Of a stretch of DNA of 35,014 nt, positions 1 through 35,014 are shown in pieces. Both the position numbers and the translations under genes were made by a program. The notes below the pieces were generated by a model. The model worked only from the letters and a program-made list of their open reading frames with translations, ran no database searches and was not told where the DNA came from. Within the stretch, counting starts at the first letter, position 1. The number at the start of each line of letters is the position of its first letter. Source of the stretch: a virus; the IMG/VR virus record IMGVR_UViG_3300046169_000054, positions 1-35,014 of that record; one strand, given 5' to 3'.

Positions 1-51
1 ACCATTCTTGTAAGGTTTACGCCCGCGTGTTTCTTTCACTGAATTAGTCAT
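1..51 (-). CDS. Terminase small subunit-like protein, N-terminal 17 residues (cut by window edge)
   Basis: A minus-strand reading frame starts at the ATG at 51-49, with AAGGA about 8 bases upstream, and is open to base 1. It gives 17 codons with a basic RGRKPYKNG stretch. Base 1 is the last base of a codon, and the frame continues without a break at base 35014 if the window is circular, giving about 123 aa in total. The other part is at 34694-35014. Its place directly upstream of the large terminase suggests the DNA-recognition subunit of the packaging motor. That role is inferred from position, not from a recognised domain. Confidence 0.6.
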   Translation of the reverse strand, partial: MTNSVKETRGRKPYKNG

Positions 52-84
52 ACTTTATTTCCTTATCCACCTTGTTTACGCTTA

Positions 85-112
85 ATATTATCAGCCCAAA
101 AAAATAATGCAA
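85..112 (-). promoter_or_regulatory. Possible leftward promoter for terS and the late genes
   Basis: On the minus strand there is TTGCAT (112-107), a 16-base spacer and TAATAT (90-85), about 35 bases ahead of the terS start codon. It lies back to back with the plus-strand promoter at 120-148. The match is moderate, so this is tentative. Confidence 0.3.
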
Positions 113-119
113 TAAGGTG

Positions 120-148
120 TTGACGTGATACCATAAGCGCATTATATA
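120..148 (+). promoter_or_regulatory. Sigma70-type promoter for the left early genes
   Basis: TTGACG (120-125) is separated by exactly 17 bases from TATATA (143-148). The first gene of the rightward cluster starts 48 bases further on, behind a GAAAGGGA ribosome-binding site. The near-consensus boxes and ideal spacing suggest recognition by host housekeeping RNA polymerase, in keeping with the lack of any phage polymerase gene. Confidence 0.7.
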
Positions 149-195
149 TAAACACATAAGCCCGCAATAACGCGGCAAATCGAAAGGGAAAACAG

Positions 196-555
196 ATGCA
201 ATATAAAGGGTACGAAATAGAGGCTTTTGACCATGTGTTTTATGACATGGATAAGGGCGTTAAAATCCGCGTCAACGGCGTAAAATTTCCAAAAGGAAAA
301 GGCGAAAGCTACGCCACGTCAAATGAAAGCCAAGCTATTGATTGGGCTATTGCCGAATATGAAGGCAAATATCTTTCACGCGGCGGCGTAGTTTACGAAA
401 GCAAGGCGCATTATGATGCGTGGCAATATTTGGAAGACGAATATGAAAGCGGCTTTGACGTGCGCCAATCAAATCACGATTTGGTCGAGGTTTTTGACTT
501 GACGCCAAAACAGGCAAGGGTTTTGCTGGCTGAATTTATTGATAGCAAAGCATAG
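196..555 (+). CDS. Unknown early protein (119 aa)
   Basis: This is the first gene behind the left promoter. The start ATG follows CGAAAGGGAAAACAG, the ribosome-binding pattern used by many genes here. The protein is soluble, mixed alpha/beta by composition, with several Tyr and acidic residues and no transmembrane segment or recognisable motif. I do not recognise a family. Its stop lies inside the first copy of a structured intergenic element. Position suggests an immediate-early, host-interaction type gene; that is inference only. Confidence 0.7.
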   Translation: MQYKGYEIEAFDHVFYDMDKGVKIRVNGVKFPKGKGESYATSNESQAIDWAIAEYEGKYLSRGGVVYESKAHYDAWQYLEDEYESGFDVRQSNHDLVEVFDLTPKQARVLLAEFIDSKA

Positions 556-627
556 CAATAATCGAAGCGGCTGGCATGGCTGGCCGTTTCAGTGATTGCT
601 AGGCAATCAAAGGCCGCATGGTGCGGC
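553..627 (+). repeat. Structured intergenic element, copy 1 (double stem), followed by a short hairpin
   Basis: An outer 7-bp stem pairs TAGCAAT (553-559) with ATTGCTA (595-601). An inner 8-bp stem pairs GAAGCGGC (564-571) with GCCGTTTC (583-590) around the loop TGGCATGGCTG. A further hairpin GCCGCA/TGCGGC lies at 613-627, just before the next gene's ribosome-binding site. The 5' arm of the outer stem includes the stop codon of the preceding gene. Copy 2 is at 867-916. No T-run follows, so it is not a classical terminator. It may be an RNA-processing or mRNA-stability element. Confidence 0.65.
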
Positions 628-647
628 ACATATGAAAGGGAAAACAG

Positions 648-869
648 ATGTTCAATGTTCACAAGCTAAAGGCGGGCGTTTATGGTTTCAGCTATAAGGG
701 CGAAAGATGCGGCCTAATCACGAAAGAGAAAGAAACGTGGTTCATATCAATGTATATGGGCGACGACGACAGCGGCGACCCAATGTTCGAAAACCTAGCC
801 GTTCCGACTCTTAAATTCGGCAAGTTTGCAGCCGAAAAATCTTGTGAGGCTCTTTACGGCAAAGCATAG
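648..869 (+). CDS. Unknown small early protein (73 aa)
   Basis: The ATG follows GAAAGGGAAAACAG, the same leader as the first early gene. The protein is small and soluble with a run of acidic residues (GDDDSGDP) near the middle and no recognisable domain. Like the gene before it, it ends in an AGCATAG string that forms the 5' arm of the structured intergenic repeat, so gene end and element are repeated as a unit. Function unknown. Confidence 0.65.
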   Translation: MFNVHKLKAGVYGFSYKGERCGLITKEKETWFISMYMGDDDSGDPMFENLAVPTLKFGKFAAEKSCEALYGKA

Positions 870-916
870 CAATAATTCGACAAGCTGGCGCAAGCTGGCT
901 TGTCTGGTGATTGCTA
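867..916 (+). repeat. Structured intergenic element, copy 2
   Basis: The outer stem TAGCAAT (867-873) / ATTGCTA (910-916) is identical to copy 1. The inner stem GACAAGC (879-885) / GCTTGTC (898-904) has a different sequence but still pairs perfectly. The loop TGGCGCAAGCTG keeps the TGGC...GCTG pattern of copy 1. Compensatory change of this kind indicates that the RNA fold, not just the sequence, is maintained. Confidence 0.7.
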
Positions 917-954
917 GGCAATAACGCCACCAATCAAAAACGAAAGGGAATGAA

Positions 955-1317
955 ATGGAAACCAATAGAGATTTTGCAAAAGACCGCATTGCAAGAGATT
1001 TGCAGGGCGATTTAATGGACGATAACCACGCAACGCGCCGCCTTTTTCGGTGCTGGCTTGATGGCTCTTATTTGGGCGAGGAACATTATCGGGCAAACGT
1101 GGCGTTTTTAAAAGACAATAGCCACAAGCCCCGCGCCTTGCGCTCATTTGTAATAAGCGAGTTTTGCCAATATACGGCGACAGATGCCGACTGCTCGACC
1201 AAATACGCGCAAAACGTCATTACCGATATTATACCGCATCGCCAGCTCGAGCGCCTTAACAATGCCTTGATTGGTGATGCGCTGGATTTAATCGCTGAAT
1301 ATGAAGGAGACGCATAA
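955..1317 (+). CDS. Unknown early protein (120 aa)
   Basis: The start ATG is preceded by CGAAAGGGAATGAA. The predicted protein is soluble and helix-rich with many charged residues, two Cys, no membrane segment and no family that I can name. It is followed by a strong hairpin at 1325-1360. Third gene of the rightward small-gene cluster. Confidence 0.65.
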   Translation: METNRDFAKDRIARDLQGDLMDDNHATRRLFRCWLDGSYLGEEHYRANVAFLKDNSHKPRALRSFVISEFCQYTATDADCSTKYAQNVITDIIPHRQLERLNNALIGDALDLIAEYEGDA

Positions 1318-1324
1318 TTATCAG

Positions 1325-1360
1325 CGCGAATGGGCGGCGCATTTGTCGCCCATTGTCGCG
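1325..1360 (+). other. Intergenic hairpin
   Basis: CGCGA-ATGGGCG (1325-1336) pairs with CGCCCAT-TG-TCGCG (1347-1360), a two-part stem of 5 and 7 bp with a small bulge. There is no T-run after it, so it looks more like an mRNA-stabilising or processing structure than a terminator. It occupies the same relative place (just after a gene, before a GAAAGGGA leader) as the repeats at 553 and 867, but shares no sequence with them. Confidence 0.5.
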
Positions 1361-1395
1361 GTTAATTGTGACCGATTAGAAAGGGAAACCAAACC

Positions 1396-1590
1396 ATGAT
1401 TGATATTTTATCCTATGGAATGATAGTAAGCGCAGCAATTCTTGCGCTCGTTTATGGCCTGCCAGCGTGGCTTGTATACCGCAAGAGGCCACCCGTGCGC
1501 GTAATTGTAAACGTCAAGCCGCCCATGCTTTACAGCGAAGACCATATTGACCAGCCCGCTTATTTGCGGCGCAAGAAAGATGAGGAATAA
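1396..1590 (+). CDS. Small membrane protein (64 aa)
   Basis: The ATG follows GAAAGGGAAACCAAACC. Residues about 4-27 form a single hydrophobic segment (ILSYGMIVSAAILALVYGLP) followed by a basic stretch (YRKRPP). This suggests an N-out/C-in inner-membrane protein with a short cytoplasmic tail ending RRKKDEE. I cannot name a family. It could act on the host envelope early in infection, but nothing in the sequence proves this. It ends in GAGGAATAAACCATG, coupling it to the next gene. Confidence 0.6.
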   Translation: MIDILSYGMIVSAAILALVYGLPAWLVYRKRPPVRVIVNVKPPMLYSEDHIDQPAYLRRKKDEE

Positions 1591-1593
1591 ACC

Positions 1594-1725
1594 ATGAATG
1601 AGAAACCAGAATTTGAAATCGACCAACGCTCACCCGAATGTGCTTATATCAAGATGGGTGACTTGATTGTCTATGTTGACAATTCAACGGGAGAACAAAT
1701 CGTAGACATTTGGAGGGAGGAGTAA
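1594..1725 (+). CDS. Unknown 43-aa protein
   Basis: A short frame starts MNEKPEFEI three bases after the stop of the membrane-protein gene, at the junction TAAACCATG. Its Shine-Dalgarno (GAGGAA) lies in the end of the upstream gene. It is acidic with a central IKMGDLIVYVD stretch and ends IVDIWREE. The same junction, and the same first four residues (MNEK), recur in the next gene. This supports it being real although it is very short. Confidence 0.5.
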   Translation: MNEKPEFEIDQRSPECAYIKMGDLIVYVDNSTGEQIVDIWREE

Positions 1726-1728
1726 ACC

Positions 1729-1845
1729 ATGAATGAGAAAGATTTTTATGAATGGCTGGAAACATGCCCAAGCCATGAATGGGAAGTAAACTATTCAGAC
1801 GACGATGGCTGCATGGTAATTTTTAAGCTACAGGAGGAGGAATAA
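1729..1845 (+). CDS. Unknown 38-aa protein
   Basis: Second mini-gene of a tandem pair. It starts MNEKDFYEW after GGAGGGAGGAGTAAACC, a strong Shine-Dalgarno placed in the end of the preceding gene. It is very acidic (DDD and EEE clusters) with two Cys and ends in GGAGGAGGAATAAACCATG, which serves the next gene. The shared first residues and matching junction suggest that the pair arose by duplication followed by divergence. Confidence 0.5.
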   Translation: MNEKDFYEWLETCPSHEWEVNYSDDDGCMVIFKLQEEE

Positions 1846-1848
1846 ACC

Positions 1849-2061
1849 ATGTTTCAAATACAAAAGATACATGACTGTGAAACATATACAGACTATATGA
1901 TTTATCGTAACACGCTTCACGATATAGTTTTGACGCATTATCACGAAAGCAATTCGCACGAAGCTATGCTTGCAAGGGTAAAAGATGAGGCGGAAAGTTT
2001 TCAAAACTATCGCCGCTTACCTCAAAACATAACTCAAAAACTGATTAAGCTAATAAGCTAG
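1849..2061 (+). CDS. Unknown protein (70 aa), last gene of the left cluster
   Basis: The ATG follows CAGGAGGAGGAATAAACC, the strongest ribosome-binding site in the cluster. The protein is soluble and helix-forming, rich in His, Tyr and Asn, with no recognised domain. Its stop codon lies in a small inverted repeat (CTAGGC/GCCTAG, 2058-2078), followed directly by the terminator at 2080-2110. Confidence 0.6.
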   Translation: MFQIQKIHDCETYTDYMIYRNTLHDIVLTHYHESNSHEAMLARVKDEAESFQNYRRLPQNITQKLIKLIS

Positions 2062-2079
2062 GCTTTTTCCCTGCCTAGT

Positions 2080-2110
2080 AGGGCGGTGCTGTAGTGGCAT
2101 CGCCCTTTTT
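2080..2110 (+). terminator. Rho-independent terminator of the left early cluster
   Basis: GGGCGGTGC (2081-2089) pairs with GCATCGCCC (2097-2105), a 9-bp stem with one G-T pair, followed by TTTTT. It closes the rightward transcript before the convergent leftward operon that ends at 2243. The rest of 2111-2242 shows no gene. Confidence 0.75.
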
Positions 2111-2242
2111 CATGCCTGTTTTGCCAGCCCCTGCAATCGGGGTTTAGCATATGCCAAAAATATCGCCGCTAAGGGGTCAAATTTGCTCTCTCAGCGCGTT
2201 TTGAAACTTTTTCGATTACGGGGTTGCGCCGCACATAAAAAG

Positions 2243-2983
2243 TTAAATCTGATTAAAATCTGGCAATGGTGCTTTCATGTTGTCTGGCAGTGGGTCATCC
2301 AATGGTGCTGCCAAATCAAACTCGTCGAACACTGGCGCAGTGTGTCCCGCCTTTATCAAATCCATATTTATCTTGCCGCTATCATCGGGCAGATGTTCTT
2401 TAGGTGTTTCCTGTTTAGCTGGCGGAGCAATGTCTGGTTTCTCCCCAGTGAGCCGCTCAATCCCACGCAAGGGAATACGACGTAAAATCTCGCCAATGCC
2501 TCGCCCTAACTCACCGCTTGCAATCATGCGGTCGGTTTCTTCTAGCTTGGCAAGCCAGCCCTCGACGGTTTCGGGTTTCTTTTGTTCGCCCTCCCTTGCT
2601 TGCTGCTCCGCCTCGAAGCTGCCGCTAAATGCTTTAGCCGTTTTCTTTGTGCCGCTCTTGGCTTCCCAGTTTCTATTCGCCTTAACGGTTGCGCTGATAA
2701 TGTCTGCAAGGTTGAAGTAAAAGCTAGACTTGTGCTTGCTGGTTACAGTGCGCCAGATGGTGCGGAGAATATCTTTATAACTTTCACTGTTCGGCACGTC
2801 GGCACTGATTCGGCTATTGATAGCCTCGCAAACTTCCTTCATGTAGGTTGCCATTGCTTCCTCATTATCCCTCAAGTGGTTATGAGGGCGATAGAGCAAA
2901 CTGAGGTTGCGGAGGAAGTGGTTTTGAACCAGCCCAATTCTTTGGGGATACTGGAGGTTCTCTTTCTTTTCAAATTCTTTCAT
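2243..2983 (-). CDS. Unknown replication-operon protein (246 aa)
   Basis: Last gene of the leftward early operon. ATG 2983-2981 is preceded by AGAAAGGGACTAAAAG. The N-terminal ~100 residues are compact and helical (HNHLRDNEEAMATYMKE...SYKDILRTIWRTV). The C-terminal half is charged and low in complexity, with several Pro-rich stretches. I do not recognise the family. Following the presumed initiator, it holds the place where many phages carry a helicase loader, but no Walker motif is present, so that role is only a guess. Confidence 0.65.
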   Translation of the reverse strand: MKEFEKKENLQYPQRIGLVQNHFLRNLSLLYRPHNHLRDNEEAMATYMKEVCEAINSRISADVPNSESYKDILRTIWRTVTSKHKSSFYFNLADIISATVKANRNWEAKSGTKKTAKAFSGSFEAEQQAREGEQKKPETVEGWLAKLEETDRMIASGELGRGIGEILRRIPLRGIERLTGEKPDIAPPAKQETPKEHLPDDSGKINMDLIKAGHTAPVFDEFDLAAPLDDPLPDNMKAPLPDFNQI

Positions 2984-2997
2984 CTTTTAGTCCCTTT

Positions 2998-3129
2998 CTA
3001 ATAATCTAAACGTCTGGCTTCCAATACCTGACGCGCTTGGTTAATCCATTCTTGCACTGTTTGATTGTCCTGATAGTCCTCTCTATCAGAAAAGTTTTCA
3101 ATCACCCATTTTGCTGTCATCTCGTCCAT
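2998..3129 (-). CDS. Unknown small protein (about 43 aa)
   Basis: A frame ending at 2998 sits between the initiator-like gene and the 246-aa gene. ATGs are available at 3186, 3129 and 3120. The longest would overlap the upstream gene by 89 bases, so 3129 or 3120 (MDEMTAKWVIENF) is more likely. The product is acidic to neutral and helix-forming, with no recognised motif. Spacing to the next gene is 14 bases. Confidence 0.4.
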   Translation of the reverse strand: MDEMTAKWVIENFSDREDYQDNQTVQEWINQARQVLEARRLDY

Positions 3130-3595
3130 TGCTATTCTTGCCCAGTATTTGATTGGCGAAATCCGTCCAATCTGTTTCCTTCTCATCTTCTTCTTTCGAG
3201 GGGTGACAGTCTGTCTTATCAGGAATAGAAGAAGATATATGACTAGTTAGTTTACTAGTTAAGTTACTAGTTCTATCTGCCAACCTGTCAGTATCAATAT
3301 GACTCTCTGTCACTACCCCCTGACTGTCTGTCACTACCCGCAACGTGTAAAGATTGCTCGTTTTCTTGCCGTCCTTGCCCTGATTTTTGACCTGCAAAAG
3401 ACCAAGCTCTTGCAAGCGGTTAATCTTGCGATGAACAGAGCGCGGAGACATGTTCGCCAGCTTTGCAATGCGAGAGACAGACGGGAAAGCCTGTAACTTT
3501 TTGTTAGCATGTTTAGCAATAACGACCAAAACAATCTTGCTTTGTGCGTCGCCACAGTCCTGCTCAACAGCCCATTCCATCGCCGACCAACTCAT
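3098..3595 (-). CDS. Replication initiator-like winged-helix protein (165 aa)
   Basis: Residues about 37-72 (FPSVSRIAKLANMSPRSVHR then KINRLQELGLLQVK) form a helix-turn-helix of the kind found in phage replisome-organiser/HTH_36 proteins. The N-terminus (MSWSAMEWAV) is also typical of that group. Residues about 86-131 are encoded by a stretch full of 13-bp iterons and CTAGTTA repeats, the arrangement known from lambda O, where the origin lies inside the initiator gene. The ATG overlaps the upstream stop as ATGA. The downstream genes could be loading partners. The HTH family is fairly clear; the initiator role is inferred from the embedded iterons and operon position. Confidence 0.65.
   Translation of the reverse strand: MSWSAMEWAVEQDCGDAQSKIVLVVIAKHANKKLQAFPSVSRIAKLANMSPRSVHRKINRLQELGLLQVKNQGKDGKKTSNLYTLRVVTDSQGVVTESHIDTDRLADRTSNLTSKLTSHISSSIPDKTDCHPSKEEDEKETDWTDFANQILGKNSNGRDDSKMGD
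3204..3333 (-). other. Origin-like iteron module A, inside the initiator gene
   Basis: Four 13-mers of the type TGACAGnnnGTCA lie at 3333-3321, 3312-3300 (21 bases apart, two helical turns), 3290-3278 (divergent) and 3216-3204. Between the third and fourth is an AT-rich stretch with repeated ACTAGTnA words, including TTAAGTTACTAGTTCTAT at 3259-3276 on the plus strand. Iterons next to an AT-rich unwinding region within an initiator gene is the classical layout of a lambdoid origin. The same arrangement recurs at 34419-34536 in the opposite orientation. Confidence 0.65.
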
Positions 3596-4041
3596 GCTTG
3601 CCCGTCCCAGAGATTGATAAAGTTTGCCACTGGCAGATTGACAACTGGCTCGGTGTCATACTTGTCCCTCATATTATTGCGCCCCCCGATTGTGATTTCA
3701 GGCAGAGGCGGGGCGAGCTTGATGTAACCACACTTGTCCGTCCACTGCACGACAAACAGAGCGGGCAGTCCTGTAAACTCAGACATCTCCAGAAGGTTTC
3801 TGGCCTTGTTCAGGCTGATGAAAACGCTATCAAAGACTCCGAAGCGGTGGCTACGGCAGCGTATCTCGCACATTGCCTTTGCCATGACCCGCTTACTGTC
3901 GCCCGTCTCAGTCAGAAAGAAGTCGGTATAATACTCGTGGGGCATCTTGACAGCACCACAGTTCCACTTCTTCTTAATGCGCTCGACAATCCGAAGCTCA
4001 CCATCTAGGTCTGATTGGCTTTCATATTTCTCTCGCCTCAT
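3592..4041 (-). CDS. Possible PD-(D/E)XK-fold protein (149 aa)
   Basis: ATG 4041-4039 overlaps the upstream stop as ATGA, so I prefer it to a GTG at 4050. The central part (DFFLTET...MAKAMCEIRCRSHRFG...SLNKARNLLEMSEFTGLPALFVVQW) has the strand-strand-helix-strand pattern of small phage PD-(D/E)XK proteins. The expected E-x-K reads E-I-R here (about residues 59-61), with Asp 40 as a possible partner. The Lys-to-Arg change could mean reduced or lost catalysis. It lies beside another nuclease-like gene in the early operon. Confidence 0.5.
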   Translation of the reverse strand: MRREKYESQSDLDGELRIVERIKKKWNCGAVKMPHEYYTDFFLTETGDSKRVMAKAMCEIRCRSHRFGVFDSVFISLNKARNLLEMSEFTGLPALFVVQWTDKCGYIKLAPPLPEITIGGRNNMRDKYDTEPVVNLPVANFINLWDGQA

Positions 4042-4466
4042 ACCAACCACTCCCGCATGACCATGAAGCCAGTCTCCTCGTCCATCACAACAGGCTTGCA
4101 GGCATTGCCATCACGAGGCCAATCATACTGGCTGGAGTCCAGCGCATACTCTGAGTTGACTGCATAAATCGGCAACACAATACGCAACGGTTGGCGGTTA
4201 TAACGATAGAAAAGACAAGGCACAAGATTGGACAATGCCGCACTTCGCTTTGCTTGTTCCCACCATTTAGGCTGAAACCAGCCGCCTGCTGCTGCCGCGT
4301 AACGCTTGCACTCGATTGCAAAAAGCTGTCCAAGCTCGATGTCGCAGCACTCCTTCACCTGATACTGGTCAAGGTTGCGCTTGCACTCGTAACCAAGCTG
4401 GTCGGCTATGAGTTTGCAGCAGTCCCGTTCAAAATTTGCGCCCTTGTTTCGTGCCATCTTTGACAT
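4038..4466 (-). CDS. PD-(D/E)XK endonuclease, Holliday-junction-resolvase type (142 aa)
   Basis: The sequence NKGANFERD (Glu 13), followed by CDIELG (Asp 42) and AIECKRY (Glu 52, Lys 54), is the E...D...E-x-K signature of archaeal-Hjc/phage PDDEXK resolvases. This supports a Mg-dependent endonuclease acting on branched or replicating DNA. The frame is open to 4571, but ATG 4466 has CGAAAGGG seven bases upstream, the recurring ribosome-binding motif of this genome, while the upstream extension is inside the preceding gene. It overlaps the upstream gene by 38 bases and the downstream gene by 4. Confidence 0.65.
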   Translation of the reverse strand: MSKMARNKGANFERDCCKLIADQLGYECKRNLDQYQVKECCDIELGQLFAIECKRYAAAAGGWFQPKWWEQAKRSAALSNLVPCLFYRYNRQPLRIVLPIYAVNSEYALDSSQYDWPRDGNACKPVVMDEETGFMVMREWLV

Positions 4467-4614
4467 AAAAACACCCTTTCGAGAAATAATGTTCTGGCAA
4501 CTCTCTCTTTGCCTCTTCACATATTTGCGCGGTTGGAAATGGTGGTGAGTATTTGAGACTTCTCTCGTCACCCCAAGCCAATATCCAACCCGTTACCGCG
4601 ACGACCTCAATCAA
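4429..4614 (-). CDS. Unknown protein (61 aa, TTG start)
   Basis: A frame between the HTH regulator and the resolvase-like gene. The only start near its 5' end is TTG at 4614, overlapping the last codons of the regulator by 8 bases, so translation would depend on coupling. It has an aromatic-rich N-terminus (VTGWILAWGDERSLKY) and a polar C-terminus, with no recognised domain. The unusual start and lack of a Shine-Dalgarno make it less certain than its neighbours. Confidence 0.45.
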   Translation of the reverse strand: MIEVVAVTGWILAWGDERSLKYSPPFPTAQICEEAKRELPEHYFSKGCFYVKDGTKQGRKF

Positions 4615-4816
4615 TGGTCGGCACGAAATCTAAGGCAGTGACTTTGCCTTTGGTTGCCTTAGTGATGTATGGCACTGTTGTCCAATCGGGACGCTGCTTG
4701 CCAGCACACCAACGCCAAACGACCGACTGATTAACAGGCCGCCCGACTTCTTCCATCATCCGTGCAATCTGATAAGTTGAGAGGCCTTCGCTGGCTCTAA
4801 ATTCTTCTAATGTCAT
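4607..4816 (-). CDS. Cro/CI-like HTH transcriptional regulator (69 aa)
   Basis: Residues about 12-43 (LSTYQIARMMEEVG...NQSVVWRWCAGKQRPDW) match the helix-turn-helix of small Cro/CI or YdaS-type repressors, with W-R-W in the recognition helix and GKQRP after it. It starts at ATG 4816 behind AAAGGAG. It heads the leftward operon and faces a divergent rightward promoter through 130 bases of palindrome-rich DNA, which is where a lysis-timing switch would sit. No integrase is seen, so it more likely controls early/late timing than lysogeny. Confidence 0.75.
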   Translation of the reverse strand: MTLEEFRASEGLSTYQIARMMEEVGRPVNQSVVWRWCAGKQRPDWTTVPYITKATKGKVTALDFVPTID

Positions 4817-4837
4817 TGAGTTTCTCCTTTGTCAATT

Positions 4838-4860
4838 CGTGAAGAGTATCATGCTTCACG
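4838..4860. promoter_or_regulatory. Candidate operator in front of the HTH gene
   Basis: A perfect inverted repeat CGTGAAG (4838-4844) / CTTCACG (4854-4860) has a 9-base centre. It overlaps a weak minus-strand -10 candidate (GATACT) with TCTTGC 16 bases upstream. This position would let the HTH protein regulate its own transcription. Confidence 0.45.
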
Positions 4861-4894
4861 GGATTTGCAAGAGAAAAAAAATAAAAAATAATAC

Positions 4895-4923
4895 TTGACA
4901 AGCATTAACACTAATGCTATAGT
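4895..4923 (+). promoter_or_regulatory. Consensus promoter with an operator palindrome in its spacer
   Basis: TTGACA (4895-4900), exactly 17 bases, then TATAGT (4918-4923). The spacer is filled by a perfect palindrome, AGCATTA-acac-TAATGCT (4901-4918), whose last base is the first of the -10. A dimer bound here would block RNA polymerase directly. The divergent HTH gene is the obvious candidate repressor. This should be the main rightward early promoter. Confidence 0.75.
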
Positions 4924-4970
4924 GGTATCAAGAAGTCGGAAAAGGCCATGCTGTTTGACATCATAAATAT

Positions 4971-5004
4971 AGGAGGGCGACCCCGAAAGGGGCGCTGTGT
5001 AACT
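4971..5004 (+). promoter_or_regulatory. Shine-Dalgarno and spacing hairpin ahead of the 5005 gene
   Basis: AGGAGG (4971-4976) is 28 bases from ATG 5005, too far to work in linear form. Between them GCG-A-CCCC (4977-4984) pairs with GGGG-CGC (4989-4995) around a GAAA tetraloop. When folded, only TGTGTAACT (9 bases) remains between the Shine-Dalgarno and the ATG. Leader hairpins that shorten this distance are known from phage T4 genes 25 and 38. Confidence 0.55.
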
Positions 5005-5331
5005 ATGAAACGAAAAACACATTACGAATGGTGGTGTGAGGGCCGCGATGACGGGTATGGTTATGTCGATTCAAATGAGTCAACATATGACTCACTGACC
5101 CATTGTGTCGGCGGAGAGCTTGAGGACTACGGCTACCGCGATGACCCTGAACCATTTTGGGAGATTTGCTTGAGCAAGAGGGTTTGGGATGTTGAAGAAG
5201 AGGACATCTTGGAAGAAGATTGGTTCTATCTGGAACTGGTTGACGGGAAGTTTCAGTTCAACCCAAAATGCGGAGAGCCGCCCAAGCGGTTCAAGGCACA
5301 AGTAGAGAAGCTCAACAAAGAGCTTGCATAA
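5005..5331 (+). CDS. Unknown first rightward early protein (108 aa)
   Basis: Very acidic and aromatic-rich (EWWCEGRDDGYGY, VEEEDILEEDWFYLE), with a basic C-terminal helix (PPKRFKAQVEKLNKEL). I know no family. An upstream ATG at 4948 would add 19 residues, but it would place the AGGAGG and the GAAA-loop hairpin inside the coding region; ATG 5005 fits the leader structure better. The gene stands alone between a repressible promoter and a terminator, like an immediate-early regulator or DNA-mimic-type acidic protein. Function is not shown by the sequence. Confidence 0.6.
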   Translation: MKRKTHYEWWCEGRDDGYGYVDSNESTYDSLTHCVGGELEDYGYRDDPEPFWEICLSKRVWDVEEEDILEEDWFYLELVDGKFQFNPKCGEPPKRFKAQVEKLNKELA

Positions 5332-5337
5332 CAACAG

Positions 5338-5371
5338 GCGGGGGCGAGAAATCGTCCCTGCTATTTTTTTT
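5338..5371 (+). terminator. Rho-independent terminator
   Basis: GCGGGGGCGA (5338-5347) pairs with TCGTCCCTGC (5352-5361), a 10-bp stem with two G-T pairs and a GAAA loop, followed by TATTTTTTTT. It ends the single-gene transcript from the operator-controlled promoter, leaving the recombination genes to their own promoter at 5393. Confidence 0.8.
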
Positions 5372-5392
5372 ATCTTTAATCCCAGAAAAGTA

Positions 5393-5421
5393 TTGACAGC
5401 CCCATCTGCCTTGGGCATTAT
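5393..5421 (+). promoter_or_regulatory. Sigma70-type promoter for the recombination/replication operon
   Basis: TTGACA (5393-5398), 17-base spacer, CATTAT (5416-5421). It lies between the terminator and the GAAAGGGACTTCGT leader of the nuclease N-half gene. The consensus -35 and ideal spacing make it likely to be active. Confidence 0.65.
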
Positions 5422-5444
5422 GGGCATAACGAAAGGGACTTCGT

Positions 5445-5795
5445 ATGAAACAACTATCAAAGAATTTGGCTGAAGCCGATATTACATACGTTTCGCACAG
5501 CCAGCTTGAGAAGCCAGCTTGCTTGCGTGTGTTCGAGTATCTTTATCTAAAGGACGAGCGCAGGGACATACCTGTTGGCGTTCCAGCCACGGCTGGCGGC
5601 GCAGCGCATGACGCAATCCAAGCTGTCGTGTGTGATGGGGTAGGCATCGAAGAGGCAATCGCGGCGGCGCAAACGCGCATCCAAGAGCATCAGCCAATCA
5701 GTGAGCTTGATGACCTGAAGCGTATCCAATACATCGAAGATGTTGAGCATATCGTGCGTAACGGTGTTGCCGAAATAGAAAAACTGGAGGGTTAA
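5445..5795 (+). CDS. Split PD-(D/E)XK exonuclease, N-terminal half (116 aa)
   Basis: YVSHSQLEKPACLRVFEYLYL followed by TAGGAAHDAIQ matches the opening helices and the motif-I His (His 55) of Cas4/RecB-like phage exonucleases, which are normally single chains of about 280-330 residues. The protein stops at the linker that usually leads into the Asp/Glu-x-Lys half; that half is a separate gene at 5960. GGAGGGTTAAACCATG couples it to an intervening 54-aa gene. With both halves intact, an active enzyme assembled from two chains is possible. The enzyme would trim DNA ends for the downstream ERF annealase. Confidence 0.6.
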   Translation: MKQLSKNLAEADITYVSHSQLEKPACLRVFEYLYLKDERRDIPVGVPATAGGAAHDAIQAVVCDGVGIEEAIAAAQTRIQEHQPISELDDLKRIQYIEDVEHIVRNGVAEIEKLEG

Positions 5796-5798
5796 ACC

Positions 5799-5963
5799 AT
5801 GAATAAAGAAGCGTTAGAGATTATAGAAGAGGCTGCTGAAATGCTTGTTGTCTTGCGTGACAAGATAACTGATGGCGAGGAGATGGGCATTGACGAAGCA
5901 CAGGCAGCAAATCATTACGCTCAAAAGATTTTTCGCAACATTCTAAATGAGCAGCGCGGATGA
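5799..5963 (+). CDS. Unknown 54-aa protein between the two nuclease halves
   Basis: Starts MNKEALEII at the TAAACCATG junction and ends ILNEQRG, its stop overlapping the next ATG (ATGA). It is acidic and predicted almost wholly helical, with no catalytic motif. The MN-x-K start and TAAACCATG junction resemble the mini-genes at 1594 and 1729, which suggests a mobile cassette-like small gene inserted between the halves. It could also be a bridging subunit. Function unknown. Confidence 0.6.
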   Translation: MNKEALEIIEEAAEMLVVLRDKITDGEEMGIDEAQAANHYAQKIFRNILNEQRG

Positions 5964-6472
5964 GTAAGGGGAAATTCACAGCAGAGGAACGCATTAGCCT
6001 TTATCATCCAGCGCTCGAAAAGTCTGGGTTTGAGATAATGGGCTTTGTTGACCTGACTGGCGACAGAATACTGGTCGAGATTAAAACCAAGTGGAATCCG
6101 CTTGGGCCGCCGCGCAAGGATGGCTCACGCTCTTTCCGCAAGGTTAAGCTGCCAGAACAACCAGACCCCAGCCATGTGCGGCAGGTTGCTATCTACTGGG
6201 CAGCGACAGGCAAGATGCCCACGCTGGTCTATATTACAACGCAAGGGGCAGTCACTTTCAGTCAGGATAACTGTGAATTGTTGGGTGTAGAATCCCTTGA
6301 TTATCACTTCAATCAAATACTGCACAACGCAATCGTGTGGGAAAACCTGCTGTCAATCAGCACCGACCCGCATGTTCTGAAGTATTGGATTCAACCAAAC
6401 TGGGATGACTTCCGCTGGAGGTTTATGCCCAATGACTATCTCAATCAAGCAAAGGAGCTATGGAAGATATGA
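5960..6472 (+). CDS. Split PD-(D/E)XK exonuclease, C-terminal half (170 aa)
   Basis: Begins with the linker (AEERISLYHPALEKSGFEIMG) and continues FVDLTGDRILVEIKTKW: Asp 31 and Glu 40-x-Lys 42 are the metal-binding PD-(D/E)XK residues, and HVRQVAIYW (Gln 75, Tyr 79) is motif IV of Cas4/RecB-like nucleases. The missing upstream His motif is in the gene at 5445. Total length of the two pieces (286 aa) equals a usual intact member. ATG overlaps the preceding stop as ATGA. Likely a 5'-3' or 3'-5' exonuclease partner for ERF recombination. Confidence 0.7.
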   Translation: MSKGKFTAEERISLYHPALEKSGFEIMGFVDLTGDRILVEIKTKWNPLGPPRKDGSRSFRKVKLPEQPDPSHVRQVAIYWAATGKMPTLVYITTQGAVTFSQDNCELLGVESLDYHFNQILHNAIVWENLLSISTDPHVLKYWIQPNWDDFRWRFMPNDYLNQAKELWKI

Positions 6473-6690
6473 AAGAGGAACACACGGAAGAGTGGGCTGA
6501 GGAGTGGGAAGCCGCTCTCGCCCTCGGAAGGTTTAGGGAGAGACAGTCTATGGCTTGTCAGGTGATGACGCCTTGCCAGAGGGACACAATATTAGATGCT
6601 CTGCATCACTGCGATGACCAAAAGACAATAAATCGTTTATACGCCAATTTTAAGGATATTATTTCACCAGAAGGAGCGCCGAAATTTTAA
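6460..6690 (+). CDS. Unknown acidic protein (76 aa)
   Basis: Overlaps the end of the nuclease C-half. ATG 6460 or, in ATGA overlap with the upstream stop, ATG 6469 could be the start. The N-terminus is strongly acidic (EEHTEEWAEEWEAA). The rest is helical with Cys and His residues. No family recognised. Its stop overlaps the ERF start (TAATG), so it is co-translated with the recombination genes. Confidence 0.55.
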   Translation: MEDMKEEHTEEWAEEWEAALALGRFRERQSMACQVMTPCQRDTILDALHHCDDQKTINRLYANFKDIISPEGAPKF

Positions 6691-7145
6691 TGGAACAACT
6701 AGCAAAAGCACTTAGCGCAGCCCAAGCAGAGTTTGGCACTGTGCCTCAATCGGGAATCAACCCGTTTCACAAAACTAAATACAGCACGATTGAAGACTAT
6801 GTAAATGCAGCCAAGCCAGTCTTAGCAAAGCATGGTCTGTCTATCTCTCAAGCACCCAATCTGATGGAAAGCCAGTTTGTACTGACCACCATTGTGATGC
6901 ACGAGAGTGGGGAGCATATCGTGTCCAATCAACCAATCTTCTCCACCAAGCAAGACGCGCAGTCTATGGGCAGCGCAATCACCTACGCTCGTCGCTACGC
7001 ATACGGCGCAGTGCTGGGCATGGCATCTGGTGACTATGATGATGACGGCAATGCAGCCACAGCGAAACCCACCAAGCAGGCGAACCCTCCCAAAACACAG
7101 ACGCCTGCTAAGTCCCCTGCTCCCAAAACTCCCTCACAAGCGTGA
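6690..7145 (+). CDS. erf: ERF-family single-strand annealing recombinase
   Basis: Residues 1-110 match the ERF superfamily: an N-terminal helix (LAKALSAAQAEFGTV), then NPFHKTKYSTIEDYVNAAKPVLAKHGLSISQ, and the diagnostic QSMGSAITYARRYAYGAVLGM (91-111) followed by the acidic DYDDDGN. These proteins anneal complementary single strands during phage recombination, usually with a partner exonuclease, here the split nuclease just upstream. After residue ~120 comes a Pro/Lys/Thr linker. The frame stops at 7145, but the usual ERF C-terminus lies in the +1 frame to 7320, so the gene is probably broken by a 1-base insertion in the C-runs at 7114-7133. Confidence 0.8.
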   Translation: MEQLAKALSAAQAEFGTVPQSGINPFHKTKYSTIEDYVNAAKPVLAKHGLSISQAPNLMESQFVLTTIVMHESGEHIVSNQPIFSTKQDAQSMGSAITYARRYAYGAVLGMASGDYDDDGNAATAKPTKQANPPKTQTPAKSPAPKTPSQA

Positions 7146-7320
7146 GCGGGGGACAACCAATCAGTCCATCGAGGAGCGTGTAAGCGCAGTGCCTCATCTC
7201 GGTGGATTGACAGCCCTCTACGATGGATTGAAGGGGGACATCGAGGCAATGGACGAGGCCAAGCGCAATGAAGTGCTTGCTCTCTTTAGCAAACGTAAAA
7301 CAGAACTCACGAAAGGATAA
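7134..7320 (+). pseudogene. Displaced C-terminus of the ERF protein (+1 frame)
   Basis: Starting near 7134 the +1 frame encodes RERGTTNQSIEERVS, then LGGLTALYDGL and NEVLALFSKRKTELTK. The ending LFSxRKxEL is typical of phage ERF C-termini. No start codon with a Shine-Dalgarno precedes it. Removing one C from the runs at 7114-7117 or 7131-7133 would fuse it to the ERF frame and give a protein of about 209 aa. Confidence 0.55.
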
Positions 7321-7325
7321 TTGAT

Positions 7326-7589
7326 ATGAGTCAGAGTTACGATAATACAGGAACAGCCGCTCTCTGGAGCAATGAAAAGTATGAAGCTGGTGGCTCACAC
7401 CCACGCCTCAAAGGCAGCTTCTACGCACACCGCGACATCAAGCAAGGTGAGCAAGTTGACATTGCGCTTTGGGACGGCAACAGCGAGAACCCGAAAGCAC
7501 CAGCCCTCAAGGGTAAAGTGTCGGACAAGTTCACACCTGAAGCATCCGCACCTGCTGGCACACAAGCCGCAGACAGCGTACCGTTTTAA
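7326..7589 (+). CDS. Putative ssDNA-binding accessory protein with SSB-like tail (87 aa)
   Basis: The N-terminal part (NTGTAALWSNEKYEAGGSHP) resembles small phage proteins of DUF736/SSB-associated type, and strands follow as in an OB-like barrel (KGSFYAHRDI, EQVDIALWDG). The last residues, AADSVPF, resemble the acidic-hydrophobic tip of bacterial SSB (DDIPF), which recruits repair proteins. It starts 5 bases after the ERF region behind GAAAGGATAATTGAT. Binding of ssDNA next to the annealase is a reasonable inference but not proven. Confidence 0.5.
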   Translation: MSQSYDNTGTAALWSNEKYEAGGSHPRLKGSFYAHRDIKQGEQVDIALWDGNSENPKAPALKGKVSDKFTPEASAPAGTQAADSVPF

Positions 7590-7601
7590 GGAGATAATAA
7601 G

Positions 7602-7940
7602 ATGAGCGGAACAGCCTACAAATGCGGTCAATGCAATGGGCAGGGTGTTCTGCTCATCAACATATCATCAGACGGGGAAGGCAACAGCTTTGTGGAGAAG
7701 CCTTGTCCTCTCTGTGAGGGAAGAAAAATGATTACAAAAGCAGAGCTAATGACGTGTCAAGCAGATGCCACGTTTGAACCCAGCGAAATGATTGCCATAC
7801 CGATGACAGGCGCAATGCGTGTCTATGTGGATGGCGAGGTATTCCAACGCAAGATGTCATCGCGTCAGCTATACAAGCTGGCACACTATGCGCTCGGCGT
7901 GGCGATGGAAACAGAAGCATATGAAAAGGAAAACAAATGA
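7602..7940 (+). CDS. Zinc-binding protein with two CxxC pairs (112 aa)
   Basis: CGQC (Cys 8, Cys 11) and CPLC (Cys 35, Cys 38), each followed by Gly-rich turns (NGQG, EGRK), form a DnaJ-type zinc knuckle. The C-terminal half (MRVYVDGEVFQRKMSSRQLYKLAHYALG) looks like a small separate domain. AAGGAG stands 8 bases before the ATG. The stop overlaps the next start (ATGA). A DNA- or protein-binding accessory in replication is likely; the precise partner is unknown. Confidence 0.6.
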   Translation: MSGTAYKCGQCNGQGVLLINISSDGEGNSFVEKPCPLCEGRKMITKAELMTCQADATFEPSEMIAIPMTGAMRVYVDGEVFQRKMSSRQLYKLAHYALGVAMETEAYEKENK

Positions 7941-8443
7941 AGCTAGATATTAAACTTGAGGTTACAGAAGATAAGCAAGATGCCGATGAGTTTACCATGT
8001 CAACCTGTGCAGATGCAGTCTGCCGCGTATGGGGAATCAAACGCTCTACATTGCTGTCAAAGACCCGCCCCAAATGGGTTGTAGAGCCGCGCCATGCCTT
8101 CATGTATCTCGCCTATTACATGACGGGCAACAGCACCCCTATCATTGGCAGGTTTCTTGGTGGGCGTGACCACACCACAATCATTCATGGACACCGCAGG
8201 GCATCTGAGTTGAAGAGGGCTGATAAAGAGTTTGCTCACAAGCTAGAGAAGGCATATCGCCTTGCACGGTTTTATGAAAAAAAAAGACGACGGAAAGTAG
8301 AGGCACTGAGAAATGAAATCACGCAGACCATTGGGCGTCACGTCGAAAGAGGAGAGCTTGAGGCCGCTGTCGAAAGAAGAGTGGCGCGAAAGGGCTATCT
8401 TCGCGGAGACCAAGTTGTCTTCAATAGCGTGTATCCCGAATGA
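7937..8443 (+). CDS. DnaA domain IV-like DNA-binding protein
   Basis: Residues about 52-92 (RHAFMYLAYYMTGNSTPIIG then RFLGGRDHTTIIHGHRRASEL) match the DnaA C-terminal DNA-binding domain, including the signature GGRDHTTIIH that reads the DnaA box. The AAA+ part is absent, so it could bind DnaA boxes without opening DNA, acting as a competitor or recruiter of host DnaA functions. The frame runs 131 bases into the next gene. A -1 slip in the A9 run at 8277-8285 would end it at TGA 8314-8316, overlapping the next ATG as ATGA, the usual junction here. The true end is therefore uncertain. Confidence 0.7.
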   Translation: MKLDIKLEVTEDKQDADEFTMSTCADAVCRVWGIKRSTLLSKTRPKWVVEPRHAFMYLAYYMTGNSTPIIGRFLGGRDHTTIIHGHRRASELKRADKEFAHKLEKAYRLARFYEKKRRRKVEALRNEITQTIGRHVERGELEAAVERRVARKGYLRGDQVVFNSVYPE

Positions 8444-8540
8444 CAGCAAAGGGTGGCTTGACCTGAGAAAGCGTGAAGCAAGAAAGGCATTGAGGGAGAT
8501 ACTCGATGAGATGGAAGATGGACAGAGAGAAAGAGATTGA
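8313..8540 (+). CDS. Unknown protein (75 aa)
   Basis: ATG 8313 follows AGAGGCACTGAGAA. The basic N-terminus (MKSRRPLGVTSKEE) leads to a helical stretch (LSKEEWRERAIFAETKL) and a charged C-terminus (KREARKALREILDEMEDG). The composition is more protein-like than the overlapping read-through of the DnaA-like frame, which supports this gene. No family recognised. Confidence 0.55.
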   Translation: MKSRRPLGVTSKEESLRPLSKEEWRERAIFAETKLSSIACIPNDSKGWLDLRKREARKALREILDEMEDGQRERD

Positions 8541-8736
8541 AGAGCTTACGGAACGCCTCAAAGAAGTGCGTGGACGCATAATGGACATCGAGGAGAACAC
8601 ATCCCGATACTGTGAGCTTGGTGAGTGGCGCATAAGTGGCTACGATGCAGAGGAAGCACATGACGAGCTACACGAGCTTCAAGAGGCCATCATAGAGAGG
8701 CTAGATAGATTAGAGGAGCAAGGCTGGGATGAGTGA
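8506..8736 (+). CDS. Coiled-coil protein (76 aa)
   Basis: ATG 8506 lies 7 bases after GGGAG, inside the end of the upstream gene. Almost the whole protein is helical with heptad-like Leu/Ile spacing (EIEELTERLKEVRGRIMDI and ELHELQEAIIERLDRLEE), separated by a short YCELGEWRISGYD turn. It is likely an antiparallel coiled coil. Function unknown. Confidence 0.6.
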   Translation: MRWKMDREKEIEELTERLKEVRGRIMDIEENTSRYCELGEWRISGYDAEEAHDELHELQEAIIERLDRLEEQGWDE

Positions 8737-8950
8737 CGAGATAGAATATGAGCCAGTAACTCTGGCATATCTGAGAGCGTCAGCAGATAAGGACTGGGCA
8801 GCGGAGCTAGTCGTGAAGGACAAGGATAACTACTACACAGTCATCTCTATGTCTGACAGGGCTTTGCTGAACATGGCAAGGGATGCAACCAAGCTGGTAG
8901 CACAGAGGGGATTTTTTAAACTAGAGGAGAATGAAGATGGACTTGATTAA
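8729..8950 (+). CDS. Unknown acidic protein (73 aa)
   Basis: Overlaps the coiled-coil gene by 8 bases. It begins MSDEIEYEPVTLAYLRASADK and carries a central strand pair (AAELVVKDKDNYYTVISM) followed by a helix (RALLNMARDATKLVAQ). It has no membrane segment and no recognised motif. The end contains the GAGGAG Shine-Dalgarno for the next gene. Confidence 0.6.
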   Translation: MSDEIEYEPVTLAYLRASADKDWAAELVVKDKDNYYTVISMSDRALLNMARDATKLVAQRGFFKLEENEDGLD

Positions 8951-9173
8951 GATTGTTGAGCAGCACACTGAGACTGCACTAAGAGAAGCGGAAGAGATAA
9001 AGAGGGTGGCGGAAACCATGAGCGGCTTTGCTGCCATGCAGAACGATAGGATTAAGGCCCTGCTGGATGATACCAGTTCTATTCTTTATCAGGTGGCGCA
9101 GTCGCTAGACGATGCACAAGATGAAGATAAACCTACTAAGATTATCCGCCCTGACCCAGAGGCTTGGCGTTAG
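8937..9173 (+). CDS. Unknown helical protein (78 aa), last rightward gene
   Basis: ATG 8937 (MDLIKIVEQ) has GAGGAG seven bases upstream; ATG 8931 is too close to that site. The protein is helical throughout (TALREAEEIKRVAETMSGF), with a disordered acidic C-terminus. Its stop overlaps the stop of the convergent leftward DUF5872-like gene by 3 bases, so the two transcription units meet here with no terminator visible between them. Confidence 0.6.
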   Translation: MDLIKIVEQHTETALREAEEIKRVAETMSGFAAMQNDRIKALLDDTSSILYQVAQSLDDAQDEDKPTKIIRPDPEAWR

Positions 9174-9586
9174 GACTTCTTACGCAGGCGAGCCGTTTTC
9201 TTTGCAATCTTCTTAGGCTGTTTGGAGAACTGCTTGCCTGCCTTAGTATCGCGCCGCTTCTTGGCAGATGTCGCTAGATACTCAGCAGCAGATAGCTTCT
9301 CTCGTGTCCTCTTGGGCAGATAACGCTCACCAGTAGCCTTCTTACCTTGCGTAGATGGCTTGCCAGACTTCGTTCCCCATTCTTCTTTTGTCCACTTGGA
9401 GAGACTCTTTTGTTTTTTACCCTTGCCACCGCGATAGCCACCGCCTGCTTTCTTGTAGGCAGCCGCAAGCATCTGAGCTTTACGAGCAGACCACTGGCCT
9501 GCCTTGCCACCCTTACTGCCAGCCATGATGCGGTTTTTAATCCGCTCGCGCAGTTTAGGCTTGGTGTATTTACTCTTCTCTGCCAT
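9170..9586 (-). CDS. DUF5872-type highly basic protein (138 aa)
   Basis: YTKPKLRERIKNRIMAGSKG, GQWSARKAQMLAAAYKKAGG, SLSKWTKEEWGTKSGKPS and QFSKQPKKIAKKTA are the conserved blocks of the DUF5872 proteins seen in phages and large viruses. The protein is extremely Lys/Arg/Gly rich and lacks a membrane segment. Nucleic-acid binding is likely from charge; the role is undescribed. It is the last gene of the leftward late unit. GGAG is 8 bases before the ATG. Confidence 0.65.
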   Translation of the reverse strand: MAEKSKYTKPKLRERIKNRIMAGSKGGKAGQWSARKAQMLAAAYKKAGGGYRGGKGKKQKSLSKWTKEEWGTKSGKPSTQGKKATGERYLPKRTREKLSAAEYLATSAKKRRDTKAGKQFSKQPKKIAKKTARLRKKS

Positions 9587-9674
9587 TCATCTTTCTCCAA
9601 AGCCAACTCTGAAACCTTGAAAGCCTTTGAGTGAACTTAAACATGAACTTACTACGCCAAAAATTACGCTTCAT
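9570..9674 (-). CDS. Possible small amphipathic basic protein (34 aa)
   Basis: ATG 9674 lies within the last codons of the M15 peptidase gene. The frame (MKRNFWRSKFMFKFTQRLSR, then FQSWLWRKMNGREE) bridges the gap and overlaps the start of the DUF5872-like gene by 17 bases. It is rich in Arg, Phe and Trp and would form an amphipathic, membrane-active helix. It fills an otherwise empty gap next to lysis genes, but its small size leaves doubt. Confidence 0.4.
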   Translation of the reverse strand: MKRNFWRSKFMFKFTQRLSRFQSWLWRKMNGREE

Positions 9675-10134
9675 CCAGTCCCGATACATAGCGTTTCCCA
9701 TCATAGCTCAAGCACTGCTTGCGATTATTGCCGTCAGCACGATAGCTGACATGAACCCAACCACTGTTCGGGTCGATACCATCATAGAACTCTAGGATAA
9801 GCTGGTCAAACTCCAGATTGTCCCGAATCCACTTAGCCAAGTCGATGTTTGGAATCGTTCTAATCTCGAAGTCAGCAGCCTCACCTTTGGCGTGTTGGCT
9901 CTTGGCAGAGCTACCGATGGCCTTACACAGTGCTTTGCTACGGAAGCCAGAGGACGGCACGAAGGCACGTTTAAACTGTCTTCTGCAAGGCTCTAGCACG
10001 TTCTCGCACAGCGCCTTGAGTGACTTAACCTGCTCTGCATTGGGCGTATTGTCGATGTTGAAACGCAGCGCCGTCTGGCTCTTTGTCATCTCCTGCAAGG
10101 TGAAGTGCGGTGAAAGGCGCATATCGGACGGCAT
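9664..10134 (-). CDS. M15-family peptidase (endolysin), 156 aa
   Basis: SSGFRSKALCKAIGSSAKSQ followed by HAKGEAADFEI gives the zinc ligands His 81 and Asp 88, and GWVHVSY gives His 128: the HxxxxxxD...H pattern of peptidase M15 (D-Ala-D-Ala carboxypeptidase / L-Ala-D-Glu endopeptidase) found in many phage endolysins. It would cut peptidoglycan cross-links in the periplasm. There is no signal peptide, so release should depend on the holin encoded just upstream. No clear Shine-Dalgarno is seen at ATG 10134; ATG 10122 is an alternative. Confidence 0.8.
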   Translation of the reverse strand: MPSDMRLSPHFTLQEMTKSQTALRFNIDNTPNAEQVKSLKALCENVLEPCRRQFKRAFVPSSGFRSKALCKAIGSSAKSQHAKGEAADFEIRTIPNIDLAKWIRDNLEFDQLILEFYDGIDPNSGWVHVSYRADGNNRKQCLSYDGKRYVSGLDEA

Positions 10135-10151
10135 TTGCTTTACAGGAGTTG

Positions 10152-10544
10152 TTACTTTTTTCCGCGTAAGTTCATCAGCTTGTCAGCACCTTTGACGCCG
10201 AAGCTGGCGCTCACGCTCAAAAATAAGAGATATTGATACCAATCTGGCAGCGTGTCCAAGACTTCAAAACCAGCCCTAACATGCTCTGTCAGGGAAGGAA
10301 TGAAGACTAATATAGACGGGAGGAGCAGCACCACGAGAGCGAACTCATCTTTCCAAGAGTCCTTAGTCGCATCCGCCATGTTTGCTTCCCAGTCGATTTC
10401 CCCTGTAGCAACTCGCTTTTGAACTTCAGCATCCGCCTTCGCCTTCTCTACCTTGACTGCTGCTTTCGCTTTGGTTTCTTCTACCTTACCGTCAACCCAG
10501 TTTCCAGCAATATTTGCGACTGGCCCTAATAACATCTTTAACAT
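10152..10544 (-). CDS. GTA-type three-segment holin (130 aa)
   Basis: An N-terminal amphipathic segment and Lys/Ala/Glu-rich helix are followed by TKDSWKDEFALVVLLLPSIL, a hydrophobic segment, and LPDWYQYLLFLSVSASFGVKG with a second one. The W-K-DE-F and PDWYQY...SFG words match the GTA_holin_3TM family. It would form the inner-membrane lesions that free the endolysin. ATG 10544 follows AGGAAAAGACG and overlaps the upstream gene by 7 bases. Confidence 0.75.
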   Translation of the reverse strand: MLKMLLGPVANIAGNWVDGKVEETKAKAAVKVEKAKADAEVQKRVATGEIDWEANMADATKDSWKDEFALVVLLLPSILVFIPSLTEHVRAGFEVLDTLPDWYQYLLFLSVSASFGVKGADKLMNLRGKK

Positions 10545-10960
10545 CGTCTTTTCCTAACCTTGCACAAGGCTTCGTTTATCATTGAAGACTCTTGCCGCTC
10601 AAACTCTGATGTCTTTACGGTTGTCCTCTTCCTAGAAATTGTACTTGTGCATCTTATCACACAGCGGCGAATATCTAAAGCAACATAGCAGATGATGTCT
10701 GCATCTGATGTCGTCATCATGCGCTTAGTCTTGCTGCCGCGACTGGTCATAAACTGGTATCGGTGGTTGTGCCTGTCCCTAGTGGAACACGCCTTGACTT
10801 CGACGCGGTAGTTTTCGCCTTCATCGTCAAAGATGATTAAGTCAAAGCCCTCGTGATTTACACGAGCCGTCTTGTAGCCATTCTCCTCAAAGACCGCTTG
10901 AGCCAGTAGCTCACCGATTCTTCCAATCTGGACTGCATTACGCACAGTCGAAAAGGCCAT
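10538..10960 (-). CDS. PD-(D/E)XK nuclease encoded in the lysis block (140 aa)
   Basis: NAVQIGRIGELLAQAVFEENGY (Glu 17), then EGFDLIIFDDEGENYRVEVK (Asp 40, Glu 54, Lys 56) is a complete E...D...E-x-K active site of the Holliday-junction-resolvase-like fold. RYQFMTSRGSKTKR lies in the position of the substrate-binding loop. The C-terminus is Arg/Cys rich. A nuclease between holin and membrane genes is unusual; it might degrade host DNA or resolve concatemers late in infection. Confidence 0.65.
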   Translation of the reverse strand: MAFSTVRNAVQIGRIGELLAQAVFEENGYKTARVNHEGFDLIIFDDEGENYRVEVKACSTRDRHNHRYQFMTSRGSKTKRMMTTSDADIICYVALDIRRCVIRCTSTISRKRTTVKTSEFERQESSMINEALCKVRKRRC

Positions 10961-10961
10961 A

Positions 10962-11369
10962 CTATTTTAAAGGATTACTCGCTGCGTCTAACCCGCGCCA
11001 CAAGTCATCTATCTCCCTGTTTATCTTTCCAAATCTACTGTCGATTGATTTGACCTTTTCGTCAAACTGTTTGACTAACAAGTCATTCTCCACAGTCGTC
11101 TTCTCTACCTCTGCGATGCGGTCACGCAGGTCTAGCAACTGCTTCTGGTTTTCCATAATCGTTTCGAGATTCGTGCCAAGCACAGTGAGTTTCTCTGCCG
11201 TGTCACCATTGCCAGAGACAGCCGACTCTACAGCCTCTATGCGTCCGTAGAACTCTGCCACTGCCCAGATACCACCAGCCATAGTCGTGGCGATAGACAG
11301 CACAATGGCTATCCATACGCCGCGCAGCTTAGTGCCGCCGATTGTAAGCTCTGTATCTTCTAGGCTCAT
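10962..11369 (-). CDS. Membrane-anchored coiled-coil protein (135 aa)
   Basis: A transmembrane segment (WIAIVLSIATTMAGGIWAV) occupies residues ~19-37. It is followed by a long coiled coil (NLETIMENQKQLLDLRDRIAEVEK and onward). Overall this looks like phage accessory lysis or i-spanin-like proteins, but no lipoprotein partner with a clear lipobox is seen. The ATG overlaps the upstream stop as ATGA. Confidence 0.6.
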   Translation of the reverse strand: MSLEDTELTIGGTKLRGVWIAIVLSIATTMAGGIWAVAEFYGRIEAVESAVSGNGDTAEKLTVLGTNLETIMENQKQLLDLRDRIAEVEKTTVENDLLVKQFDEKVKSIDSRFGKINREIDDLWRGLDAASNPLK

Positions 11370-12163
11370 TGGTACATATACGCTTGCTGGTCACTGTAGA
11401 TAGCTTCGCCCTGACCCAGCACTTCACTGGCGGTCACATAGTCGCCCATCAGGAAGTCGTGGAACTCGATATGACCCGTATTGGTAGCCCACTGCACACT
11501 CAGGATGTCATTGGTAGCAGAGTAGGAAATAGAGGCTTCAGCCATAGAGTTGCCATATTCTTGAGCATGTTCGTCTGACAAGCTGGTCAACTGCTCGTTC
11601 TTAGATGCAGCCAAGAAAGCACCAGCGTCACGCGCATTGACAGCAATGTCCTCAATCGACTGGTTGTATTCCACCACTGTCTCTTGGCTAATGCTTACGT
11701 CATTCTGTTCGACATACTCTTGTACGGCAATCTGGTCTTCGACTGCGTTAGTCTCCTGTGCGACCTCAGCCCTTTCAGCGACTTCCTCGACAACGCTCAG
11801 TTGCACAGAAGCTACGATAAAGCTGTCTACAGCCTCGCTAACCTTGACCATAGACTCAGCAGCTTTCTCCTCCAGCGCCATCTTGGTAGTGAAATACAAA
11901 GCGTTCTGCACTCCTGCAAGAGCTTCACTGTAGGCAGTTATGTCGCCCTCATTGATGATGTATTGCTCGTCATCTACTGCGCTGTAGTCGATGATGCCGC
12001 CGACTGAGGCGTAGTGTTCTGCGCCATACACGGCGTAGCGGCCTTGCTCTAGCTTGGCTGCAATCGTGCGGCTGGCATTGACTAGGTTATCAATCGTCGT
12101 CTCTGCTTGTGCTGCGGAAACGCTCAGAAATGCTGAGGTTAGAATCGCTATCTTCTTCATCAT
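11366..12163 (-). CDS. Secreted helical protein of unknown function (about 265 aa)
   Basis: The frame is open to 12193, but the signal peptide begins at MMKKIAILTSAFLSVSAAQA with ATG 12163 or 12160, behind GGTGA, so a start there is preferred. Cleavage is expected after AQA. The mature protein is acidic, Ala/Glu/Val rich and helical, with no enzymatic motif. Placed among lysis genes and exported, it may act in the periplasm. It overlaps the upstream gene's end by about 70 bases. Confidence 0.6.
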   Translation of the reverse strand: MMKKIAILTSAFLSVSAAQAETTIDNLVNASRTIAAKLEQGRYAVYGAEHYASVGGIIDYSAVDDEQYIINEGDITAYSEALAGVQNALYFTTKMALEEKAAESMVKVSEAVDSFIVASVQLSVVEEVAERAEVAQETNAVEDQIAVQEYVEQNDVSISQETVVEYNQSIEDIAVNARDAGAFLAASKNEQLTSLSDEHAQEYGNSMAEASISYSATNDILSVQWATNTGHIEFHDFLMGDYVTASEVLGQGEAIYSDQQAYMYQ

Positions 12164-12719
12164 CGCTTTCACCAATTCGTAGGATTTTGTCATAGTATGA
12201 TTTACGTTTTTTGTAATCAGGTATGAAAGTCAGGGGGTCGCGCTTCATAAGAAGGGTAGCCGCTCGACCCACAACGAGCTTGCCATTGACTGATATTGGG
12301 CAGGGTGTTGCACTAGCAAACATCGCCTTCCAAGTCTCCAGAGATTGACACAGCCTAGCCACAGATGCAATAGACATGCCTTGTTCTTTCAATGCTTTTG
12401 CGTCTCTGCGCCTGTTGCACTCTGCATCCTGCCTGTAGCCGCCCATTGACAAGCCAAGCACGTTGACCTGAACACCCATACCACGCCCTATGAGGCAGCT
12501 TTCAGAGCCACCAGACGGTGCGCTAGGCGACACAGCGGTAGGCGGTGGCGTTACATTAGATGCAGCACCAGCACCGTTATAATTGTTTGTGGTAGATTCT
12601 GAGGGGTTGTTTGAACTGACGGTGCTGTTGATGTTGCTCGTGTTCAGGTCGCCAGTCTGCTCATTCTGGGCGTATGCTGCGGTTAAACACAGCAAAGAAA
12701 CTAGCAGTACACGGCGCAT
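12090..12719 (-). CDS. Secreted protein with a conserved Cys-rich domain (209 aa)
   Basis: The signal peptide MRRVLLVSLLCLTAAYAQ is followed by a low-complexity Ser/Asn/Thr/Pro linker (residues ~20-70). Then comes a folded domain with four Cys (SESCLIGRGMGVQVNVLG, GYRQDAECNRRRDAKAL, VARLCQSLETWKAMF, TPCPISVNGKL). The C-terminus is charged. Proteins with a C-N-RRRDA-AL block and a signal peptide occur in several marine phage lysis regions; the function is unknown. Confidence 0.65.
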   Translation of the reverse strand: MRRVLLVSLLCLTAAYAQNEQTGDLNTSNINSTVSSNNPSESTTNNYNGAGAASNVTPPPTAVSPSAPSGGSESCLIGRGMGVQVNVLGLSMGGYRQDAECNRRRDAKALKEQGMSIASVARLCQSLETWKAMFASATPCPISVNGKLVVGRAATLLMKRDPLTFIPDYKKRKSYYDKILRIGESDDEEDSDSNLSISERFRSTSRDDD

Positions 12720-12725
12720 CTCATC

Positions 12726-12899
12726 TTAAATCTTCTGGGAAAGCAGAGACAGGAGCAATGTGATTATTGCCCCTGCACTCGTCATTATAATAATCTCAAG
12801 TCGCTTGACGCGGTTGATGGTCTCCAACCACCGTTCAGCGCATACAGCTTCATGCGTGTCAATCTGTGACTTGACCTCGTGAACGGTGATGCGAGACAT
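12726..12899 (-). CDS. Small single-TM protein, XhlA-like (57 aa)
   Basis: The frame (MSRITVHEVKSQIDTHEAVC..., ending LLLSLLSQKI) has an N-terminal amphipathic helix with ERWLETINRVKRLE and one C-terminal membrane segment (IIIMTSAGAIITLLLSLL). This is the layout of haemolysin XhlA-type holin accessory proteins. It fits between membrane and secreted proteins of the lysis region. Its ATG is one base away from the upstream stop. Confidence 0.6.
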   Translation of the reverse strand: MSRITVHEVKSQIDTHEAVCAERWLETINRVKRLEIIIMTSAGAIITLLLSLLSQKI

Positions 12900-12900
12900 A

Positions 12901-13050
12901 TTATTTATCCTTGCGAAGATTTAGAGCTAACTTCTGGATGAAGTCGTCAACCTTTGCGAGAATCTCATTGTCGCGCATAGACGGAGTTACGTTAGCAATC
13001 ACCGATGCGGCGGCTACGATAGCTGTAATCCAAGTAATCAGAGTTTCCAT
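12901..13050 (-). CDS. Small membrane protein (49 aa)
   Basis: METLITWITAIVAAASVIAN forms one N-terminal membrane helix. The C-terminus (MRDNEILAKVDDFIQKLALN) is amphipathic. The ATG overlaps the upstream stop as TAATG, so translation is coupled. Size and layout suggest a second holin or antiholin component beside the GTA-type holin; this is inference from context. Confidence 0.55.
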   Translation of the reverse strand: METLITWITAIVAAASVIANVTPSMRDNEILAKVDDFIQKLALNLRKDK

Positions 13051-13265
13051 TATTCTGTCTCCGTCTCTTCTTCTAGTGAGGCTTCAAGCAGGGACATAAA
13101 TGCCTTACGTCCGACCTGAAGCTGGTCTAGGTTAAACTGGGTAGAGCCAATCTTGCGGTCAAGGTCAGTGATGTGGTTAATCAAAACCTTCTGGTCGTCT
13201 GTGAGTTGCTCTTCAGTGTATTCTTTGTCGTTAATCGTAATGACGTTTGGTTTTTTCTCGGTCAT
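13050..13265 (-). CDS. Conserved small phage protein (71 aa)
   Basis: ITINDKEYTEEQLTDDQKVL is followed by a coiled-coil stretch (INHITDLDRKIGSTQFNLDQL) and an acidic tail. Proteins with an INDKEYTEEQL start and a single coiled coil are frequent next to tail-fibre and lysis genes in marine phages (DUF6447-like). Function unknown. The stop overlaps the downstream start as TAATG. Confidence 0.6.
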   Translation of the reverse strand: MTEKKPNVITINDKEYTEEQLTDDQKVLINHITDLDRKIGSTQFNLDQLQVGRKAFMSLLEASLEEETETE

Positions 13266-13286
13266 TAGTCTCTCCTTTGGTTTACG

Positions 13287-13604
13287 TTACCACGGCACTC
13301 CGTCAGTAGTAACAGGGGTTTTCTGCCCAGCAATATCAGCAGCCAGAGCAGCTTCGGTGTCGTCTTTATCAACGCTTTCATATACCCAGCCAAGCACATC
13401 AGCTTCGGTCAGGCTATCAAAAGCAATAAAGCCGTCAGCACTTGCGTCAGGCGTAAAGCCGACAGTGCCATAAGAGGAAGCAGAATAGGTTACGGCATCA
13501 TCGCCCGACCCAACTGTTTCCGTTTCAGTGACGCGCCAATGCGCCACAATAACGCCGCCATCGGCAGTGTTACGTTCTAAGTTTGCTATAGTCCAAGTTG
13601 CCAT
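13287..13604 (-). CDS. Conserved virion-associated protein (105 aa)
   Basis: TWTIANLERNTADGGVIVAH, YSASSYGTVGFTPD and FDSLTEADVLGWVYESV are the conserved blocks of a small phage family (probably DUF7936) found next to tail-fibre genes. It is acidic and beta-rich and ends DGVPW. It lies just downstream of the tail-fibre gene, so an accessory role in the fibre or tail is plausible but not demonstrated. Confidence 0.6.
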   Translation of the reverse strand: MATWTIANLERNTADGGVIVAHWRVTETETVGSGDDAVTYSASSYGTVGFTPDASADGFIAFDSLTEADVLGWVYESVDKDDTEAALAADIAGQKTPVTTDGVPW

Positions 13605-13616
13605 TGTTTTGTTTCC

Positions 13617-16412
13617 TTATCTAACAAGCCATTCTTCAACCGTGACATTACCATCATCATCGGTGGCAATGTCTCTCATTTTAATCCAGCGGTTGCCTGT
13701 CGGCTGACCAACACGAAGACGCAGCTTACCAACCATACCAACAGCGTCCCACTCTTGGCGGTCTTCGCGCGGAGTGTAAGTCTGCGTATCGTCATATGAT
13801 GAATTAACTTGCTTGCGCTTTAGCGTGTTGCCATCATCATCTTGAGTGATGACTGTGGCATCTGCTGGCACAGTTACATCACTAGGAATTTGGTCAGTCT
13901 GATAAGAATGTTCAATGTCATCCCCATCTTCAACAGCCTCAGTCCATTCTGTTACCGTATATGTTTCCCAGATGTAACCACCAAAGTCATCACGGTTAAA
14001 CTTGCCGCCCCAACTTGACCACGCCGCATCACCGACCACACTAGGATGCCCAGAGATAACACCAATAATGTCTGCTGCTGCATCGCTGCTTGTGGCTTTG
14101 CGGATTTTATTGCCACTCATCAAGACAACGCTGTAACCCCTGCGGTCTTCATCGCTGCTGTTACCGTCATCCCACTCAAAAAATTCTGCATAGTCAGCAC
14201 CAGTCTGAAAGCCAGCATCACCAGCAATTCTACCATCGCCTCGTATAAATGCCTCGTTGTCGGCTGTGTTACCAGATGATGCTAATAGGAAATAGTAACT
14301 GCTGCTGCCACCACGGTTGCATCTTTGGCGCAACATCTGGCTTGTATAACTTGAGTTAGATGAACGATGTTCCTCAATGTTAGTATTTTCACTAGAAGCA
14401 ACATAAAGTATGCCCTCATCGGCAGTTGAACCGATTGAAACGTGACCGTTATTAAGAAGGCGCATAATTTCATTTGTTGTGCCACTTGACGCTTCTTGGA
14501 AAATAAGATGACCGCTATCAGCTACTATTCTGTGGTCGCTATAATTATCACCCCCAAAAGTATCATTAGTCCCACGAACAAATTCAAGGCGCGGGCTAGG
14601 AAACGAAGTTGTGTTAGAATGAATACGAATCGTAGGGGTTTGTGTTGCATTTTTCACGGTTAAGGCATGTGTTGGCGAATCCGTGCCGATGCCCACATTC
14701 CCGCTGCTGTCGATGCGCATGCGTTCTGTGCTATTAGCCCAAAATCCTAACGAATCATCGCTATTATCATACTGAACCCTGCCTTTTGTTAGGCTATCTG
14801 TGTCACCCATAAAAATAGAACACGTTCCAGTATTCGCAGTGCCAAGCGTCATACCTACGTTTCCTGCACGCTCCACAAGAAATGCACTTGCCGTTGTGTT
14901 AGCCCCTAAAGATGCACTGCTTTCCGCAACGTGCAAGGGTGTTCCGCTATCAGGCGAACTCGTGCCGATGCCGACCCGTCCGCTGCTGTCGATGCGCATG
15001 CGTTCAACATCACCCGCATCAAATCGCAAGTTATCACCCGTTGCCCCAATCATAACAGCAGTGTCACTGCTAGTAGTATTGTCTTGCAAGGCAATGAAAG
15101 CACCAGAGTCGCTACTTTCAAAATTAGCAACAACATCTGTAGTGCCAGAACGGACATCTAAAGTTCTAACTGGCGAAGTCGTGCCGATGCCTACGTTGCC
15201 ATCACCTTCTTTTATAGTAAGAAGTTTGTTTTCGCCTCTATCGACAATACTTAGGCGAACATTATTGTTGTCATATTCAACGCCCATTCTTTTGTCGCCG
15301 CTAGTGTTCTGGAAATCTATGAATTTATTATCTCCAGTTACTCCTGCCTCAAACACCAAGCCTGTAACAGTGTCAGACGCTCCATCAATGTGAAGTTTAC
15401 CATCTGGCGAACTCGTGCCGATGCCTACGTTGCCGCCATTGGGGTTAATAGCTAAACTATAATTTGTCCCAAGATTTGCTTGGTCTGTGCTTTGTATCCA
15501 AGCATAGTTGCCACCATTAGTCCCCATATCCAAAGCAGAAGTAAAGGTAGTTCCCTGCAAGCGCAGCAAGCCATAAGTTTGAGTTGTTCCAGATGTTGCT
15601 GCCGCACCGCCAGTCTGTGACCCTTGAATTACTGCTTTAACTCCATTGGATAAAGAACTCGTGCCGATGCCTACGTTGCCGCTGCTGGTGATTGTCATTT
15701 TTCGTGCAGAGGCCGCTGTTTCCGTTGCAACATTTTGACCAACATAAAAATGTAAATTTGTGCCAGCTGTATCTACGTAGATGCCTGAATACGCACCATC
15801 ATCAAGAGCAAACCCGCCGCCATAAGAACCACTTGCAATAAACGAACTATTATTGCCAACAGCATTCGCATTAAGTGAGGACGTAGAACTTAAAGACTGC
15901 GCACTCGCATCCCAGAACAGCTTGGCAGTTGTGCCTGTGTCTTCGTAGAAGGAGATGTCGCCGCTGCTGTCGATGCGGAGGCGTTCTGAGCCTTCAACAC
16001 GGAAAGCCATATACGGGCCGCCGTGATAATAAGTAATACCACCTACAGGTGTCGAAGAACTGTCATCAGCAAACCAAATCCATTGCTCTCCACCTGTGCT
16101 TCCAGAAAACTGCAACGCACTGTGAGATGAACTTTCAACCTCTAGCTTTGTATAACTGTGAACTGCTGCGGATGATGTGGTGCTTCCAACGGTTGCTGAA
16201 CCAGCAGTAAGCGCTCCAGTAGTAGACGCAGCAGCAAAAGAGGGGCTGGTCAGCGTGACAGTACCGTCATTCATGTCAGCCAAGTCAGCCATAATCTCAC
16301 GAATGGCGTTGTTAATGCCGCTAGGCAGGCAGCCCTCCGCTATGTCAACCGACTGAATGTCCGTGTTTGACGCGGCTGTTTTGCTGTAATCTGTAATACT
16401 GTTCTTTGCCAT
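13617..16412 (-). CDS. Tail fibre/spike protein with intramolecular chaperone domain (931 aa)
   Basis: The N-terminus (SITDYSKTAASNTDIQSVDI...INNAIREIMADLADM) is a virion-attachment segment common in marine phage fibres. The middle carries repeated RMRIDSSG-x-VGIGTSSP units. From about residue 740, ADYAEFFEWDDG...RRGYSVVLMSGNKIRKA..DIIGVISGHPSV matches the Peptidase_G2 / autoproteolytic intramolecular chaperone domain that trimerises the fibre and may cut itself off. It is the likely host-receptor-binding protein and the largest gene here. Confidence 0.8.
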   Translation of the reverse strand: MAKNSITDYSKTAASNTDIQSVDIAEGCLPSGINNAIREIMADLADMNDGTVTLTSPSFAAASTTGALTAGSATVGSTTSSAAVHSYTKLEVESSSHSALQFSGSTGGEQWIWFADDSSSTPVGGITYYHGGPYMAFRVEGSERLRIDSSGDISFYEDTGTTAKLFWDASAQSLSSTSSLNANAVGNNSSFIASGSYGGGFALDDGAYSGIYVDTAGTNLHFYVGQNVATETAASARKMTITSSGNVGIGTSSLSNGVKAVIQGSQTGGAAATSGTTQTYGLLRLQGTTFTSALDMGTNGGNYAWIQSTDQANLGTNYSLAINPNGGNVGIGTSSPDGKLHIDGASDTVTGLVFEAGVTGDNKFIDFQNTSGDKRMGVEYDNNNVRLSIVDRGENKLLTIKEGDGNVGIGTTSPVRTLDVRSGTTDVVANFESSDSGAFIALQDNTTSSDTAVMIGATGDNLRFDAGDVERMRIDSSGRVGIGTSSPDSGTPLHVAESSASLGANTTASAFLVERAGNVGMTLGTANTGTCSIFMGDTDSLTKGRVQYDNSDDSLGFWANSTERMRIDSSGNVGIGTDSPTHALTVKNATQTPTIRIHSNTTSFPSPRLEFVRGTNDTFGGDNYSDHRIVADSGHLIFQEASSGTTNEIMRLLNNGHVSIGSTADEGILYVASSENTNIEEHRSSNSSYTSQMLRQRCNRGGSSSYYFLLASSGNTADNEAFIRGDGRIAGDAGFQTGADYAEFFEWDDGNSSDEDRRGYSVVLMSGNKIRKATSSDAAADIIGVISGHPSVVGDAAWSSWGGKFNRDDFGGYIWETYTVTEWTEAVEDGDDIEHSYQTDQIPSDVTVPADATVITQDDDGNTLKRKQVNSSYDDTQTYTPREDRQEWDAVGMVGKLRLRVGQPTGNRWIKMRDIATDDDGNVTVEEWLVR
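14679..15715 (-). repeat. Dispersed repeats in the tail-fibre gene
   Basis: At least five near-identical stretches encode GNVGIGTSSP or GRVGIGTSSP; on the plus strand they read CTCGTGCCGATGCC(T/G)AC and variants, near 14679, 14958, 15176, 15410 and 15658. Several are joined to GCTGCTGTCGATGCGCATGCG, which encodes RMRIDSS. Spacing is uneven (about 200-280 bases). Such repeats can recombine to change fibre length and host range. Confidence 0.7.
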
Positions 16413-16415
16413 GAT

Positions 16416-19181
16416 TTATTCCTGCTCTGATGTAGCAATTCCAGCGCTAATAAGGTATCCACGAAGAGCTGTGTCGCGCTGTTTTGCCACCTTAGCTGAT
16501 GTTGCTGGGCCTTTCAATAACTCTGCCATTAACTTTGGATTCGACACAACCGCTTCGCTTAAAACATCCTTAGCTGTTACATTCGGCATCATGCTATAAA
16601 AACCGCGACCAGCTTGAGCGCCTTTACTAGCAAAAAACAGAGTAGCACCAGAACCCCTTGCCATAGGTGACTGCGCAGCGAGACGAGCGCCAGCTAAAGC
16701 CATACCCTCTTTAGCCAAAGTTCCAGCACTTTTTAATATAGTTTTTTGCAGACCAGTACCCGCGTCAAATAAATCTTCAATAGAATCTCCGCGAGTCATG
16801 GCGCTGTTTATTTTATTAGCTTGAGCCGCCAACGTTTTGATTCTAGAAATTTGAGCGCCAGAAAGAACCCCAGAGTTTTTCAAAACAGACTCAACTGTTC
16901 CAGTCTTTGTTTTTGCCCCAAGTATAGACATAATTTTATTTCCATCAACAATGCCCGTCTCTGGCAAAATTGAAGAAGAAATAATATTGTCAAGCACGGA
17001 AACTTGCAAACCCTCTTTCGCGGCGGCATTTGATTTTACCAGCTTAACCATGTCCGTTAGTTCTTTTACGGCAGACGGTGATGTTTCAAGATTAGAAACA
17101 ATCCTTGCTACTGTTTTGTCAACATCATCCGCCTTCAAAAGCTGTGATGCAATAGACTTTCTATCAAAAAATGCAGACGCGCTTTTTATCAATTTTTCAG
17201 ATTCATCAACATACTTTGTTGCGCTCGATATATCTAAAAATTTATCCTCAACACCAAGCCGCTTAATCATATTTTGATTCTGAGAAACAAAAGACTCTAA
17301 TTTTCTTGGCGCAATACTACCTGTAACAGGGTCGCGTAAAGAGTTAACCATATCATACAAAAAATCTCTTTGGGCAATTTGCATGTCAACGGCAGATTCC
17401 CCAGCTAGCATAGGAGCTTGACGCTGGCCCATTTCAGCAGCCTCTTGTAATTGGCGAGACTGAACAGATGCGCGAGGCCCACCAGCCCTCATTGTTTTTT
17501 CAAGGGTAAGCTCTGGCTCTGTTTTTAATCTTCCCGATGGCGCTTTACCCAAAATATCAGCAGCAAAAGTTTTTCTAAACTTGTCGTTTAGATTCCTAGA
17601 AAAACTTCTAGCAACATCAACTTGTGTGCCAGCAACCTGCGAAAGGTCTTCAAGAGCAGAATCAGCAAGACCCCTCATAATTCTAGCCATATTTAAATTT
17701 GGATTTGCCCCGCCAGATAGTTGTCTTTCTTGACGAAGCGCTTCACTTCGAAAACTAACCAAGTCTCCAGAAGTTACCTTAACCGTAGGGTCTTCAAATG
17801 ATTTAACCACTCTATTGATAAATGATTGAGTCGGTGACGGAAAGGCCTTCTCATCTATAACCTCTGCCCGAAACTCAAAAAACTTACTAGATAAAGAGGT
17901 CGGCTCTACATCAAGGCCATCTGGGACTTGCTTCCATAATACGGTTTCTGTTGCCCTTGCGTCATCAAGAGCAGACTGTAACGTTTTTCTGGCCTGAATA
18001 CTTGCATCTTCTGGGCGAGCTGCTCGGGCCGCTGGGAGCATTGACTCTTCGAACTTAGCCTGAGCGCGAGCAACCCTGTTGTCTAGAAGTTTATTAAAGT
18101 AATCTTTTCTTACCTGAGCAGCTTCAATAATTTTATACGGGTCGCCCTCCCGAATAACAGAAGAAAATAAATCATTCATTTCTTTTGCTGTTTTTTCTGT
18201 CAGCTTTTTGTAGGCATCTCCAAACTTAACACTATCCCGCGCAAGCGTAGCCTCCAAGTCAGTTAGCATCGGGCTGTCAGCCATTTGAGCGGCTGTTAAG
18301 CTATCAATTTCTGCATTTTGTGATATTTGACGAGAAAGAGTAGCCGTATCTTCACCGTAATCATTAGCAATACGTTGAAGAATTTTTGCCGCCTCATCTT
18401 TTTTGAAGGAAGATGTTTCAGGAAGTTTTCCAATTCCCTTTTTACTTTTAATATCTTTTAATTTAGTGACAGCTTTTGGGGCAAAATTTGCAACAAAAGT
18501 TGCGGGAGTCATAGCGCCCGCAATAGTTCCAGCAATCTGTGCAGTAGGGCTTTCTGGCGCAGCAGCAAACGCCATGCCACCACCTGCGCCAGCACCCAAA
18601 GATGCTGTGATTTCACGACCCATAGCTGTTTTGGGGGCAACCCTATAAGCGTCTGCGATATCCCTGCCAATAGATGTAAGTGTACTAGGGGCTTGAGCTA
18701 TATCTTTTGCGGCTCTTGATGTTAGGGCCTGTTGAGTAGTACCCCTAGCAAGGCCACCCAAAAGACCAGCACCAGAAATACCACCACCAGCAACCTCACC
18801 ACCAAAAGCAAATGGACGCATAGCCTCTGGAACTTCTTCCATACTTCCATACATCATGCTTGGGGAGACTTCTGATATACTTTTTTGAATTGTGCCAGCA
18901 AGGCCTCGCTCGCTAACAGGAATACGAACCTGCTCTGGCGCACCGAGTTTTTCAAGGCCAACATTTATACCGCGACTTGCCATTTCTGTGAGGGTTACGG
19001 GAAGAAGCGGCAGGTTTAACAATCCAACATTTACACCTTGAATAGCTGTTTCAACAGCGCCCTTGCTTTCAGGCAAAGAAACCAATCCTCTTCGAGCCAA
19101 CTCCTCAAGGGCATTTGATTTTTCAATGTCCAAAGTGCCAGCACTGTACTGGGAAACAAGCATGTCAAGTTTTTCTGACAT
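16416..19181 (-). CDS. Large internal virion (ejection) protein (921 aa)
   Basis: Long, mostly helical and Ala/Ser/Lys rich. The N-terminal ~250 residues contain Gly/Ala-rich hydrophobic stretches (GGEVAGGGISGAGLLGGLAR, GAGAGGGMAFAAAPES) that could insert in membranes. The rest is extended helix. Position after the tail hub and before the fibre fits the large internal core/ejection protein of podoviruses, which enters the cell with the DNA. No transglycosylase motif is evident. The family is inferred from size, composition and position. Confidence 0.65.
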   Translation of the reverse strand: MSEKLDMLVSQYSAGTLDIEKSNALEELARRGLVSLPESKGAVETAIQGVNVGLLNLPLLPVTLTEMASRGINVGLEKLGAPEQVRIPVSERGLAGTIQKSISEVSPSMMYGSMEEVPEAMRPFAFGGEVAGGGISGAGLLGGLARGTTQQALTSRAAKDIAQAPSTLTSIGRDIADAYRVAPKTAMGREITASLGAGAGGGMAFAAAPESPTAQIAGTIAGAMTPATFVANFAPKAVTKLKDIKSKKGIGKLPETSSFKKDEAAKILQRIANDYGEDTATLSRQISQNAEIDSLTAAQMADSPMLTDLEATLARDSVKFGDAYKKLTEKTAKEMNDLFSSVIREGDPYKIIEAAQVRKDYFNKLLDNRVARAQAKFEESMLPAARAARPEDASIQARKTLQSALDDARATETVLWKQVPDGLDVEPTSLSSKFFEFRAEVIDEKAFPSPTQSFINRVVKSFEDPTVKVTSGDLVSFRSEALRQERQLSGGANPNLNMARIMRGLADSALEDLSQVAGTQVDVARSFSRNLNDKFRKTFAADILGKAPSGRLKTEPELTLEKTMRAGGPRASVQSRQLQEAAEMGQRQAPMLAGESAVDMQIAQRDFLYDMVNSLRDPVTGSIAPRKLESFVSQNQNMIKRLGVEDKFLDISSATKYVDESEKLIKSASAFFDRKSIASQLLKADDVDKTVARIVSNLETSPSAVKELTDMVKLVKSNAAAKEGLQVSVLDNIISSSILPETGIVDGNKIMSILGAKTKTGTVESVLKNSGVLSGAQISRIKTLAAQANKINSAMTRGDSIEDLFDAGTGLQKTILKSAGTLAKEGMALAGARLAAQSPMARGSGATLFFASKGAQAGRGFYSMMPNVTAKDVLSEAVVSNPKLMAELLKGPATSAKVAKQRDTALRGYLISAGIATSEQE

Positions 19182-19182
19182 T

Positions 19183-20172
19183 TTACATTCCTAAGTTAAG
19201 GGTATCAAACAACTCTTGATTGCTTTTTTCGCTAAAACTTTCTTGCTTTTGAGCTTTGTACTCTGGTGAATAAATTCCAGTATTTGTTTGGCGTTGAGAG
19301 TCTTTAATTAAAACCAGCTCATATTCACGCACAGCAGCAGCTAACTCTCTCATTCCTTCTCGTATTTTCGCTTTTTCTTTTGGGTTTGTTGTTTCAGCCA
19401 AAAGTTGACGAGACCTTGATAGCTGTTGTTGCCCAGAAGAAACAAGGGCTTTTGCCTTTGCTCTGTATTTTGCATTTGTGTCTGATGTTAAAGGTAAGTT
19501 TTCGTCTATCAATTTCTGAATTGTTGCGGTTCTTTTTCCACCATTAGCCTTAACAATAGCGTTAGACATTTCAAGATTAAGTCTATTTGTTTCGGCAATA
19601 GCCCTTGTAATATCTGGAGTTGGCTCTCCGCCTGTAAGCCTTGCGCCAGCACCACCCAAAAATCTTTGTATTTTGTCTAGGGGTTCACCACCAGCAGCGT
19701 CATCCAAGTCAAATGTTGACTCAACTTCTGATAATTTAATTGGTTTTGCAATGATAGAAGAAACATCATCTTGAGTTGTTTGTTGAGAGCCAAATGGGTC
19801 TGACGTAATCTTTCCCGTACTTTGGTCAACCAAAACATCCGCCCCACTTGGGCCTCTCATTTTAATAACATCAGGTTTTCCTAACGCCTTTATTGCAGCG
19901 GCTTGTTGAAGCTGGCTACCCAAACTTTTCTGATATGCTTGCTGTGCGCCAAGAAGCCCCTGCCCTAAAGAAGCGGCTGTGCGAATAGGTGTTCGTGATG
20001 GGCCTTGACTTAAAAGCCCCATACCTAACTGAGTAATAGCTTGTTTTTGAGCTTGCCTGCGAACATCCTCACCGAGCAGTTTTTCAAGTTGAGTGCCGCC
20101 ACCAAAAAGATTTCCAGACCGATAACTCTGCTGAACAGGAGAAATAAATTTATCAAATAATCCTCTAACCAT
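19183..20172 (-). CDS. Internal virion protein (329 aa)
   Basis: The N-terminus (GLFDKFISPVQQSYRSGNLF) and the Gln-rich helix (VRRQAQKQAITQLGMGLLSQ) are followed by a coiled-coil-like C-terminal half (IAETNRLNLEMSNAIVKANG; REGMRELAAAVREYELVLI). It lies between two other internal-protein-like genes; the downstream gene begins 2 bases after its stop and the upstream gene's stop overlaps its ATG. Probably part of the ejectosome core. Confidence 0.6.
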   Translation of the reverse strand: MVRGLFDKFISPVQQSYRSGNLFGGGTQLEKLLGEDVRRQAQKQAITQLGMGLLSQGPSRTPIRTAASLGQGLLGAQQAYQKSLGSQLQQAAAIKALGKPDVIKMRGPSGADVLVDQSTGKITSDPFGSQQTTQDDVSSIIAKPIKLSEVESTFDLDDAAGGEPLDKIQRFLGGAGARLTGGEPTPDITRAIAETNRLNLEMSNAIVKANGGKRTATIQKLIDENLPLTSDTNAKYRAKAKALVSSGQQQLSRSRQLLAETTNPKEKAKIREGMRELAAAVREYELVLIKDSQRQTNTGIYSPEYKAQKQESFSEKSNQELFDTLNLGM

Positions 20173-20984
20173 TATGACCTCCCTAGCAATCCGCCAATCA
20201 GCGCGCCAGTAAGCGGGTCTTGTTCGTATATTTGAGAGCCAATCAATGCGCCACCCAAGAACTGTTGACCACTGCTAGGCTCATAATACGGTGTAATCTG
20301 CGTTGAAACCTTACCCATAGGGAAACCAGCAATAATGTTTTGATAACGAGACAACTGCTCCATTGGAGATGTTTGCTCATACTGATAACGCTGCATGGCT
20401 TCTTCAATACCGCGTTGCGCTTGAGCTTCACGAGCAGCACCAACTTGTTGAAGACGAGAAATGTCGGCATAGTCAGTGGCAGCCATCGCTGGGGCCATCT
20501 GTGCGGCTTGCAGTCCAAGACCGCGCTGCGTAGCAAAGTCACGATAGGCTACATCAGCAGCTACATCACCCAATGCACGGGCTGTAACATCAGCAGCAGC
20601 ACCAGAACCCAAACGACCACGTTGAGCCAGTTGACTCTGCACACGAGCTTGTACGGGGTCTAGCGCACGTTGGATAGCACCAGTAAGCAAACCAGACTGT
20701 GCAGGCGGTACATACTGACCTTCAGGGCCTGTGCTACCAAGAAACGAACCAACAGTCGATTGAGCTTGCTGTGTTAGTGGGCTACCAGCTACGGCGCGTT
20801 GCTCCTGCATACGCAGTGCTTGTTCTGTTTGTGGTGTAAAGCCAGCGTAAGTCTGACCTTGAAAAAACTGCGGCGCACCAGCTTGATACTGGCGCAATGC
20901 CTCAGACATACCGTACTGCAAGAAGGGTTGAGCAAAGGCATCAACACCTGTCTGTGTTACTGTTTCTGTAGTTCCGTCTGCCAT
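20172..20984 (-). CDS. Internal virion protein (270 aa)
   Basis: Gln/Ala/Gly-rich with helical repeats (MQEQRAVAGSPLTQQAQSTVG, VQARVQSQLAQRGRLGSGAA, RDFATQRGLGLQAAQMAPAM) and a short Gly-rich hydrophobic end (FLGGALIGSQIY...LIGGLLG) that could insert into membranes. AGAGGTAAATAAA precedes the ATG. Proteins of this type are found just after tail tubular genes in marine podoviruses and are thought to be ejected. Confidence 0.6.
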   Translation of the reverse strand: MADGTTETVTQTGVDAFAQPFLQYGMSEALRQYQAGAPQFFQGQTYAGFTPQTEQALRMQEQRAVAGSPLTQQAQSTVGSFLGSTGPEGQYVPPAQSGLLTGAIQRALDPVQARVQSQLAQRGRLGSGAAADVTARALGDVAADVAYRDFATQRGLGLQAAQMAPAMAATDYADISRLQQVGAAREAQAQRGIEEAMQRYQYEQTSPMEQLSRYQNIIAGFPMGKVSTQITPYYEPSSGQQFLGGALIGSQIYEQDPLTGALIGGLLGRS

Positions 20985-21034
20985 TTTATTTACCTCTGGC
21001 CTTAATTTATACGGTTATCCACCGTTTGTAAACG

Positions 21035-21352
21035 CTATCCTAGAACAGCATAATGAAAAAGAATATCACTTGTATTTGCGTTGCTGCGATGTGTAAGTGT
21101 AAAGGTTTGTTTGCCCACGCTGCTAAGATAGAGATGAGATAGCTCTTGGGCTGCGTTAGATGACTTAGGTGTCCAAAGAATCACGCTGTTAGGGTTTACA
21201 CGCAAATCACTAACCGTTGTGGTTGTAGAGCTTGCAGTCAACTGAAACGCACCAGTAGAGTTTATCTTACCCTCTACAAGGTTGTTGACAACCTCCGCGA
21301 CCTCACGAGGCGTACCACCCATATTCGGAAGTCTGCGGTATTGGTTAGCCAT
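21035..21352 (-). CDS. Small structural protein (105 aa)
   Basis: Begins MANQYRRLPNMGGTPREVAE, a helical N-terminus likely to bind the virion, followed by a beta-rich Ser/Thr domain (LTASSTTTTVSDLRVNPNSV; SSVGKQTFTLTHRSNANTSD). This layout resembles short trimeric head or tail decoration proteins. Its start overlaps the stop of the tail-hub gene upstream. The 50 bases after its stop hold no gene. Confidence 0.55.
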   Translation of the reverse strand: MANQYRRLPNMGGTPREVAEVVNNLVEGKINSTGAFQLTASSTTTTVSDLRVNPNSVILWTPKSSNAAQELSHLYLSSVGKQTFTLTHRSNANTSDILFHYAVLG

Positions 21353-22824
21353 TACCTGCGTCCTATCGTGTTGGCATCAACGTCAATGCCCTGCGCCTTC
21401 TTCCACTCACCACTCAAATTCAAACGCACCCGATGATAGCGTCCGTTAGAGCGTACAGGGCAGAAGTTGTCATTGTTCAAGGTAGATGCGCTACCAAACG
21501 TAAACGTGTCAACCTGACGATTGCGTGAGGCAACCTGTGCCGTCACTGTGCCAGTAGAATTTTCACGCAAGCTAACATATGGGATGACATTGTTGAGTAG
21601 CGAGTGAGAGCCTGTGCGAACCTCAAACTCAGCAGTCTCTACTGTTGCGCTCAATGTGCTTCCTGTGAAGGTTTGTATTTTTTTGTCTTTTGAAGCGGCA
21701 AATAGAAACTCGCCGCCGCGATAGACAGCACCATCGAGAGAAGCAGGTAGAACGTCAAGATTACCAAAAGCAGCATCAAGAGCTTCAAGAGTGTAGCCAG
21801 CGGTATAAATAGGTGCAACCATATCCACAGCAACAGACGCGGTACTCCACTTATCAAGCGCATAGTTATAGATAATAAGTTTGTCAGGTGAACCATTCGT
21901 AGCCGCCGTACTTGCATAAGACCAAACAATAATCTGGCGAAGTGGGTCAGCAGAGGCTGTCATATTCTTAGCATATGCGCCGTCCCAGTCTTCCAAGAAG
22001 AAACGGTTTACCTTCTCTGCACCGATGGCGCGAGAACGCTCACCATCAAACATATAGAAGCCGTCATCAGCCAGATAGAAGACACTGTGACCAACATTAC
22101 AAACGCTGCCAGCAACCTTACAGCCACGCACCGTCTCCACCTTGTCGAACTGGAATATCAGTGGCGCACCGATGTAACTACCGCGCACAATGCCCTTCTC
22201 CATAAGAATAGTGGCATATTCACCGCCGACAAGTCCAGTCACATCGCCCATGTCTTGAATGTCTTGGAAGTCAGCCTGAGTCGTAGCAGATACAGCCCAG
22301 CTTGTGTAATCACCCAGTGCAGACCAGCGCACACGATAGGGCTTGTTGCCATCTGTTGAGTCATGCGTAAAGCCAGTCATTACAAAGTCACGCACAACTG
22401 CAAGATACTTAGCCTTTGGTGCATCAGCAGAAAGGTCAGCAAATAACCCAGCGCCAGCAGCAGTAGCTGTTTGAATGGGGTCGGCAAAGTTTGTGCTAAT
22501 CACAGCTTCGCCAAACTGAACAAAGCGAGGGCGGTCTTCTGCGCCAGTGCTGTAGTTTCCAGACTTGCTAACATTATCAAGCGAGCCATCAGTCGTATCA
22601 AACTTGTAAATCTTTGTGCGGTCAGCAGCATACAAGCCAACATTGCCATTATCATCAGCAGCAGCAAACATACCGACAATTACCTCATCAGCGACACCAC
22701 TAATAGGAGAAATGTTTTGCATACTCTCATAGCCAGCAGCCGCAGGAATGACGTTGTTGGCTACTGTAACACCTGCATTACCAAAATCTGATTGGTCAGG
22801 TAAAAATTCCCCAAAGCTAATCAT
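21352..22824 (-). CDS. Tail hub / stabilisation protein, beta-propeller type (490 aa)
   Basis: Starts FGEFLPDQSDFGNAGVTVAN, the usual opening of P22 gp10-like and T7 tubular-B-like tail proteins in marine podoviruses. Repeated blade-like segments follow (LYAADRTKIYKFDTTDG; FYLADDGFYMFDGERSRAIG; IIVWSYASTA..DKLIIYNYALDKWS). The F-Y-DG and Y-N-Y-W-S words are typical. It should close the portal channel and hold the fibres. The ATG overlaps the upstream stop (ATGA). Confidence 0.7.
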   Translation of the reverse strand: MISFGEFLPDQSDFGNAGVTVANNVIPAAAGYESMQNISPISGVADEVIVGMFAAADDNGNVGLYAADRTKIYKFDTTDGSLDNVSKSGNYSTGAEDRPRFVQFGEAVISTNFADPIQTATAAGAGLFADLSADAPKAKYLAVVRDFVMTGFTHDSTDGNKPYRVRWSALGDYTSWAVSATTQADFQDIQDMGDVTGLVGGEYATILMEKGIVRGSYIGAPLIFQFDKVETVRGCKVAGSVCNVGHSVFYLADDGFYMFDGERSRAIGAEKVNRFFLEDWDGAYAKNMTASADPLRQIIVWSYASTAATNGSPDKLIIYNYALDKWSTASVAVDMVAPIYTAGYTLEALDAAFGNLDVLPASLDGAVYRGGEFLFAASKDKKIQTFTGSTLSATVETAEFEVRTGSHSLLNNVIPYVSLRENSTGTVTAQVASRNRQVDTFTFGSASTLNNDNFCPVRSNGRYHRVRLNLSGEWKKAQGIDVDANTIGRR

Positions 22825-23702
22825 TGCGAACTCCAGCTTTCATTTTCAGCAGACACGTTTGTCCAAGTATCAGAACTAGCAGCAATAGGTGTCCAGCTTT
22901 CACCTTCAGCAGACACCACAGTCCAACTCTCGCCTTCATCTGCTACCTCAGACCATACCTCACCTTCGGCTGCAATAATACCCCACAATTCGCCTAGTTT
23001 TTCGGCTTCTACGGCTACTGTAGCGACAGGCTGCGGATTGGCAGTGGCGAACACTTCAAAGTTAGCAGTGACATCTGGGATAGTAGCAAACGCTTGCAGG
23101 CTGGCTGTAGCGATAGCAAGTAGCCCACCCTCTGCATTAACAGACGCAGACGTAGATATGGAGCTATCACCAACCCGCACACGGATGCCAGCAGAGCTAA
23201 CACTTGCAGAAGAAGAGATAGAAGATGCACCAATTTGGATGCGAATACCGTCAGCAGATACGGAGACATTTGCAGACGGTGACGATGCACCAATAACAAC
23301 CCTAATAGCTTCTGCTGTTGCTGTAGCTGATGCAGATGGTTGAGCAGCGCCAACAACGATACGCACACCCTCTGCCGACATTGTAGACGGCCCAGCAAGC
23401 GCAGACGCACCAAACTGGATACGAATACCATCAGCGGCAACAGTGCTGGTAACATTTATGTTACTCGCACCAAGCTGTATGCGGATACCCTCAGAGGTTA
23501 CAGTAGATGAGGTAGATGCTGCGGCAGCACCCTCAAAGATACCAAAGCCAACAGCGGCTACAGATGCAGATGTGGATGGAGTAGACTCACCCTCACGCAG
23601 AGCGGCAGTCAGCCAGATAGAACTATCTAGTGAATACGGGAGACTGTCTAAGTCACCCCAGTTATCTAACTGCTCAAGTGTTGGCCCTACGATGTCAGCC
23701 AT
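22821..23702 (-). CDS. Repeat-containing tail/virion surface protein (293 aa)
   Basis: A short N-terminal region (TLEQLDNWGDLDSLPYSLDS) is followed by seven 20-residue repeats (residues 51-190) of the type (D/E)GIRIQ-x-GAS plus a Ser/Ala/Val-rich half. Then comes a 45-residue non-repetitive link and a C-terminal row of 10-residue units, each with one Trp at 240, 250, 260, 270, 280 and 290. The repeats suggest a beta-helix or solenoid and a rigid stalk with an aromatic, possibly sugar-binding, tip. No known enzyme domain. It lies between the tail hub and another tail protein. Confidence 0.65.
   Translation of the reverse strand: MADIVGPTLEQLDNWGDLDSLPYSLDSSIWLTAALREGESTPSTSASVAAVGFGIFEGAAAASTSSTVTSEGIRIQLGASNINVTSTVAADGIRIQFGASALAGPSTMSAEGVRIVVGAAQPSASATATAEAIRVVIGASSPSANVSVSADGIRIQIGASSISSSASVSSAGIRVRVGDSSISTSASVNAEGGLLAIATASLQAFATIPDVTANFEVFATANPQPVATVAVEAEKLGELWGIIAAEGEVWSEVADEGESWTVVSAEGESWTPIAASSDTWTNVSAENESWSSQ
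22833..22994 (-). repeat. Tandem 30-bp coding repeats with one Trp each
   Basis: Six Trp residues spaced exactly ten apart. Units read GELWGIIAAE, GEVWSEVADE, GESWTVVSAE, GESWTPIAAS, SDTWTNVSAE and NESWSSQ. It has a different period from the 20-residue array in the same gene. Confidence 0.8.
23133..23552 (-). repeat. Seven tandem 60-bp coding repeats
   Basis: Residues 51-190 of the protein above divide exactly into seven 20-residue units with no insertions. Words include EGIRIQLGAS, DGIRIQFGAS, EGVRIVVGAA, EAIRVVIGAS, DGIRIQIGAS and AGIRVRVGDS; the first unit is the most divergent. Exact periodicity in protein and DNA implies expansion by slippage or unequal recombination. Confidence 0.8.
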
Positions 23703-23704
23703 GA

Positions 23705-24094
23705 CTAGGCCGCCGTAATGTCAACGCCTGAAGCTGCTACCTTAAAGATGTCACCATCATTGATTGTCTTAGAGGCCGTCAATGCTGCGTGAAACAGCAG
23801 GTTGCCAGAGGACGAAGCATCGTAAATACCGATGTGTGTAATCGTACCCCAGTTGCCACCAGAGGCAGCAGGGAACTCAACAGCACCGCTGTTTGATGCA
23901 GTGCCAGATGATGAAGCACCAAAAGCCATAGCCTGACGCACATAGCCATTGCCACTTACTTCAGCGCCAGTGCCAGCATCAGTCGGGTCAGCAGTGTGCA
24001 GCCCAATGTAAACATTAGACGGAGCAGCTGTGCTGCTCGTGCCTAAGAAGTGGTCGAGAAACTTGTTCTCAAGATAATTACTCATTGCGCTCAT
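23705..24094 (-). CDS. Conserved tail/fibre-associated protein (129 aa)
   Basis: NVYIGLHTADPTDAGTGAEV, GNGYVRQAMAFG, AVEFPAASGGNWGTITHIGI and GNLLFHAALTASKTINDGD are the conserved blocks of a small phage structural family often annotated as tail fibre protein. The N-terminal helix (MSNYLENKFLDHFLG) could be the docking element. Beta-rich, no membrane segment. It stands between the adaptor and the repeat protein. Confidence 0.6.
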   Translation of the reverse strand: MSAMSNYLENKFLDHFLGTSSTAAPSNVYIGLHTADPTDAGTGAEVSGNGYVRQAMAFGASSSGTASNSGAVEFPAASGGNWGTITHIGIYDASSSGNLLFHAALTASKTINDGDIFKVAASGVDITAA

Positions 24095-24096
24095 GT

Positions 24097-24720
24097 CTAT
24101 TCTCCGTAATCAGATTTCATTTGAAGAGCAGAGCCAGCAAACTGACTCTCAGCTTCTTCACGTTTAATCTCTGTAATTGCGCGTGTAAACAACTGCTCAT
24201 ACAAAGCAGTCTTCTGGTCATCCATCAAATATACACCAGCAGCGCCCAAAGAGCCATATAGATATGCGTCAGGATGACGGGTTAAGATTGTATTGCTAGT
24301 GTTACTGTCAGACAACTCAGATACACCCTCGCCGTAAATAAGCTCTGCCGTGTAGGCGCTATCAGGTGTAGGTGCAAACTTAATCTCGCTACCAAAGATT
24401 GTATAGGCGCGAGGCTTGCCTGTTGCATTAGATGTATAGTGGCTGTCAAGCGCCATAGGTGTGTAATACTCAAGCACTTCAGCAGGTGTTGTATTTAGCT
24501 TTACAGAGCGAATAGAACGCAGGTCAGTTGGTAGGGAAACAAACGCATCGCCAGCAGACAGTGTAGCGTTAGCGCGTTTTGTCTGGGAACGTGTACCAAG
24601 TTCGCGGCTCATACGCGCCTCTGCAAGAGAGATAAACTCAGGGATACGAGCGGTCAAATCATCACGAGCTAAGAAGTTCGCAATCGCTGTTTTAAGTTCT
24701 GCGTAAGTTCCGATTGCCAT
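24097..24720 (-). CDS. Head-tail adaptor protein (207 aa)
   Basis: TYAELKTAIANFLARDDLTA...FISLAEARMSRELGTRSQTKR, then LPTDLRSIRSVKLN, and a helical C-terminus (LYEQLFTRAITEIKREEAES) form the gp4/gp6-like adaptor found below the portal in podoviruses. It should form the dodecameric ring that joins the portal to the tail hub. Its start overlaps the end of the gene upstream by one base. Confidence 0.7.
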   Translation of the reverse strand: MAIGTYAELKTAIANFLARDDLTARIPEFISLAEARMSRELGTRSQTKRANATLSAGDAFVSLPTDLRSIRSVKLNTTPAEVLEYYTPMALDSHYTSNATGKPRAYTIFGSEIKFAPTPDSAYTAELIYGEGVSELSDSNTSNTILTRHPDAYLYGSLGAAGVYLMDDQKTALYEQLFTRAITEIKREEAESQFAGSALQMKSDYGE

Positions 24721-25046
24721 TATACTCTACCGCCACTTGTTCTAAAGAACCTGTTATCATAGTCATTGAGCCATTTCTTCCAGCCATTAGGATTATCTTT
24801 TGGTTGGCCTAGCTCTTGAATTAGCTGATGATACAATGCTGTGGGTATTTCCGCAACCTTCTGTTGATGTCGCTGCGTATTACCTTGCAGGCTACCAGAG
24901 CGGTATTCATTGCGTTCATCGCGGTTATTAGCAAGAAGAGCGTCAACATTCTGACTGCTCTCAAAAATCATTTTACCGTCTTCATCAAAATGCGCCCACG
25001 TTTCTTTCCCCGTGACCGCATCTTTTTGTAAAAGTCTCTTCTTCAT
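24720..25046 (-). CDS. Unknown small protein between capsid and adaptor (108 aa)
   Basis: Polar and charged. The N-terminal half (LLQKDAVTGKETWAHFDEDG) is likely a hairpin; the C-terminal half is helical (VAEIPTALYHQLIQELGQPK...GWKKWLNDYDNRFFRT). A similar small gene follows the capsid gene in other marine podoviruses, where no function is known. It is separated from the capsid gene by the UUCG hairpin at 25067. Confidence 0.55.
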   Translation of the reverse strand: MKKRLLQKDAVTGKETWAHFDEDGKMIFESSQNVDALLANNRDERNEYRSGSLQGNTQRHQQKVAEIPTALYHQLIQELGQPKDNPNGWKKWLNDYDNRFFRTSGGRV

Positions 25047-25066
25047 CTTTCTCCCCTAAAGTGAAC

Positions 25067-25088
25067 GGGGGTAGCCGAAGCTACCCCC
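25067..25088 (-). terminator. Strong UUCG-loop hairpin after the major capsid gene
   Basis: On the minus strand GGGGGTAGC pairs perfectly with GCTACCCCC around TTCG, a very stable tetraloop, 8 bases after the capsid stop codon. No long T-run follows (GTTCACTTT). It is therefore probably a 3'-end stabiliser or attenuator that raises capsid mRNA over downstream genes rather than a full terminator. Confidence 0.6.
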
Positions 25089-25095
25089 TCAACAC

Positions 25096-26043
25096 TTACG
25101 ACAGATTGTAAACAGCGCCGTGTGCTTTCGGTGCTGAAACTTTCAGCGTGAACTCTGTGATAATTTGGAATTTCTCAGAGTCACCCGTCTTCGCCATTTC
25201 TTGAACGGTGAAGTTACGGTTCGGCAGTGTGCAGATGGAAGCATAGTCGCTATCCAGCAGATACACACGGTCGTCCGAAGCAAAACGGTCGATTACAACG
25301 TCAAGCTGACCAAAGTCGCTCAGGTACAACGAAACAGAACCAACGATAGCTGCTTCACGAGGAGCAGTGTAGTTGATTTGGTTGGTTGCAACTGAACCGC
25401 TGTTCAGGTCACTGAAAGCAGCTTTTTTGGCAGGTGATACGACGAGCATGTTTGGCTGACCACCATCGGTGTAAGCAGCCTGCATGGCAGTGTCAATCAT
25501 AGCAAGAGTCATGGCGCGATTCGTACCGTCCATAGAAGGAACGTGCGTACCAGAACCAACACCTGCATTGAAAGCAGTTTCGTCACTAGCAATAGATACG
25601 TTGGTAATCCAGCTTGACAAAGTACCAGCTTTACGCGGGTCAGAAGCAGAACGTGCAGTATCAGAGTGCAGATACTTTTCGATGTCACGACGAAGCTCAA
25701 GACCTTTCAAAACTTTTTGATAGGCAACTTCCTTGTCGCGGCCTGCTTTGTCAACAGCGTCCAGCGTACCAGAAACTTGTGCATCTTTTTGCGAGATTTG
25801 CATGTAGTTGCCCAAGCGAGTGGTGGCAGTCGGCGTTGCATAAGTAGCGTCAGCACCTTCGTTCTGGTGGTTGTTTGCTACAGCAGCAGCCAGTTCTTGT
25901 ACTTGCCATTCGACAAATACGCCATTTCCTGTCTCTTTTTTCAGAGCAGAAAAGATGGGGGTTTCATCAGGGTCGATGCGAGTGATTACGTCACTCAGGT
26001 CTTCCCGTTCGCCAATAGCATTGGCAGTAGTAAATTGAGCCAT
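25096..26043 (-). CDS. Major capsid protein, DUF5309/SU10-like (315 aa)
   Basis: The opening (TTANAIGEREDLSDVITRID...DETPIFSALKK) and the blocks FVEWQVQELAAAVANNHQNE, RLGNYMQISQKDAQVSGTLD and AYQKVLKGLELRRDIEKYLH match the DUF5309/SU10 group of HK97-fold capsid proteins. VVSPAKKAAFSDL and the C-terminal FTLKVSAPKAHGAVYNL also fit. Length is usual. It directly follows the scaffold gene and is followed by a stabilising hairpin, as expected for the most abundant virion protein. Confidence 0.85.
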   Translation of the reverse strand: MAQFTTANAIGEREDLSDVITRIDPDETPIFSALKKETGNGVFVEWQVQELAAAVANNHQNEGADATYATPTATTRLGNYMQISQKDAQVSGTLDAVDKAGRDKEVAYQKVLKGLELRRDIEKYLHSDTARSASDPRKAGTLSSWITNVSIASDETAFNAGVGSGTHVPSMDGTNRAMTLAMIDTAMQAAYTDGGQPNMLVVSPAKKAAFSDLNSGSVATNQINYTAPREAAIVGSVSLYLSDFGQLDVVIDRFASDDRVYLLDSDYASICTLPNRNFTVQEMAKTGDSEKFQIITEFTLKVSAPKAHGAVYNLS

Positions 26044-26044
26044 T

Positions 26045-27100
26045 TTAAGACCTCATTCTCTCTAATATTAAGTCCACAGCAGCATCTTTGCTGCCAGTTT
26101 TATTTAGGCGTTCAAGTGCCTGTTTGTCACGATTAGCTCTGACTTGCTTCTTGGACTTTGGAGTACCAGACTTAACTGCTTTCGGTGCTTTGCGAACCTT
26201 CTTCTGAGCGGCAGGCTTTTTAGCCATAAGCTCATCGTATAGGTGCGCTTTGCGTAAGACTTCGATTGCACGAGAGTCACTAGCCGTCGCCAGTTCTTCT
26301 TCACTGTAACCGATGCGCTGTGCATAAGAGATAACATTTTGTTTCTCCCGCATAGCCACTTCGTCATCACGCCATTCAGGAATACGTTCAAGCAACTGTT
26401 TTTGCTGCTCTACAAGATACTCTTGGTGCTGTTGCGCCATTTGCTCTTGCTGCTCTCGTTCTATCCTTGAACGCTCTGCTTGTACCTTTGCCACATTTTC
26501 TTTGCGGTCACGGAAAGCGTCGCGTTGCTTGGCCCATTCGAGAGGGTCTTCCTGATAGAGCTTATCCCAATATTCTTTGGGTTGCTCTGGCACTGAGTTA
26601 AGCTGGGCTTCAATAGCTTCCAAAGCTCGCCCATACTTCTCGCGTTGCTGCGCTAGAGCTGCCGATTCTGCCTCAGAAGTCTTGCGAAGTTCTGCGGCCT
26701 CTTGCATACGCTTTTGCGCGGCTTGTTCTAGCTGATATGATTTGACAAGCTCCTCAGAGGTTACTTGTATCTCCTCACCATCAACTTTTACGGTATGAAG
26801 TTCTTCTTCAACGTACTCTACGTCTTCGGGGTCAACGTCATACTCTTCATCATCAAATTCCTCTTCCGACTCAGATAGCTCTTCAGCGTCATCGTCTTCC
26901 AGTTCCTCTTCAGATGTGGCCTCAACTTCTTCAGCATCTTCAAGAATCTCTTCTTGCTCTGCTGCTTCTGTTTCGGCTACAGGCTCTTGAATATCGCCGC
27001 TTGCCTCTTCAGGGGCGTTGGTATTCAAGAGAAGGTCAACAGCTTGACCTTTGTTTAGAGACTGTCCAGTTCCTAACAGGGTGCTGGGTTCATCGCTCAT
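26045..27100 (-). CDS. Scaffolding protein (351 aa)
   Basis: Residues ~30-110 are extremely acidic (EEILEDAEEVEATSEEELED and onward). The next ~150 residues are Gln/Glu/Arg-rich coiled coil (QLEQAAQKRMQEAAELRK; RSRIEREQQEQMAQQHQEYL). The C-terminus is basic (KKPAAQKKVRKAPKAVK; SKKQVRANRDKQALERLN). This acidic-coil-basic layout, immediately upstream of the major capsid gene, is typical of podovirus scaffolds, whose basic tail binds the coat protein. Confidence 0.8.
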   Translation of the reverse strand: MSDEPSTLLGTGQSLNKGQAVDLLLNTNAPEEASGDIQEPVAETEAAEQEEILEDAEEVEATSEEELEDDDAEELSESEEEFDDEEYDVDPEDVEYVEEELHTVKVDGEEIQVTSEELVKSYQLEQAAQKRMQEAAELRKTSEAESAALAQQREKYGRALEAIEAQLNSVPEQPKEYWDKLYQEDPLEWAKQRDAFRDRKENVAKVQAERSRIEREQQEQMAQQHQEYLVEQQKQLLERIPEWRDDEVAMREKQNVISYAQRIGYSEEELATASDSRAIEVLRKAHLYDELMAKKPAAQKKVRKAPKAVKSGTPKSKKQVRANRDKQALERLNKTGSKDAAVDLILERMRS

Positions 27101-27123
27101 TTCTAATCTCCTCTACGGATTCT

Positions 27124-27375
27124 TTAGGAGTTTAACTCCAGTTTCGCTAAGTCACCTGTCTCGATGACTTCTGACAAATGGCCTCGCACCACCATTAGTG
27201 CTTGGTACATTTGAAAGAGCGTTTCTCGTTCATCTTGCGATGACGAGGAATCTTTCAGTGCGTTCATGTACTTCTCCTCAAGTACTTCAAACGCTTCAAC
27301 AATCAGAGGGTCGCGCATCAATGCTTTAGCGCGTTCACCCCTGTTTTGTTCTTCCCTTCTTTTCCCTTCATCCAT
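27124..27375 (-). CDS. Unknown small protein upstream of the scaffold (83 aa)
   Basis: Helical and charged (DEGKRREEQNRGERAKALMR; IVEAFEVLEEKYMNALKDSS). No membrane segment and no motif. A short helical protein here is also present in related phages; a minor head protein or assembly factor is possible. Separated from the scaffold gene by 23 bases. Confidence 0.6.
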   Translation of the reverse strand: MDEGKRREEQNRGERAKALMRDPLIVEAFEVLEEKYMNALKDSSSSQDERETLFQMYQALMVVRGHLSEVIETGDLAKLELNS

Positions 27376-27433
27376 AAGTAGTCTCCTCTACTGTTGCAAA
27401 GTAGCAACACAATGCTTTTTGGGCAATAGGTAA

Positions 27434-28054
27434 TTAAAAAAGACCGCCAAGATTAATATTGGTAAAATCAATACCCTTAAACAAATTGCTAAAATAATCG
27501 TCTAAATCAACAAAGTCATTAGCAACTGGTTCTGGCTTTGGCGCTGGCTTGGGCTTAGGCTTTGTAGCCTCATCATACGCGGCTCGAGATATTCTTTTCT
27601 TAACATTATTCTTTTTAAGCTCGTAATATGTTTTGTCGCCAACTTCGACTGGAACAACATCAAACAAAGTTTGTTTTTTGTAGTAACCGTAATGTTTTCC
27701 TGCCCGCTCTTTAGAATAAGATGCAGAAGTTTCATTATCATTAACCCAAGATTGAGCGGCATCTTGAGTTGCAAACTTAGCACGCTGTTTAATTGTAGTG
27801 CCTTGATTTCTTGTTTTTACACCAAACTCAGCACCCGTGCCTCCAGTGTCTGTGTACATTTTGGCGGCATACTCATCCTGACCCTTGTCGATATGGTCAG
27901 TCACAAACGATGCAAAGGCTTCATTAGAAGCAAGAATCTCAGGTGGTGTATTTTCTGTTGGTTTAAGAACTCCATTTTGCAACAACTTAACAACAAAATC
28001 AGCAGAGCCGACAGAAGAGCCATATTGCGCTCGACCGCGCAAGATAATATCCAC
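27434..28054 (-). CDS. Fragment 3 (C-terminal, 206 codons) of the large virion-type protein
   Basis: Can start at GTG 28054 but lacks a Shine-Dalgarno, so it is more likely the displaced continuation. It has helical blocks (ILASNEAFASFVTDHIDKG), a small folded part (WVNDNETSASYSKERAGKHY; KTYYELKKNNVKKRISRAAY), a Pro-Lys linker and the end GIDFTNINLGGLF. Confidence 0.55.
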   Translation of the reverse strand: MDIILRGRAQYGSSVGSADFVVKLLQNGVLKPTENTPPEILASNEAFASFVTDHIDKGQDEYAAKMYTDTGGTGAEFGVKTRNQGTTIKQRAKFATQDAAQSWVNDNETSASYSKERAGKHYGYYKKQTLFDVVPVEVGDKTYYELKKNNVKKRISRAAYDEATKPKPKPAPKPEPVANDFVDLDDYFSNLFKGIDFTNINLGGLF

Positions 28055-28569
28055 TGGTTTGCAGGTCTCATAATATTTTCTGGAGCAGCGTTAAGGGCTT
28101 GCTGGTCAATCTCAAAGCCGTAATCATCTACAAGACTATTAGCCATAGACACGCCAGAGTTCATTGTTTCCTGCGCGTATTTATCACCAAAGCTCCGATT
28201 GGTATCAGCTCCACGAACACCGCCACCAACAGCAAACTTTCCATCTTTAAGGTCAAACTCACCTTGTATTCTTTCGTAAGTTCCAGCCGCGCCGCCTTTA
28301 GCCAAAGATGAAATAGACTTCATAATGCTTGGAGCAGATAAAATCATTGAAATAGGGCCGAGTGCAGCCGTTACGCTTGGAGGCAGGAATCCAGCAGGTT
28401 GCACCAGTGCCGACACCAGGTTGTCAGCTCCAGCCATGCTTGCTACAGCGTTTCGCAGCATTAACGACATTAACTGCATCGGCTGCGCTTTCAATCCCAC
28501 CATCCAAAGCCTCAAGGCCAGTGAAAATAGTAGCCACCTCACCGATAGCTTCGCCAGCAGGTAGTCCAC
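27901..28569 (-). CDS. Fragment 2 (middle) of the large virion-type protein
   Basis: Genuine coding probably begins near 28450 (NAVASMAGADNLVSALV); the earlier part of the frame is the shadow of fragment 1. It contains LPPSVTAALGPISMILSAPS, GAAGTYERIQGEFDLKDGKF and SFGDKYAQETMNSGVSMANS. After ~28057 the frame becomes low-quality sequence and ends at 27901. Confidence 0.5.
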   Translation of the reverse strand: MDYLLAKLSVRWLLFSLALRLWMVGLKAQPMQLMSLMLRNAVASMAGADNLVSALVQPAGFLPPSVTAALGPISMILSAPSIMKSISSLAKGGAAGTYERIQGEFDLKDGKFAVGGGVRGADTNRSFGDKYAQETMNSGVSMANSLVDDYGFEIDQQALNAAPENIMRPANQWILSCAVERNMALLSALLILLLSCCKMEFLNQQKIHHLRFLLLMKPLHRL

Positions 28570-29818
28570 CAGCTTCTGTATAAGTTGCTACAAGACCGTC
28601 AGCGGCGGCATAAGCATTTGTCAGGCTTTCCGCGTCTGGGTTTTCAAAGGCATCAATAATAGCGTCAATGTCAGCAACAGTAGCAAGGGTCTCACCGACT
28701 ACTGGAGGAACGATTGGAGCGCCTTGGTCAATTTTTTCAACAATCTCTGGGAAGTTTTTATTAACAATTTCGCTACCAACAATAAATTCTTTAGCATCAA
28801 AACCAATGTCGTTAATCGCAGTTATAGCCTTATCAACATTTACTGATGACGGATTATCAATCATATTTTCTACATCAGCATACGCGCCAACAAGGTTGGT
28901 TGTTGTTTCAGGCAATGAGTCTAAGAATGACTTAGCGTCATCTTCAAAACTTTTTACAATCTCTGGTGTATCTATTGCTTCGTCTAAACTCTCTGAGATT
29001 TTAGACAAAACACTTTCAGAACCTTCTTCGCTTGGCTGGTTTATATATTCACCAATAGCCTTCAGAGGCATTTTTGCTATGTCTTCAATCGGGTCAAGCA
29101 CGGCCTGCTGTATAACTTCTTCCACAGGGTCAAGTATGATTTTAGCAACATCTTCTGTGGGGTCTAACGCATACTGCTGCACGAACTCTTCCACTGGGTC
29201 AGCAACAGCTTTGAAGGCATCCTCTGTAGGGTCGAGCATTTTTTGCTGTATAAACTCTTCAGTGGGGTCAACAACACCACGCTTAATAGCTTCCTCAACT
29301 TCACCAAGAGGCTCTTCAGCAATCGGATAAATTTGACGCAAAGCCTCTGCCGCTGCAAGAGAACCAGCCAAGTCAAACGGCTCATCCTCTGGTGCGCTAG
29401 GCAATGTCTGCATAGGCATATACAAACCGCCACGGTACATATCACCAAACATAGTTGGGTCTACTGCAATGCTTTCCTGAAAGGCTCTCTCAAGGTCAGC
29501 ATACTCATCAACATATTGCTGCGGCATCAATGGCTGTATTGTGTCAACTTCTGGAGCTTGACCAAACACACCCTGACTAGGAGCAAACAGTGTTGGGCTA
29601 ATCTGCTCAAAGTCCTTCATAAACTCTGGCAAATTTTCTGGGCTATATGCTTGCGTAAAAGACGGACGGTCTATGTATGCAATAGATGAGCCAGCCATCT
29701 GTGGTGTGCCAAGCATAGGAGGTGCAGCCGTAATACTAGGCGCAGATACGCCAGTAGGTGCAGCGACATTCAAAATGTCCTGCAAGTCCTCAAAAGATAA
29801 TGTTTGAGGAACAGCCAT
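28424..29818 (-). CDS. Fragment 1 (N-terminal, 464 codons) of the large virion-type protein
   Basis: Intact start MAVPQTLSFEDLQDILNV, with the ATG two bases after the portal stop. It contains the DP(T/V)E repeat block. The last residues (KRCSKHGWS) are out of frame with the continuation and are probably artefactual. Confidence 0.6.
   Translation of the reverse strand: MAVPQTLSFEDLQDILNVAAPTGVSAPSITAAPPMLGTPQMAGSSIAYIDRPSFTQAYSPENLPEFMKDFEQISPTLFAPSQGVFGQAPEVDTIQPLMPQQYVDEYADLERAFQESIAVDPTMFGDMYRGGLYMPMQTLPSAPEDEPFDLAGSLAAAEALRQIYPIAEEPLGEVEEAIKRGVVDPTEEFIQQKMLDPTEDAFKAVADPVEEFVQQYALDPTEDVAKIILDPVEEVIQQAVLDPIEDIAKMPLKAIGEYINQPSEEGSESVLSKISESLDEAIDTPEIVKSFEDDAKSFLDSLPETTTNLVGAYADVENMIDNPSSVNVDKAITAINDIGFDAKEFIVGSEIVNKNFPEIVEKIDQGAPIVPPVVGETLATVADIDAIIDAFENPDAESLTNAYAAADGLVATYTEAGGLPAGEAIGEVATIFTGLEALDGGIESAADAVNVVNAAKRCSKHGWS
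29063..29269 (-). repeat. Three tandem 69-bp coding repeats
   Basis: Residues 184-252 of the large protein consist of three 23-residue units, each split as 12 + 11 residues: DPTEEFIQQKML/DPTEDAFKAVA, DPVEEFVQQYAL/DPTEDVAKIIL, DPVEEVIQQAVL/DPIEDIAKMPL. Regular DP-(T/V/I)-E spacing suggests short helices in a solenoid or a docking array. Confidence 0.7.
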
Positions 29819-29820
29819 AG

Positions 29821-30552
29821 TTAGACCCTCGGCAGATTAACAGATGTCTCAATATCTGAGCGCAGCTTCTCCAAACGCAACTGACGCTCAAACTCCAACT
29901 CTTGACGGCGCAAGTCCAACTCAGCAGCCATCTTCTCACGCTCAAACTGCAACTCAAGTTGCATCTTCTCACGCTTGAGAGCCAACTCATTTTCAGCTTT
30001 AGCCATCTCCATTTGCATTTGTGGATTCGGGCCTTGCTCTTGCGGTGGGGGCGGTGGTGCATTACGCGGGTCTTGGAAGAACTCGCTGGCATCTTTGAAG
30101 CCAGAAAGCTCTGCAATCTTAGACAGCGTATTGCGATATTGGATAGGCGTAACAATCGGATTGTTTGGCCCCATTGTCGCCATGATTCCCTCTTGCTTGG
30201 CAGCAATCTGGAACAGAGTAGCAAGCTGTTGCTCACGCTGACCAGTACCAAGACCTACGTTAATCTGCACATCGTACATATTGTCCCACTGACGCGGGTC
30301 CATTGTCACGAAGTTATTACGCAGGCGAATAATCTTCTCTTTGTTTTGATACTTCGTAACCAAGTGCAGGATGCCACGGAACAAGGCGCGTACACCTGTC
30401 TCAGCAAACACACGGGCAATCATCTCAATCTTGCCTTGCGAGGCAGCTTGCATAGCAGCCACAGCAGTAGCGGTAGTGGACTGCAATGCGTCTGCATCAA
30501 GACCCATAGATTGCTTGCTGATGCCAGTACGCTGCTCACGCACACTGTCCAT
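29821..30552 (-). CDS. Portal fragment 4 (C-terminal, 243 codons)
   Basis: ATG 30552 is internal. The true frame enters near 30641 with PGGIVRTRTAGAVQPLQVPE. Contains MDSVREQRTGISKQSMGLDA, KIEMIARVFAETGVRALFRG, the Pro-rich NAPPPPPQEQGP and a long charged coiled coil, ending SVNLPRV. Confidence 0.7.
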   Translation of the reverse strand: MDSVREQRTGISKQSMGLDADALQSTTATAVAAMQAASQGKIEMIARVFAETGVRALFRGILHLVTKYQNKEKIIRLRNNFVTMDPRQWDNMYDVQINVGLGTGQREQQLATLFQIAAKQEGIMATMGPNNPIVTPIQYRNTLSKIAELSGFKDASEFFQDPRNAPPPPPQEQGPNPQMQMEMAKAENELALKREKMQLELQFEREKMAAELDLRRQELEFERQLRLEKLRSDIETSVNLPRV

Positions 30553-30838
30553 ATAGTTCAGTGCAGGGAAGACAGAAGAAGAAACTTCGGGAACTTGAAG
30601 AGGCTGAACCGCCCCTGCGGTACGAGTACGAACGATGCCGCCGGGGCCGGTTCGTCAGCAAGTCATCAAGATTTACTTGGCCCTCAACGGCAACAACACG
30701 GGCATTGTTAGTGTTGTAGATGTTGTCGAGCAACTGACGCATCAGGGTAGATTTGATAAGCTGCACATCCATCACAAGCTCTGCAACCGAGCGACCAATC
30801 GCACGGTGCGGCATCAGGATAGGTGACAGGATAGGCAA
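30536..30838 (-). CDS. Portal fragment 3
   Basis: Genuine part LPILSPILMPHRAIGRSVAE through VEGQVNLDDLLTN; the start shown is a TTG inside the gene. After about 30642 the frame reads RPRRHRSYSYRRGG, a shadow of fragment 4. Confidence 0.6.
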   Translation of the reverse strand: MPILSPILMPHRAIGRSVAELVMDVQLIKSTLMRQLLDNIYNTNNARVVAVEGQVNLDDLLTNRPRRHRSYSYRRGGSASSSSRSFFFCLPCTELYGQCA

Positions 30839-31299
30839 ATGGGAACTTGGTCACACTCTTCGTTTTCAAGAACGTGATAGCCGTTGCCTACTGTAAGAAC
30901 ACGACGAAACTCAGCCACCCCGTCCCCATCATAGTCAGAACGAATATAACATTCCGTAACGAGAACATCGCGCATGGTCGGGTCAAGGCTGTCGTAAGGA
31001 GCGCCTCCTTCAAGGTCTTCAAACCTGCTGGTTCTTTCTTCTGACGTTTCAACATCTGAGACTCCTGCATATTTTTCTATCTCATCTCTGCTGTAACCCA
31101 TCTGCACAAGGTCACTGACAGACATTGACGAGCGGTGCGCTACAAAGTCTGCATCCTCAAGAGACTTAGCGCGGCTCGTAATCAAAAACTCTTCTGGTGG
31201 CACATTCTCAATGCAGACCTTACCGTCTGTTTTGGTGCGCTTAACTTTGATGTCATACAGCACAGGAGCAGGAATCATCATACCATCAGGGGTAATCAT
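30814..31299 (-). CDS. Portal fragment 2
   Basis: ATG 31299 is internal; coding in this frame begins near 31363. Contains VLYDIKVKRTKTDGKVCIEN, VPPEEFLITSRAKSLEDADF and ECYIRSDYDGDGVAEFRRVL, the portal stem/wing region. It is genuine up to DQVP. Confidence 0.65.
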   Translation of the reverse strand: MITPDGMMIPAPVLYDIKVKRTKTDGKVCIENVPPEEFLITSRAKSLEDADFVAHRSSMSVSDLVQMGYSRDEIEKYAGVSDVETSEERTSRFEDLEGGAPYDSLDPTMRDVLVTECYIRSDYDGDGVAEFRRVLTVGNGYHVLENEECDQVPICLSCHLS

Positions 31300-31303
31300 G
31301 TCC

Positions 31304-31825
31304 TCACCGATGGTGCGCTCGTCTTGCTCGACAATCTCGACTTCTGGGTCTGCAAGAATGACTGGTCAGTTCTTCGTCATTGAGGTCAGCATATTCTTCT
31401 GTCTCAATATCTGTCTTCTCATCCCAGTAAAACTTAACGACACCGTTCTTCAGAATCAAAGCATCCTTGAACCAGTTGTGCATGATTTCAAAACCACGGT
31501 TATCGTTATTGATAACCCAGTTGCAGTAATCACTGGCTTGTTCGGCTACAGCTACATCTTCTGGCCCGTGAGGTGCGAAACGCACATACTCTTCAGACTG
31601 CGTAAAGATACGCATCAAGGACGGCATGATGTGTTCGATAGTGTCAGATACTTCGGTGCTAACAACTTGAGAGCGGTCTGGCTGTTCATTGCCAAACGGT
31701 TCGCCCAAGTAATAGTCCATCGCGTCGATACGGTCTTGCGAGTACTCCGTATCGTAGTGACCTAGCGCTTGTTCAATCTCATTGCGAACAATGCCCTGAA
31801 ACTCAATGTCGTCCATTTTAGCCAT
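31304..31825 (-). CDS. Portal fragment 1 (N-terminal)
   Basis: Starts at ATG 31825. Genuine to about residue 154 (LNDEELT); the tail SHSCRPRSRDCRAR is a shadow. In the neighbouring frame the protein continues ILADPEVEIVEQDERTIGED. Confidence 0.65.
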   Translation of the reverse strand: MAKMDDIEFQGIVRNEIEQALGHYDTEYSQDRIDAMDYYLGEPFGNEQPDRSQVVSTEVSDTIEHIMPSLMRIFTQSEEYVRFAPHGPEDVAVAEQASDYCNWVINNDNRGFEIMHNWFKDALILKNGVVKFYWDEKTDIETEEYADLNDEELTSHSCRPRSRDCRARRAHHR

Positions 31826-31827
31826 AA

Positions 31828-31989
31828 CTATGCTTTCTTAGATACTTTAGCCTTTTTAGCCGTTTTAGCTACTTTAGCTACTTTAGGCTTTTCCTTAACA
31901 ACAGGAGCTTCACTTAGCGGCTTGCGACAGCCTTTGCAACGCTCTGTGTAACCATTTGGATTGGGGTATCCGCAATGTGGGCAAATCAT
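31828..31989 (-). CDS. Zinc-ribbon protein with Lys/Ala tail (53 aa)
   Basis: CPHC (Cys 3-Cys 6) and CKGC (Cys 18-Cys 21) form a compact zinc ribbon. After PLSEAP the tail is Lys/Ala/Val rich (KVAKVAKTAKKAKVSKKA), like the tail of histone H1. DNA binding or compaction is likely. ATG overlaps the upstream stop as ATGA. It lies 2 bases before the portal start. Confidence 0.6.
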   Translation of the reverse strand: MICPHCGYPNPNGYTERCKGCRKPLSEAPVVKEKPKVAKVAKTAKKAKVSKKA

Positions 31990-32114
31990 TTCTCTGTCCT
32001 CTGTTTGCGTGGGCGACCACGTTTCTTAGGTGCAGCCTTCTTAGCTACTTTTTCCGCTTCCAATGCTGCTGCTTTCTCGGCGGCACGGTTGCGCGTGTAA
32101 ACAGTAACATACAT
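31986..32114 (-). CDS. AT-hook-like small protein (42 aa)
   Basis: An N-terminal YVTVYTRNRAAEKAAALEAE helix leads to KKAAPKKRGRPRKQRTEK. KRGRPRK is the core of an AT-hook, which lies in the DNA minor groove. It overlaps the next gene (ATGA) and its ATG overlaps a TAA (TAATG) in the -1 frame of the upstream gene. Confidence 0.6.
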   Translation of the reverse strand: MYVTVYTRNRAAEKAAALEAEKVAKKAAPKKRGRPRKQRTEK

Positions 32115-32238
32115 TATTTCTTCTTCTTAGTAGCTTTTTTCTTAGACTACCTTTCTTGCCCATCTTACTTGCATAGGCTTTCGCTGCAGCTTTACCGCGT
32201 TTAGTGTAAGGTAACTTTTTTCCTGCTACGTTTGGCAT
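32114..32238 (-). CDS. Small basic protein with possible -1 frameshift
   Basis: ATG 32238 follows GGAG. MPNVAGKKLPYTKRGKAAAK then AYASKMGKKG is strongly basic. In the zero frame the reading runs to 32041 through the AT-hook gene as unlikely sequence (65 codons). A -1 shift at A-AAA-AAG (32140-32134) gives ATKKKK and stops at TAA 32116-32114, which overlaps the next ATG. It is thus either a programmed frameshift or a sequence with a one-base error. A DNA-binding role is suggested by charge and neighbours. Confidence 0.5.
32134..32140 (-). promoter_or_regulatory. Candidate slippery heptamer A AAA AAG
   Basis: In-phase A-AAA-AAG (AGA AAA AAG in the zero frame), the strongest bacterial -1 frameshift site known (dnaX, insertion sequences). 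AAAGG lies about 10 bases upstream, the usual place for a stimulating Shine-Dalgarno. No clear hairpin follows. Confidence 0.4.
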
Positions 32239-32247
32239 ATCTAACTC

Positions 32248-32523
32248 CTACCACTTAACTTTATGTGACCAGTATTTTGCAGACAACTTACTTGTCGGCT
32301 TACCTTGTGCGTTGTGACGCGCATAATAAGAACGCTTACGCGCTTTGTCTTTTGCAGTCTTTGGATTTTTGCCAGCACCACGCACACCTTGCTGACCAAA
32401 ACGAATGAGGCGAATCTTGTCACCTTCTTTTGCTAGAACCGCATGGCTCTTCTTCGGATGCTTGGGGGTGCGCTTCGGCTTGTTGTAACCAGCAAAACGC
32501 TCACCACGATAGACGATAGCCAT
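32248..32523 (-). CDS. Basic protein of unknown function (91 aa)
   Basis: MAIVYRGERFAGYNKPKRTP, then KHPKKSHAVLAKEGDKIRLI, RFGQQGVRGAGKNPKTAKDK and ARKRSYYARHNAQGKPTSKL. The protein is rich in Lys, Arg and Gly, with a short beta segment (DKIRLIRFGQQG). The RSYYARHNAQG-kpt-SKLSAKYWSHKVKW ending recurs in a small phage family near the terminase genes, with no known role. Its ATG overlaps the upstream frame's TAA (TAATG). Confidence 0.6.
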   Translation of the reverse strand: MAIVYRGERFAGYNKPKRTPKHPKKSHAVLAKEGDKIRLIRFGQQGVRGAGKNPKTAKDKARKRSYYARHNAQGKPTSKLSAKYWSHKVKW

Positions 32524-32643
32524 TAGCGAATCCTCATATTGCTTTTCGGGCCGAGCTTCTTACGAATGTGCAGACCACGTTTTTTATGACGGCGACGCAC
32601 TGGTGTTCGCGACCTCAAACGTAGTTACAACCTTCTTAGCCAT
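32523..32643 (-). pseudogene. Very small basic protein, frame broken (39 codons when restored)
   Basis: ATG 32643 opens MAKKVVTTFEV, but the frame soon stops (TAA 32586-32584). Dropping one G near 32610 continues RTPVRRRHKKRGLHIRKKLG and PKSNMRIR, ending at TAA 32525-32523, which overlaps the next ATG. The basic RRRHKKRG core resembles ribosomal-L34-like small phage proteins. One base appears inserted, by error or by mutation. Confidence 0.5.
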
Positions 32644-32864
32644 CAAGCCTCTCCGTAAATGCCATCTTCCGTAACGCGGATGGACGAAACAATCTCCATG
32701 TATTCGTCAGGCGAAATCTCCGCCATTTGACCACAATACGCAGATGCAAGCAAGGTCAAGTTCAACAGGTCATCCCAGTCAGTGCCAAGACCATTCAGGC
32801 CATCAAGGGTAGCAACCAAGATGTCAAAGTCATCTGTATCTTCTTCAAACTCAATATATGCCAT
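32643..32864 (-). CDS. Unknown acidic protein after the large terminase (73 aa)
   Basis: Very acidic (FEEDTDDFDILVATLDGLNG; GTDWDDLLNLTLLASAYCGQ) and helical, with IRVTEDGIYGEA at the end. The ATG overlaps the TerL stop as TGATG, so it is translated with the terminase. Possibly a small packaging accessory; I cannot name a family. Confidence 0.6.
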   Translation of the reverse strand: MAYIEFEEDTDDFDILVATLDGLNGLGTDWDDLLNLTLLASAYCGQMAEISPDEYMEIVSSIRVTEDGIYGEA

Positions 32865-34264
32865 CAGACTACCCAGTTCGCTTTCTCATAATTTATTGAC
32901 CTGTTCCATTTGTGCCGTGAGCCATCTTTGCCGATGCTGGCACGACCAGCGAAGGTCAGGCAGAAGGAGTCTGCAAGGTCAGGTGAATTTAGGCCGCGAC
33001 GCTTCATCTCGTCTTTGCTCTCAACCTTCAGCTTACCATTGGAGGTAAACTTAAAGCGTGGCTTCGACAGGTCGTCTATTAGCTCCTCTTGCGGCGGAAT
33101 GGTGCAGTCCCGCGACTCGAACCATTCTTTTGCGAGAAACCACAACTCATCTCGTAAACGCCCATATCTGTCTCCCATTGCAGGGGACTCTGCGACGTTG
33201 ATACCGCGCACAGGAAGGTCAAGTTCCATGAGGCGGTCAACAACGCCAGCACCAAGACCGATACTATCAACCAGTATTTCAGCAGGACGGTCGCCCCATC
33301 GAGTCGTTTCATATTCATTGAGGATAATCCCGCATACTTCCATAAGGTCTTTGTTGCGCCAAGTTTTGATAGGCTCTGTTACAACATTACCCTTGCGTTT
33401 GCATAGAGCTGTTTTGTCCGTACCGAAACGTGCCACGTCAAGACCCCATACAACGGGGGTGGTTTCTGCTGCTTCTTGCTCTCGCGTGGATGCTGACTGC
33501 AAGAGGTGCAGTGGTACAACCACGTCGTCGTCGGCTTCAGGCCACTCTCCAAGAACACGAACTCTGTAGATGTTGCTGTCTTCGCCATACTTGAGTTTCA
33601 TATCCTCCATGAAGGTTTTACTCACCTGAGTACTATCAGATGATGCGACCTTCATTGTAAAGAACCTATCTCTCATCTTATTGAAGGCTTCATAGAAATA
33701 ACCAGACGTACGAGTTGGGTTGCCCGTCATCACAGTCTTCGCACCCTCGGTGGACATCGCACCCTCTCCGACCTCGAAGATGATGTCGTCCACACCAGAT
33801 GCTTCATCAATCAAGAACAGCATATTGGGTGAGTGGAAACCTTGCAGCGCCTCTGGAGTTTCACGACGTGCAGTTCGGGCGACAGCAAAACTGTCCTGCC
33901 CACTAAGCTCAACTTTGTCAGACTTCACTTCAATTAGTTCTTTCAGGCCATCTGGCATACGACGATGCCACTTTGCGACCTCTGCCCATAAAATGTCTGA
34001 CAACTGACTAGCAGTGTTGGCAGTACATGCTATCCGACTGGGAGAGCGTGTCAATACCCACCAGAGAATCAACCATGAAAGAAATGCAGTCTTGCCGATA
34101 CCGTGACCAGAGCGGATGGCTACGCGGTCATTGTCCCGCACAGCATACAGAGCATTACGCTGCCACTCCTCTGGACTGGCCTGCAAGATAGACTCAACGA
34201 ATAATACGGGGTCGAGAGCAATGGCAAGCAATAGCTCCTCAACAGACATCTTTTCTTTTTCCAT
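32864..34264 (-). CDS. terL: Terminase large subunit (466 aa)
   Basis: Residues 51-59 RSGHGIGKT are the Walker A motif, 148-155 MLFLIDEA the Walker B with catalytic Glu, and TGNPT (180-184) the coupling motif. The nuclease domain shows GLDVARFGTD (Asp 276), ILVDSIGLGAG (Asp 333) and SPDLADSF (Asp 429 or 432), the three acidic sites of the RNase H-like fold. It drives DNA packaging and cuts the genome. The frame is open to 34432, but ATG 34264 has AAGGAG six bases upstream, so the first 56 codons of the long frame are rejected. It is the last gene before the gene-free terL-terS stretch. Confidence 0.93.
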   Translation of the reverse strand: MEKEKMSVEELLLAIALDPVLFVESILQASPEEWQRNALYAVRDNDRVAIRSGHGIGKTAFLSWLILWWVLTRSPSRIACTANTASQLSDILWAEVAKWHRRMPDGLKELIEVKSDKVELSGQDSFAVARTARRETPEALQGFHSPNMLFLIDEASGVDDIIFEVGEGAMSTEGAKTVMTGNPTRTSGYFYEAFNKMRDRFFTMKVASSDSTQVSKTFMEDMKLKYGEDSNIYRVRVLGEWPEADDDVVVPLHLLQSASTREQEAAETTPVVWGLDVARFGTDKTALCKRKGNVVTEPIKTWRNKDLMEVCGIILNEYETTRWGDRPAEILVDSIGLGAGVVDRLMELDLPVRGINVAESPAMGDRYGRLRDELWFLAKEWFESRDCTIPPQEELIDDLSKPRFKFTSNGKLKVESKDEMKRRGLNSPDLADSFCLTFAGRASIGKDGSRHKWNRSINYEKANWVV

Positions 34265-34693
34265 CTCTCTCTCCTTGTTATGATGGGGCGAGCCGAAAGG
34301 GAAAGAAGCCCGCCCCACCGTCGGGAGCGTCAAGGAGGAGAAACGCTCAACCGATTTTGTTATCTCCTCTGTTGCAAATATGACACAGGGCGGAGCGGTC
34401 TGCAAGGGGGTGGAGTGGTGACAGCGTGTCATGGGGTAGTGACAGCGTGTCAGTACCCCCCTGACAGAGTGGCGTATAGAACTAGTAACTTAATAGTTAA
34501 TATAATCTTATCTATCTTCTATATGACAGCGTGTCAGTACTAAATGAGAGGAAGAAAAAAGAAGAAAAAAATTTTTATGGGGGTAGTTACTTACGAGCTG
34601 TGGAGAACAGGGGGGGGGTGTTGGGGATAAGATACGGTGTTGGTTTATATATATACGTATAACGCACCCCCGCCGCTCAAATCAAAGGGGGGC
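34265..34693. other. Gene-free region between terL and terS (429 bp)
   Basis: No convincing gene. Contents: a GGGGCGGGC/GCTCGCCCC hairpin (34285-34316, minus-strand reading, one G-T pair) just ahead of the TerL ribosome-binding site; a second hairpin GAGCGT/ACGCTC (34325-34348); iteron module B (34419-34536); a run of nine Gs at 34610-34618 flanked by other G-runs; TGGGGATAA (34622-34630), 8/9 with a DnaA box on the other strand; and a TATATATATA stretch. The location beside both terminase genes also makes it a candidate packaging site. Confidence 0.6.
34419..34536 (+). other. Origin-like iteron module B (second copy)
   Basis: TGACAGCGTGTCA occurs at 34419-34431, 34440-34452 (21 bases apart) and 34524-34536; a divergent copy TGACAGAGTGGCG is at 34462-34474. 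Between the third and fourth is ATAGAACTAGTAACTTAA (34476-34493), identical to module A over 18 bases, then AT-rich DNA. Order, spacing and the GGGGTA linker between the first two iterons are the same as in module A, which lies inside the initiator gene, but on the opposite strand. It should bind the same protein. Confidence 0.7.
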
Positions 34694-35014
34694 TTAATCG
34701 CTCTTATCGCTCTCGCTCTGTTCTTCACTAAATTCTGCCTCTATTACTTGCGCTTTTTCGCTACGTTGTAACTCCAATGCGTTTTGCACATTGGATAGCG
34801 CGGCGGTTAGGCTATCGCTTGGCGATATCTCAGCATTTAAATTTATATTCTTGGGCATCAGGGTCGCCAATAGGCGCAAGGCTTCAATAGGCCGCTCATC
34901 TATCTCACTGGCTATGGTCTGAGCCAGTGCATCTTGCCCGCCGTGCTTCTCTATTGCCTTGTCAAATACATTTGCAAGCTGACTCGAAAGCCGTTGCCAG
35001 CCCCCACCATGCCC
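34694..35014 (-). CDS. Terminase small subunit-like protein, C-terminal 106 residues (cut by window edge)
   Basis: The frame is open from base 35014 down to the TAA at 34696-34694. It begins GHGGGWQRLSSQLANVFDKA and contains QDALAQTIASEIDERPIEAL, MPKNINLNAEISPSDSLTAA and an acidic tail. A TTG at 34879 is not a likely start, since the coding pattern continues upstream to the window edge. Joined to bases 51-1 it makes about 123 aa. Helical N-terminal part and acidic tail fit a small terminase subunit; the family is inferred from position next to TerL. Confidence 0.6.
   Translation of the reverse strand, partial: GHGGGWQRLSSQLANVFDKAIEKHGGQDALAQTIASEIDERPIEALRLLATLMPKNINLNAEISPSDSLTAALSNVQNALELQRSEKAQVIEAEFSEEQSESDKSD

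Follow-up and report, generated by a model that had tools for sequence, protein, structure and literature searches.

An origin-like iteron module between the terminase genes of a phage clade co-varies with the initiator and with the iterons of the initiator gene

What might an origin-like array of repeats be doing between the terminase genes of a phage, if a matching array lies inside its replication initiator gene? The window, by which we mean the whole 35,014-nucleotide stretch of viral DNA analysed here, holds two such arrays, module A within the gene of an O-like initiator and module B outside it (Table 1). The initial annotation rightly put module B beside terS; its exact place is between terS and terL.

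Table 1. Positions of the two modules and of their neighbours in the window
Feature	Position	Strand	Remark
O-like replication initiator, 165 aa	3098..3595	-	PHROG and Pfam matches, winged-helix model
Module A, in-gene origin-like module	3204..3333	-	four degenerate iterons
Module A iterons	3321-3333, 3300-3312, 3278-3290, 3204-3216	-	degenerate copies
Module A putative DNA-unwinding element	3217..3277	-	72.1% AT
terL, large terminase subunit	32864..34264	-	start 34264, preceded by AAGGAGAGAG
terL leader, two conserved hairpins	34265..34340	-	cross-type conservation
Promoter-like TTGCAG-N17-CATATT, between module B and terL	34377..34405	-	consensus resemblance only
Module B, second origin-like iteron module	34419..34536	.	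terS-terL intergenic region
Module B iteron 1, TGACAGCGTGTCA	34419..34431	.	exact match
Module B iteron 2, TGACAGCGTGTCA	34440..34452	.	21 bp from iteron 1
Module B iteron 3, divergent copy TGACAGAGTGGCG	34462..34474	.	
Module B putative DNA-unwinding element	34475..34523	.	49 bp, 81.6% AT
Module B iteron 4, TGACAGCGTGTCA	34524..34536	.	on far side of AT-rich stretch
terS-like gene, residues 18-123	34694..35014	-	named by position only

A search of the whole window found exact TGACAGCGTGTCA three times, always in module B, where the divergent TGACAGAGTGGCG makes up the fourth copy. This agrees with the earlier description of three iterons and a divergent fourth; the term 'perfect palindromes' used there was too strong, the iteron having the form TGACA-N3-TGTCA with palindromy confined to its arms. 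The spacings are 21, 22 and 62, not all multiples of three, so module B is not a maintained reading frame. Only a fraction of 5.7e-5 of the genome's 49-bp windows are as AT-rich as the 49 bp of module B or more so, and in every type measured (the window and seven contigs) the B-type stretch is 78-88% AT. The AT-rich side faces terS and the three to four iterons face terL, with one iteron beyond the AT-rich element in most B types; this layout holds in most of the types read, although L028 is less regular. Since an AT-rich stretch is kept in both modules, module B resembles an origin more than a set of binding sites, and it looks like a second origin-like element.

The initiator matches PHROG 1032, 270, 8540 and 391 (replication-initiation and O-like families; E down to 1.3e-21), and its N-terminal domain matches Pfam HTH_36. 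It consists of a winged helix (about residues 1-85), a linker encoded by the iterons and a conserved C-terminal tail, and the winged helix is confidently modelled (pLDDT 88-96 by blocks, residues 1-70). Searches of the PDB by sequence and by fold returned generic winged helices only, including plasmid Rep/initiator domains, and none was assignable. The gene itself holds iterons together with an AT-rich tract, as the lambdoid O-like class requires. On these matches the 165-aa O-like protein is a phage replication initiator. In lambdoid O/ori-lambda, too, the iterons lie inside the initiator gene with an AT-rich tract adjoining (PMC7466680), and the PHROG O-like families point the same way. However, a single in-gene origin is described there (PMC7466680), whereas a second matching module exists here, and the present initiator is only 165 aa long. 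Elsewhere in the window, positions 7937-8443 (+) encode a 168-aa protein with a Bac_DnaA_C domain (DnaA domain IV, DnaA-box-binding; E 6e-21), a phage-encoded DnaA DNA-binding domain that is possibly a second replication player.

Module A follows the same plan as module B, with degenerate iterons that read TGACAGACAGTCA, TGACAGAGAGTCA, TGACAGGTTGGCA and AGACAGACTGTCA on the minus strand. The likeness of the two modules had been reported from several details, and these held on inspection. The common 18-base stretch, ATAGAACTAGTAACTTAA, is the longest exact match between them; in each module the first iteron is 21 bases from the second, with (G/T)GGGGTAG joining the two; and the matching words do appear on in-frame translation, GVVTACQYPPDRVAYRTSNL for B and GVVTESHIDTDRLADRTSNL for A. 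Compared in 150-bp windows, B and A share 27-29 8-mers; the runner-up elsewhere in the genome shares 9, and the maximum in block-shuffled genomes was 12.

Module B could be a relic, i.e., a duplicated and functionless piece of the initiator gene that resembles A only through intragenomic gene conversion. The 18-bp identity and the translated words of the window would fit such an origin, as would the exact A/B stretches of 15-18 bp common in several types, and descent from a copied gene fragment, as first proposed, is plausible for the window. The GGCA and GGGCA types, however, have a longest exact match of only 11-12 bp and yet the same iteron motif in both modules. As some types share the motif only, the present-day similarity of A and B looks to be maintained by selection on binding. 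The noncoding module B furthermore keeps its iterons, AT-rich stretch, place and orientation. We therefore regard a functionless relic as very improbable.

The iterons of the window are more perfect in module B, where three have 5/5 arm pairs, than in module A, where none has. This is what a strong sink for the initiator would show. Module B might accordingly be no origin, acting instead in titration or handcuffing: as a high-affinity sink, or as a partner in bridging, it would restrain the firing of A and set timing or copy number; extra lambda origins do block lambda initiation in trans (PMC4488673). But better iterons in B are not a general rule, the GGCA type having the more perfect A. A sink needs no AT-rich element, and module B keeps one in every type measured; furthermore, B replicates along with A, which leaves their ratio at 1:1. 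A titration site thus seems unlikely.

In the homologous contig L012 the two ends of the window meet exactly and without a gap, so the window behaves as a circle, apparently a complete one, and terS spans the join. Residues 1-17 of the terS-like protein are encoded at window positions 51-1, giving a whole protein of 123 aa, and this protein has no Pfam or PHROG match. The distance from A to B on the circle is about 3.8 kb. Cumulative GC skew is lowest at 34274 (module B/terL) and highest at 9126; these extremes coincide with gene-strand switches, so the skew alone is no evidence for an origin. A longer terL open reading frame, up to 34432, would extend into module B.

The terL leader contains two hairpins. 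The first, TCGGTTGAGCG..CGCTCCCGA, has an invariant CTCCTCCTT loop resembling the anti-Shine-Dalgarno sequence, and in the second stem, GGGGCGGGC..GCTCGCCCC, several pairs are changed on both sides across types. They could serve translation control or be a packaging element; an Rfam search that included them gave no match.

The relatives of the window, all of them metagenomic contigs, came from IMG/VR searches that yielded six initiator relatives and 80 TerL relatives; four more viral scans, with other types of initiator as queries, added no contigs, and no close prophage or host came from a TerL scan of GTDB. A search of related genomes for paired modules had been suggested, and such pairs are present in the close clade, L014 being discordant. 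Module B is a swapped cassette, sitting in the same place between near-identical flanks while its iterons are wholly different (TGACAGCGTGTCA, TGGCACTGTGCCG, GGGCAATCTGCCC, TAGTCACCCTGACTA, GGACACTCTGTCC, AGTCTCTGTGTGAGACT and others, nine types in total). In the window, L007, L012 and L071, for example, flanks and TerL (94-99% identical) are near-constant while the iterons differ. The iterons within each contig's own initiator gene change together with B, contig by contig. Among close-clade contigs with both parts on one fetched stretch, B, upstream of terL, is the best second match to A in every case except L014, and two further contigs beyond this test are also concordant.

Taken together, A and B are concordant in 16 of 17 contigs (the window, L002, L003, L004, L005/L012, L006, L017, L018, L021, L022, L028, L071, L088, L090, L035/L148 and L034/L149; the exception is L001/L014). 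As contigs of one type are not independent, the effective sample is the nine types. We took one representative per type and counted the k-mers shared by every A with every B. Of 362,880 permutations, the identity pairing alone attained the observed score, and did so for each of k = 6, 7 and 8. In 8 or 9 of the 9 rows the B that paired best with an A was that of its own type, with partial cross-matching among the few related types (GGCA, GGGCA). The test was also run in a seven-type version.

Which protein reads module B? Its place between terS and terL invites the idea of a cosB- or pac-like packaging site bound by TerS. The site type fails to follow TerS. Compared with the TerS of L012 (GGCA type), that of the window (TGACA type) is 98% and that of L071 (TAGTCA type) 94% identical despite their different B types, whereas the TerS of L011, which has the window's own B type, is only 34% identical. 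TerS is thus uncoupled from B type and is not the determinant; since B type follows the initiator instead, we reject the TerS-binding reading and hold a packaging site to be extremely improbable.

The DNA-binding domain of the initiator does track iteron type. Whole initiators are 30-51% identical to that of the window between types, and 88% in L001 of the same type. In an alignment read by eye, the initiators of L005 and L006 have five differences in the first 85 residues, including Q55R in the predicted recognition helix, and from L005 to L006 the iterons of A and B both shift from (C/T)GGCA to GGGCA, the outer base changing from C/T to G. This is a correlation from one pair of contigs, and the contact is putative. 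Overall, the co-variation of A, B and the DNA-binding domain across nine types strongly supports the earlier proposal of one initiator for two sites on the circle, and the same protein very probably recognises both modules.

The discordant L014 has a window-like initiator gene (86% identical) and a TGACA-type A, but a GGCA-type B. From just past the end of the initiator gene it is 99.4% identical to L004 and carries the B type of L004. The anomalous part of the contig is its first 1.4 kb. The join lies inside about 50-85 identical bases common to both possible parents. Either mis-assembly or a genuine recent recombination may explain L014; in the latter case, B need not match at all times.

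Module B had also been described as an inverted copy of module A. This is true of the window and fails as a general rule, for the initiator gene is reversed relative to terL in L017, L018, L088, L028 and the L035/L148 contig. Module B lies 3.9-4.7 kb from the initiator start in every contig measured, flipped initiator genes included. As the layout of B is constant in most types while its orientation to A varies, what counts for B seems to be less its symmetry with A than its location at the terminase genes. The comparison of contigs reveals a two-site architecture, kept in place, in which B co-varies with A and with the DNA-binding domain of the initiator.

That the orientation of B to terL is kept and that of A is not would also suit late-gene control, in which initiator at B activates or blocks the terL promoter (TTGCAG-N17-CATATT) and ties late transcription to replication. 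This promoter-like sequence, immediately to the terL side of B, is conserved. However, its distance from B differs by tens of bases between types, and in L017 and L018 an extra gene-sized insertion of several hundred bases separates the two. Promoter activation in a fixed geometry is unlikely with such varying spacing, and the AT-rich element would be left unexplained; we judge late-gene control in general to be quite unlikely.

Contig ends cluster 200-420 bases upstream of terL, with 9 of 35 in one 250-base bin (L007, L009, L013, L016, L023, L026, L027, L030, L032, L038 and L043 form the cluster). This could come from homopolymer tracts, from a mixture of strains at the cassette or from physical ends of the genome.

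A second module turned up only within the close clade, where TerL is about 87% identical or higher. C72C1 (OQ984150) and L092-L099 resemble this clade in having TerL proteins 57-61% identical and an O-like gene with in-gene iterons; they differ in that the same k-mer test detected no second module in them, nor did it in four named phages with O-like genes. Some of these contigs are partial, and a diverged module could be missed by this test. That none was seen in distant relatives implies that B is dispensable over longer evolution. QHHSV-1, Pam5, Vibrio 1.151.O and C72C1 (L141, L143, L144 and L108) each have a single clear iteron array, of a type of their own, within the O-like gene. Arthrobacter phage Eesa seemed to have a second module, with 17 shared 8-mers against a null maximum of 15, but the stretch contained no iterons on reading and was rejected.

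The closest known arrangement is that of SPP1, in which oriL lies in gene 38, oriR is intergenic in the late region and both are bound by gp38, and fork stalling at oriR is the proposed start of sigma replication (PMC6316719, PMC3485210). In both systems one site lies in the gene of the initiator and a second in an intergenic stretch of the late region, and both sites carry repeats and an AT-rich element; here, too, a single initiator very probably serves the two. It is this arrangement of sites, with a second module outside the initiator gene that has the same repeats and AT-rich element, that we liken to SPP1. The SPP1 origins, in contrast, are 12-13 kb apart, compared with 3.9-4.7 kb from initiator start to B here, and B lies exactly between terS and terL, with nine swapped specificities among relatives.

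This parallel favours a second origin or fork barrier for B. We infer that the O-like initiator would bind TGACA-N3-TGTCA-type iterons at both modules, and that B would serve replication as a second, SPP1-oriR-like element; we put the probability of this reading at roughly 0.62. Module B would either fire as a second, possibly late, origin or, when filled with initiator, stall forks coming from A; that it acts in replication in one of these two ways is probable on the sequence evidence. In this way it would feed the switch by which circle-to-circle replication gives way to concatemers, the substrate that terminase packages. By analogy with SPP1, a role in the theta-to-sigma switch in particular is possible, and we propose it only tentatively.

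Second origin copies and the switch from circle to concatemer are understood mainly from a few model phages, e.g., SPP1. The present clade adds an independent case, in which at least nine initiator/origin-pair specificities are matched in near-constant surroundings. Because the surroundings vary so little, binding, compatibility and the role of the second site could be tested by simple plasmid swaps, and the initiator/iteron pairs would make an orthogonal set with which to map the reading of DNA by a winged-helix initiator. A more speculative and rather doubtful idea is that the iteron types are natural replication specificity groups within one marine phage clade, where competition drives change of the recognition helix. 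The competitors might then be co-infecting relatives, satellites or origin decoys, with each change copied into two origins, though we consider this equally conjectural. If true, one of these origins would be built into the packaging locus, so that replication and packaging would start side by side.
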